Shown one piece after another: positions 1-64,000 of a stretch of 64,000 bases of DNA; the stretch's first letter is position 1; each line of letters starts with the position of its first letter. The position numbers were made by a program, and so were the translations under genes. The stretch is taken from positions 79,390,028-79,454,027 of the forward strand of contig NC_088295.1 in NCBI RefSeq assembly GCF_032854445.1. The letters run 5' to 3'. This stretch comes from Liolophura sinensis (Eukaryota; Mollusca; Polyplacophora; Chitonida; Chitonidae). The notes under the pieces were generated by a model. It was not told the DNA's origin. It saw nothing but the letters and a program-made list of their open reading frames with translations, and made no database searches.

Positions 1-501
1 GACAGGCACGGACCTGACCTGTGTACCACAAAGGAATTCTAAAATTCCCAACCGAAATTGATTGTGGAATGATCTCGGTCACACCACTCATGTAAATACG
101 GCGCATACCATTCTCAAGTGACCTATCAAAAAGGTAATGTTCCCGGCTGACGTGATGGACCGTGCCATACCTGGACATCAAACCTCGAATAGTGCCATCG
201 GGCACCTCGATCGGACATCGAGATCTAACCAGGAGCCTTTGCTCCTCCACATCATATATGGACAATCTACCCCTTTGAATGTGAAGCCGCTAGCCAACAG
301 CTGTTCCTTCACAGTTTGCGTAGCCACTGTAACATTCCAGACATCTCTAGAGACATTGATTAGTCCCTTTAAGACATTAGGCCCACTAGCCACTAACTCC
401 TTTAGCCGATTGTATACTTCAACCGGTTGTACACCTCCCTGTATTACAAGCTTAAGGCTTAAGGGTCTATTTACTCGCCCTGCCCATTGTGCAGCAGTCA
501 A
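1..501 (-). pseudogene. Fragment of gag-like / ZCCHC3-like retroelement protein
   Basis: Read on the minus strand, about 100 codons resemble the N-terminal region of the gag-like zinc-knuckle proteins (ZCCHC3-like) common in aquatic animal retroelements. Cues are the segments NVLKGLINVSRDVWNVTVAT and KEQLLASGFTFKGV. The reading frame breaks near position 215. A second frame then continues the family pattern towards position 1, with segments such as EVPDGTI and PLWYTGQ. No ATG is visible at its 5' end, where a 33-bp tandem array begins, and the 3' part runs off the window. It is most likely a dead copy. Family assignment is from remembered pattern only, so confidence is moderate. Confidence 0.5.
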
Positions 502-1017
502 GTAGATTGCACATTGAGCTGGTTAAGCGCTCAAATAGATTACACATTTAGTTGATTTAGCGCTCCAGGAGAATACTCATTTAGTTGGTTTAGCAGTCAA
601 GTAGATGACACATTTTGTTTGTTTACCAGTCAAACAGATTACACATTTCGTTGGTTTAGCAGTCAAGTAGATGACACATTTTGTTGGTTTACCAGTCAAG
701 CAGATTACACATTTCCTTGGTTTAGCAGTCAGATAGACAACACATTTAGTAGGTTTAGCGATCACGTGGATTACATATTTTCTTGGTTTAGCGATCAAGT
801 AGGTTACACATTTAGTTGGTTTAGCGGTCAAGTAGATTACACATTTAGTTGGTTTTAGCAGTCAAGCAGATTACACATTTCGTTGGTTTAGCAGTCAAAT
901 TGATTACACATTTGGTAGGTTTAGCGATCAAGTGGATTACACATTTTCTTGGTTTAGCGGTCAAGTAGATTACACATTTAGTTGGTTTTAGCAGTCTAAC
1001 AGATTACACATTTAGCT
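488..1017. repeat. 33-bp minisatellite, about 16 units
   Basis: Tandem units of about 33 bp share the motifs GGTTTAGCAGTCAAGTAG and ATTACACATTTAG, with point differences between units. Because 33 is divisible by three, long open frames appear on both strands; these are by-products of the repeat. The first unit overlaps the 5' edge of the gag-like fragment, where AGCAGTCAAG is shared, which suggests the array grew from that edge. Confidence 0.9.
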
Positions 1018-4000
1018 GAGCCATTTTTTCTGAGCTCGTGCATATATCCAGTTGGTCCCTTGCCTGTGAAATAGTAACAAAGTGCCAGTGGTTTACCTCT
1101 ATAGACCTGGGGGGAGGGGGGCATGAAGCTTAGTGTTTAGCTACCCTTATCTTAGTACACTTTATATCTCTATAACATACATTGCCATGTTAATTTCGGT
1201 GTTTCGTCAATCAGTAGACTAACTTGCTACAACTAGAGAACCTGCGCTGACAAAATGTAGTTCATCTGTAAATGAGCACGATTTTTTCAGTTCGAATAAG
1301 ATTATGTTTATTAAATTTCTATTTCATTAGTTTCACTTGCAAATTGTTTGAAATAAATCAATATAATAAACACAACAATCTCAAAGAATTACAAGGTGGT
1401 CACTTCTCTGATAAATCACTACGCCACGGGAATTCTCGCATGCTCTAACGTCAGGTGAAAGAGACTTGATGGGTAGGTTTATGCGAGCAAAGTTTCATAG
1501 CGCGATGTAGTTTAATATCAGATCTTTTTTTATGACTGGATTGGTGACAGAAATTTTCAACTTGAACGAGCACTGAACACGTGGATAACCACCAGGTATA
1601 GGCCTATGATGAATGGCACTGTCATAAATTAAGAGGCGAACATTTTCCATTGAATGTACACTTCTGAAGTGAATGTGTTGGATACATTTAAAAGGCATGA
1701 CCATTGTTTCAATATTGTTTGACTATGAGGAGTAAATGAGACTATCCAGGAATGCACATTCCACTTTGTGTTGACAGTGATAAGCATGTCTCACATATTA
1801 AATGGAATAACACATTTATCATTTGCCTTTTCAGTTTAGTCAGGGTTTTAATTTGATTGTGCCTTGACATTGCAATAAAGACCTTAAGATAGGAAGGGAA
1901 TTCTGTGCAAAAATATTCATTACCCTGTAGTTTGGGTGAAAGCCAGTTTCGTTGACTTGTGTTACCCATATTTGCAAATAGTCAAAAATCACAGGCAAAT
2001 ATGGTCCCGATATAATAATGAAACAATTCAATAAAAGAAAATACCTGACTGAAAATGTTTCATACTGATCTGTCAGTGAACACTGTTGTCAACGAGGTAA
2101 GTTAAAACACCCCATTGTTACAGCATTATCTGACATGCAAAACAAAAGCTCATTCATTTGGGAGGTGAGACGTCTTTTCTTGAAGTTTTCTCCAAGATAT
2201 CAATCAATTTAAATAAATCAGTCATGAAATAGGGTCGATGGCACTGTGAGGTATAGTTGAAATGATGTTAGCAATGGAACGGCCGTCGTCTACATGTCCA
2301 TGGAGAAGAGTGGGTTGTTATTGGGCAGTTTGATCAGATATGGCAGTCTTTTGTTATCCATTACACAGCTACCGGCCAGTTTTTTAAAAAAACAAAACCG
2401 CTACAGCTATCGATAATGGACGGCAACAAGAACGAAATTACAAAATAGACTTTTTCCAAGAAATCGAAATCTGGATATCATTGTGCTTAAGCCTTGCATA
2501 AGGTGCGACGAAGAAATTGAAAAAGAAACATTATCATTGGAATGGTTTTGTTTAAATGTATGCAGTGACAGTGTATCGTGTTCATAAGAACGTAATGTAT
2601 TGTTGATCGGCTTTCTAATTCGCTAACCGCCAGCAGAAGATGAAAAAACAATGTGCTAATGTTTTAATACAATAAATCAAGTTGTACTGTTTGATATTTG
2701 CCTTGATGGAGACTTGAAATATTCTCACCGGGAAGTGAAAAGACATTTGGACTCTTGATTCATATAAAATAACACGATATAAACATTTTTTTATAAGATT
2801 GCTAGATGAAGTTTGACACATTAGATCTGGAACATCCTTAGGCTTTAGTTTTCTAAAAAGAATGAAAGTTTTACAAAGTAAAACCATACCATACTAAAAC
2901 CAGATAATCATTTTGTATTTTGTACCAATCTACTCTCTTGTATTGTACACACTGTGCACATTTATCACGTATAAATCGAAAGAAGTTATCCCATATTTCA
3001 TGCTTTGTATAAAAAGGAAATAAATTGTACAGGAATGAAAAATGGTCACCCACAAATTAGAGCCCAGTGTAAATCTCTGTTAGTGAAAATGAGAAAAGTT
3101 TCAGGAAACCATTGACCTATTTTTGTGCAAGAAGCAAGCGACAGCGTTCATAACCTGCACTGAGAAAGAAAGTGCTTTATAGAAAAAGAATTAGAATTAT
3201 GAACAATTTATACCTCTGTTTTCCATTTAATACCTGACTGAAAATGTTTCATATTGACCTAAACACTGTTATACGGTGGCCCATGTACGCCATTATCTCA
3301 TATCTCAATATCAACATACGACATGTTGAGGCTAATCCATTTTTCAGGAATGTTGTTGCATATGGTTATGCTTACTGAGTCTTTAAATATTAACACAATC
3401 TGTACTTCCAGATAATTACATTCGTACACAGAGCACTTCTATCTGATCTAGATGAACTACAGCTCAAACAAAGCTGGTTGCAAGCTAAAACTATCTGGGT
3501 GCTAAACTATAATTCGGACCAATTCTTACAACACAGGTAAAATGGCTTTATTTATTACTTTGTTTGATACATCTTTAAAGTCATACTCAAGAATTTTTGA
3601 AGTCCGCGGCTTTATTTACGAACGTTACTGTATTAGCTATTGACTGTCTTTCGGTTCAGATACGGTTTGTGAATAAAGCACATGATGACAAACAAAACTG
3701 GGTAACTAGAATTTCTGATATTTGTGATTAATATTCCTCTAAACAAACTGGAACTGCCGAAAATGCCTGTAGACAAAGCTATCACTTTCTCGTAGAACAT
3801 TTTAAGCTCTATGGGAGTTATTCTTATGTTGATGGTATACCCATACTACATCTAACTTTTCCATTTATGAAGGAAGAAAATATACATGGGACTCATGCAC
3901 CTAAAGACACGCCAGTCAGGATAAGGCTGTTTAGATGCACATTTTTACTGATCCATTACGGTGCAAGACTGCCTTATTCCATTAACAAAACCGTCACTTC

Positions 4001-6180
4001 GTTGACTTTTCTCAGAGCTGTTTCCTATGTCAATGAGTCCAAATAAATCAGTTAGAATAGCGGCTCTAGAATAACGGTTCGAACACACGATGTGGTCTAA
4101 TAGGGAGCAGGTTAGCATAGTTATAGCCGTCTTCTTTTTTACAGAGAAATCTAAAGTGGCCTGGCGTCAGGTAAAATTACGAAGCAGTTTACTCCATTTT
4201 AGCGTCAGCTTGATTTCTGTTTCACTGTTGAAGAAGGTTGGGTTTTTTAGTAGCAAATCACTCCTTCTGCCACGTTTTTGACATTGCCACCAGCGTGAAC
4301 GATTTAACTTTTTCTCGGATATCATGTAAAGAGAAGAAGAGCCAGTATTGTGCATCTATTTGTTGAAAGATGCCTCTAATATACATCAATACACCTTAAA
4401 TAGCCGCTATAACTCGAAGAACTTTATTATTATTGCCAAATTTAAAACCACAACTCTGATTTACTCATTAAAGTTACTTCAGTGGGTCTTTGTGGGCTTG
4501 ACAGTGGAATATCGATCCATTTGCTAATTGAATGAGAAGCGCTGGCATCATAAAGCTGTGGTTGAACTTCTTTAAACCCAGTGACGCGTGGTTTTTCCAC
4601 CCATTTAAGACGCACAGAATTGACGCCAGGGAGCCAGGTGTCACTCTCCATCGTGAAATCTTAATAATTCAGTTTTTCATCTACAGTGCAATATATTGTT
4701 AGTTGTAGTTTATCACGTCAGACGATTGCCTATCGCCATGGAGCTACGTTTTGTGTTGGATTGACGGTTTGACAATAGCGGTATACTAGTATTTATCAAA
4801 TCTTTATGAGTGAGGCCTTACTGTACACTCTAGCATCTAGTAAATAATTTGCTCCTGACGGTATTTTGTTGAATATAGATATTAAACATGTTGAAGTAAA
4901 ACAACTTCTACGCAACTTGTGGAATAGCATGGAAGTTGCGCACTGGATTGGCCATCTTTTCAACATTAGCGAAGTCTTCCATGATTGGTGTTTTACAGCT
5001 ATGAAATATCCGAAACGTGTACTTTATAAGTAGTATAAGAAGAAAAGTACAAATAAACTCCTTTACTTTACAGACACATTACATTTAATATACACAATGA
5101 AAAATAACGATTATGCTGCCGTGTTTTATAGATTTTTGTTATTCAGTATCATTACAGTACCTTTATTATTTTGGTACTTTGATGTTCAGCAGTTTTTAAC
5201 TTCCCAGTACTTTTTGTATTTGTTTTTGATTCTTTTGGGGAATTTTTACAATAGCATTTTAAATAAATTTGAAGACAAAATGTCATTCGAGATTGGCTGT
5301 CCACATTTATTGTTTATCACCCTCAATTTAATTCTTGGGTTTCCCTGTGCGTATTACTTTAGTGACTCTTTATTTTCCCATAAGGTTGTCAGTTCCTGTA
5401 ATGTAATACAATGCGGCTGTGTATGGCGACAAACACAGCCACAGGTGAACTGGAAAACTCCTGCCTATGGGTGGTGCGATTGGATTGTACCCATGTAGTG
5501 TCCAAAGTATATTCACTTCTTATTGAGACATGTTAATGTACGCTTATCAGTTCCAGGGATATTATGTTTAATACCACACATAAGCGACGTGGGCCAATAA
5601 TCCGTGTACACAGCATAGTGTGCAGGTATAAATACTCCAGCTGAGGTCTGTGTACTTTGCTGTCCCTGGCATATATGCTGAAGAGCGTATGTAAGCAACG
5701 CGCCCCAATGTGTGACTTCCTCAAACATCAGATTATTTGGCGTTTAGCTAAGGATGGGTGGATGTCTGTCACATGTACATGCGAATGAAACAATGGAAGG
5801 AATGATGTCTTGATGAACATTTGACATAGTGTGTAACGGAATAAACTTAACCGAAAGATAGATTTGAAGGTAACTGATTGTTTCACTAAACTGTGGAATG
5901 TTCGGGAATATTACAGATACGGTTTTATCGCTAGAAAGATTACAGTACCCACGGCAGTAGTAGCTTAACCTTATTGTCATAGTTGTAGAAAACAAGTCAT
6001 CTTCACTGAACTCCATTTAAAACAGTCACATGGAAGTCTTGATGATTCAGTTCACGATCGAGGACAATAGGCCAATAAGCAGTTTACCTCTGGGTCGCTA
6101 CACCCTTAGCAGTCATAGCTTAATGGTTAAATGACTACGGTTTTTGCGCAGCCTCGGCACTATATTTCCTCTACATCACA
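1018..6180. other. Intergenic stretch with no recognisable gene
   Basis: AT-rich DNA in which I recognise no exon, RNA gene or intact mobile element. A short dispersed repeat occurs twice in the same orientation (around 2040-2130 and 3229-3300, sharing AATACCTGACTGAAAATG). A hydrophobic 133-codon open frame at 5097-5498 resembles nothing I know and is treated as chance. Confidence 0.5.
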
Positions 6181-6860
6181 ACAAGATAGGTTAGTAGGTA
6201 GATTTGAGAGTGAAATGGTGAGTGGGTATTTAATTAATGTATTTGAGGGTGGCTAAATTGATGAATGGATTTGTGCGTTTGCAAGCTGGTGAATGGATTA
6301 GAAAGTGGTTTGTTGGGCATATGGATTGGCGTATACTGAATTGATTGAGGAGGTTAGTAGGTTGACAAATGCATTATGGAGTCAGAAGGTTGATGAATGG
6401 ATTGGGGAATGAGTAGGTTGAAAAATGTACTGGGGAGTTGGAAGGTTGATGAATACATTTGGGAGTGAGTAGGTTGATTGCTGGATAGTCTAGTGGGAAG
6501 GTTGATGACTACATTTGGGAGTGAGTAGGTTGATAGCTGGACAGTTGAGTGGGAAGGTTGATGAATGGATTCTAGAGTGAGTAGGTTGAAAGCTGGATAG
6601 TCGAATGGGAAGGTTGATGAATGGATTTGGGAGTGAGTAGGTTGACAGCTGGATACTTGAATGGGAAGGTTGATGAATACATTTGGGAGTGAATAGGTTG
6701 ATGAATGGATAGTGAAGTAAGTAGGTGGATGAAAAGACAGCTTAGTGGAAAAGTTGACCAAATAAATTGGGGAGTGGGAAGGTTGATGAATGGATTGAGG
6801 AGGCGCCAATTTGATACTAGTGAGTGGAAGGGTTGATGAGTAGATTGGCGAATTGGTAGG
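6181..6860. repeat. About 57-bp minisatellite block
   Basis: Degenerate tandem units of 56-57 bp are built from GGGAAGGTTGATGAATGGAT and GAGTGAGTAGGTTGA. The best-kept units lie at about 6430-6720 and the edges decay. The minus-strand open frame across it is a by-product of the repeat. Confidence 0.85.
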
Positions 6861-6879
6861 GGTGGTTGGCGAGGGATAG

Positions 6880-7965
6880 GCTCTTAAATCGATTGGTGCT
6901 TAGGAAGGGAAACGGATTTGGGAGTTAGTTGGTTGGTGAATACACTGGGATGATGCAAAGTTCGCGAATACATCGGGAAGACAGTATATGTTGGTGAATG
7001 CATTGGAAAGTAGGTTGGAAATTGCACGGGAGGACGGTAGGCTTGCGATTTCATTTGAGATTGTGTAGGGTGGTGAAGGCATTGGAAAGAGTGTAGGTTG
7101 GTGAATGCATTAGGGGGTTGGTTGATGAACGCATCAGGGAGTAAGTAGTTTGTTGAGTGCACTGAAGAGTGGATAGGCATTGGGAAGTTTGTGCGTGAAC
7201 GCATCAGGCAGTAAGTAGGTTGTTGATTGCACTGGAGAGGGGTAGGTTGGTAAATGCATCAGGGAGTATGAAGCTTGTTGATTGCATTGGAGAGTGGGTA
7301 GGTTCGTAAATGTATCAGGGAGTATGAAGCTTGTTGATTGCACTGAAGAATGGGTAGGTTGGTGAATGCATTGGGAAGTTGGTTGGTGAGTGCATCAGGG
7401 AGTAAGTAGTTTGTTGAGTGCACTGAAGAGTGGATAGGCATTGGGAAGTTTGTGCGTGAACGCATCAGGCAGTAAGTAGGTTGTTGATTGCACTGGAGAG
7501 GGGTAGGTTGGTAAATGCATCAGGGAGTATGAAGCTTGTTGATTGCATTGGAGAGTGGGTAGGTTCGTAAATGTATCAGGGAGTATGAAGCTTGTTGATT
7601 GCACTGAAGAATGGGTAGGTTGGTGAATGCATTGGGAAGTTGGTTGGTGAGTGCATCAGGGAGTAAGTAGTTTGTTGAGTGCACTGAAGAGTGGGTAGGC
7701 ATTGGGAAGTTTGTTCGTGAACGCATCAGGCAGTAAGTAGGTTGTTGATTGCACTGGAGACGGGGTAGGTTGGTAAATGCATCAGGGAGTATGAAGCTTG
7801 TTGATTGCATTGGAGAATGGGTAGGTTGGTGAATGCATTGGGAAGTTGGTTGGTGAGTGCATCAGGGAGTAAGTAGCTTGTTGATTACATTGGAGAGTGG
7901 GTAGGTTGGTGAATGCAAGGAGGAGCGGATTGCCCAGCGCGTACTATAAGGTTGATTAACTGATT
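6880..7965. repeat. Minisatellite with 261-bp higher-order repeat
   Basis: Short degenerate units containing GCATCAGGGAGTAAGTAG and TGGGTAGGTTGGTGAATGCA are organised into a higher-order repeat. The segment starting at about 7131 recurs at about 7392, offset exactly 261 bp and nearly identical. A third, shorter and slightly changed copy starts at about 7653. It is probably an extension of the neighbouring 57-bp block. Confidence 0.88.
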
Positions 7966-9591
7966 GGAAAATGGGTAGCTAATATAGGTGTCTCTATATA
8001 TCTGTCATACCCATATTGTTGTATAAAAGACTTACTGCATGATAAGTAAAACCAGAGCAGTGACGACAGTGTGATAGCTGTCACACACAACCGGTGAAAT
8101 ACAGCCCCTTGTCAGTTTACCTCAGGTTTTTATTCCAAATATTCATGTAAATGTTTAAATAGCGACTGATTGCAGTACGTTTGTTGAACAATTTTTTGAC
8201 TAAAGAAAATGTTTTCATATCTTATGTAGCAGAGATAAAGGGTACGTTTAAATTCAGATTGATATTTTTTTCCTTGGTATTAGAATTGTGAAGAGACCAC
8301 CTTTCACCATTCCCTTTTCGAATACATTTTAGTGCATGTCCGTTGGGTTAAAAAACATTATTTGAAGATTACAAGACACGCTTTATATGTAGGCTTTGTA
8401 GGTGCCGTTTGTATTTAAGCTTTTTTTTACAATGATGAGGTAAAAGTTGTGTACCATAATTTCATGTCATAATTTTCTTTTTGGTTTCTGGTACATGTAC
8501 AACTTTGCTGTATGTCTCCAAAATAAAAAAACTTGTGGTCGACAGAAACACAAAGCATAAAACACCTATTGTAACTTGATGCATTCCATATGAGGATTTG
8601 TTTGTGATATGAACAAAGGTGACAAAGTTAAATAATCACTTTCATAGCCCTAGTCCTACCGATGCATTACTTTTAGATTAAGCACAGTTATTGCACAAAA
8701 TTATATGCATTGCAGACAATTTTGGATTTTTCGCTGATTTCATATTGATGCTGTAACGTTATATATTCTGTCTGGGATAGACATATCAGAGAGTTTTCGT
8801 TTTGTTTTACGAATAAAATACTATGATAGCCAGCAGGTCATGTTCCAGCACATTCGCCATGCAGATACTGGAACGCCACAGGTGTGTTTACAGACCGTAT
8901 CGCGCAATCCGGAGAGAACATGGCATAACGGTGTATAGTTATCAACAGAGCTAACCAAACATAACAGCTTTAGTATGTCCAAGGGGAGAGTTTGGGGTGT
9001 GAAAGGAGGAGACATGGTGGGATATTACCGGGTACCGGTACCTGGTTATCCGAGATACAGTTAAACGTCTATCCTAACATGCACCATATTACTTTGCTGG
9101 ATGTTTATTCCATCCAGAAAATATCTGTTTGACGAGTTTTCAAAGGACCTAACATATTCCAGATGGACATTTTTGGGGGTGTATCGGGTATTTTTGGAGT
9201 GGTGGTTTATGTGAAGGTAAACTCAATACTGTTCGACTCAGATGAGGTGGTAAGGTTTCCAAGGGGTACACAGCCAATTTTAGGGCAAGAATGGATACCT
9301 GCACAGAACGCTTGAGATTAAGGGCAAAATCAAAAGCGATAAATGCAAACATTAGTTCCATTGTAAGGACACCACTATCGGAGAGTGAAGATGAGAAATA
9401 ACAAAATATACAAATAATACAATTGACAATAATATACAAAACAATGCAAATAATTACAAAAATAGATGGTCTCTTACTGATGATAGCACTAAATGAGGAT
9501 GGAATATTCCGGCTTCAAAAGGCGAGACAGTCCTTGTTAATATAGAATCCACAGTTAAGAGAAATTCTCCAATGGAAGGAATCAGGAGATG
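7966..9591. other. Intergenic stretch with no recognisable gene
   Basis: Apart from the dispersed repeat at 8051-8124, I see no exon or element that I can name. A 12-bp palindrome, GGTACCGGTACC, lies near 9032. The open frames here are short and unconvincing. Confidence 0.45.
8051..8124 (-). repeat. Dispersed repeat family C, copy 1
   Basis: A roughly 75-bp sequence containing ACCAGAGCAGTGACGACAGT and CTTGTCAGTTTACCT. It recurs in reverse orientation at 12231-12316 and 13223-13303, so it belongs to a dispersed family, possibly the end of a transposon. Confidence 0.6.
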
Positions 9592-9899
9592 CAGATCCAG
9601 GATTAATCCTGGGTTGACTCACACCTGACTTTTAAAGAGGAATTTGTAACTTCAGCATGAAGGGGGATATTGCAACGACTGGTTTAACAGTACCATTACA
9701 ATGGCTCGGGCGGGGCAGCTTATTTGCCTCCGGTAAATCGTCTCATTGAAGCAGCACTACAAAAAGAGCGGTGGAAATCCGTCCTGTGACAAGGAGGCAC
9801 ATTACATACACCCTAAGGATTCCTTTGTCGACATATGACTGAAAAATTGTTCAGTACCACTTTAAACCCCAAGCACTCACACACTCACTCCAATGGAAG
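9592..9899 (+). mobile_element. SINE family A, 5'-truncated copy
   Basis: Shares body and tail with the full copy at 30905-31268: GATCCAGGATTAATCCTGGG, GGCTCGGGCGGGGCAGCTTA, AGAGCGGTGGAAATCCGTCC, TGACTGAAAAATTGTT, and a tail of CACTCA-type repeats. The tRNA-like head is mostly missing. Confidence 0.8.
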
Positions 9900-11446
9900 G
9901 ATGGCACTTCGATAAGTGACAAGGGCACGGCCCGCTGACGATGGCTGGTCCACAAATGCATGCGAAGGTGTAACTTCTCAGGACGGACGGGTTGACAGTA
10001 GGGTCCGTAATGCCGATTTGGTGATGTATGTTTCACTCTGAAATATGCACAAAATCACTTTCAGACAATGAGCGATACAAGCTCCAAATTACCGTCTCCA
10101 AACAATAGCAAGTGGCAAAACACAAGCTCACAAAGTGCTGCGTAGAAAAAATGGAGTATAAATAACGAATGTCGAATGGCGTGGAAGAGGATGTCTCCTA
10201 ACTCGGGAAAATCTTTCACAATGAATGACAAATGACTGCTCTCCAGTGAACTTGAGTAAATGACTGCGAGCTTCACAACTCTGTCACTCATATTTACAGA
10301 CTAAAATAAAGAAAATTGTGAACGGTATGATTGTAAACATGTTTATAACACCGATACATATTTCCAGAAGGCATACCTCATTTATAATGACATGAAATAA
10401 ACATCGAAGCCTCGAGAAAGCTCGACTGAAATACAGTGCAGGCTATAACGTAAACAAAACGGGAAATTGTGGGTCAGACACCGAGCCCGTAAAATAAAAA
10501 AATATATATATATAATACAATATTTAAGTACGGGGTTCGTAACATCCATATCAACTGTTTTACCGCTACCCGTAAAATTTGGTGAGCGAAAAGAGGCACA
10601 TGCTAGCATACTTGTTGCCTCATGGTAGCTGTCAAAAATTGAATAGCTGTAGCGCTCTTATGGATCTTGTAGGCATCAGGCACGTTTACACGTAAGAAGT
10701 CAAAAATTGTACTCTTATCTAGTTTGGATCAAGTTAGGACACGAAAATATTGTGAAGGGAAGTTTGCCGGTCTCAAATATATTCCAAATATTAAACGTAT
10801 CAGTCCAGATGTATCAAAGCGCTTTAATATTCACTAATTACCTGCTATTCCAATGTATACACTGAAAAAAATGGCCAATGTCTTCACCCCGAACTTTTGC
10901 CTTCATAAGTTAAGACGAAATTATTCGTTGCTGGGATAAGCACAGTCAGTTAAGTTTACCATGTACTTTGGTGACAAAAATTAATACCTGCAGTGGAGGT
11001 TTTTTTTTGTAAATAGCACATGTACATACTTTCTTTCTGAATAGGTAAATTTATGTGTGCAGAGATACGCTTTGACAACATTATTTTTAGCCCGAAAAGC
11101 AAATATTTGTCTTGCTTAAATCCTGACAACGAAAACTGGTACATTGTTTGAGGTCAGAGTTCGCCCATATCTCACTGACGCTGACTCCAAACTAAAGTAA
11201 TGCGTGTAAGGCTTCACAAGAAGTACGAATAAGTAAGAAACGGTAGAATTCAACATGGCTGCTATCAGGCGTTGTTCAAGTCTCAGTGTTTGTATTACAG
11301 GGGGAGAGAACTGGATGACTAGGTTTACTGCGCATTCATCCTTGGTGACCAAAAAACGTCGTTATAGATTCTCTTTCGCAACCCCTATTCTCCCTGGGGT
11401 ACGGCCACTTCGTCACTTCTTGTTACAGTGCTGCTGTCTTGAAGAG
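9900..11446. other. Region upstream of ACE
   Basis: No exon is recognised. The reading frame of ACE exon 1 stays open upstream to an ATG-initiated frame at 11255, so a longer N terminus cannot be excluded. A TATA-like AT run (ATATATATATAAT) at about 10502 is far from the gene and I do not claim it as a promoter. No clear promoter is visible. Confidence 0.4.
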
Positions 11447-11555
11447 ATGAAGCCAACAATTCTGTTGTTGTGTCTTTCGTTGGCACCTTGGGTCACTGAA
11501 TCTGCAGCTGTGAACAATACAACAGCGACAACAACAAAAGCTCCCGCGAGTTCAG
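11447..11555 (+). CDS. ACE: ACE exon 1: signal peptide and linker
   Basis: Begins [16 protein letters not shown], a standard signal peptide with a hydrophobic core and a likely cut after TESA, followed by a Thr-rich linker ([14 protein letters not shown]). The donor is CAG|GTAAAT and the exon ends in phase 1, which matches exon 2. Confidence 0.82.
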
Positions 11556-14500
11556 GTAAATTCACACTTAATACACACGTATAGCCATAAGTACGGATAG
11601 CTAACACAGCCTACAACGGCATGAGATGAATGTATATGTTACAAAATAATAACTGTAAAGAGCATTGAATTTGATTCGTGAAAACATTTGTGGGTGGCAC
11701 GTGTATAATAAATTGTAAGGAACGGATGAAAAGGACAAACAGCCCAAGCGAAACAACAATCGGTGTTGAAACAGTCGGTGTTGCAGTGTCATTATTTTTT
11801 TGTTTTGTTTTTTTTCCCTTTTCTTTCTTGTTTGAAAGAGATTTACTGCTACTCTACAACCCTTTCGAGGGGGTTTAAGGTTTAAATTTTAGATCCGAAA
11901 AACAGTGATTGCCATATGATAAGCGGATCAAGCAACGGTTATATTCTTTCTAAACAAAAAGTGAACGAAAGAGTAGAAAGGCAGAAGTACATGGGTGGGT
12001 GTGTGTGTGTGTGATTTTACGTTGTATGTCTGCATAAACCAGGATTTTCTGGTGATCCAAAAGCCCCAAGGCCTGGTTCCTTATTGTTTACATGATGCTG
12101 TAAGTATGTGTAATGCTATGACATCACAACAGAATTTAAGAACGGGTAATACTAGACAAAAATGATGTCAAATAAATTATAATTAACATCACGGTGTTCT
12201 TCCAACATCAACACTTACAATATAACCCAGACTGAGATCAACTGACAAAAGGCCAGATTTCGCCGATTTTTTGTGACCACTTGTCAACTATCACACTGTC
12301 GTCGCTGCCCTGGTATTGCTCTTCGTGCTGTACATTAACATGAAGTCAACAAATGAGCCCACAAAGGTTTTGGTTATTCTGAAATAAGTAGATAATGTAT
12401 GTTTACGAAAAGGTTGTCATCACTTGTAGAGTACTGGGTAAAAATTATTACCTCATTAATGATTACATGAACGGTGATAAAATTAACTGATCGCTAAAGT
12501 AAAACAATTGTAAGAATCACTTTACCTTAGTTATGCGTGACAGATACTTATTTATGACAAATACTTATTTTTTTTCATTTATTTATACTTATATTTATTT
12601 ATAGCTTAGGTGGTTACTGCCCCAGCTTGACGCAATGATCCATGAGCCTCTCATCAATTCGGTCGCTATGAGTTCATGTCAAGCTTGTGCTTGCTTTCTC
12701 TCCGATCGTTTGTAGGAAGCCCTTCTTGGGTTTCGCCCAGGGCTCTGCACAGTTTCCTCCCAACATAATGCTAGCGGCTGTCCTGAGCACGGCGTAAAAC
12801 ATAAATCAAATAAATAAATAAATAATCATTTATGTGTTTTATGCCGTACTAAATGACATTTTACCATACGACGGTTGCTGAAAGTCCTTCTCACGTGCGA
12901 CCAGAGAGGAAGGCAGCATGTGGTGGACTTGAGCTCACATCGATCCCATTGCTCAGAGATTCCTGGGTCACTTCGCTGTGCTAGCACGCTAACTATAACT
13001 TGAACACGTCGTTATAGCATACGGCTTAGTGATCTAAAAATGTGATATATTGACAATTATTTCATGTGATATTCATGAGATGCAAAGTAAGAGCGGTAAC
13101 TTTCTAATCGACACATACGTCTTTTCGATCACTGGCGGTATCCTTGTAATGTTTGTCTAATACTATTGTCCACTGCCATAAGTACATGTGACTTTTGCAA
13201 TGAACAAAGGTGGAACAATTAACTAAGGTAAACTGACAAGAGGCCGTATTTAACCCATTACGTGAGACCATTTGCCAACAATCACACTTGTCTCTGCTCT
13301 GGTTTGTATATTCATGAACAATGGGGTCGAGTCAGTAAAGATTTCTTCGGTCATGAGACATTGATAAGTTTATAAGTTCCAGAATGTTACTTTATAGCAA
13401 TTAGTGGGGAATCTTGAAACCATTTAAATCTTAGTGTAACTACAGTACAGGATATGTTGTACTTTAACATAGGGTTGATCACCAACACTACCTTAGCTCA
13501 GGAATGGTTGAAGGAGTACAACAGTCAGGCACAGATTGTATACAATCATAGAGAGATAGCCGCATGGAAGTACGAATCCAACTTGACAGATCATAACAAG
13601 AAGTTATCGGTAAGTCTGTTTTGGGTAATATTCCAATCAAGTTCTAAACGAAGGTGTCCTCAGATGAAGTATTTTGTGACCATACTGGGGTATATTTAAA
13701 CATGGTAAACGGGTCTCTGGTTAGAATACCCTTAAAATGGACCATTTCTTCAACTTCAGTAATTATCAAATAGGGATATATTTATAGAATTCATAATTTT
13801 GGAAGAGAACAGGAAACCTGCTTTCAAAAGTAGCCAAGAGACCACAACAACGATTGCATGTTGGAGATGAAACACAAGGATCAAAGAAAAATGGCCATAT
13901 GTTAATTGAACTGATTTCATAATCTGAAGGAAAGATCTGAGAGTCCAGATAGCAGACCAGCTATTTTTTTTATTCGTGATATGTTAAGCGATTTTACAGA
14001 ATTAAATGAGTGAATAATTGAGGTTTAAGGCCACATTAAAGAGATAAATGTAAGAGACACCAACTTTTCAAGCGCTTTCAAAACTAGTCTGCTGCATCTC
14101 AGATTTAACCAAATAACAGGTATCATTAATTGTTAATAAACAACACGAATAGCTGTTACATGAACTAAACAAATTTGCCGTTTCATCAATATTAGTATTA
14201 GTATCATATTAGTCTCTTGCCTCCAACACGACGATAAGTTTCACACCATTAAAATAATACAAATCTTGAACTAATACGACGTTACATTTGTGACGATATT
14301 CTCCGCGAATCAGATTCAAGCATCCATAGAGAAGGACAACTTCAAGGTAGAAGCTAAGAAGAATGCCTCTCAGTTTGATTGGGAAAGCTTCACCGATGAC
14401 GATCTCCGGAGAAAGTTCCAGAAGATATCAGATGTGGGAACGTCAGCCCTACCGGATAAGACCAAGCTGATGAGGGTACGTAACACTCCTTCAAACAAAT

Positions 14501-17500
14501 ACGCCGTGTGTTTACATCTTGGCGTATTAATTTAGAATGAATCCTGTTAATTATGCATACATACGCGTGTCCTTAGAAGAAAAGCTAAAACAAAAGATGT
14601 TTATATTAATCTGTATGTCCATGCTATATGTATGTACAAACAAAAACAAATATAAGTAAATGATCAAGGGGAAAAATCAGTGAAAAAACATCAGGAACTA
14701 ATAATGCCGTTTTCTGTAATTTCTTAGCTGCGACAACGCTTATGGGTGGGTCATACTGTCTGTCGATTGGTCGGTGGGAGGATCAGCTTTTTATATTCTT
14801 TAAACATAAGTCATTCTTTTAACGAGTGGTCTGAGTGCAAGACGACTCCAAAATTCTGTAAATCTTGTCAGGTTCTTAAATTATGTTCGGCTTGGAATAT
14901 TTATCAGTGGAAAAATATACTGTTAAAATATCTAGGTGTTCTACTTTCATTGGCTTCTTTGCAAGAAATTATTCCCAAGTTAACTATACACATAAAGCTC
15001 TGTTTCATCATTAATACAGTGTTTCAAGGGCAAACATTTGGTCGGGTTACTGGTACCCAAAATAATCTATGAGCCCACATTTAAGTTAAATAAAATTTTT
15101 GACAAGATTTTTATTCAGGGAGAGAAAAAATAAAAGTACCGTTTGTTATGGTTTACCGTTTTAGCTACTTCATTGACAATTTGGAGACGTAGATGAATTG
15201 TTCAGTAAAATGTCTCTTATGTTGTCTTTTTTCCTATTTGTATAGCTGAATCAACTGGTAGCAGACATGCAGTCGATCTACAGCAAGGCTAAAGTGTGTT
15301 TGACCGGAGGTAGTTGTGAACATTTGGAGCCAGGTAATCTTGCAAGAACTATGTGCCACGGTTTGTATCCCGATCTCTATGACAGAGTTCTCCGGCCCTC
15401 TACGAAAGGAGGCAAATCTTGTAACTCATAAAACAGCATTGCCCTCTTATTATATGAACAACAATTCCAGACAAAAATTTCAGTGACACTACAAATCTTC
15501 ATGAATAAATAATACCTGGTATTGCTATTCAAATAAGCAGATGGCACTGCCTGTTCATTAGTTACAAGATTTGCTTCTCTTTTTAGCGGTCTGGCGAAGT
15601 CCCATGGTCCACGTCTGAACATGAAGAGAAACTGGATAAATCACATATACAAATTGTGCCAGTGGGCCATGCAAACAAAAATCGTATGTACATGTAATTC
15701 CCCTTTTTGAGATGTACTACATTGTCTGTAAATCTTAACACACCTTGCTGCATTTTAGTTTTTGTGAAAAGCGGGCCATTTTTAAACCTTTTAATTCTTT
15801 TATGCGTACAAGCAATAAATCTTGTAATTCTTACACTGCAGATATGTGAGTAATTTTCTCTTTTTCCACGCAACTGGTATGACAGTGGACACAAGAAATC
15901 CAATCGAACAAGCAGATCTTATACCATGTGCCACTGTTAATGTCTGATCACTAATTATGAAAGGCATGTGCATTTTGAGTGACGACCGTCTTTATTGAAT
16001 TAAGGTCTGACTGAGTTATTTGCCAAAAATCGAGACTACGAGACTTTATTGACGGCTTGGAAGACCTGGAGGGATGTAACCGGCAAGCAGATGAAGCCAT
16101 TGTATGCGGAGTTCGTCCAGCTTAGCAATGAGGCCAGCAGAATTTCAGGTACATGTATCAATGTTCCAATGTCTTGTCATGTTATTGTCCGTTAAATGTG
16201 ATGATGACTAATTATATTTTTAGTAATTCTAGACCAGTGACATAAATAATAACACATAGTAATAATAAATTGCTATTTAAAATTCCACTTTAAAAGTCGT
16301 GGTGTAAAGGAACATTTTAATTACTACTGTGTAAGCTTTTACAAGAACAGGTAGAATAAAATGCTGACTGAGGCATATTATCCCTCTCTACGATGCTCCC
16401 CAACTCGTCATCCAGACAGGTGACTTGTGCCGCGTCACGGGTCATTTTCCAGCATGGGAGATACTCAATGTTCATTACTTCCATGTGGACTGGAAAGTTT
16501 CTAGCGTATACCATTAATTTATTAGTGACCTAAAATGTCGCCCTCAAAAGTACAATTTAGAGGCAAATAAATGTCACAAAATATTATATTTGGCGCTGAA
16601 ACTTACAATTTTCCAGCAGTATATCATCCCATGTTCCAAGCAAACCTTCAAAGCATTTTCTAAAATTAACAGAAATCTCAGAATCAGGGAAAATCGGCAA
16701 GTCAGATATGGAAGACATTTTTGATCAATTAGGGTAGCCTATATAGTTTATATATTTTCAACCAATTTACAGAATTCGACAAAAATCGTAATGTTTGAAC
16801 TGCTGATTGATTTCAGTAGTCGAACTCAATAAAATGAATGAAGTATGTCGTATTTTCATCTAACAAACGGTTTAGATAAATCGATTTGTACGAAGCTGAT
16901 TTGTATAACAATAAATTGGACAATTCTTGAGATTCAGTCGTAGCTGTTGCAATCAAATAGGACACTCTATATTTAAATCAGTAACAAACAGTGCTAACTT
17001 TTAATCCTACGCGGATCATGTGTTCATGTGCTCAATGATAATGGGGATATGGTTTAGGCCACAATGATACCGGGGAGTACTGGCGGTCATTCTACGAAGA
17101 TCCAAACTTCCGTCAAGAATTGGAGGACCTGTACAAACAAATCAAGCCACTGTACGAAAATCTTCACATCTACATCCGCCGAAAACTGAAGCAAACGTAC
17201 GGAGCGGACAAGTTCCCCAAAAGTGGGCACATACCGGCACATCTACTCGGTCTGTTTTGTTTTTGTTTTGTTTTTTTGTTGTTTTTTTTTGTATTTTTTT
17301 GTGTTTCTTTTTTTTAATTTTTGATTATCAATGTCCAATATGTTATGTTTGTGACATATTTGTCTAAGACATATAGGTCTCATGACATAAAATGCATATA
17401 CTCCTCTCCAGCCGTACGTGAGAAGGTCTTTCAGCAACCTGCGGATGGTCGTGGGTTTCCTCCCACTATAATGCTGGCCGCCGCCGTATAAGTGAAATAT

Positions 17501-20500
17501 TATGTACGGTGTAAAACACCGATCAATAAATAAAATACATGTAGTGTAAACTTAGCGTTATAAAAATATTGGAGCATTATAAACATTGCAAATCCTTCGA
17601 TGGTGTTAAGACAAAGTCTTTTTAGCTCAGAAACAATCATTAACTGGAGACAAAGATTGTGACAAAGCCATATATGCATTAAAGAAGATAAAACACTTCC
17701 CTTCAGGAAACATGTGGGCACAGCAATGGGACAACATATTAGACGTCGTATTACCATACCCTAATAAACAAAGCGTAGACGTCACACCGGAAATGATCAA
17801 ACAGGTATGGAAACATGTTCCATTTTATCACGAAAGATTCAATATGTGTCATTATGTAGGCTATACAAAATATATACAACTCTCTCACCAGAATGCTGGT
17901 CGCCGTCCTATAAGTGAATTATTTTTCAGTGCGACATAGAACTCAAATAAATAAATCAAACATAGAACTCTCTTGATTTAATAATGAGCAGTGGAACGTT
18001 TGTCAAGTGACACAGCTGTCAGCATGCCTTTCATCGTAAGGCACTTCCCGCCCAAAACTGATCCGCCGTAGTGGTTTTACAAATGTCTTGCTGTTCATGA
18101 AACTGATGGGTTTAAAGTTGGTGTTTCTTTTCCAAATGTAGAAATGCCGAAATATAGGCCTACTTGTGTAATGTTGGCCTTCGGTTAGCAGGTGACGGTT
18201 CAAAGGGGATCATATATTAAAATAAGAGCTATTTCTCGGCAAATTCTAGATGTACACGGTCCAAATATTTATTTTGTGGCCAGCATTATGGTGGGAGGAA
18301 ATCGGGTAGAGCCCAGGGAAGCCCACGACCATCCGCAGGTTGCTGGCAGACATTTCCATTTATGACCGGAGAGTATGCCAGCATGAGCTGGACGCATTGG
18401 TTGGAGGCTCCTGGGTCATTGCGCCGTGCTTTAGTGCTAACCCCTCCGCCAAGGAGTCCCCCGGTCCAAATATTCAAACAGTTTAATGTCGGCAAAGGCT
18501 TAGGAAATGTTCCCTTAATTTTGGGCTTCAACGGAAAGTAAGCTCGTATTTGAACCGTTAACAGCTAACTGTTTACTGATATTCCAAATTTCAATAATTT
18601 TCTTATGTTGTTTTAAACATGTTTTTAAATTTTGATGTTCTTCATGAAAAAAAAGAGCCAAGTGTCACCAATTTAAAAACATTAACATTTTCATAGAATT
18701 ACACTTCGCTGAAGATGTTCGAAACTGCCGAGAGTTTTTTCACTTCACTTGGCCTGAAAAAGATGAGAGAGGAATTCTGGAATCGGTCAATTATTGAACG
18801 ACCGGGCGACGGGCGACCTTTGACCTGTCATGCCTCTGCTTGGGACTTTTTCGACGGCAAAGACTTTCGGTAAGGTATTTCACATCATAACATAAAACTA
18901 TATGCACAGATGTAGATCTACTCGGCTTACAGATAGAGGTGAATCACGATATGTACCATATTTCATCCGTAGAGTTACCATTTACTCCTTCGGCAAAACT
19001 TTGGCAACAGTTTCTTTCATTTGGCATTAAGAGGTCACAACCACGAATATTCATCTTTTCATTTGTTTCATTCAATTATCGATGCATGGGAAACATAGGT
19101 GTCTTCAAGGTCAGCTTTAGCTATTTTGTGGTAATTTCAGGATAAAGATGTGCACTCGTGACCATTTTGTGGTAAAATCGGGCTAAAGATGTGTTTGGCG
19201 TGACAATTTTTGCATTAGTTTCAGCAAGCGGATGTTGACTAGTGACTCAGTTTAAGATATAAATGTACGCAGTATATTGTCGTCATTCCAGGAGGGAAAT
19301 GTTAACTCCTGACTAAGTTTAGCAATTCCAGGACATAAATGTTCACTCCCGACTAACGTGTAGTAATTACAGGAGATAAATTTTCACTCCTGACTAACTT
19401 GGGGTAATTCCAGGAGATGAATGTTCACCCCTAACTAACTTGGGGTAATTCCAGGAGATAAATGTTCATTCCTGATTAACTTGTAGTAATTCCAGGAGAG
19501 AAATGTTTACTCCTGATTAGCTTGTGGTAATTCCAGGAGAGAAATGTTCATTCCTGATTAGCTTGTAGTAATTCCAGGAGAGAATTGTTCATTCCTGATT
19601 AACTTGGCGTAATTCCAGGAGATAAATGTTCATTCCTGATTAGCTTGTGGTAATTCCAGGAGAGAAATGTTCATTCCTGATTAGATTGTGGTAATTCCAG
19701 GAGATAAATGTTCACATCCTGATTAACTTGTAGTAATTCCAGGAGAGAAATGTTTATTCCTGATTAACTTGTAGTAGTTCCAGGAAAGAAGTGTTCACTC
19801 CTGACTAACTTGGGGTAATTCCAGGAGAGAAATGTTTATTCCTGATTAACTTGTAGTAGTTCCAGGAAAGAAGTGTTCACTCCTGACTAACTTGGGGTAA
19901 TTCCAGGAGATAAATGTTCACTCCTGATTAACTTGTAGTAATTCCAGGAGAGAAATGTTCATTCCTGATTAACTTGTAGTAGTTCCAGGAAAGAAGTGTT
20001 CACTCCTGACTAACTTGGGGTAATTCCAGGAGAGAAATGTTCATTCCAGATTGGCTTGTGGTAATTCCAGGAGAGAAAAATGTTCATTCCTGATTAACTT
20101 GGGGTAATACCAGGAGAGAAATGTTCATTTCTGACTAAATTGTGGTAATTCCAGGAGAGAAATGTTCATTCCTGACTAACTTGGGGGTAATTCCAGACTA
20201 GAAATGTTCATTCCTGATTAGCTTGTGGTAATTCCAGGAGAGAAATGTTCATTCCTGATTAGCTTGTAGTAATTCCAGGAGAGAAATGTTCATTCCTGAC
20301 TAACTTGGCGTAATTCCAGGCTAGAAATGTTCATTCCTGATTAGCTTGTGGTAATACCAGGAAAGAAAATGTTCATTCCTGACTAACTTGGGGTAATCCC
20401 AGGAGAGAAATGTTCATTCCTGATTAACTTGTAGTAATTTCAGGAGAGAAATGTTCATTCCTGATTAGATTGTGGTAATTCCAGGAGAGAAATGTTCTTT

Positions 20501-23500
20501 CCTGACTAACTTTGAGTAATTCGAGGACAGAAGTGTTCACTCCTGACTAACTTGGGGTAATTCCAGGAGAGAAATGTTCATTCCTGATTAACTTGTGGTA
20601 ATTCCAGGACAGAAACGTTCATTCCTGACTAACTTGGGGTAATTCCAGGAGAGAAATGTTCACTCCTGATTAGCTTGTGGTAATTCCAGGAGAGAATTGT
20701 TCATTCCTGATTAACTTGGCGTAATTCCAGGAGAGAAATGTTCATTCCTGACTAACTTGGGGTAATTCCAGGAGATAAATGTTCACTCCTGACAAACTTG
20801 TCATTTCAGGATAAGGATGTGCGCTTGTGACTACTTTTTAAATAATTCAAGATAAAGATGGTGACTATGTCAGAATAACACTGTTTATTAGTTTGTGATA
20901 ATCTCAGGATAAAGATGACTATTTTGTTTCAAGGTAAAGATGTACCCTCGTGACTATTTTGTGGTAATTTCAGGATAAAAATGTGCACACGTGTGAACAT
21001 GGAGGACTTAATAACGATTCATCACGAGATGGGACATATCCAGTACTTCATGCAATACAGTGATCAGCCGTTAATATACAGAGACGGGGCTAATCCGGGT
21101 ACAGTTAAAGCATTCATCAATATAAAAACATATTTGCTGGAACTAGCTTAGAATTAGAGAACGTTAATTTAAAAAATACTATTTCTACTTAAATAAATGT
21201 CTCCATTGATGGTGACAATGATTGTTCATTTAAAACTTTTATATACGGGAAATGTTAACCGATATAGTCCACATCATAACGTAGGCTTTTATATCACAGT
21301 GCGTCCACTCTACAGTGCTTGTGATGGTTCGTTGTTCAGTTTTCTTTGCACAAATCACATTTACAGCTCTGAATTTATTTCCTCAGGTTTCCATGAAGCC
21401 GTTGGAGACACCTTGGCGTTGTCCGTTGGCACAACGACACATTTAAACACCCTACATCTTCTTAATAAACTGCCAAGTTTTGCAGACAAGGGTAAACATT
21501 ACTTTTATCATAAAACACAGAGAAAAGAATACCCCAATGTGACCGACAAGAAAGAGTCAAACTACAGTTTGCTTCTATCGTCTACGTTTATTCAAAATCT
21601 TAACTAACCATCCCGATTTGCTTGTCTGTCTCATCTGTACGTGCTTGAATGCAAACACAAAGATTTGTACCGATTGTATTTCATTTCTTGCTGATAAAAA
21701 TGTTCATTACTGTGAAAAAAAGTTTTTGCATCTCTTTTGCAGAATTTCCCATCAACCATCTCATGAAGATTGCCCTGGAAAAGATCGCCTTCCTGCCATT
21801 TGGCTATCTGATAGATCTTTACAGATGGGATGTGTTTAGTGGCGTTACTGCCGAATCCCAATATAACAAACATTGGTGGGGCCTCAGGTGAGGTCACAAT
21901 ATAACAAACATTGGTGGGGCCTCAGGTGAGGTCACAATATAACAAACATTGGTGGGGCCTCAGGTGAGGTCACAATATAACAAACATTGGTGGGGCCTCA
22001 GGTGAGGTCACAATATAACAAACATTGGTGGGGCCTCAGGTGAGGTCACAATATAACAAACATTGGTGGGGCCTCACGTGAGGTCACAATATAACAAACA
22101 TTGGTGGGGCCTCACGTGAGGTCACAATATAACAAACATTGGTGGGGCCTCACGTGAGGTCACAATATAACAAACATTGGTGGGGCCTCACGTGAGGTCA
22201 CAATATAACAAACATTGGTGGGACCTCAGGTGAGGTCACAATATAACAAACATTGGTGGGGCCTCAGGTGAGGTCACAATATAACAAACATTGGTGGGGC
22301 CTCAGGTGAGGTCACAATATAACAAACATTGGTGGGGTCCCAGGTGAGGTCACAATATAACAAACATTGGTGGGGTCTCAGGTGAGGTCACAATATAGCA
22401 AACATTGGTGGGGTCTCAGGTGAGGTCACAATGTAACAAACATTGGTGAGGGCTAAGGTGAGGTCACAATATCACAAAACACTGGTGGGATCTCAGGTGA
22501 GGTCAAAATATAACAAGCATTGGTGGGGCCTCAAGTGAGGCCACAATATAACAAACATTGGTGGGGTCTCAGGTGAGGTCACAATGTAACAAACATTGGT
22601 GAGGGCTAAGGTGAGGTCACAATATCACAAACACTGGTGGGATCTCAGGTGAGGTCACAATATAACAAGCATTGGTGGGGCCTCAGGTGAGGTCACAATA
22701 TAACAAACATTGGTGGGGCTTGATGTGAGGTCACAATATAACAAATAATTTCGGGATCGGAGATGAGAGACCCATTAAAACAAACACTGGTGGGACTTGA
22801 GATGAGACACTCAATATAACAAACACTGAAGCGACCTGAGGTGCAAGTTCTAGTATAATAAACATTGATGGACCTGAGGTGAGAGTTCTAGTATAACAAA
22901 CATTGGTGGACCTGAGATGAGAGTTCTGGTATAACAAACATTGGTGGACCTGAGATGAGAGTTCCGGTATATCAAACATTGGTGGGCCTAACGTGAGAGT
23001 TCTAGTATAACAAACATTGGTGGACATGAGATGAGAGTTGCAATATAACAAACATTGGGGTACTTGAGGTGAGAGTTCTGGTATATCAAACATTGGTGGA
23101 CCTGAGGTTAGAGTTCCGGTATATCAAACATTGGTGGGCCTAACGTGAGAGTTCTGGTATATCAAACATTTGTGGACCTGAGATGAGGGTTCTGGTATAA
23201 CAAACATTGATGGACCTAACGTGAGAGTTCTGGTATAACAAACATTTGTGGACCTGAGGTGAGGGTTCTGGTATAACAAACATTGGTGGGCCTGAGGTGA
23301 GAGTTCTAGTATAACAAACATTGGTGGACCTGGGGTGAGAGTTCTGGTATAACAAACATTTGTGGACCTGAGGTGAGGGTTCTGGTATAACAAACATTGG
23401 TGGGCCTGAGGTGAGAGTTCTAGTATAACAAACATTCTTGGACATGAGATGAGAGTTCTGGTATAACAAACATTGGTGGGCCTGAGGTGAGAGTTCTGGT

Positions 23501-26500
23501 ATAACAAACATTGGTGGGCCTGAGGTGAGCGTTCTAGTATAACAAACATTGGTGGACCTGAGGTGAGAGTTCTGGTATAAAAAACATTGGTGGACCTGAG
23601 GTGAGGGTTCTGGTATAACAAACATTGGTGGACCTGAGGTGAGAGTTCTGGTATAAAAAACATTGGTGGACCTGAGGTGAGAGTTCTGGTATAACAAACA
23701 TTGGTGGACCTGAGGTGAGAGTTCTGGTATAACAAACATTGGTGGACATGAGATGAAAGTTTTGGTATAACAAACATTGGTGGACCTGAGATGAGGGTTC
23801 TGGTATAACGAACATTGGTGGATCTAAGGTGAGAGTTCTGGTATAACAAACATTGATGGACCTGAAATGAGAGTTCTGGTATAACAAACATTGGTGGACC
23901 TGAGGTGAGAGTTCTACTATAACAAACATTGGTGCATTGTCTTGAGGTGAGAAGTGAGAAACCCGATATCATTGCCCCTGTAATATAAACACTGATGGAC
24001 TCTGGTTGAGAGCCTCTGCAATACAGACATTGATGGAACCCGATGTCATTCTCCCTGTAATATAAATACTGATGGACTCTGGGTGAGAGCCTCTGCAATA
24101 TAGACATTGATGGAACCTGATGTCATTGTCCATGTAGTATAAACATCCTCTAGACAATGAAGGGACCATATATATAGACATACAATACAGATAATACAAC
24201 ATGTTGTTGTCACCTTACGTCTGAGATACCGCAACAGGCGACAGCCGAAAAATTGATGAGACGTTGTTTATTTATTTATTTCATTTTACCTAAATAAGGT
24301 AGAAACTTCAAGTATTTGCAGAGAAAGACCTGGTCTTTCGATATTGCTGTCAAGAGGAAGACTTGGAAGAGCTTTTATATTTTCTCCAAACTATTGAAAA
24401 TTTTGCTTATAAAATTCAAGGACAAATGTAAGAACGACGTATTTCACCTGGTTGCAGATGTAAATACCAAGGCTTGTCCCCTCCCGTATGGCGGTCTGAT
24501 GACGACTTTGATCCAGGTGCCAAGTTCCATGTCGCTGCTAATGTTCCCTACATAAGGTTGGTCTCTCCTAGAAACCTACAACTTTATGGACAGCGGCATG
24601 AAATTTTCAGTTAACTTCTTCAAACGCGATGCCTGAATAACAGGCAATGTTGGGAATCACAAGACACATTTACCTTTTGTTTTTATTTTTACTGGGCTAA
24701 GCACACTCTTATATTTGTTTCAATACCTTTTGTCAAAAATCTCTTGACCAGAAAGACTTGACCGAGTTATGTATATGTACAAGCTAAAGAAGGTAATTAT
24801 GGCTTAAAAGAACTTGGTGAAGATAGGTTACGGTTTGTGAACATTGTATGCACATGTATCATTTGTACATATCTGATTGTATTTCAGATATTTCGTCAGT
24901 TTCATCGTACAATTCCAGTTTCACAAGGCACTGTGTGATGAAGCAGGTCAAGCAGGTCTACCTCTCCATCAGTGTGATATTTACAACTCCACTAAGGCAG
25001 GGACACTGCTAAGGTACATGACCGTAATATTGTACTCTTAAGCCAAAGTTGTGCAAAACGATATTTCATGATTCTGACAACAAAAAATCCTCTAAATTTA
25101 CTCGTGAAACAAATGAACCGGGCACAAGATTGTTCCCCAGTGAGGGCAATCTGGACCTTTGTGAAATTATCGTCGCCTACATCAACCAATCATCATCTAT
25201 GAAAATGTTATGTGAGTACAGCAACATGAAAACTACTTCTGAAGTGACACAACTTTTTGAGATTCACATGATCTTGAACATATCATTTGACCGTTTTTCG
25301 CCGCTGAAATCTTAAAAGGTGGACAGCAAATGTTGTTCGTGTGCGAGTGACCGATATTACGGATCTTTTGACACCGAGGTGTGAAAAGTCTTTTTTCGAC
25401 AACAAATGTTGACCGTGTGCGCTAGGCTCGCAGATCTAGACAGTATGTAAACAGAGGATGTTAAAGCCTGAAAAGAATGTTTGAGCGTCGATATAACGGT
25501 TTCAACACTATATGGATTTCCGTTTATTATTTCTAATCCCCGAGACAAAATATTGAAACAGGGAGAAACTTAACTTAAAGAACAGGTTATTAAATTTTGA
25601 GAAAAATCCCTACCATCACCTGTTTAAAGTTGGCTTACATGTATTTATCTTAAATGAATATGTTACCAATGTGTATTCGTTGCCAGTAAAATGCTTAAGA
25701 TGGGATCCTCCAAACCCTGGCCGGAAGCCATGAATGTTATCACGAAACAAAGAAAAATAGACGCCACGGCACTGATGGAGTATTTCCAACCACTCACAGA
25801 GTACCTGAAGAAAGAAAACAATGATTCAAACGATACTGTGGGGTGGACCGACAACTGTCCCACTCTAGACGAGGAAGGTCAGTTTGAAAGGAACCTTCGG
25901 TTTCAGAAAATGTTTGGCAATCTTTGCATTAAAACATCACTTGCCTTTTCGTTGTATTGTGTGAGTTCTGGTGCGAAAAGACTTTTTACAAAGATTGTTA
26001 ACGTTGAAATAAGCACGGATGTTACAACCAATGTTTTGATAGCCCAGCGTGTTCATAGCATATGTTTCAAAGTTGGTACCAGCTTTTTTTTCTCTAGAAC
26101 GAGCGCAAGAATGGCTGCATAATACCTACGAACCATTAGCAGAGCTTAACTCTTACAATGAAGCTGTAGCTGACTGGAACTACGACACAAATCTGACCAA
26201 GCATAACCAAGCTATTACGGTAACTATGTTCCTAGTACACATGGGTGGCTAGAATTAGGATGGCTCAAGTACATGCAGGTCACCCCAGTAGACTATAGTG
26301 AAGTGGTTGTGTGTCATATCTAGCTATGGCTAGTGTCTACAGAATAGCACTTCCGAAGGCAGCACTAGGATGTAAATACTGTATAACTGCTATAGAACTT
26401 TTCCAGCTTGGGCAATAACGCTTAATCCAGAAACAAACAAACAGGAAGCTCTGTGTAATTAAACATACAAATATTACCAAGAATTTGGCGAATTTCAAAC

Positions 26501-29135
26501 AACAAAGGTGCTTGACAATGCGCGATTAGCACCGGGGCGTTTAGCTTTTGAGGGTGTTTAGGATGTTAATCCATCTTTTAATTTTTTTTTATTGATCACA
26601 AAAAGCTGCAAATGAACTTGGCGTACACGGCGTTTGCCAAGGAGGCCGCCAAAAATGCATCCAGTTTTGAATGGAAAAACTTCCGGAACCCGGACACCCG
26701 GAGACAGATGGAGAGTGTGACGGATCTGGGCATATACGCTTTGGATAATACTACTAAATTGAAAAGGGTAAGGGCTACACACCTGGTTAACAGACCTGGT
26801 AACTGTGATTACTATTACTGTCGTTCATTAGATGCTCTAACATATGTCCGGCCGTAAGTGGGAAGGTCTCCAGCAGCCTGCAGATGGTCATGGTTTTCCC
26901 CCTGGCACTGCCCGGTTTCATCCCACCATAATGCTGGCCACCGTCGTATAAATGAAATATTCTTGAGTACGGCGTAAAACACCAATCAAATAAATAAATA
27001 AATGTAATATGTGAGAAAAGAAAAACTGTGACAGTCCCATGTATGTTGGCTGAAAACAGCAGACCAGGTGTTCTAAAAATTAGACGAATTACAGTATGCA
27101 TTTACAACTGAGAAGCCTCTTTATAATACCGGTACATCTGCCATAATCTTACAAAATAGTTCACAACATCACGACTTCATTACAGAAAAGATTGAATTTG
27201 TACATTACTGCTTTTGGAGCCTTGATGATAATAAGCAGTTTCAAGGTTAAACTTTAGAGTAGCCTAACATTCGTTGATGACTACTTGTCTTCTACCAATA
27301 TGGTGTGCATGGCGTACATCACATCTGGGAAAGTTCGTTGATAACTTGCCAAATGTCGATAGTTTACTCCAGGCACTCCGGTTTCTTCTACCTTTGAAAC
27401 TTGCTGCCATCCCGTAAGTTAACAATTTATTAGACTTGTGTCAAACAACCAAATAAATAAATAAATAGAAATATCTCCATATTTTATTTCTATTCACAGA
27501 ATCGAAACAGAAAATATATAATGATTCATATGCATAAGAGTTTATCGGATTTTCGCGGCTTGTGGGTTAATCTTATAGAGGGTGAGGAGGGTGAGTAAAT
27601 CCTGGGTTATTCTTATGGGTAGGGCGCAGAGGGTGCGGAGGGTGCGTAAGGGTGGGGGAAGCCGACAGGTCGTGAAGTGCACCCGCACTCCATGGTGCAC
27701 CCGCACCCATGACTTGCACCCCAGGTAGGCCGCCCCGTGCCCGTGCGTGCTGCAATACTGCTGCTACTACAACACAGACGCTTCCAAAACACCCTTACAT
27801 CATATCGCGTCCTCTCCACCAATCACTACGCCCCATTTACGAACCCTCCGCACCCCCCCCCCCCCCACCCGACCCTTACGTACCCTCCTCGTCCTCCCCA
27901 TAAGAATAACCCACAAACGGCGAAATTGAACTGATATGCTACAGACATTGCATAGACAATATCAACATACACATTTGACACAGAATCTGCCATTATTCCC
28001 ATCAGTTCTGAAATTGTCTATTGTCTCTAACGAACGTAAGAATTAATGGGGGTTTTTTGTCGATGTATAATGTATAATTCAAACTTTCGTTGTAGCTGTC
28101 GGAGCTGACGTCACAGATGGAGGGTATGTACAGTAAGGGTGAAGTGTGTTTGGAGAAGGATCGCTGTTTGGAGATAGAGCCAGGTAAGACAAGCAAGTAC
28201 CGCCTGATTTATTATGCGAGCTATAAGGTTTCCATAAATATCAGGAGCCTTTTCCTCTGTAAGATTATCGTATGAGCATATACGCTGTAATAAGATACAG
28301 TATAAATACAGATTAATGATCAACCTATTTACCTCCCCGGATAGCACAGTTGGCAGAGCGTCAGCTTCGTGACCGGTAAATCCAGGATCAATCCTTGATC
28401 GAGTCACACCTAAGTATGCTTGCCTTCTTAGGCTTACTTGTCTTCGGTAAGTCGTCACAGTGAAGCAGCACTAAATAAAAGAGCGGTGGAAATCCGTCCT
28501 GCAACAAGGAGGCCTAGTTCTGCTTTTATCTGCAATATTCTTTGATGACTGTAATGTTCATTCAAAATCAAAAAGCCATTGAAACTTATATTCCCCTTAT
28601 ATTCAATCGCAAGCTATACGTAGTCAAAGATCTATTGATACATGCACCATGGTGTTTCGCAGATTTGACCCGCTTAATGGCTTCTAGCAGAGATTATCAT
28701 GAGCTGGCAAAAGCCTGGGAAGGATGGCGGAACGTCACAGGAAAACTCATGAAGCCATTGTACGAGGAGTTTGTCGATCTAAGCAACGAGGCAGCACGAG
28801 CATCGGGTAAGAAACCTTTTGCATCAGAGCGTAGTTGACATGCTTTTAGTTTAACGCACAAGAAGCGGATCTTTGTCGGGCCGTGAATGCTTCCGGTTTA
28901 ATCGGTGTCACCATTCTGGGACAGGAACTTTCAAGCTCTGCTTCCATAGCCCTTATGCCTATGTGGCACACCTTCACCATGTCAGTGTTCCTTTTTCGCC
29001 TTGCTGCAGTCTATCCATCGAATACATGTAATACTGCAGTTACAGGTTAGCCCTTATTAGGTCATCGAATGAAATCTTCCCTAGGTCGTGTAGGCTGTAT
29101 TCGAATCCACGCAAGTGTTCTGGTGTCAGATGATA

Positions 29136-29166
<31 letters not shown>

Positions 29167-32100
29167 GATTGGTGTTTTACGCCGTACTCAAGAATATTTC
29201 ACTTATACGACGGCGGCCAGCATTATGGTGGGTGGAAACCGGGCACAGCCCGGGGGAAACCCACGACCATCCGCAGGCTGCTGACAGACCTTCCCACTTA
29301 CGGCCGGAGAGGAAGCCAGCATGAGCTGGACTTGAACTCACAGCGACCGCATTGGTGAGAGCCTCCTGGGTCATTACGCTGCGCTAGCGCGCTAACCGAC
29401 TGAGCCAAATGTGTAAGTGCAAAACGAAGACAGGGTGAGTTTTATTTCAGTATCGAAATGGGGAATCCAAATTTCGTTCGCAAACAGTGATCTCGTGTTA
29501 CATTTTGGCATTCAAAACCTCCTTCTTGTGTGGGATTAACCATTCAGATACGCCAACGTTGTTCCCAAATCGATGTTTTGTGATCACGTGACCATAATTA
29601 TCATGGAGACATTTTGTGTTCAAAATGCTTTATTACACAACACAAGTTATCTGCTTATGTTTCTCCATGTTGGGCGGGGCGGGGGGAGAGTGGGGGTAGA
29701 ATGGATTTTGTTGCATTCTCTCTCATGCCCTCTCCACGCAGAGAGCTTCCCCTAGTTCTTTTGTTTGTATAGCATCATAAGATGGATACCCTGAAGGGAC
29801 AATCCAGAAGGGATTACCCCTGTTGTTGGTAGACTGTTGTTACAAAAAGTTCTGATAGTTACACACGATTGCTTGTACTAGTTAAACCATGTACAAGAGC
29901 AATAAGTAATTAAACATCCAGTGCAAGGAACAACAACTAACTGTGATTCTTCCCTCACACTCCGCCTTTTGGACGTATAGAGGTTACTGGCCTAAAAGTC
30001 CGTTGTATGTTTTTATCACGGCTTTATTTCTAAAAAAATCTACCACCAAGTCTATTGATGTTCATGACATAAATACCAGAAATGGATTGCTGTTACCCTT
30101 TTATTGGTGTGTTGAATCACAAGACTAAGGTCATTCAGAATAAAATCTTACATACAACTTATTACTGCAACGTTTTTCTACATGGACTAGTGTTATTTTC
30201 AAACTGGTTTTCAGGAATTGCAGATAGAAGACTAAACCTGTCTCTTACGGAGATTGTATATGGTTACTTCAAGATCGATTTTCCTAAAACTGATGTTAAA
30301 ATATTAAATTTATGTTTTTCATATGCCAAGTATTTAGCTTTAACTTTATGCTTTATTGCTAAATTAAAGCTGTTGAGATTAAAGAGCTCTGTTTAACTTT
30401 TATCACTCTTACTGGGACAAAAACCGTCGAATTCGCTCTTGCTTGAACTTACATGAAGTTAACAGGTGAACTCTTGTCTTCCGCCAATATAAAGTAAGTA
30501 ACACGTGAGAAAGTTCGCCAGCAACTTGGCTTACTGTGGACAATTAAGGTCTGTCAGCAACCGGCAGATGGTCGTGTGTTTTCTCCTGGCTTTGCCCGGT
30601 TTCCTCACACCATAATGCTGGCCGCTATCGTATAGGTGAAACATTCTTGAGTACGGCGTAAAACACCGGTCAAAAAAATAAATAAAATACTGTGGACAAT
30701 TTCCTCAACCGATAAAACCAGTCGCCATCGTGTAAATGAAATATTTTAGGTTTGGCTTTACATAACAATCAAATAATAAATTCATTTAAATATTGTTGTA
30801 CATGTTGTAGCTACAGAACATTCTCCTTGTCACTGTGATTGTTGCCCTAAACGCTCCCTGTTGGACAGTTCTTGCCTCACGAAAAAGGTTTATCTACCAA
30901 TATTGACCGGCCCTGATAGCACAGTTGGTAGAGTGTCCGCTTTGGGAGCGGTAGATCCAGGGTCAATCCTGGGTCGAGTCACACCTAAGACTTAAAAGAG
31001 GAAGTTGTAACTTCCTCGGTTGGCTTTCAGCATTAAGGGGATAGTGTAACGACTGGTTGACCCGTATCAGTATAGTGGCTCGGGCGGGGCAACTTACTTG
31101 CCTTTAGTAAGGGGCCTAAATGAAGCAGCACTAAATAAAAGAGCAGTGGAAATCAGTCCTGCAACAAGGAGACACGTTACATGCACTCTAAGGATTCCTT
31201 CGTCGTCATATGACTGAAAAATTGTTAAGTACGACGTTAAACCCCAAGCACTCACTCATTCACTCACTACCGATTTATTATTACGATAGGAATTTACAAC
31301 GACACTGGGGTTGCCTGGCGCTCAGCGTACGGTAAAAACGACACCTTGGCCGATGACCTGGAGGAGCAGTTTAAGAAGGTCCGACCTTTCTATGAACAAT
31401 TACAGGCCTACGTCCGTGGTAAACTCCGTCAGGTGTATGGTAAAGCATTGTTCCCAACCAGCGGTCATATCCCTGCGCACCTTCTTGGTAAGCTTTGCTC
31501 CGTCATAAGTTTTCTAAATTTACAGTATGAATGGAAAATTGAAACCCATAATTCTAGAAAGGGTAATCATTATCTAAAAAATTAACTTGTTAAAATCGCC
31601 CTTTTTTCTTAAGTGTATTAAAGAAATGGCAGTACAAAATGGCGAGCAGTCTTTCAACGTAACATTTATATTTTATATTATTTATTTAGTTTTATTATGA
31701 TTAAATTTAATATGAATAAATTACACGCACAAATTTGATATGAGAGACATGAGAAAGAAAACAATATTTTAAAACCTACCAGCCAATTAAACATTTGTTC
31801 AGTATTTATAATAAAAACCCAATATTTTAATATTTCATCTCATGATGAAAACTTAAGTTGTAATTTTTTCCTTTTCATAATTCATCCGGTATTTCCTCAA
31901 TGTTGTAATTCCCGTCTTGTAATCAATACACCCATTCAGATTAATTTATTGAGGTTTGCTCTCCATTTATTGAGGTTAGCTCCCCATTTATTTAGAGTAC
32001 ATGTGCATATCGCTCTCCAGTTATTCAGGGTAGCTCTCTATTTATTGACGTTAGCTCTCCAGTTCTTGAGGTTTGCTCTCCATTTATTCAGTGTAGCTCT

Positions 32101-35100
32101 GCATTTATTGGGAGTACATGTACATATGGCTTTATTCACAGCAACTCCCCATTTACTGAGATTAGATTTTATTGAGAGTAACTATTCATTTGTTCACATT
32201 GACTCTTGTAACTTCTGTTTCTGCTGGGCATTAGCTCATACGTTTCAATTAGCTCTTACTTCCATGTAATTACTGTCAGGACAGCTTTTAACAAATTGTT
32301 CTTTATATGTTGTTATTTCCATGTAATTACTGTCAGGACAGCTTTTAACAAATTGTCCCTTATATGTTGTTATTTCTACAGGTAACATGTGGGCCCAGCA
32401 ATGGAATAACATATACGATATTGTCAAGCCTTACAAAGATCAGCCAGCCATTGATGTGACACCTGAACTGAAGAAGCAAGTAAGAAGTGATAACTGCGAA
32501 CACCAACCTCTGGCATTGATATAGGCAATATTTTCGGCGATATACTCCTAGTTCTAACCTGTAAGTCGGTGGTTCTGTCCGACTGTCTCTTGGTCAGCCA
32601 AATTTTGACTTCTTATATTTTAACATAGGCCTCAAATTTTATAGTGATATTCATAACGTTCCTTCGACTTAACGAAGGGCCCTAAGTGAAAGACTACACG
32701 AAATACTACAGCGAGATATTGCAGCTATTGTGAATTTACGCTTCTTAGAATCAAGTCGGCTTCGGGAGCGTTAGATACATTGTCAATCCTGTATCGGATT
32801 ACACCTCAGACCTTAAAAGGGGAAGTTGTAGCTTCCTGGCTAGGCGTTCAGCATTAAAGGGATGGTGTATTGACCGGTTGACCCGTATCAGTATAATGGC
32901 TCCGGTGGGGCGGTTTAACGGCTTTAGGTAAGTTGTCCCAGCAAAGCAGCACTCTATAAAAGAGTGGTAGAAATCCGTCCTGCAACAAGAAGGCACATTA
33001 CATTCACGCTAAGGACTCTTTCGTCGTCCCGTAATAGTGCATGTCATATATGTTTGATTTAAATGTCTCTCCACAGAAATTCACAGCGCTTCGTATGTTC
33101 AAGACATCTGAGGAATTCTACAAATCTATTGGGTTACTTCCAATGCCAGAAACTTTCTGGAATGATTCAATGATCACCAAACCGACAGACGGTAGGAAGG
33201 TTGTATGTCATGCCTCAGCCTGGGACTTCAGTAATAGACACGATTACAGGTAAGTCTGTTGTAGACATTCCCCTGGTGTGTAACGACAGATGGCAGCAAG
33301 GTTGTATGTCATGCCTCAGCCTGGGACTTCAGTAATAGACACAACTACAGGTAAGTCTGTTGTAGACATTCCCCTGTGGTATACCGACAGATGGCAGCAC
33401 GGTTGTATGTCATGCCTCAGCCTGGGACTTTAGTAATAGACACGACTACAGGTAAGTCTGTTGAAGACATTACCCTGTGGTATATCGACAGATGGCAGAA
33501 AGGTTGTTTGTCATGCCTCAATCTGGTACTTCAGTATTAGACACAATTACAGGTAAGTCTGTTGTAGACATTCCCCTGGTGTATAACGACAGATGGCAGC
33601 AAGGTTGTATGTCATGCCTCAGCCTAGGACTTTAGTAACAGACACGATTACAAGTGAGTCTGTTGTAGACATTACCCTGTGGTATACCGACAGATGGCAG
33701 CAAGGTTGTATGTTATGCCTCGGCCTGGGGCTTCAGTTATAGACACGATTACAGGTAAGTCTGTTGCAGACATTCCCCTGTGGTATACCGACAGATGGCA
33801 GGAATGTTGTATGCCACGCCTCAGTGTGGGACTTCAGTAATATACACGATTTTGGTGAGCCTGTAGAAGACATTTACCTGAAAACAGACAGTTGACAGGT
33901 AGACACTGCGCTCCTAACAGAGGGATAAGACAGTGCTAGAGTATGAAGAACGGTCTGTGCAAGCATATCTATTTCTGTGGTATCTATCTGTGAAACAGTT
34001 TCACGACAAACGTTTGTTTTTAGCTGTTCAAAACTAGTGTACAAAACACATATTTTGTACTGTACCAATTTAACATTTATTTCTGTTCTTTCTGGTCCGT
34101 AGAATAAAGATGTGTACGGACATAACAATGGAGGACCTAATCGTGATTCATCATGAGATGGGACACATTCAGTACTATCTCCAATATAAGGATCTCCCTA
34201 TCACCTATAGGACAGGTGCAAATCCAGGTCAGGCATTTTAGCTCAACATTTATTTATTTATTTACCTTATTGGTTAGCGACTCTTTAATAGTAGTTTTCA
34301 AAGTGACTTGCCATGGCAGTATGGCGTAGCTGCTTTAAGGTAAAGCATGGTTACATGTACATGTACTTGCCTTTCTTTCTAAATGACAGTATTCATGTAG
34401 ATTCAAAACTACCGACAGGTTATCAATATTTTTTGCAATATTTGACATCCAAACATATCAATGAAAATTATTCATAAAATTAATCAGAACTTGTCTTTTT
34501 AGTTTTCTATAATCTATATATTAAAGTTACAATTTGCGTAAATGACTTCGCTGTGTTGTAACTTTGTGTATCGAAACGTGTGTACTAAATCAGCTAGAGA
34601 GGGCCCTGTAAATAGAACAGTTCTGAAATAAATTGGCATATTGCTCGTGGTTACAGTCAGTCGCATTTCTGTTTTATTTTTACAGGATTTCACGAAGCTG
34701 TAGGTGACACGCTGGCGCTCTCAGTATCTACTCCAGGGCACCTCCGAAAAATTGGACTTCTCACTTCGTCTAATACATCTTACGGTAAACGAACTCATGG
34801 TTTGTAAAAACTAAAACTCTGCTTTGATTCATTAATGGACAGTTATATCTCTGTCCCTTGCCCGAAAAGTGTTTAGCTAGAGCAATGTGAGGCCATTTTC
34901 AAATTAGGCTTTACAGATTGTAATAGTGCAACATTTTACAAATAAAAAAAAGAAACAAAAATATTTATTTATTTATTTAGAGTTTTACACATTACTCAAG
35001 AACATTTCACTTACACGACGGCGGCCAGAATTATGGTTGGAGGAAACCTGACAGAACACGGGAGACACCCACGACCATCCGCAGGTTGCTGCACAAGTGA

Positions 35101-37303
35101 GATGCCTTACTTCTTCCTCATTACTGAACCCATGTACGGTCCAACGATTACTAGTCTCCAACAGTATATAATGTGGTCTTTGTTACAGTACCATTGCTTT
35201 TCTATTCAATCAGAAAGTACAATTAACTTCCTGCTTAAGATCGCACTGGAGAAGATCGCCTTCCTGCCATTTGGCTACTTGATTGACCAATGGCGGTGGA
35301 GCGTGTTCAGCGGAGAAACACAGCCACGTGACTACAACGAGAAATGGTGGGATCTGAGGTACGGTATAAAACAATCTCATGATTGTCTTAGTCCGACAGA
35401 CTGACTGGTTATTGACTGGATAGTTAATACTGATATTTCAGTTACTACAGTGTTTTGTCTGAACACTGAAATTTTGCGCAATTCTAGAATATACCCCAAA
35501 GTTGCTGCTACTTACACGTACGTCTCCTTTTTGAGAGCTGGAATCAATATGGTTGTATAATATCAGACAGTTTGTAGAATAAAAATTGTCCAAGGCTTTT
35601 TGATGCCATGCTTAACTGTAATAAAGTAACCTTGACCATTTGCCTACATTCTATTGGCGACTAATCGGACATTGTGTACATATTCTAATCATGTCTCCAT
35701 GGTCTACAGATGTAAATATCAGGGAGTGTCTCCACCTGTCACTCGACATGAAACGGACTTTGATCCAGGGGCAAAATACCACGTGGCGTCCAATACTCCT
35801 TATATAAGGTAAACTTCAATAATATACGCCTGTATTTTGATTGAAAAATTTTCATTTTCAGTAACAGATTGAAAACAGACAACTTCTGTTATATATACGA
35901 GGGCGGTCAAATATATTGATGAAGTAACCTATGGAAACATCTTCACCTTGCGAGTATCCTGGCTTAAAGCCACAGTCAAGCTACCCACACAGATCTCAGT
36001 TTTAACAATCTGATGTGGAGCTGAAATTTATACTTCTTCCCTTTTCAAAATTTAGGGGACTGTATATTTAGGTTAAGCCTGTATCATTTCTTTTTTGATT
36101 GGTGATTTACGCCGTAGACGTAGAACATTTCATTCATACGAAGGCTGCCAGCATTATGGTGAGAGGAAATCGGATAGAGCCAGGCGGATACCTACGACCA
36201 TCCGCAGGTTGCCGGCAGACCTTCCCATGTACAGCCAGAGGTGGACGAACTCAAAGCGTATAAATCTATACTAAACCCTGGTTTCCGTTTAACTCATAGC
36301 ACTGCTTGCTAAGACTGAAACAGTAATCAAATGAATCTACCCAAATTTCTTACTTTATACACATATTTATTTTTTTTGGGTGGTTTATGTTGAACATTTG
36401 TTTTCGGCTGGTATACGAATGTCCGTTTGACGCGTACAAAAGGATCTGTTAAACAGTGTCCCTTCATTCTGCTTTTGCCTTCTGATTCAGATATTTCGTC
36501 AGCTTCATCGTCCAGTTCCAGTTCCACAAGGCCCTATGTGATGCTGCTGGTCATAAGGGCCCATTACACGAATGTGACATTTACAGGTCAAAGGAAGCAG
36601 GAACACTCTTAAGGTCAGTAGAGGGTTTTACAAGTTAACTTCGCGTTTTGAACAGAAGTGTATCAACGCCTATAGATGTGTAATAAACTAAATCATTGCA
36701 TAATGAATTAAATGGTTGGGTAAAGACGCCTGTAAAGATCAAATATTGACAACAAACGAACTATACAAGTAAACAAGGTGACAGTCAACAAATTTATTAT
36801 AAGTGAGGGGGAGAGCTCAAGTTGGACAATGCATCTTTGATACAGATAAAGTGAGATATATGCCCCTTGTCTTTGGACAAGAGTTATGTTAATGTTTTTT
36901 TCTGGATGCCACTGTATAATTTTCACATAACTTTTTCACATTCAGAACTGGCCCGTGGAACATATATGTACTTAAAACTAATAAATGTGTGTTTCCTAGT
37001 GACATGCTGAAGATGGGAGCGTCCAAGCCTTGGCCCGATGCCATGTATCGAATAACCGGCCAACGAGAGATGGACGCCGGAGCGTTGATGGAATACTTTC
37101 AGCCTCTCATAGACTGGTTGAAGGAGCAGAATGTGAATGAGAACTTAGGTTGGTCGACTAAGTGCCCGCCTCCGCCCGACTCTATCCCCAAAAATACCTG
37201 TATGAGAGCTAACAAACGTACGGGGTCATCCCCAAGACTTACCGTTACCTCACATGTGGTGTTCTTAAGTATTGCCCTGGGTTGGCTTCTGAATTGTCGC
37301 TGA
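11447..37303 (+). CDS. ACE: Two-domain angiotensin-converting enzyme (27 coding exons)
   Basis: Zinc dipeptidyl carboxypeptidase of family M2, which removes C-terminal dipeptides from peptides outside the cell. The model has 27 exons and 1249 codons (3750 nt with the stop), close to vertebrate somatic ACE. Order: signal peptide (about residues 1-20), Thr-rich linker, N domain (about 37-623), C domain (about 624-1210), C-terminal hydrophobic anchor (about 1235-1246). Zinc sites: HEMGH at 377-381 with Glu405, and HEMGH at 969-973 with Glu997. The transition-state His and Tyr are 509/519 and 1099/1109. The chloride-ligand Arg, Tyr, Trp and Arg positions of human ACE are kept in both domains, so both are predicted active and chloride-dependent. 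Exons 2-14 and 15-27 correspond one-for-one with the same intron phases, which indicates duplication of an exon block. Introns 8, 11 and 21 contain arrays copied from splice junctions. The start at 11447 is chosen for its signal peptide; an in-frame start at 11255 is possible. Confidence 0.93.
12231..12316 (+). repeat. Dispersed repeat family C, copy 2
   Basis: In intron 1. Contains CAACTGACAAAAGGCCAGAT and TATCACACTGTCGTCGCTG, the reverse complement of the copy at 8051-8124. Confidence 0.6.
12602..12826 (+). mobile_element. SINE family B, degraded full-length copy
   Basis: In intron 1. A degraded tRNA-like head (GTCGCTATGAGTTCATGTCA, B-box-like) is followed by the family core (CCTCCCAACATAATGCTAGC), GCACGGCGTAAAACAT and an AAATAAATAAATAAATAA tail. 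An oppositely oriented copy abuts it. Confidence 0.85.
12827..12996 (-). mobile_element. SINE family B, inverted copy
   Basis: Reverse-oriented copy: GTGTTTTATGCCGTACTAAA, then ACGACGG, GAGGAAGGCAGCATG and the reverse tRNA-like head CTGTGCTAGCACGCTAAC. It lies tail-to-tail with the preceding SINE. Confidence 0.8.
13223..13303 (+). repeat. Dispersed repeat family C, copy 3
   Basis: In intron 1. Contains AACTGACAAGAGGCCGTAT and CAATCACACTTGTCTCTGCT, in the same orientation as the copy at 12231. Confidence 0.6.
13497..13609 (+). CDS. ACE: ACE exon 2 (N domain start)
   Basis: Encodes [20 protein letters not shown], the first helix of an M2 domain. The acceptor is CCTTAG|CTCAGG and the donor TCG|GTAAGT. 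113 nt, phases 1 and 0. Its paralogue is exon 15 (122 nt), which starts with the same AQEWL. Confidence 0.9.
14314..14475 (+). CDS. ACE: ACE exon 3 (N domain)
   Basis: 54 codons, both borders phase 0, containing [14 protein letters not shown] and [13 protein letters not shown]. Same length and phase as exon 16. Acceptor AATCAG|ATTCAA, donor AGG|GTACGT. Confidence 0.9.
15246..15333 (+). CDS. ACE: ACE exon 4 (N domain)
   Basis: 88 nt (phase 0 to 1) encoding [20 protein letters not shown]. The two cysteines correspond to the conserved first disulphide of M2 enzymes. Exon 17 has the same length. Confidence 0.91.
16005..16148 (+). CDS. ACE: ACE exon 5 (N domain)
   Basis: 144 nt, phase 1 at both ends, encoding [20 protein letters not shown] and [16 protein letters not shown]. 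This is the W..WR..G helical region of ACE. Identical in length and phase to exon 18. Confidence 0.92.
17058..17249 (+). CDS. ACE: ACE exon 6 (N domain, chloride ligands)
   Basis: 192 nt, phase 1 at both ends. EYWRSFYED holds the Arg matching human tACE Arg186, LKQTYGADK the Tyr matching Tyr224, and the exon ends in HIPAHLLG. The donor is weak (CTCG|GTCTGT) and is followed at once by a T-rich run. Confidence 0.9.
17408..17537 (+). mobile_element. SINE family B, 5'-truncated copy
   Basis: In intron 6. AACCTGCGGATGGTCGTGGG, CCTCCCACTATAATGCTGGC and GTAAAACACCGATCAATAAA show the family core and tail. The head is missing. Confidence 0.85.
17707..17804 (+). CDS. ACE: ACE exon 7 (N domain)
   Basis: 98 nt (phase 1 to 0) encoding [20 protein letters not shown] and ending EMIKQ, whose Gln matches human Gln281 (binds the substrate carboxylate). 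Same length and phase as exon 20. Confidence 0.92.
17886..17962 (+). mobile_element. SINE family B, 3' fragment
   Basis: In intron 7. CAGAATGCTGGTCGCCGTCC, a TATAAGTGAA match and an AAATAAATAAAT tail. Only the last part of the element remains. Confidence 0.65.
18276..18465 (-). mobile_element. SINE family B, reverse copy
   Basis: In intron 7. GGCCAGCATTATGGTGGGAG, CACGACCATCCGCAGGTTGC, GCCAGCATGAGCTGGACG and CTCCTGGGTCATTGCGCC show a reverse-oriented copy, with a degraded tRNA-like head at the right end. Confidence 0.85.
18697..18869 (+). CDS. ACE: ACE exon 8 (N domain)
   Basis: 173 nt (phase 0 to 2). Encodes [18 protein letters not shown] and [15 protein letters not shown]; the His of CHASAW matches the substrate-binding His353. 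Same length and phase as exon 21. Donor TTTCG|GTAAGG. Confidence 0.93.
19123..20973 (+). repeat. About 41-bp minisatellite derived from the exon 9 acceptor junction
   Basis: Fills most of intron 8 and directly abuts exon 9. The typical unit is TGTGGTAATTCCAG followed by GAGAGAAATGTTCATTCCTG and ATTAGCT or ACTAACT. The true junction reads TTTGTGGTAATTTCAG followed by GATAAAAATGTGCAC, so a unit corresponds to the last ~20 nt of the intron plus the first ~20 nt of the exon. The central part (about 19300-20800) is regular at 41 bp. Units nearest each edge (19132, 20803, 20896, 20966) look more like the junction itself. By length there are about 45 units; I did not count them one by one. Confidence 0.93.
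20974..21098 (+). CDS. ACE: ACE exon 9: first zinc-binding HEMGH
   Basis: 125 nt (phase 2 to 1) encoding [20 protein letters not shown] and then GHIQYFMQY. The HExxH zinc motif lies at 21023-21037, with two zinc-ligand His and the catalytic Glu. Its acceptor is the last member of the intron 8 array. Same length and phase as exon 22. Confidence 0.95.
21387..21491 (+). CDS. ACE: ACE exon 10: third zinc ligand
   Basis: 105 nt, phase 1 at both ends. [16 protein letters not shown] carries the Glu that is the third zinc ligand, 24 residues after the HEMGH. Paralogue of exon 23 (99 nt). Donor AAGG|GTAAAC. Confidence 0.93.
21743..21887 (+). CDS. ACE: ACE exon 11 (N domain)
   Basis: 145 nt (phase 1 to 2) encoding [20 protein letters not shown] and YNKHWWGL. 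The Trp pair matches human Trp485/486, and the following Arg (human Arg489, chloride ligand) is split across the splice. The last ~28 nt and the donor CTCAG|GTGAGG are the template of the array that follows. Confidence 0.94.
21859..23950 (+). repeat. 38-bp minisatellite derived from the exon 11 donor junction
   Basis: The period is 38 bp, checked at successive CATTGG positions 21871, 21909 and 21947. The first unit is the exon end itself: ATATAACAAACATTGGTGGG, then GCCTCAG|GTGAGGTCAC. The next copies (to about 22060) match it. From about 22330 variants appear, and after 22740 units become ATAACAAACATTGGTGGACC then TGAG|GTGAGAGTTCT, still 38 bp. By length about 55 units. Each retains a donor-like AG|GTGAG. 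A long minus-strand open frame here is a by-product of the repeat. Confidence 0.94.
23951..24145 (+). repeat. Decayed distal part of the intron 11 array (about 77-bp units)
   Basis: Units of about 77 bp (roughly twice 38) contain ACTGATGGACTCTGG, GAGAGCCTCTGCAATA and ACATTGATGGAACC. They keep the ACATTGATGG core of the neighbouring array and look like its oldest part. Confidence 0.7.
24458..24556 (+). CDS. ACE: ACE exon 12: catalytic His
   Basis: 99 nt, phase 2 at both ends. Encodes [20 protein letters not shown] and [12 protein letters not shown]; the His corresponds to human His513. Donor ATAAG|GTTGGT is weak. Same length and phase as exon 25. Confidence 0.92.
24888..25013 (+). CDS. ACE: ACE exon 13 (N domain)
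   Basis: 126 nt, phase 2 at both ends, encoding [20 protein letters not shown] and [16 protein letters not shown]. The split Arg and first Tyr match human Arg522 (chloride ligand) and Tyr523 (transition-state stabiliser). Paralogue of exon 26 (123 nt). Confidence 0.93.
25687..25877 (+). CDS. ACE: ACE exon 14: end of the N domain
   Basis: 191 nt (phase 2 to 1): [46 protein letters not shown]. This is the conserved C-terminal helix region of an M2 domain. Donor GAAG|GTCAGT joins in phase to exon 15, linking the two domains. The 220-nt intron that follows has no in-frame stop. Confidence 0.92.
26098..26219 (+). CDS. ACE: ACE exon 15: start of the C domain
   Basis: 122 nt (phase 1 to 0): [20 protein letters not shown] and [13 protein letters not shown]. 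Acceptor TCTCTAG|AACGAG after a T-rich tract. Paralogue of exon 2. Confidence 0.92.
26606..26767 (+). CDS. ACE: ACE exon 16 (C domain)
   Basis: 162 nt, phase 0 at both ends: [20 protein letters not shown] and [14 protein letters not shown]. Same size and phase as exon 3. The acceptor is CAAAAAG|CTGCAA, with a T-run upstream. Confidence 0.9.
26841..27003 (+). mobile_element. SINE family B, 5'-truncated copy
   Basis: In intron 16. CGGCCGTAAGTGGGAAGGTC, ATCCCACCATAATGCTGGCC, TTGAGTACGGCGTAAAACAC and an AAATAAATAAAT tail. Confidence 0.9.
27548..27935. mobile_element. GC-rich foldback (MITE-like) element
   Basis: In intron 16. The left end (TTTTCGCGGCTTGTGGGTTA, later GGGTTATTCTTATGGG and GGAGGGTGCG) is repeated in reverse complement at the right end (CGCACCCCCC, CCCCATAAGAATAACCCAC, AAACGGCGAAAT). 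Imperfect arms of roughly 90-100 bp enclose a distinct centre. It is far more GC-rich than the surrounding intron. No target duplication is clear. Confidence 0.7.
28096..28183 (+). CDS. ACE: ACE exon 17 (C domain)
   Basis: 88 nt (phase 0 to 1): [20 protein letters not shown] then DRCLEIEP, keeping the paired cysteines of exon 4. Acceptor TTGTAG|CTGTCG, donor CCAG|GTAAGA. Confidence 0.92.
28333..28520 (+). mobile_element. SINE family A, internally deleted copy
   Basis: In intron 17. The tRNA-like head (GATAGCACAGTTGGCAGAGC, GATCAATCC) is joined to the distal body (AAGAGCGGTGGAAATCCGTC, GCAACAAGGAGGC). The middle of the element is missing. Confidence 0.8.
28663..28806 (+). CDS. ACE: ACE exon 18 (C domain)
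   Basis: 144 nt, phase 1 at both ends: [40 protein letters not shown]. Closely parallel to exon 5. Donor TCGG|GTAAGA. Confidence 0.93.
29141..29405 (-). mobile_element. SINE family B, near full-length reverse copy
   Basis: In intron 18. A 26-nt T run (the poly-A tail in reverse) leads into TTGGTGTTTTACGCCGTACT, GCCAGCATTATGGTGGGTGG and CACGACCATCCGCAGGCTGC. It ends in the reverse tRNA-like head (GCTAGCGCGCTAACCGACTG), whose other strand carries A-box and B-box-like sequences (TGGCTCAGTCGGTTAGC, GAGTTCAAGTCC). Best-preserved copy of this family here. Confidence 0.92.
30546..30687 (+). mobile_element. SINE family B, truncated copy with 14-bp target duplication
   Basis: In intron 18. AAGGTCTGTCAGCAACC through CACACCATAATGCTGGCC to GTACGGCGTAAAACACC and an A-rich tail. 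It is flanked on both sides by TACTGTGGACAATT (30532-30545 and 30688-30701), a perfect 14-bp target-site duplication that fixes the insertion limits. Confidence 0.95.
30905..31268 (+). mobile_element. SINE family A, full-length copy with tRNA-like head
   Basis: In intron 18. The head folds like a tRNA: CCGC / TTTGGGA / GCGG (30937-30951) is an anticodon arm with a UGG-like anticodon, and CCAGG / CCTGG (30957-30972) a T-arm stem. The body has GTGTAACGACTGGTTGACCC and GGCTCGGGCGGGGCAAC, ending in TGACTGAAAAATTGTT and a CACTCACTCATT-type tail. It ends about 20 nt before the exon 19 acceptor. Confidence 0.9.
31290..31487 (+). CDS. ACE: ACE exon 19 (C domain, chloride ligands)
   Basis: 198 nt, phase 1 at both ends: [15 protein letters not shown] (Arg186 equivalent), [18 protein letters not shown] (Tyr224 equivalent), HIPAHLLG. 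Paralogue of exon 6 with two extra codons. Acceptor ACGATAG|GAATTT lies just downstream of the SINE tail. Confidence 0.93.
31945..32260 (+). repeat. Degenerate about 21-bp repeats
   Basis: In intron 19. Loose tandem units of TAGCTCTCCATTTATTGAGG type with many differences and interruptions, running up to the 57-bp duplication before exon 20. Confidence 0.75.
32261..32374 (+). repeat. 57-bp tandem duplication touching the exon 20 acceptor
   Basis: Two near-identical copies, TCCATGTAATTACTGTCAGG through AACAAATTGT to TATATGTTGTTATTTC, start at 32261 and 32318. The second runs into the exon 20 acceptor (TTCTACAG). Differences are few, so the duplication looks recent. Confidence 0.92.
32382..32479 (+). 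CDS. ACE: ACE exon 20 (C domain)
   Basis: 98 nt (phase 1 to 0): [20 protein letters not shown] and ELKKQ, keeping the Gln281 equivalent. Same length as exon 7. Donor CAA|GTAAGA. Confidence 0.93.
32744..33035 (+). mobile_element. SINE family A, diverged copy
   Basis: In intron 20. TTCGGGAGCGTTAGATACAT, TTGACCCGTATCAGTATAAT, GAGTGGTAGAAATCCGTCC and ACTCTTTCGTCGTC match the full copy at 30905. It ends about 40 nt before the exon 21 acceptor. Confidence 0.85.
33077..33249 (+). CDS. ACE: ACE exon 21 (C domain)
   Basis: 173 nt (phase 0 to 2): [40 protein letters not shown]. The His353 equivalent is in CHASAW. Same length and phase as exon 8. The donor TACAG|GTAAGT is a perfect consensus and is copied in the array that follows. 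Confidence 0.94.
33193..33868 (+). repeat. 101-bp tandem array derived from the exon 21 donor junction
   Basis: GGTTGTATGTCATGCC of exon 21 recurs with a 101-bp period (33199, 33300, 33401, 33502, 33603, 33703, about 33805). Each unit holds ~50 nt of exon end (CTCAGCCTGGGACTTCAGTA), the donor TTACAG|GTAAGTCTG and ~50 nt of intron start (TTGTAGACATTCCCCTG). The first unit is the real junction; six imperfect copies follow, the last with a damaged donor. Confidence 0.96.
34103..34227 (+). CDS. ACE: ACE exon 22: second zinc-binding HEMGH
   Basis: 125 nt (phase 2 to 1): [20 protein letters not shown], with the zinc motif at 34152-34166, then [19 protein letters not shown]. Same length and phase as exon 9. 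Acceptor TCCGTAG|AATAAA. Confidence 0.96.
34686..34784 (+). CDS. ACE: ACE exon 23: third zinc ligand
   Basis: 99 nt, phase 1 at both ends: [20 protein letters not shown], with the zinc-ligand Glu 24 residues after HEMGH. Two codons shorter than exon 10. Confidence 0.94.
34959..35096 (-). mobile_element. SINE family B, reverse truncated copy
   Basis: In intron 23. TATTTATTTATTTAGAG (reverse tail), CACGACGGCGGCCAGAATTA and ACGACCATCCGCAGGTTGCT. The head is missing. Confidence 0.85.
35214..35358 (+). CDS. ACE: ACE exon 24 (C domain)
   Basis: 145 nt (phase 1 to 2): [38 protein letters not shown], then the split chloride-ligand Arg. Same length and phase as exon 11, but its donor (CTGAG|GTACGG) is not followed by an array. 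Confidence 0.95.
35710..35808 (+). CDS. ACE: ACE exon 25: catalytic His
   Basis: 99 nt, phase 2 at both ends: [32 protein letters not shown]. The His matches human His513. Identical in length and phase to exon 12. Confidence 0.94.
36094..36260 (-). mobile_element. SINE family B, reverse truncated copy
   Basis: In intron 25. TTGATTGGTGATTTACGCCG, GCCAGCATTATGGTGAGAGG, ACGACCATCCGCAGGTTGCC. Confidence 0.85.
36491..36613 (+). CDS. ACE: ACE exon 26 (C domain)
   Basis: 123 nt, phase 2 at both ends: [36 protein letters not shown]. Keeps the Arg522/Tyr523 equivalents. One codon shorter than exon 13. Confidence 0.94.
37000..37303 (+). CDS. ACE: ACE exon 27: C-domain end and membrane tail
   Basis: 304 nt with TGA at 37301. 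[20 protein letters not shown] and [17 protein letters not shown] close the domain. A Pro/Ser/Lys spacer then leads to the hydrophobic stretch [13 protein letters not shown], with only NCR after it. This tail suits a GPI-anchor signal (small residues GSS upstream) or a very short C-terminal anchor, unlike the longer cytoplasmic tail of vertebrate ACE. Confidence 0.93.
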
Positions 37304-38258
37304 TGCTATTATTAATAGATCTCAAAGGTTGCAAAGATTCCCCTGAAGGCTTGTACATGCATAACCTTTCATCGGTAGCACTACATGTTTCATCATGGTG
37401 ACGAATGTGATAATCCAGATATTTGCAGTAAAGACGTTTCCAGGCGTCACTGAGTAAAACCCATTATTTAGTGTGTAATGTATGTGTAATTCTAGAGATA
37501 AATTATGCAAATGATCTGAAATAATTAAGCCTTTCAAGTTCTGCTTTTGGTACCCAATACCGCATGTCTGTGTGTATATTCAATGCGTTGGGTAACGGTA
37601 AAATCAGAGTCCCATGCATGCATGGGAGTATACACATGATTTCAAGATGTTTGACCAATTTGTAAATATAAGCGGATTGGCCATTTGATATTATTGATTT
37701 ATTGATATCTTACAATATTCAAGTCTACACACAAATTCCTGAAGACGTCTTATAGAACAGTTAACATTAACTGAAAAAATCCATACCTGACGAGGTTTTG
37801 TTACGTGCATTATATTAAATCATTCTAGTGTGTTCATAACGGAGTGAATGTGCTGGCTCTTACCAATGATAAACAAATACAAATCACTCCATGTAGTCAT
37901 AAATGCGGTTTTTTCCCTGCCATTCAGGCCTGTAATCGATCCAGTGGTTCATCCCTTACAGCTGTTTGGCATTTTTTCAATTTTTTTAATCTTTTTGTGT
38001 ATTTTTGCTTTTCCATTGGTTTTCTCACAGGATTTCTCGCTGCGTATTTAATCCAGGATTATCCGGGCATTAAAATATTACAAAAATGTTGAGATTGTTA
38101 CTCACCTTTATTTTGTGCATGTTAGTAATTTGAGTCCACTCCTTTGCGAACTCACTATTGTTACACAATACTTTGACAATACTTGAATACTTCTCTTAGT
38201 TCACAGTTGGATAGTACTTGCCTCTTGTGGTTGCAAGAATGAATGCACTGAGTTTGGG
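37304..38258. other. ACE 3' flank
   Basis: Probably holds the 3' UTR. No AATAAA is seen close to the stop; ATTAAA at 37814-37819, followed by a GT-rich run, is the nearest plausible variant signal. No other gene or element is recognised. Confidence 0.4.
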
Positions 38259-38511
38259 TGAGTGAGTGTTTGGAGTTTAACGTCCTACTTAACAATTTTT
38301 CAGTCATATGACGACGAATGAGTCCTTAGAGTGCATGTAATGTGCCTCCTTATTGCAGGACGCATTTCCACCGCTCTTTTACCCAAGGCAAGTAAGTTGC
38401 CATACCCGAACCATTATACTGATACGGGTCAACCAACCGTTGGACATCCCCTTAATGCTGAAAACCAAGCGAGGAAGCCACGATTTCCTCTTTCAAAGTC
38501 TTAGGTGTGAT
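38259..38511 (-). mobile_element. SINE family A, reverse copy
   Basis: GTGAGTGAGTGTTTGGAGTT (reverse tail), ACAATTTTTCAGTCATATGA, TTTCCACCGCTCTTTTACCC, GATACGGGTCAACCAACCGT and TCTTAGGTGTGA. The tRNA-like head is lost where the 45-bp array begins. Confidence 0.88.
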
Positions 38512-39900
38512 CCAAACCCAATTAAGTTACCTGCACAGGTTCACTACCAAGACGATACAAACCCAATAAAGGTACCTTCATCAGTCCACTACTAAGACAA
38601 TCCAAACCCAATAAAGTTACCTGTACCAGTTCACCACCAGGACAATCCAAACCAAATAAAGTTACCTGCATCAGTCCACTGCCAAGACGATCCAAACTCA
38701 ATAAAGTTACCTGTTCCAGTTCACTACCAAGACGATCCAAACCCAATAAAGTTACCTATTCCAGTTCACTACCAAGACAATCCAAGACCACTAAAGTTGC
38801 CTGCATCAGTCAACTACCAAGACGACCCAAGGCCAATATAGTTACCTGCATCAGTTCACTACCAAGACGATCCAAACTCAATAAAGTTGCCTGCATCAGT
38901 CAACTACCAAGACGACCCAAGGCCAATATATTTACCTGCACCAGTCCACTACCAAGACAATCCAAGACCAATAAAGTTACCTGCATCAGTCCACTACCAA
39001 GACGACCCAAGGCCAATATATTTACCTGCACCAGTCCACTACCAAGACAATCCAAGACCAATAAAGTTACCTGCATCAGTCAACTACCAAGACGACCCAA
39101 GGCCAATATATTTACCTGCTCCAGTCCACTACCAAGACAATCCAAGACCAATAAAGTTACCTGCATCAGTCAACTACCAAGACGACCCAAGGCCAATATG
39201 TTTACCTGCACCAGTCCACTACCAAGACAATCCAAGACCAATAAAGTTACCTGCATCAGTCAACTACCAAGACGACCCAAGGCCAATATATTTACCTGCA
39301 CCAGTCCACTACCAAGACAATCCAAGACCAATAAAGTTACCTGCATCAGTCAACTACCAAGACGACCCAAGGCCAATATGTTTACCTGCACCAGTCCACT
39401 ACCAAGACAATCCAAGACCAATAAAGTTACCTGCATCAGTCCACTACCAAGACGACCCAAGGCCAATATGTTTACCTGCACCAGTCCACTACCAAGACAA
39501 TCCAAGACCAATAAAGTTACCTGCATCAGTCCACTACCAAGGCGACCCGAGGCCAGTATAATTACTTGCATCAGTCTACTTGCCAAGGCAATCCAAGGCC
39601 GAGAAAGTTACCTATCAAGGCAATCCAAGGCAAATAAAGCTCCCTGCACTAGCTGACTTAACAAAGCAATTCAAGTACAATAAAGTTAGTTATATCAGTT
39701 CACTTGCCAAAGTAATCGAAGGCCGATAAATTTACCTGTACCAGTTTACCAGGAAGCCAATCCAAGACCAATAAAGTTACGTGTATCGGTTCACTTACCA
39801 AGACAATCAAGATCAATCAAGTTACCTGTACCAGTCTACTAGGAAGACAATCCAAGACCAATAAAAATACCTGTACCAATCCACTACCAAGACAATCTAA
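38512..39900 (+). repeat. 45-bp minisatellite with 90-bp higher-order period
   Basis: Units such as AAAGTTACCTGCATCAGTCC then ACTACCAAGACGACCCAAGG alternate with a variant having ATTTACCTGCACCAGTCCAC and GACAATCCAAGACCA, giving a 90-bp double unit that is very regular at about 38880-39540. Later copies decay to about 39900. Open frames exist on both strands because 45 is a multiple of three. The array starts exactly where the SINE loses its head. Confidence 0.92.
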
Positions 39901-40275
39901 GACTAATCGTGATCGAACCCACGACCATGGCACATGTGTGCCCTGTGATCGCCTGTCCTAGTCTACTACTACGATAATCCCTTACCATTGTAGTTATCAG
40001 TCCGAGCTATCTACAAAGGTAATTAAAGGTCAATGTAACTTAAACTCGGTCTATAACAGGTAATTCAACGTCAGGGTGGCATTCGCCTTTTAGACTCGTC
40101 CACCAGGTAATTTAAGACCAAAAGCAACCTTTTCAGTTACTCTTTGAGGTATATTGTACGTAGGCTGCTAAGTGGGCATTAGATTTGTAATATATATGCT
40201 ACCGGTATGTTAGCAATCATAGCAGCTTCCTCGATTCGAGTATACCACAATTTTCTAATAAAAATGACTGATTGA

Positions 40276-40380
40276 TTGATTTATTTGATTGGTGTTTTAC
40301 GTCGTATACAAGAATATTTCACTATACAAATATGACGGCGGCCAGCATTATGGTGGGAGGAAATCCTAAAAATGCCCGGG
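40276..40380 (-). mobile_element. SINE family B, reverse truncated copy
   Basis: GATTGGTGTTTTACGTCGTA, ATGACGGCGGCCAGCATTAT, GGTGGGAGGAAATCC; only the 3' half remains. Confidence 0.85.
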
Positions 40381-40611
40381 AGATCAGAAAAGGAAAATAA
40401 ATATACACTACAACAGCCAAGCCATAAACTTAAACGTCACTAGGAGGTCTGTCCATACAGCCTGGATGTAATGCTGTAGGCTCTAGGCTTACATGTCTAT
40501 ACTGCAAATGTAACACGCTCTTTCGGCATGGTTCTGAAATATATTTCACATAGTCAATATGTAGACCTTATACCGGAGTATTTTCTTTTAAATTTCATAT
40601 TTCTTAAAATA

Positions 40612-42134
40612 TACTATCCCAAAAAAGAAACGCATAACCCGGTTTTTTGCGGAGGTGATGCAGTCTTTTCAATTATGCATAACTAAATAAGAATTGCTAT
40701 TCTGCAAATATTTTTTTACACAGATTAAGGAAGGGTCCATATCTAGACAACAAGGCCATCAACTTGAGGTAAGACACTCACAATGAGTCTCCCACTTGAA
40801 TGGAATGTCAGTATCTGTTGTGACCACCACGGGCACGAATAACAGTTCTGACACGCCTTGTGTGAGGCGCTGGATAGAGGCCTGGGGAATGTTCTGCCAC
40901 TCCTCCTGCAAACATGCAACTTGCTCTTGAAGCGTTTGGGGTTGAGGCTGACGTTGGCGTAGACGTCGATCAAGTTCATCCCACAGATGCTCAATTGGGT
41001 TAAGATCCGGGGAACGGGACGGCCAGGGTAGCACATTTACATTGTTTTCGGCGAGGAAGTCCCTTGTGACACGTGCCGTGTGCGGTCTGGCGTTGTCCTG
41101 CTGGAACAACTCCCGCTGAACGTCAATGACAGGTAAGAGGTGTGGCTGCAGGATGGTGTCTCGGTAGCGTACGGCCGTAAGATTTCCCTGAACGTGGACA
41201 AGATTTGTACGACCAGTATACGATATTGCTGCCCACATCATCACACTCCCTCCACCAAATCTGTCCACTTGGCGTACGCAGTTAGGGGCATAACGTTCGT
41301 GAGCACGTCTGTAAACCCGGTTTCTACCATCACGTCTCTGCAATAGGAATCTGGACTCATCACTGAACCAAATGCGTCGCCAGTTGCGTAGATTACATGC
41401 AGTCACGTTGTTACACCATCGGAGGCGATTGGCGCGATGGTGAGGACGCAGCACGATCCCAACATAGGGCCTCCTGGCTCTTAGTCCATGTTCCCTCAGC
41501 CTGTTCCGCACTGTCTGACCTGATATCCTCCTCAGTCCCGGTATGCTGGCTGCTGTGCTTTCAGCTGTAGCACAACGGTCACGCAAATGGAGAACCCTTA
41601 TGTAGCGATATTGGGCTGCTGTAGTGACACGTGGTCGACCTGAACGCCGACAGTCATTTGTTGTTCCAGTATTGTTGTAGCGGGCAGCAAGCCGCGAAAT
41701 CGTGCTCTGGCTGACGTGTAGACGCCTAGAAATGGACGATTGGGACTCTCCAGCTTGAAGTCTTCCAATGGCAATATTTCTTGTGACAGTGTCAAGACGT
41801 GGCATGTTGAATCAGCTTGAAAACACCACTTGAAAGACGCTGATTTCCGGCCCGAAGTTGCGGTTTTATAGTCACACACTGCATGCTTTCCATGCGTAAG
41901 TTCGGCGTGTAAGACTGCACGTGATGCAGTGTGGTGCTGTATTTTTTACTTCTTCCAAAAACGGCCTCCAAACTCAACATTTTCAACCAAGAAATGTTTT
42001 GAGGAATAAAATGTGTGCTAACTGTGACTATTAACAATATTAAAAAAACATTTTGCTCATGAAATGAAGACAAAATGTATTTATTTCATTTTAAAATAAA
42101 ACAAAACACCTATGCGTTTTTTTTTTGGATAGTG
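40612..42134 (-). mobile_element. Intact Tc1-type DNA transposon
   Basis: 1523 bp bounded by inverted ends. The left end TACTATCCCAAAAAAGAAAC with GCATA pairs with the right end TATGCG, a T-run and GGATAGTG. TA dinucleotides flank both sides (40610-40611, 42135-42136), as expected of Tc1/mariner target duplication. It carries one uninterrupted transposase gene on the minus strand. Confidence 0.93.
40759..41805 (-). CDS. Tc1-like transposase, DD34E, uninterrupted
   Basis: 348 codons without stop or frameshift, full length for a Tc1 transposase. N-terminal paired-type helix-turn-helix domains include GRLQAGESQSSISRRLHVSQ and STISRLAARYN, followed by the RRSGRPRVTT linker. Catalytic triad: Asp in WFSDESRFLL, Asp in FQQDNARPHTA, Glu in SPDLNPIEHLWDELDRR, with 34 residues between the second Asp and the Glu. 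The enzyme binds the terminal inverted repeats and moves the element by cut-and-paste. The gene is in reverse orientation between ACE and YME1L. Intact reading frame and ends indicate recent insertion; whether it is active cannot be told here. Confidence 0.95.
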   Translation of the reverse strand: MPRLDTVTRNIAIGRLQAGESQSSISRRLHVSQSTISRLAARYNNTGTTNDCRRSGRPRVTTAAQYRYIRVLHLRDRCATAESTAASIPGLRRISGQTVRNRLREHGLRARRPYVGIVLRPHHRANRLRWCNNVTACNLRNWRRIWFSDESRFLLQRRDGRNRVYRRAHERYAPNCVRQVDRFGGGSVMMWAAISYTGRTNLVHVQGNLTAVRYRDTILQPHLLPVIDVQRELFQQDNARPHTARVTRDFLAENNVNVLPWPSRSPDLNPIEHLWDELDRRLRQRQPQPQTLQEQVACLQEEWQNIPQASIQRLTQGVSELLFVPVVVTTDTDIPFKWETHCECLTSS

Positions 42135-42136
42135 TA

Positions 42137-44045
42137 GTTTAAGAGCAGTATCTGTCCACTACCAAGAGCAGTCTTTTATGATATGTGCGCATCTATTCCA
42201 TGAATCTGAAAATATTCCCCTAAAAAGAGCGACATAGACCTATAAGCCTGTATCAAAAATCAAAATTGAATTACAAATTCACCGCTTCCTAACGAAATTT
42301 GAATCACCATTACGAATGCGCATTGTCCCGCACTGTCCCAAAAATATCACAAGTGGTAATTTATTATATGAGCATTCATTTTGTTTAACATAAGTTGCCA
42401 GGTGAATAAGGGTAACATATTACAACATCCTGTGGTGCCACTGATGAGTTTTACGTAGTACACGAGTAATGTAACTCCGAAAAAAGACTTCATTGTGACT
42501 CAGTATTTCAGCATTTTATTTAACCATCATTACGAGAGTATGAAGTACATAAAACTCAATAAAATTTTCCCCAACTCTCCTGATGATGGCTAAATAAAAT
42601 ACTGAAATATTGAGTCACAATGAAGTCTATTTTCGGAGTTACACTACTCGTGTATATTACAATAGATATGGGTAATTATTATTTATATGTAAATGTATTT
42701 AACATATTTTTAAATGAAAATTCAGGTATGTGATAAAGATTTCTAGATACAATGTATGTTGAAATGAAATGAAGACATCTGAAATAATTTTGCCTATCTC
42801 CAGATATCCATGAAAAATGTTTCAAGATATCTCAATTGCATATACGTGAACTGTAGGCCTATTAACAATAATTTCAGAGGATTATTTTGGCGGGCGTGGT
42901 ATAAATGTGATCTTTTATGCATGACATACGTGTTCAAATTTCAGTTTTTGAATGAAACTATTCAAAATTGTCCTCCATACAAACCTTTCCATACTAAGCG
43001 AACCGCAAGTCACGGTTGAGCTAAAGGGAAATAACCGATGGTATTTTACGGGTTTTGTTGAAATTTTCAAAAGTAGTTCCCCCTGAAAATGACTATTGTT
43101 GTTAAACGTGTTTCGATTGGCTACAAATACAATGGAAGCCAATGAAATACGTGGTTACAAGAATCACATTAGATGCATGGCAGGCCAACATTTTCGCCCA
43201 CGATAAATGATTGTAAAAGAGAAAGTCGTATATTAGAATATTTTGGCGAATTTGGGGTATCGTATAATAGTGATGTTTAACTGCTGCTCTTTTAGCCCCC
43301 AGGTGAGTCTTTGCTAAATCAGAATTGTTAGTGTAGGAAGGAAACAACCCTGTTTCTCTCACTCTCAGAATGAAAATTTACTGCCAGCCGGTGCGTGTAT
43401 TAAAAGTTACAGTGGCAGTGAATGAGTGACACACGTGATCAAAACTCCATAAAATTCTCCCCATATCTCCGCATTTGGAGGACTTTGCTCACTGACCATA
43501 AAGACATTGTACGTTCTGAACTCTGATCAATGCCCATGTCACACCTTTTAGGAAACAGTGGCCATGAGAGTTCTGTCTGTTGATTTCATTATGGCGTTGT
43601 TGTTGTCAACTCGTCCTAAGTGTCAGCTTATGCAACATCCAGACTTCATGGCACTTCATTTGACGGTGGCAGAGATTAATAGTTCAAGCATCTGTTACCT
43701 TACAGACCAATTTTTACTTCCCAAACAATTGATCAAACTGTCGAAATACGTACCTTATCTGTTACGCGAAATTATAAATACTAATTTTTCTAAAAAAAGT
43801 CATAACGGAAAACAGATGTACGGTATTATTAATTCAACAGAAGTCACATTTGCAGACTAATCTGGCCAACGGGTGAAATACAGCTGTCATGTTTTTACTG
43901 TTTTAAGTAGGACTTAGTGCATCATTAGATTCAAAGATCAAGTACATTTTTACCTGAACTTTTGTGACCTGGTTAAACTTTTTGGCTTGTGTTTGGCAAA
44001 CTTTGGACTGTAATACTATATAGGCCTATTTTCTTTGTGTTCTAG
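42137..44045. other. Region between the transposon and the first recognised YME1L exon
   Basis: Should hold the YME1L promoter and start-codon exon, which I could not identify. The palindromic element at 42455-42660 lies here. Short ATG-donor candidates exist (for example ATGAAAATTCAG|GTATGT at 42714) but have no further support. Confidence 0.4.
42455..42660. mobile_element. Palindromic MITE-like element
   Basis: The left arm (TACACGAGTAATGTAACTCC, GACTTCATTGTGACTCAGTA, TTTTATTTAACCATCAT) is repeated in reverse complement on the right (ATGATGGCTAAATAAAAT, TGAGTCACAATGAAGTC, GGAGTTACACTACTCGTGTA). Arms are about 85-90 bp and around 90% alike, with a short spacer. No coding capacity. Confidence 0.85.
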
Positions 44046-44216
44046 GCACTGGGGACTTTAAGTCAGCTGTCGTCTTTGATGAACAGCCTGAAAACAACAA
44101 CACAATCAGTTCTCAGTGGACAACGACACATACACAGGAGACACCATAGGCATGCCAAAGTTTCAAATTCATCAGACCTCCAGGAGGGTGCAAAGTTTGC
44201 ACAGATGTCAGAACTG
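44046..44216 (+). CDS. YME1L1: YME1L exon a (first recognised)
   Basis: 57 codons from acceptor [35 protein letters not shown] through FAQMSEL, donor CTG|GTAAGT. It resembles the vertebrate N terminus only loosely. An internal ATG at 44079 could be the start if there is no upstream exon. Confidence 0.72.
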
Positions 44217-47200
44217 GTAAGTCAGAATTCACACACTTTAAATACCTTCTTTATTTAAAAGTAAGGTGTTAAAACACAGACGTAGTGTATATTTTTTTGA
44301 AGATTTGGAAAACAGCATTTTGTTTGGAGTAACATGTTAGAATTTCCTTAGTATGAATCTTTTGACTTTCATGTACATGTAATTTGTAATACAGTGAAAC
44401 ACCTCAAAGCCACATTGGGCCTCTGTGGCCACCTCTCTGCTGGCTACCTCTCCGGCTGTTCATGGGAAGGTCTGTAAGCAACCTGCGGATGGTCGTGGGT
44501 TTAACCTGGGCTGTTCCTGCTTCCCTCCCACCATAATGCTGGCCACTGTCGTATAAGTGAAATATTCTAGAGTATGGTGTAAACCACCAGTCAAATAAGT
44601 AAATAAATGTGTCAAAGCCAAAAAGACTTTCTGAGTAGTCTGTCTGTGCATTTATTTGTTTTTCCAGGCTGACAAGATTGCAGAAGACTGTGGGTTGGGT
44701 GATCTCCCTTCATCCCTCTTAGATGTAGAGCTATGTCCTTTATTAAGCGCTTCACCAAGGAATGCCTCTGGACATTGGCTAGAGTCGTACATATCAGCAA
44801 ACACATTTTTTGAGAATAAGAATGGTAAGTAGTTTTTATTAAATCCTAATGTTAAGATGTTCCTCAGTAAGTAGTTTTGTACCTGTAACTCGTGTGTTCA
44901 GATGAATCATCAATAGTACACTCACTAAGGGGAAGATGGTATAGTTTTTTATCCCTTGAAGTGGTGCCAGTGTGAAGCAGGATGTTGGGCCATTGTTATG
45001 TCAAATAAGGGTTGTAGCACATCATGTACGTATTATGTATCTGTTTCTTTTGTAATGTGTTACTTTCTTTAATGTGACATTTCCTCTCACCATAATGCTG
45101 GCCGCTGTCATATAAGTGAAATATTCTTGAGCACGGCACAAAACACCAGTCAAATACTTGTAAATAAGTAAATGAATGTGACGTCATCGAGACAAGCTGG
45201 GAAATGTTGTACACCAGTGAAATGACATCAAGGTTGTGATGCCAGTGGTTTGACAGGTCCCAATTACACATTATTCCTTGCCTTTCATCATGATCTGCAT
45301 GTAATTTTACCCCCTCTTGTTATTTTCCAATTTTGTTGAGATTTTGCATGCAGTTTAATTTTGTGTAATCACAGAACAAGTTTGAATACCTGTATAAGTT
45401 TTGCATACATAATTATTTCTTTCATTCTGAATGGTCATTGGTTGAATACCTGTATAAGTTTTGCAAACATAATTATTTTTTTCATTCTGATTGGTCATTG
45501 GTCGAATACCTGTATAAGTTTTGCAAACATAATTATTTTTTTCATTCTGATTGGTCATTGGTTGAATACCTGTATAAGTTTTGCAGACATAATTATTTCT
45601 TTCATTCTGAATGGTCATTGGTTGAATACCTGTATAAGTTTTGCATACATAATTATTTCTTTCATTCTGATTGGTCAATGGTTTCTGTGCATTCAGTATC
45701 TGCAAAGACAAGACCCTTTCTTTTGCCAGACATGTCCGACAAGTCAACAGTAATTTCGAACCCTGACTAGTGTGACAAAATGATAAGTGCTTATGATGTT
45801 GTCTAATTTTAATAAAGTTTTGTGTGCAAATTCATTTTGAGGCTTTTCTAACCAGCTTCATGCAAAAATTTTGTATATGTAGCAAGGAATCTAAATTTTT
45901 GTGAATTCAAATGCAGTGACTTACATTCTGTTTCTCCCAGGATTCCCTCAGCACCATTTACAGCATCACGCATTCCTGTCTAACGCAGTGCAGCTGCTTT
46001 CTCGACCAGAAGTACATGGGTTATTGCAACAGAGTTTTGTCAGCTGCCGTAAGTATCAGCAGAGGAGCATTAGCCTTTCTTTATCCTAGATTCTGGAACA
46101 TTTGATAAATGTAGGAAGATTAGTTTTAAATTAAAACTGTATGTTCATCATTCATTAGGTTGTCAATTATCATACATGTTCAAGTAAACAGTATGTTATA
46201 GTGTCAAGTTATGTAGGGTTGGACATCAGTTTACCAATTAAAAGTAATGTTGATACCCTATTTCTTTGAAATTTTGAGACACCTGGTCTGCTCAATTTAG
46301 CCAATATATATGTAATTCTAGCAGGAATATAGAGTTTTTTTCTCACATGGTTAGACCATCCAGCAAACAACACGCTAATATCTTTTCTTTTCCAAAAGGC
46401 TGGTAAAGAAATGTAATATTCTACTTTCAACACTACTGTCACAAATTTTAGAAGAATTAGAGTATTGTAAAAATACCACTTATGGAATGGTGGTGGGAAT
46501 CATCTTTGTAAAAGAATACTATATAAACGCTCGTGTTTTTGCTCTCAGACACCCAACAGACTCGAGGGTTTAAGACAGATCGCAGTGGAAAGACAGGAGT
46601 GGGTAAGGTTAGCTCTCTCAGCAACTCTCCACTGGATGACCTCAGAAAATCAGTAAGTCTTTTATTGCAGATCTCACCTCTGAAAATAAACATCACAAAC
46701 AACCTGGAACGCACTCATAACTGTGTGTAGCAGGATTTTGTGGTATACAATTACATGTAATACTTACAATTACATGTAATACTTTCATACAATATGTATT
46801 TGTAGGGGACTTGCGTATGGGTTTAGAGGTTGTACACATGTACATGTACAACCTAGCTCTGAGATCAGTTGGCCATGTTCCCAGCTTAACTTCCACGTTA
46901 ACTGCTCTGAATAACCACATTTTTTGATCTGGAGCTTGTTTGAGTCACCTGCACTGTGCTTGATGTGCGAACACTCTTTACGCCACTAAAGGAGATGTCT
47001 CGTTGCTGTGGTTGACTTGGCTGATTTTTCCCAGATTAGATCCTCTCATTTTGTCACACTAGTCGGGGTTTGCAATTACTGTTGACTTGTCGGACATGTC
47101 TGGCAAAAAAAGGGTCTTGTGTTTGCAGAAACTGAAATTTTGCTACTTTGGTCAGTTTCTCAAACTGGTGTTCGAGTGGATTTATATCGGCGCCTTTTAT

Positions 47201-50200
47201 TTGTAAGATAATGTCAAATTACTTCAAAACATCGCTTCGTTGAAAAATCATGTTTCCATAAATTGTACCAGACTTCCTTGTTACGAAAATCAAATACCCT
47301 GTTCCTGTGGCTTTCCATTCAGCGAAAAGACACAAGGCACATGTCACGAAGTGAATTTCTCGGGAACAGGATTGCGACTCTAGGAATATGGTAGGCGCTG
47401 GCAGTGAAACGAAAAATAGGGATCCCCAAAACGTATCGCCTGCTTAAATTCGGGTTTACCAAGCAATTGACTAATAGATCAATAACTGATCGAGCAATGA
47501 AGCTAACCCAACAACAGCATCAGCTATGCAACAGTTTTTTTTACGAAGATTGGAAGTGATCTAATGCACCATGTGTGAAAATTATGGTGACCACAAATAA
47601 CTACCCTGGTCAATTATTAAAACAGATTCATGTCAAAACTAAGTACACAGTGCATATAATCATATTTATAATCACTGCCGATGTGCCAGTTACATTTGTA
47701 ATAATTGTGATCTGGAGGCCGAATTACTGCAGGATTAAAGGGAACATGTTTTTGTAACTTACAGTCTTGACATGTTGAGGACAGCACACATGGAAGAATC
47801 GAGTTCTAGGTTAGGAGATGCCAGAGTACATATCTATTTTTCTGAAAGCTATCCTGTGAAGAATGAAACAGGTCTCCAATCTATACTGTATACAACCCTG
47901 CACATCAGGGTAATTAATTACTTTATTGCATGTCATATTTGATTACTGGTGATTTTGCTGTGAATAGATACATGTATACTACCACTGCTTGTCTCTGTCT
48001 TAATCTGTCCATTTTGTGACTCTTTCTAGGTTTATGAAAAACTTTTCCCTGAAACCAAAATGAGCAGGAGTAAGACAGATAAGATGCGAAATTTACTGCA
48101 GCAAGGGGAGGGAACTCCAGAGCAGCAGCAGAAAATAAAAGTGGCATTTGCTGAAGGATACATGGCCAATGACAAGAAGGAGGGAGAACCAACCAAAAAT
48201 ACTTTTCTGTCCCGTACTGTACGGGTCTTTGTCTACATGTGCGTGTTTTGGCTGGCCATTCAAGTTCTGCAGATTTTCTCTGCAATGGGAGGAAGTAAGA
48301 TGGCTTTGTTGATTCTTATATATATGTTTAGAAAATGAATTGGATATATTGATGGACTTCATTACTACTGGATTATACAAGTTATCATATTGTTGCAAAG
48401 CTTGCATGCTCACACTGTTTCTTTCAAGCCGTCTTATTATTTAGGAATAAGACATTATTTGTTTCAAACTGTAGTACATGTAGTACCATTTTTTCTCTCC
48501 CAAAACATCATCTGATAGACTTTTTTTTGGGGGGTGGTCACATTTATTTTGCACTTGTTCTGAGTGTGAGATTTGTTTGCAAAGCACAACAACACCAACA
48601 CATGTTACCACTCATTTTATTTCTGTACAGCTGCTTGTCGAAGACATAATGTTGTCTTGATTGTATTGGTATCCTATCTATCGCTGAAATATATGTATTA
48701 TTAAAATTTTGTACTTGTCAGTGCAGTTTCCTTTGTGTGTATTCAAGGGAAACAACTGTGTATGTTTTACCGGATGGAAAATAGCCTTAGACTCCTATTA
48801 ATTTTCCAAAAGTGACAGTGTTAACATTTACCGCTATATCTCGGACCAAAACATTCCGTGGCCAATAAACTGTGGTGCATACCTGGCCCAGCCTGTAAGA
48901 AAGAAGCCATCAAAATCCTGACATAGGTTGACCGTCAAAATGTGGACCTTACTATGCCTTCAGCTGGGATAAGTACCTAGCGACTTCAAGGGGAGGTCAC
49001 TCACAGCCTCATCACTACCTGACACCTTGTGTCATCTAGCCAACAATTTCAAACTTTCATCAATAAAGCTCATACCTCCTCAAAGTTTAGACAGTTTTCA
49101 GTATTTTGATGCCAAGCATGCACCTGTGCACCAGAAATGGCCGTCTGGGAGCAAAAAAAGACTTTATACCCTAAAATACACAGAATTACATTCATCCCTC
49201 CCAAAAATGGAAGTTGTAATGGGGTACGTATCCTATCACACCCTCCAGATTTTGTCAAAATCAATAATTTTGATAATTGATACATGCAGAAACTTTATAG
49301 TTGGATGAATTTAATTTGGGGTACCCTCATCTTGCTTCTGCTAACTCTCAAGAGTGAACTTTAAAGCTTTGTAGTGCACATACGGTTCAAGATGTCTCAA
49401 ATCAGGTCAACTGCTCTGAAAAGACAGGATGTTTATCTACAAGAAAAGTTAAAAACTCCCAATGACAAAATAATGATAAAAATAGTTTTAACATTTAGAA
49501 AAGATGTCGGTTCAAGATGTCTCAAATCAGGTCAACTGCTCTGGAAAGACAGGATGTTTATCTGCAAGAAAAGTTAAAAACTCCCAATGACAAAATAATG
49601 ATAAAAATAGTTTTAACATTTAGAAAAATACGCGTTTTAAAGAATATTTTTCTGTTCAGAGCTAAGTTTGACTCACAGTGCAGTAGAGGGTAATAAAGTG
49701 GATTTTCACAATTTCTGAAAAAAAGAAAAGAAAAGACTAGTATTTTCACTCCAAACAGTGAAGTTTTCAATTTTTACAGAAATTTCTGATCTGAATGTCC
49801 TCATTTTCAAGCATAGTAATACTAATATGTTGTATGTTGTTCATTTCTGCCTGCCTGTACAGATGTTACCCTAAACTGAACAGCATTTTACCAATTTTTT
49901 GTCAAAGTGGATATTTTGAGAAAATAAATATCCCCAAGAAGCTTCAAAATGGCCCAATCAAGATGGAAATCAGTGCAAATATATTCCAGACATACCCACC
50001 CAATATTATCAGGCTGCTGCGAAATCTACAGATCGCACAGTAACAGTTTACATATTTTGTTGAATTTAGACAATTTCCAGTGTTTTTAATGCAAAGCATA
50101 CATCTGTGCACCAAAAATGGCTGCCTGGGAGCAAAAAAGACTTTATACCATAAAACACACAGAATTACATTCCATTCAGAAAAAAGGAAGTTGCCAGGGG

Positions 50201-53200
50201 GTACTGTATCCAATAGGATTGTGTTGATGTCAGAGTTACACAGTGTCAAAAAATATTCTTGCAAAAAAATACTTTGCCTGAAATTCGCTTAATGGGACAT
50301 TTGATTTTTACTTCTTTTAACCCATATTGCCGTAGGCGATAGTCATTTTAAAAAAATCTGCTCTATTCAAAGTGGGGGGGTGGGGGAGGAATCCGTGGTC
50401 AAGGGGGTAAGCATGCCAGCGCAGTGCAATGACCCAATGCAGTAACTGTGAGTTTCAGTACAGCTCATGCTGGCTTTCTTTTCAGCTGTAAGTGGGAAGG
50501 TTTTTGCAGCAACCTGCAGATAATCTTGGGGTTCCCCTGGGCTTTGACCGGTTTCCTCCCACCATAATTCTGCCGTCATCATATATTAAAGTGAAATGTT
50601 CTTGAATACAGCTTAAAACACCAATCAAATAAATAAATGAATAAATATTGTTTGAAGTGCAGACTGGACACTAGCACCAGTGTGTGTTTCTAGTTAATCT
50701 GTTACTCTGTCATGGATAAACAAAAATTTGTGTATGGGTATGTACTGTATGTATTGCACAGCGAAGCAGTGGACAGATGTCTGTTTAGTCTAATTAGAGG
50801 TCTGTTCTGATATGTCATTCTGGGGGGAAATAAGACAATTAATGGATGTATTAAAATATGTACAGATTTTGACACATGATATAAATGCAGCCAGTCATCT
50901 GTCAGACCTGTTGTCTGGTTCATGCATTTTACACCATATTAAAGCTGTCTAGACAGCTCAGCCACCACCTGACGTGTTGAGCTGGTAGAGCTGAAATTTT
51001 TGGTTTGTAGGTATTTATTTATTTGAGATTAAACTTCCTGGCCTGGGTCATATTCAGCTAAACATGTGTGAGGATAAGCTGTCAATACAGGAGCTAATTT
51101 TCTTAACCCATCATGTTGCATTGATCAAGATTATGACTGAAACCTATGTATGTGGAATTTATTTATTCATGGTGTGTTTCACGCCATACTCACGAATATT
51201 TCACTTATACGATGGTGGCCAGCATCATTGTTGGAGGAGGGTGGGCAGAGCCGAGGGCCTTTATATGCAAAATTCAGTCTTTTGCTTTATTAGCTAACAA
51301 TTTCCACCCTTACAGGTAACGTAGGGCTTAGCGCGCGTCATTCCTCTTTTTTGTGTAAACACTCTTACCTCTTGAACACTTGCCTGCCACGTTGATTAAA
51401 TTTACACGTGTACATTTAGGCATAGGGGTCACTACTTTTCATTTTCAGTCACCGTTGTAAATTGTTGTGCATGGTCATATGGTTCATAAAATTCATATTT
51501 TGTAACAGGCTGGTAAACCTGGGCCTGGTTGTTCAGAGCTGTTTTAAGGCTTAATACCAAGTTTATTTTTAAGCCAAATCTTCAGTTTAGTACATACCTC
51601 AAAATAATTACGTAACGGTTGATTATATATGAGCTAAGTCTGAGCTGTTATACTTTAAACTTTGGCTGCTGAATTTGGTTAAAATTTAAATGTAAAAAGT
51701 GACTTAATACCAGTATTAGCTAATACACTTTTGAACAACTTAAAGACATTTTTCTTGAGCTTCAGGAGCTTCACTGTGCCTTATTTGTCCTGTTTTAAAG
51801 TCCTGCATTTTTAGCTCCAACCTATATTTTCCTGTATTTTGGTGAAATGTCCTATACATGTGCTTTATACACATCTTGTATTTTGTCGTATACTTTGTCT
51901 TATGTTAAACAAAACTGTGACAAAGCCCACGAAAACAAACTTGCCTAAATCAGCTGTATGTCTCATGTCAAGCATGTGTGAAGGTCCAAGCAACTGGAAT
52001 GTAGTATAGCCATTCAGTGACATAATTGAACCATAACTCACTGCTACTCAACGGTGTCTTATCTCTCACTGACCATTTTACTCAGTGGTACAAAGTGTAA
52101 ATTCTACTGTTACAATATCAACTAACACTAAGCTATAAACAGCTCTAATGTCGCCAAAGTATCACCAAAATATGGATGAAACTGCTAATTTGACATGAAT
52201 TTAAATATTGCGTTTATCGATTCAAACCAGTATATTAGTCACATATGTTCATATCAATTCAAACGATAAGTTGACAGTCGATTCAAGGTATGCCTTGACA
52301 AACAGCCATGCTTGCCAGTGTCAAAATGTGGGGAATCTGCTTTAATAATTTCTCCTTCCAAGAAATTTTGAGATGATGGTGAACAGCTGCAAACTTCATT
52401 TTCTGTTGTATTGAAACTGAGTTTAGAATTGCTTGTCTCGCAAAATTGCGAGGGACACATTTCTTCAGGATGACGTTCACGCAACTGTCCACGTGGGACC
52501 TTGTGTGTGAGTGTAATATCGTGTGGATTTTAATTCCAGGTATATTCTTGAATTTGGTCTTTGAAATCTTGCAATAAAGTTTTGGAATTTATTTTCTCCT
52601 GTTAAAATCCTGCACCATTCAGCTAAATACACTCTGTACTTCAGAATATTTCACTTACATTTGATGTAAGTCCGAGGCCTAGTCGGGCATCTGACATATC
52701 CTGACTAAAATCTATAACCAGACCAGGAAAGTGCCCTACTTTGAACCTGCAATGCCATTGGTCAAAAACTGATGGATTGAAAAGACATCGATCAGCTTGG
52801 AAACTTGGTAATATTGTGATGTTGTATATGATGTTCAAGGTGTGATGTTTGTCATCATGTCATCATGATGTCATTGGCCTTCTTGTCTGTCAGGATCCAT
52901 GACTGTTTCATGTTAAACAGTGGGCTATGAAAGAGGCATTGATACTGGTGGTGTGATGGAAGTGTGTGAAATACAAACATGGTTCAAAATGTTGGGAAGA
53001 AAGATCAAAATATGTAGGTTAACTGAATGTTTCTATAAAATTCTATAAAAACATGCCTTGCTTTGCTTTATATCTGGGGGTGAGGAGTTGTGTTTGTCAT
53101 TGACAGTGACAGACACATGTAGGTACAGCCCAGACATGTAACATGAAATTGATCAAGTGTGTTTATAGAAAATACAGTGAACACTCTGTGTTGGGTTTAT

Positions 53201-56200
53201 GGAGAGCATATGTTTTGGTACACTATACATGTATCTGAAGTTACATGTGTCCTTGGAGTGTAAGCCATGTGCATACTGTGTCTTTCCGTCTTGCAACTTT
53301 TCTAAGTAGTGTGTCACTTTTTTATGCCCATGTTTGAACAGTATGCATGGCACATTTCCTGAGCATTGTCAATTTGCTGATCTTTTCTGAGCATTATCAG
53401 TTTGCACTCTACCCTTGTTTGAAAATGTGCGCACAGTCATTCATTCATTCTTTTCTTAGCAGTCTGTCTTTTGGCCTATTTTTATATGCAAACAATGTGT
53501 TAGAACATTGTACCATGAACCTTTCCACACTGTGTCTTTGAACCTTGAATAAACATGAACCTATCCACAGTGTCTGAGCATTGTACAGTGATCCTTTCCA
53601 CACTGTGTCTTTGAACAGTGCATACTGAACCTCTCCACACTGCGTCTTTGAACATTGTACAATGAACCTTTCCACATTGCGTCTTTGAACCCTGCACTAT
53701 GAACCTTTCCACACTGCATATGTGAACGGTGTACAATGAACCTTTCTACACTGCGTCTGTGAATGGTGTACAATGAACCTTTCCACACTGCGTCTGTGAA
53801 CGATGTACAATGAGCCTTTCCACACTGCGTCTGTGAACGGTGTACAATGAACCTTTCCATCCCACATTTTAGGCCTTTCCTGGCTTTATGGGATAGCTGT
53901 TTCTCCTGGATGTTAGTTATCAAAACGAAATGGATGCGACTGTTTTGGTCTGTGTCCGTCCATCGTCACAAATAGCTAAGTTTATATTATTTCTTGTCTT
54001 CTCTTTTACAGAAGTGTATGCTTTTATTCATTGCATGTGAAGTTGTCTGCAAATGTATTCTGCCCAGCATGCCTTCCTTGTTGTCGTCATGTTAAATTGG
54101 CATAATGGTAGCTGTTCGCATGTGTTTGTTTGTTCAATTTACTGAATGCACTGTAAAGCTAGATATACACACAGTGCTGTTTGCAATGGCAATATGACGT
54201 TGCGTGTAATAATCCAACGACGGTGGGTGTGTTGAAAAGGGGGGTGGGGGGAGATTGACCGTGGGCAATAAGTCACCATTGGGTTTAGTTTATTGCGTGT
54301 GGCTTGACAGTCTGTGAAGTGAACAAAAACACGTTGGAACAAAACCCAATCTTAAAGACACTTCTGTTCTTGAGTACGGCGTAAAACATCAATCAAGTAA
54401 ATAAATAAATAAATCCGCACGTCATAGTCTCTCTTTACTAGCACTTCTCGCTGATCTGGTGACTGAACTGTGTGTTCTCTGCCAAAGACCTTAGTGTTTT
54501 GTCAGCTTGTGAATATGAGTCAATGAGATATAACTTATTTGGGACCACAAACCATTGTCAGAGTACAAAGTTCAGATATTCCAGCGTAAAGATCTGATGA
54601 AGATGGCCGCATCTTTGGTCTCTTGGGTTTTGTGTCAGAAGTCAGATGTTGGGTGGTAATCATGTCTATCATGTTGCTGTCTTTTTTTACAGCTGGAGTC
54701 CGTGGTCTGGGTGTTTTGAACAGGGAACAGTATGAGGTGAATCCAGAGGAAATCACTGTGTCTTTTGATGATGTCAAAGGGGTAAGTATATATCTTTATC
54801 AACATGGTTGATTGTTTTATGTACATGTAACGGAAGTAATATCAATTTTGATACCATCACATGTTGAATAAATAAACTAAAAGTTTTTATTGCTCACTTA
54901 AACTTTTTTTGAGAAGCATTACATGTACATACATCTTCTACGATGATTGTTTCTGTAAAATTTATATCAGGACAATGCTTAGGTAATATTGTACTGAAAC
55001 AAGAACTGTTCCTGCTGACATTGAGAGCTTTTCAGTTGCATTATCTACCACTTATCTTAATTCCACATATGAAACCGGAACTTTCAGTGCAATCTATGTA
55101 CATTTTAATTTGATTTAGGAGACAAAATTACTTTGGTGGATTGGCCAGTTTCATGGCTTCACAAAAAGTATAATGTTATCAATGTACACGTATAATTTTA
55201 TCAATCTACACAATAATGCCTTCAGAATATGCTTGAGTATCAAGCACCTTGCAATCTTGTGAAAAGGTTGAAGAATTACAGTATGTGTTCATTGTTTTTA
55301 TTTTAAGAACACTTCTTTCTACTACATAAATCACTCACTGCACCAGTGTTGAATGATAACAGCATCCCTCGTACATGGTATCAGATTTTCATGCCACAAA
55401 ATTACACTTCTGAAAATTCACCTTTTTACAGCTCTGTAGATACATGTGGCATGGAAGCTTTTCTGGCAATCTATCTACATGTACCTACACTTGATATCAA
55501 ACTGTACCTGGATTTGCCACCTTCTGTTCATCACCCAACACGCATGTATTGGTCTAACAAGGACATCACATCAAACTCATTAGTTAGTCAGTCAGTCTGA
55601 ATTCAATATCTTGGACTTTTCCATTACACAGAAAAGTCCAAGAAGAAACACAAATCTCAGCTGTAGAAACACCACTGACCTGTTTTGTAGTATCCTCTTT
55701 GCTTCGTAAAGATTAGTAAGACAGGCAAACAAGCCTGTGTTGAATAGTTCAGATCTCACCATGTAACCAACCAAACTGTGGTGTATTCATATTACAAATA
55801 CAGAGATCACGACTTCAGATTATCAGATGTTTTGCGCAGCTTTTTCTGTGCTGTACCAGCAGTTGATGTCACCACTGTTGTTTACTCTTGAGTGATATAT
55901 TTAGTGGTATCTGTCTACTCAGAAATGGATCACGGGCCGATTTCACGCAAACATTTCTGACATGAATCAAAATTTGAAATACAATCTTAAAGCTTGTTTT
56001 GGGCCTTGGAAATGGAAATTTTGTCCCTTCATCAATGTTATCTTAGGATGAACATGTCTAAATTGCAATATTCAGTATCAAAAGCTAATCATCGGAAAGA
56101 GGTTTTAAAATTTTGACTTCAGGTCAGAACTAGCCTTGTGGAATAAGCCCCAAAACATAAGTCACCAGTCATCATGATTAATTATGCTTACCAATAAATG

Positions 56201-59200
56201 ACATTTAATGCTACAGGTAGCGGAGGCGAAGCAGGAACTGCAGGATGTGGTCGAGTTCCTCAGAGATCCTGAAAAGTTCACATCCTTGGGAGCCAAGCTG
56301 CCAAAAGGTTTATACTTCATATCATTTTTCGATGCCAAGGTGTAAATACAGTCAAACTGTCATATGCGGCCACTTTTTATGCGTCCCTTCACTGGCCGCA
56401 TATGACAGTTGGCCACATAAGACAGGTTGTGAATACCAAGCCAAATACAACTGAATTTAGTTTCAGGAAATCTACACATGTAGGTCTACATAACAATCTT
56501 ATACATAATTGTTAAAGCATTAATCTGTTCATCTACATAAATTTCATAGAAATAACAACTGTAGTAAAATAACTCAATAATTTCAAGTTCTGTGGGGTAG
56601 ACCTATGGATTTCATGCATTTAACAGCCAATTACAGAAAGAGTTTCAGGTGAGGGCACGCATGACAGGAGAACTTTCTTTCCGTCATTGCCAAGCTATAA
56701 AAAGCCATGTGCTGGTTTGGCCTACGTAGCTATAAATGACTATTCTAACAAAGTTTTGGACTGTAAATGACAGACTGCTGAGATGTTCAATCATATTTGC
56801 CATTACCAGTGAAACAACAACAACATGTACAAGTGAAGGAAGATCAATTTCTCAATGTGTTCGGTACAGGCAGTATTTTGGCCACACGAAATGAAAACAC
56901 AGTACCATTTGCCTGCAAAGATAATGGCCAAGCAAGCCAGATAATTTGTCAAAGAAACCGTTCATGGGAGGAACCACAGGAGGTCAGATTATATCCGATT
57001 ATATCCAAGTCTGCCCGCTGATTATGGCCATCATAGCGCAGACCTCAGCATGCCACAGTGCAGGGGTGTCCGGACAATAACCAGTTAGGCCTGATTAAAG
57101 AACAATAAAGTTCACTGCTATTGACCAATAATGTCCACACTTCACTTCTCATCACAAATGGCAGGTTGTAACTTTTAATCACTACAAAAACTGTTGAAGT
57201 AGGGTGGTCGCCATTTTGAAATTTTTGAATATCCGATGCGGCAATGATCATTACTGTTGAAAGTCTCGGCCGTTCAGGACAGGCTGATATAGAATTTGGT
57301 GGCAAAATATATTGGCCGCTGGACGCGTTGGATGGGTGCCCACATATTACAGGTCGTATAACCTGGAAAATTGTTTGGGCGTGGCAGAGAGGGGCCGCTT
57401 ACGGCAGATGGACGCAGATTACAGGTGGCCGTAGGTACAGGTTTGACTGTACTAAATAGATGGAACACACAGAGATAGCCAAGTGCTATTCGTGTCCACT
57501 GTTAGAGAAAGCATGTTTTAGGCTTCACTAGTGTTACATATACTTCCAGCACATGTATATCGTTGTCTGTGTCTGTATTTATTAGTTTCAGGATACTTTA
57601 ATAATGTGATGATTACATGTACTACAGTACTACCACTTACCAGGTTAGTGTTCCCCGCAGATGCAGCTGCTCTGGCCTGAGCAGATACATGAACAAATTA
57701 ACTAGGATATGAATAGGCCTACAGTGCGCTGGGGCTATGCACAGGCTGACATACATGTAACTGGGTGACAGACCTCATCTCATTGTATTGCAGGATTTTA
57801 CCAGTAATAAATTTGATTTTAGCTTTCGGTACAAGCAGACAGTGCAAACACTATACATGTATGTGTAGGTACAGTGCAGTTATGAGCAAGGATATTTGCC
57901 TACTGTACATGTACATGTAGGTACAGCACAGTTATGAGCAAGGATATTTGCCTACTGTACATGTAGGTACAGCACAGTTATCAGCAAGGATATTTGCCTA
58001 CTGTACGTGTACATGTAGGTACAGCACAGTTATGTGTAAGGATATTTGCCTACTGTACATGTAGGTACAGCACAGTTATGAGCAAGGATATTTGCCTACT
58101 GTACATGTACATGTAGGTACAGCACAGTTATGAGCAAGGATATTTGCCTACTGTACATGTACATGAAGGTACAGCACAGTTATCAGCAAGGTATGTTCAT
58201 GACATTGCAGTAATGTGATGATTATGTAGATGACATTGTAGTAATATGATGATTATGTAGATGACATTGTAGTAATATGATGATTAGGATAACTTAGTAA
58301 ACAATAAACCTCCAAAGTTTGACTTAGCTACATGTATTTAAAGGAGAAGAAAACTTAAAAACATGACACTATAGGTTGACAAGAACACATTTTTTTCTAT
58401 CTGGTGGTGCCTGCTGCATAATTGGGCAATTTTCCTCGCCATACACGTAAAGCCTGAATACAGCAAAGCTGACATAAATCTCTGAGTCCATTGCATCCTC
58501 CATCTTTAACACCGTGTAATTTATGCTGGGGGCGTGTTGCCTCTCAGCCAGTGAGAGTCGTTAAAACTGCCGTCTTGTTCATGTAATCTTGGAACCTACG
58601 TCCAACATTCCGGTGTCCCGATCGTCAAGCGGAAAACAAACTGTATTGTCTGCTACCGTATGGGAAGAAGAGTTCGACCCGAAATGTACAAACTGCACTT
58701 CGGCGGTTTCCAACGGCAATTCTCCTCCTAACACAGAAGACTTCAGGACTTCATTTATAATTTATCACCTTGAGGTACATATTAGAATTTTTTATGACAT
58801 GCACCTGCAAGGAAATGCATACTGTTTTCAGTGGTATTTGATTGATATTTAAATTTTCTTCTCCTTTAAACAAAATTTAGGGGTTGTATCTCAAAAAGTG
58901 CTGCATTTATTGAGCTCAAAGTTAAACAAAAATGTTAGGGGGGTATCTCAAATGATACTGAAATGACCTGAAGTTTTACATGCATTAAAGCACAAAGACA
59001 TAAGGGTCCTGTACCATCGCTGATGTTCTGTGTGCATATTAATTACTGTAATATTCCAAATTCACAATTTCAGTGCATTTGGTATTGAGTTGAAGTTTTG
59101 CATTCATTCTCCTATGGACGAGCTCTTTGATAGGAGACGTATGAAATCAGACAAATTCTTGTTAACCTCACTACCGAATCTTCTGTTTGTGTCTTTGTTG

Positions 59201-59856
59201 TAGGTGTATTGTTAGTGGGTCCACCTGGCATTGGCAAGACATTGCTGGCGAGGGCTGTTGCTGGTAAGAATCAGGTTATACTGTTTGTGAACACTGCTGA
59301 AATTCTGTCCCAGTTTTGCTTAAAAACCTGCTTCTACACTTTTGCAAGTTCAAGTCCAGCTCATGCTTGCTTCCTTTCTGGCCCTACGTGGGAAGGTCTT
59401 CCAGCAACCTGCTGATGGTCGTGGATTCCCTCGGTTTCCTCCCACCATAACGCCGACCCAGGAACCTCTCACCAGTGCAGTCGATGCGAGTTCAAGTCCG
59501 CTCTGGAAGGTCTATCAGCAACCTATGGATGGTCGTGGGTTTTCCCCAGGCTCTTACTGGTTTTCTCCACCATCATATAGACTTCGTCGTATAAGTGAAA
59601 TATTCTTTCCATTGTAAAACACCAATCAGATAAATAAATCTTTCTTTTCTTACATGGAGTTCTTATTCATTATAAGTCGGTGCTTCAGTTTTACAAAAGT
59701 CACTGTTACATGTTCATTTGTGCAGGACAGGGCTCTATATATTTCTCTCTTTTCATTGTTCAGGTGAAGCAGGGGTGCCATTTTTCCATGCCTCTGGATC
59801 AGAATTTGATGAGATTTTCGTAGGTACAGGAGCTAAGCGTGTGCGCCAGTTGTTCA
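44046..59856 (+). CDS. YME1L1: YME1L, mitochondrial i-AAA protease (5' part, 9 exons)
   Basis: ATP-dependent zinc protease of the inner mitochondrial membrane, facing the intermembrane space, which degrades and processes membrane proteins. The nine exons (379 codons) join in phase. They encode presequence regions resembling vertebrate YME1L1 ([20 protein letters not shown]), a TRGFKT segment like the presequence cleavage region, an AFAEGYM helix, one membrane segment ([20 protein letters not shown]), the entry to the AAA domain ([27 protein letters not shown]), Walker A GPPGIGKT, and [20 protein letters not shown]. Walker B, the arginine fingers and the HExxH peptidase domain must lie beyond 64000. 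The start-codon exon upstream of 44046 is not identified. Introns hold many SINEs, MITEs and arrays. Confidence 0.92.
44450..44610 (+). mobile_element. SINE family B, 5'-truncated copy
   Basis: In the intron after exon a. AACCTGCGGATGGTCGTGGG, CTCCCACCATAATGCTGGCC, TATAAGTGAAATATTCTAGA, AAATAAGTAAATAAAT tail. Confidence 0.88.
44668..44824 (+). CDS. YME1L1: YME1L exon b
   Basis: 157 nt (phase 0 to 1): [20 protein letters not shown], then [19 protein letters not shown]. The SHW...FFENK pattern is shared with vertebrate YME1L1. Donor AATG|GTAAGT. Confidence 0.9.
45086..45174 (+). mobile_element. SINE family B, 3' fragment
   Basis: TCTCACCATAATGCTGGCCG, TATAAGTGAAATATTCTTGA, GCACGGCACAAAACACCAGT, short A-rich tail. 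Confidence 0.85.
45382..45685. repeat. 60-bp minisatellite, about five units
   Basis: Units of GAATACCTGTATAAGTTTTG, CAAACATAATTATT and TTCATTCTGATTGGTCATTG repeat every 60 bp with few differences. Both strands stay open because 60 is a multiple of three. Intronic. Confidence 0.93.
45694..45783 (+). repeat. Left arm of a 90-bp inverted repeat
   Basis: TTGCCAGACATGTCCGACAA, GTCAACAGTAAT and TAGTGTGACAAAATGA. The reverse complement, around 90% alike, lies at 47046-47134, so the pair encloses YME1L exons c and d. Confidence 0.88.
45941..46048 (+). CDS. YME1L1: YME1L exon c
   Basis: 108 nt, phase 1 at both ends: [36 protein letters not shown]. Acceptor TTTCTCCCAG|GATTCC is strong; donor TGCC|GTAAGT. 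Part of the long presequence. Confidence 0.85.
46549..46652 (+). CDS. YME1L1: YME1L exon d (presequence cleavage region)
   Basis: 104 nt (phase 1 to 0): [34 protein letters not shown]. The TRGFKT segment parallels the SRGFKT region of vertebrate YME1L1, near its mitochondrial processing site. Donor TCA|GTAAGT. Confidence 0.9.
47046..47134 (-). repeat. Right arm of the 90-bp inverted repeat
   Basis: TCATTTTGTCACACTAGTCG, ACTGTTGACTTGTCGGACAT, GTCTGGCAAAAA; reverse complement of 45694-45783. Confidence 0.88.
48030..48294 (+). CDS. YME1L1: YME1L exon e (membrane segment)
   Basis: 265 nt (phase 0 to 1): [34 protein letters not shown], then the membrane helix [20 protein letters not shown]. Acceptor CTTTCTAG|GTTTAT, donor GGAA|GTAAGA. 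Matches the region before the AAA domain in vertebrate YME1L1. Confidence 0.92.
49060..49232 (+). repeat. Dispersed repeat D, copy 1
   Basis: Intronic. CTGTGCACCAGAAATGG, CTGGGAGCAAAAAAAGACTT and CACAGAATTACATTC recur in the same orientation at about 50060-50215. Confidence 0.75.
49384..49627 (+). repeat. 125-bp direct tandem duplication
   Basis: GGTTCAAGATGTCTCAAATC at 49384 and 49509 starts two nearly identical copies ending in TTTTAACATTTAGAAAA. Intronic and apparently recent. Confidence 0.95.
50060..50215 (+). repeat. Dispersed repeat D, copy 2
   Basis: CTGTGCACCAAAAATGGCTG, CCTGGGAGCAAAAAAGACTT, CACAGAATTACATTCC; diverged partner of 49060-49232. Confidence 0.75.
50385..50643 (+). mobile_element. 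SINE family B, near full-length copy
   Basis: A degraded head (GTGGTCAAGGGGGTAAGCAT, then GTGAGTTTCAGTACAGCTCA) is followed by GCTGGCTTTCTTTTCAGCTG, GTTTCCTCCCACCATAATTC and an AAATAAATAAATG tail. Confidence 0.88.
51150..51262 (-). mobile_element. SINE family B, reverse truncated copy
   Basis: GTGTGTTTCACGCCATACTC, TTCACTTATACGATGGTGGC, CAGCATCATTGTTGGAGGAG. Confidence 0.82.
51263..53496. other. Intron stretch with nothing recognised
   Basis: Part of the 6.4-kb intron between YME1L exons e and f. I see no exon, named element or tandem array here. Confidence 0.45.
53497..53862. repeat. 37-bp minisatellite, about ten units
   Basis: Units of CACACTGCGTCTGTGAACGG and TGTACAATGAACCTTTC repeat every 37 bp (TGC positions 53641, 53678, 53715, 53752). 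Early units are diverged. Intronic. Confidence 0.92.
54366..54416 (+). mobile_element. SINE family B, 3' end fragment
   Basis: CTTGAGTACGGCGTAAAACA, TCAATCAAGTAAATAAATAA; only the last 50 nt of the element. Confidence 0.8.
54693..54781 (+). CDS. YME1L1: YME1L exon f
   Basis: 89 nt (phase 1 to 0): [29 protein letters not shown]. The last segment is the conserved entry to FtsH-type AAA domains. Acceptor TTTTTTTACAG|CTGGAG, donor GGG|GTAAGT. Confidence 0.95.
56217..56307 (+). CDS. YME1L1: YME1L exon g
   Basis: 91 nt (phase 0 to 1): [30 protein letters not shown]. Near identical in pattern to vertebrate YME1L1. The donor AAAAG|GTTTAT is weak. Confidence 0.95.
56347..56435. repeat. Perfect 18-bp hairpin with transposon-like end
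   Basis: AACTGTCATATGCGGCCA (56355-56372) and its exact reverse complement (56393-56410) enclose a 20-nt loop, 48 nt after the exon g donor. The start, TACAGTCAAACTGTC, resembles the reverse of GACAGGTTTGACTGTAC-type sequence near 57440. Confidence 0.85.
57195..57455 (-). mobile_element. Possible MITE with TACAGTCAAACCTGT end
   Basis: The right end reads ACAGGTTTGACTGTACTAAA. Read from that end the element starts TACAGTCAAACCTGTACC and continues with repeated CGGCC/GGCCACC motifs. The same terminal motif occurs at 56347 in the opposite orientation. Limits and superfamily are uncertain. Confidence 0.45.
57845..58195. repeat. About 46/52-bp minisatellite rich in TGTACATG
   Basis: Units of GGTACAGCACAGTTATGAGC, AAGGATATTTGCCTAC and TGTACATGTA, some with an extra TGTACA, so the period alternates. 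About seven units. Intronic. Confidence 0.9.
58200..58290. repeat. 31-bp repeat, three units
   Basis: GACATTGTAGTAATATGATG and ATTATGTAGAT repeated about three times next to the previous array. Confidence 0.85.
58342..58865. mobile_element. Non-autonomous DNA element with TTAA target duplication
   Basis: 524 bp with terminal inverted repeats AGGAGAAGAAAA / TTTTCTTCTCCT and TTAA on both sides (58338-58341, 58866-58869), as for piggyBac-type insertion. An 87-codon open frame inside (from 58589) resembles no transposase. It is inserted in the YME1L intron before exon h. Confidence 0.82.
59204..59263 (+). CDS. YME1L1: YME1L exon h (Walker A)
   Basis: 60 nt, phase 1 at both ends: [20 protein letters not shown]. 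Nucleotide-binding Walker A motif; the usual GPPGTGKT has Ile in place of the first Thr, still within the GxxxxGKT consensus. Acceptor GTTGTAG|GTGTAT, donor GCTG|GTAAGA. Confidence 0.96.
59345..59637 (+). mobile_element. SINE family B, rearranged or nested copies
   Basis: GCAAGTTCAAGTCCAGCTCA through CCTCCCACCATAACGC is followed by a second head-to-body segment (GTGCAGTCGATGCGAGTTCA, CAACCTATGGATGGTCGTGG, TCGTATAAGTGAAATATTC) and an A-rich tail. Two copies are fused, or one is internally duplicated. Confidence 0.85.
59764..59856 (+). CDS. YME1L1: YME1L exon i (last in window)
   Basis: 93 nt, phase 1 at both ends: [31 protein letters not shown]. This is the pore-loop region of the AAA domain (aromatic-Gly type loop FVG). 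Donor TTCA|GTAAGT. The next expected exon (Walker B, FIDELD) is not found before 64000. Confidence 0.95.
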
Positions 59857-62129
59857 GTAAGTATAACTCTCTAGGTATTTTACAGTGTCACTTCATCACT
59901 AGGCAAATGAAAAATTAAAGATATTGTGTCTCTTTTTGTTGTATTTCAACACTTACATGTACATCTAGTTTGGTTAAAGTTTTTGGCCAGTCCTATGGTT
60001 GCAGTGGCCACCCATAGTACACAGATACCCAGTAAATGGTAGCGATTTGCGTGTCAACACCAAGAAAGTCTTTTACCTCATACCTCAACATTTTGCTCAG
60101 CTGTTCACAAGGTTGCAATTGCCTCCCATAGTACATTGATTGCCAAATGCAATTCCTGATTTGCGTATCAAAGACCTACCTGTATGTGATAAAGTTGCGC
60201 ACTAACTTCCCAGTGTCTTTTACTACCACAATGGTTTACATCCCCATAACATATGAGATCACTGCACTGGAATCCTTACGCATATGATAGTCATTCATAA
60301 TGGACAGTCATAATGGACAGTTGTGACAGTATAATAATTTTGGTCTTTCTTGCTGATTTAATGGCAAGATCTGGACACTATATACAGGATTCAGTTTGAC
60401 GGAATTTTCCTTTTAGCCTGTATTGGATGTTGCCCAGCACAGAATGTGGTTGTCCAGGCACTTCTGTGGGAAATTTTGCATTGAAAGATAGCCAAATAAC
60501 CCACCCCAAAAAAAAAAAAAAATTGACACACATTAATATTGTGAGTGAGTGTTATGGCATGTCAAATATATCACATGCCACCAGGCTGCACAGTGTTATT
60601 TTTTTCTGGTTCTGACTAAATGGCTGGCAGTTTGCGTCTAGTGCCTCTTGTATAACAGTTATGTAGCTGAAAGTGAAACAAGTGCGTACAGATGAAGCCG
60701 TGTAACAGAAGTGATGACAACTTTGAAGATCAACCCAATCTTCACAGACTTCTATCCTTACATTATAGCATTAATGAATTTGTGACAGAAATAATTCCTT
60801 ACTTCAACACAACATTTTGAGAAGTAAATTTTGAACTTGTGACCACTTTTCGTACCACATGAGTTTTGACAAGATTAGCACACCTGTCCATTTCTCTCTT
60901 TAATCTGTAAATAGTGTCGCTGAGCCCTGTCTAAGAAACTAATTTCTAAAGATACAAACGCATCTAGTCAACTCCTCCTGGATTTATTTACTAATCAGAT
61001 AAACTGTCCCAAAGACATTTGAGCAGTGTAAAGCTGTTAGGCATATGCATATACTGTATATACTCACATATACTGTAATGTAACATACCTGTAGCTTGTT
61101 TCCAGGTCAGCTAACACATCATAATTTAGTGCTGGTGCCAGCGAACACAGCATAACATCATGATGGCGAAAAGACTGAAATTTCCCGATAAAAATTTTGT
61201 AAATTTAACTTTATGCAGAAAAAGACATGTTTTACAAGAGGGTTCTAGTTATTGGGCTGACCTGAGGGTTGTTTTAGCAGGACATTTGCCTTGGAAAGTA
61301 CATGTGCTGGTGTGTACATGTAATCTGAAACCCAGTCATCAGAGGACAAAATGGTGACGTCCAGTCCAGACAATATGTGCAGTTGACCCCCAGGGCTCTG
61401 TGCTAAACCTGATTATCCAAGCTGAGGGATTGAATGGGGATACCAGATGGGAGGAGTATTGGGCTCAGGGCTAGTTCCAGACCTTAATGAGGATAGATTT
61501 GTTTTAACTTGGTGCAGAGGGACAACACAGTAGTGTACAGTAAATTGGGACATGTCATCATGGTCATGAAATTCACTCACCCACACAATGCCAGCCAACT
61601 ACATGTAGCTTCTGAGGTCTGATTTTTCCTCTGCCAGAGGCTATTTTACACTTGCCCCATAAGCGAGACAGGCATTTATGGTTGTCCTCAGGGGAATTCA
61701 GAGACGATCGGACAGCCGTTAAAATTGAGTTCTGATATAATTACAGGATAATATCTGCCTGTGACAGTGTCAATGATTCTTGTTATTATTTTTTGGTTTG
61801 GAGGTCAGTATTTAAATGTGTCACAGGACTTGAACATTATGCAGTTTTACAAACTGCTCACTGAGGCGAGCTACCGATATTCTGTGAACATCTTGTTTTG
61901 TTTTAGGGTGGGAGTACATGTAATTTGTTTCAACTCTATATGTTGTTTTGTTTGCAAGTCCTTGAGGAAGAACAGTTTTATTGTAAACAAACAGAGTTTA
62001 ATACCTTTGATAAAAAAAGACACTTATACATGTATTATTATGTGGACGTGTAGATTCCAGCCTGGTCCACTGTACACCTCCCAGCTGTACACATTGGGGG
62101 AGAGACTTTTTTGGTGGTTTTTGTCAGTT
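59857..62129. other. YME1L intron, no gene recognised
   Basis: AT-rich intron sequence. An old tandem duplication is visible at about 59995-60190 (GTTGCAGTGGCCACCCATAG and GTTGCAATTGCCTCCCATAG). No further exon seen. Confidence 0.5.
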
Positions 62130-63540
62130 GATTTATTTTCCCTTGACTGCATACATATAACCAATAGTGTGGATACAGCTGTTTGTATAAACTGCAAAGA
62201 AAAGGGAATAAGTTTCACAGTCCTTTTATTTTCCCTTGACCGCATACATATAACCAATAGTGTGGATACAGGTGTTTGTATAAACTGCAAAAAAAAAAAA
62301 GGGAATAAGTTTCACAGTCCTTTTATTTTCCCTTGACCGCATACATATAACCAATAGTGTGGATACAGGTGTTTGTATAAACTGCAAAAAAAAAAAGGGA
62401 ATAAGTTTCACAGTCCTTTTATTTTCCCTTGACTACATACATATAACCAATAGTGTGGATACAGGTGTTTGTATAAACTGCAAAAAAAAAGGGAATAAGT
62501 TTCACAGTCCTTTTGTTTTCCCTTGACTGCATACATATAACCAATAGTGTGGATACAGGTGTTTGTATAAACTGCAAAGAAAATGGAATAAGTTTCACAG
62601 TCCTTTTATTTTCCCTTGACTACATACATATAACCAAAAGTGTGGATACAGGTGTTTGTATAAACTGCAGAAAAAAGGGAATAAGTTTCACAGTCCTTTT
62701 ATTTTCCCTTGACTACATACATATAACCAAAAGTGTGGATACAGGTGTTTGTATAAACTGCAGAAAAAAGGGAATAAGTTTCACAGTTCTTTTATTTTCC
62801 CTTGACTGCATACATATAACCAATAGTGTGGATACAGTTGTTTGTATAAACTGCAAAGAAAAGGGAATAAGTTTCACAGTCCTTTTGTTTTCCCTTGACT
62901 ACATACATATAACCAATAGTGTGGATACAGGTGTTTGTATCAACTGCAAAAAAAAAAAAGGGAATAAGTTTCACAGTCCTTTTATTTTCCCTTGACTACA
63001 TACATATAACCAATAGTGTGGATACAGGTGTTTGTTTAAACAGCAAAGAAAATGGAATAAGTTTCACAGTCCTTTTATTTTCCCTTGACTACATACATAT
63101 AGCCAATAGTGTGGATACAGGTGTTTGTATAAACTGCAAAGAAAAGGGAATAAGTTTCACAGTCCTTTTATTTTCCCTTGACTACATACATATAACCAAT
63201 AGTGTGGATACAGGTGTTTATATAAACTGCAAAGAAAAGGGAATAAGTTTCACAGTCCTTTTATTTTCCCTTGACTACATACATATAACCAATAGTGTGG
63301 ATACAGGTGTTTGTATAAACTGCAAAAAAAAAAGGGAATAAGTTTCACAGTCCTTTTATTTTCCCTTGACTGCATACATATAACCAATAGTGTGGATACA
63401 GTTGTTTGTATAAACTGCAAAGAAAATGGAATAAGTTTCACAGTCCTTTTGTTTTCCCTTGACTACATACATAGAACCAATAGTGTGGATACAGGTGTCT
63501 GTATAAACTGCAAAGAAAAGGAAATAAGTTTCTTACAGTT
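62130..63540 (+). repeat. 93-bp minisatellite, about 15 units
   Basis: Units of TTTTCCCTTGACTACATACA, TATAACCAATAGTGTGGATA, CAGGTGTTTGTATAAACTGC, an A-rich run of variable length and GGGAATAAGTTTCACAGTCC. The period is 93 bp when the A-run is AAAGAAAA and longer otherwise. Open plus-strand frames encoding a 31-residue repeat result from the period being a multiple of three. Intronic. Confidence 0.95.
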
Positions 63541-64000
63541 CTTTTCTCATCAGTTGGGGTCAGCAAATGTCTCTTTGTGTCCGTGATAACTCACACCTGT
63601 CACAAGTGTTTAAAATAAATCTGGCTGACGTGGGAGACTTGAGAGTTTTTCATCTGTTAAGGTGCTGATATCATTTGATTTGTACTGTGCTGTATAAAGC
63701 TACTGTCTGGCTTGTTTTTATGCCACAGAATTGACATTTTCTGTATACCCCATGGTTTTGCCAGCATGCTTTAAAAGCTTGAAGACTTAGGCTATATTTT
63801 GTTCTAGGTGAAACCAATCTGTTAAGCTACATGTATTTTGCACTGTCCATCATTGTGCGTTTTAAGTGTATTAATGCATAGACATGCAGTCTTGTGAGCT
63901 GGATTTTTAAAAAAAACTTACTTATCTAATTCATATTTGATACACACATTTTTATAATGACGTGATTCGATTTTCAGTGCATTTTCTTAAGTTTTAACAT
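63541..64000. other. Window end, intron sequence
   Basis: No exon, element or repeat recognised; presumably still inside the YME1L intron. Confidence 0.45.

Follow-up and report, generated by a model that had tools for sequence, protein, structure and literature searches.

Tandem arrays that copy splice junctions in an angiotensin-converting-enzyme gene of the chiton Liolophura sinensis resemble the mirages of amphioxus

Ordinary intronic minisatellites (VNTRs) have tandem units some tens to hundreds of bases long, with homogenised cores and diverged edges. Arrays known as mirages were reportedly found in amphioxus Adh by Canestro (2002, in NAR). Mirages are tandem duplications of exon-intron boundaries in amphioxus, for example in PGBD5 (PMC3902484, excerpted text). 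In the excerpted amphioxus accounts, tandem units lie across the exon-intron boundary at both 5' and 3' boundaries, unit length is variable (10-160 bp as cited), many copies retain AG/GT signals, several genes are involved, and copies at the cluster edges escape homogenisation; undisturbed splicing and length instability are also reported there. A second process, intron gain by tandem genomic duplication of AGGT-bearing segments, copies splice-like sequence in tandem as the chiton arrays do, but it turns an exonic duplication into a new intron, whereas the chiton arrays enlarge existing introns (review, PMC3443670, in the excerpt available). A full-text literature search that left most subscription journals uncovered returned no recognised report of boundary-spanning arrays outside amphioxus, and a Conus gene-structure paper describes, in its excerpted part, microsatellites and ordinary splice sites (PMC3862624).

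The window, that is, the whole stretch of 64,000 nucleotides analysed here, corresponds to C1:79390028-79454027 in a genome of 609,464,459 bases and 632 contigs. The assembly was published as Liolophura japonica (PMC11068029), and a correction gives the animal as Liolophura sinensis. PF01401 profile matches identified the array-bearing gene as a two-domain angiotensin-converting-enzyme (ACE) homologue, which was modelled without transcripts from exon matches to PF01401 and phase-compatible splice sites. A related ACE sequence lies about 200 kb away on the opposite strand. Eight neighbouring mollusc-haemocyanin beta-sandwich domains fit a molluscan source. The exons and arrays are listed in Table 1.

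Table 1. Exons and tandem arrays of the ACE gene, in positions of the window.
Feature	Position	Strand	Evidence
N-domain exon, upstream of the 41-bp array	18697-18869	+	PF01401 match 18670-18870, phase-linked splice sites
41-bp acceptor-junction array	19125-20998 (TRF core 19277-20801, 37 copies)	+	TRF, copy-by-copy identity
Exon with HHEMGH zinc site; acceptor 20973/20974 (TTTCAG/GATAAA) is the gene copy of the 41-bp unit	20974-21098	+	Gene model
Exon; final 29-32 bases and donor 21887/21888 (CCTCAG/GTGAGG) are the gene copy of the 38-bp unit	21743-21887	+	Gene model
38-bp donor-junction array	21856-23934 (54.6 copies)	+	TRF
77/38-bp array directly after the 38-bp array	23960-24145	+	TRF; junction match of unit not significant
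57-bp two-copy array, stopping 5 bp short of acceptor 32381/32382 (junction-adjacent, not spanning)	32256-32376	+	TRF
C-domain exon; final 69 bases and donor 33249/33250 (TTACAG/GTAAGT) are the gene copy of the 101-bp unit	33077-33249	+	TRF, gene model
101-bp donor-junction array	33181-33851 (6.6 copies by TRF, 7 including gene copy)	+	TRF
Exon downstream of the 101-bp array, paralogous to 20974-21098	34103-34227	+	Gene model

TRF and the gene model bore out the sequence-only reading that three ACE arrays use different junctions and unit lengths (a 41-bp acceptor, a 38-bp donor and a 101-bp donor unit). Three of the gene's six array rows span a junction (2 donor, 1 acceptor), and the 77/38-bp array looks by eye like a degenerate tail of the 38-bp array. 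When aligned across their own junctions with at least 6 bases on each side, the ACE units scored 41, 184 and 243; among 13,310 array-junction pairs of different families the 99.9% point was 27, the maximum was 60, and a single pair scored at least 41. As that reading had also held, two of the array-bearing introns are paralogous: those at 18869-20974 and 33249-34103 both sit at about position 331 of PF01401, one per domain, and their 41-bp and 101-bp arrays copy opposite intron ends (acceptor versus donor). The three array-bearing introns fall at PF01401 positions of about 331 and 455, where other ACE domains also have introns, and intron gain by tandem duplication was rejected for ACE on this ground.

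The internal structure of the arrays differed markedly. In the 38-bp array, the first 23 copies were 0.89-1.0 identical to the gene copy and those further out 0.68-0.87, identity dropping with distance from the exon (rho -0.81, p 1.4e-13), with proximal copies near-identical to the exon end and distal copies forming a diverged subfamily. In the 41-bp array, the copy at the far end (19125) matched the gene junction at 35/41 positions, compared with 22-30/41 in the other copies listed; degenerate copies at 20794-20957 run up to the exon, and the core seems to have been homogenised to a derived version. Since the donor array shows an identity gradient, whereas the copy most like the exon stands at the far end of the acceptor array, the ACE arrays probably differ in age. 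The homologous introns of two other ACE domains contained no junction array, one of them holding a two-copy 18-bp repeat under the score cut. The differing junctions, unit lengths and ages support the origin of the three arrays from the gene's own junctions in separate events, as had been proposed, and together with the lack of junction arrays in the homologous introns they rule out one shared event in ACE.

To extend the comparison to other genes, we sampled 23 regions outside the window's ACE gene (269,000 bases; 9 CCT/Cpn60, 10 myosin, 2 related ACE and 2 ALDH regions, the last being two genes taken from 14 matches), which were picked by exon matches and not by arrays. The modelled exons were those found by profile matches or by tblastn between paralogues, with splice sites placed by consensus and phase, some of which may be wrong; one CCT_8 donor was chosen separately, and the models omit several read-through copies as well as one member of an adjacent pair of ACE-relative exons. 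Array rows with a TRF score below 100, a period below 15 or fewer than 2 copies were excluded; near junctions, these included one 1.9-copy array beginning 1 bp past a donor and one weak 2.2-copy repeat overlapping a donor. The results showed that units aligned across an adjacent known junction in 12 of the 62 array rows (10 donor, 2 acceptor), a lower bound because exons found by neither method are absent from the models, whereas ordinary intronic minisatellites mostly lack a splice junction. Among the rows counted are 8 from one-sided end segments, of which one spans a junction. The same rows gave no spanning match in 15,426 comparisons with junctions of other gene families and none in 836 with non-adjacent junctions of the same gene. 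Chance sequence similarity is excluded as the source of the junction matches in these 62 rows.

With one dispersed family merged for the placement test (two MYO_11 rows becoming one), 11 of 60 arrays spanned a junction (9 at donors, 2 at acceptors); these come from 8 of the 23 regions and occupy 10 of the 160 internal introns and, at the end of a region, one further intron. Three of these regions carry two junction arrays each, the window's ACE gene three, and over all 24 regions 15 of 68 array rows span a junction. Junction arrays are therefore not restricted to ACE through one shared event, the contrary outcome that the sequence-only reading had itself named.

Compared with amphioxus mirages, the chiton arrays have the same anatomy. 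All three ACE units span the host exon-intron boundary; donor and acceptor boundaries are both copied (2 and 1 in ACE, 9 and 2 elsewhere); splice signals persist in many copies (186/200, counted in 12 of 14 junction arrays); and 8 of the 23 other gene regions are involved. Unit lengths vary, and copies at array edges escape homogenisation, in both systems as far as the excerpted accounts go. In contrast to those accounts, the host is a mollusc, one gene carries three independent arrays, and arrays reach about 54 copies and 2 kb, while the two haplotypes of the amphioxus globin gene BflGb6 have 6 and 3 repeat units. The chiton arrays are real, independent and recurrent, and they represent a known repeat type in a phylum new for it; the earlier statement that no described element class behaves in this way does not stand.

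We read the ACE arrays as intronic minisatellites of mirage type, generated by very active array formation in introns in which units that span a splice site are tolerated, and give this a probability of roughly 0.66. Short segments would be tandemly duplicated and amplified often, at many intron places in the chiton genome. Where such a segment lies across an exon edge, the gene would survive, we propose, because splicing goes on using the exon-continuous copy. Selection on the protein would keep that copy constant, the remaining copies would drift and homogenise like an ordinary minisatellite, and arrays could be re-amplified from the exon-side copy. We infer that copying proceeds by slippage or unequal exchange, and the exon-contiguous splice site is the one predicted to be used in the mRNA.

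A different account, which we consider possible but doubtful, is that duplications begin preferentially at exon edges and the arrays then extend into the intron, through causes such as co-transcriptional structures, nucleosome edges or microhomology of AG/GT-like sequence. Three arrays in ACE and two each in three other regions would fit such a preference, and the strength of the statistical case varies with the null. The 11 spanning arrays outside the window's ACE gene compare with 3.6 of 60 expected at present intron lengths (p 0.0005), 6.4 when collapsing is limited to the array under test (p 0.035) and 7.5 when all arrays are collapsed to one unit (ratio 1.5, p = 0.10); because introns were shorter before array growth, the two collapsing nulls are fairer. 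The excess of junction arrays is 1.5 to 3-fold, and it is nominally significant under the more lenient nulls. By family, myosin rows favoured junctions (9/36 spanning versus 4.2 expected, p = 0.01; 12/36 spanning or within 20 bp versus 7.1, p 0.019), but CCT rows hardly did (3/17 versus 2.5) and rows of the ACE relatives and ALDH genes did not (0/9 versus 0.8). Spanning arrays also leaned towards donors (9 versus 2 acceptors, p = 0.065), which even seeding leaves unexplained.

The sample was enlarged during the work. The first sample gave 9/40 spanning rows versus 5.75 expected (p 0.087), with myosin at 6/19 versus 2.9 (p = 0.035). The enlargement added two ALDH regions and one myosin region, together with three stretches that lengthened myosin regions whose arrays had already been seen; since two of the lengthened regions (MYO_3 and MYO_26) already had a junction array, the enlarged sample was only partly blind, and its p-values must be read with optional stopping in mind. 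Genome-wide, pairs of the tandem donor motif AGGTAAGT numbered 948 versus 725 for the reversed motif (1.3 times), and distinct arrays numbered about 20 versus 17 by eye among the matches listed (C1 to 54.8 and 51.6 Mb, respectively). This is no clear surplus, in a test made insensitive by the motif's matching none of the seven donor arrays then known outside the window's ACE gene; the pair counts speak only against a large genome-wide junction excess.

A true bias of arrays to junctions is possible, and seeding by splice junctions is weakly supported; junction arrays owe their frequency mainly to the abundance of intronic arrays. What survives of the repeated seeding put forward earlier is that own-junction arrays recur in ACE and in 8 of 23 other regions, while special seeding by junctions is not established at 11 versus 7.5 (p = 0.10). 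A broader proposal, in our judgement unlikely, makes exon edges true hot spots at which tandem arrays are founded, in chitons and, independently, in amphioxus. If it were true, thousands of introns would hold many intact decoys beside the real site, a genome-wide figure extrapolated from the 10 of 160 internal introns with a junction array outside the window's ACE gene, and the spliceosome would have to tell identical sites apart by position alone.

That the arrays are kept as functional decoys, titrating or holding U1/U2 factors, slowing splicing or protecting from early polyadenylation, is improbable, although the array copies do retain splice signals. Counted in 12 junction arrays (3 in ACE, 9 in other genes) of 14 independent ones, the splice dinucleotide (GT or AG) was retained in 186/200 array copies, compared with 532/651 (82%) for identical dinucleotides elsewhere in the units. 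Averaged per array, retention was significantly higher than at random interior dinucleotides (0.964 versus 0.886, p 0.02), but by copy the excess was not significant (186 versus 174.6 expected, p 0.18). Within ACE, AG was present in 39/40 copies of the 41-bp array found from 19250 onward and GT in 6/6 copies of the 101-bp array besides the gene copy, while in the 38-bp array GT was kept in 43/53 array copies and missing in 10/53, which speaks against maintenance. So does the lack of junction arrays in the homologous introns of the other ACE domains. On a simple consensus score with assumed weights, 19/54 copies of the 38-bp array and 5/7 of the 101-bp array equalled or exceeded the real donor, counting the gene copy, as functional decoys might be expected to do. 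With dinucleotides kept in 186/200 copies, many intact decoy sites adjoin the real site, and at the least there is no purging of them. Because 11 of 14 junction-array unit lengths are not multiples of three, splicing at most array copies would shift the reading frame.

The window holds a Tc1/mariner-type transposase frame and a tRNA-like repeat, which we take to be SINE-like. An origin of the units as dispersed or mobile elements, or of the arrays as assembly artefacts, is nevertheless very improbable, given that searches of the 609-Mb genome with the 41-, 38- and 101-bp units (one candidate region scored per search, very common words skipped) returned their own arrays only, that sampled units match the adjacent junction and neither foreign nor non-adjacent ones, that copies diverge gradually, and that HiFi reads with a mean of 8,347 bp, the figure in the excerpted assembly report (PMC11068029), exceed the array lengths.

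The observations extend to molluscs, where it can be frequent, a phenomenon whose published discussion is, in the excerpts available, confined to cephalochordates. They also provide natural substrates with up to about 50 similar sites behind a single real donor, many of equal predicted strength, so that the spliceosome's choice among competing sites is directly testable. Introns of this kind may be handled wrongly in gene and repeat annotation. As excerpted, the published annotation assigns 0.08% to the class 'other' (simple repeat, microsatellite, RNA) and leaves 14% unclassified (PMC11068029), whereas TRF arrays accounted for 17% of internal intron DNA across the 24 regions (39,242/226,217 bp) and were present in 48 of 182 internal intron segments.

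A related ACE gene (L005), which lies on the other strand about 200 kb from the ACE gene in the window, carried its HHEMGH zinc-site exon in two adjacent, non-identical versions. These versions covered PF01401 331-374 and 327-373, and the pair looks like mutually exclusive active-site exons.

Coordinates of the exon versions, array and elements
Feature	Position	Strand
Zinc-site exon version, related ACE gene	G000:C1 79662717-79662848	minus
Zinc-site exon version, related ACE gene	G000:C1 79662975-79663115	minus
45/90-bp tandem array, downstream of ACE	window 38509-39907	
350-aa open frame with Tc1/mariner-type transposase domains (DDE_3, HTH_Tnp_Tc3_2)	window 40759-41811	minus
tRNA-like match, barely over the Rfam cut-off	window 30910-30981	

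In the CCT gamma gene region (L012), one exon was flanked by two arrays (sense positions 507-2328), at distance -1 from its acceptor and 12 from its donor, and neither spanned its junction by at least 6 bases on each side. The reverse-complement unit of the 45/90-bp array included a donor-like GATGCAG|GTAAC, to which no exon could be assigned; one plus-strand frame there was open over 376 codons.

The tRNA-like match appears to sit within a dispersed repeat, which we take to be SINE-like. Elsewhere in the assembly, myosin-head matches at G000:C8:10565028-10571210 and G000:C3:10775981-10779943 fell within reported open frames of 1339-1870 aa, and these copies are possibly intron-poor or intronless.
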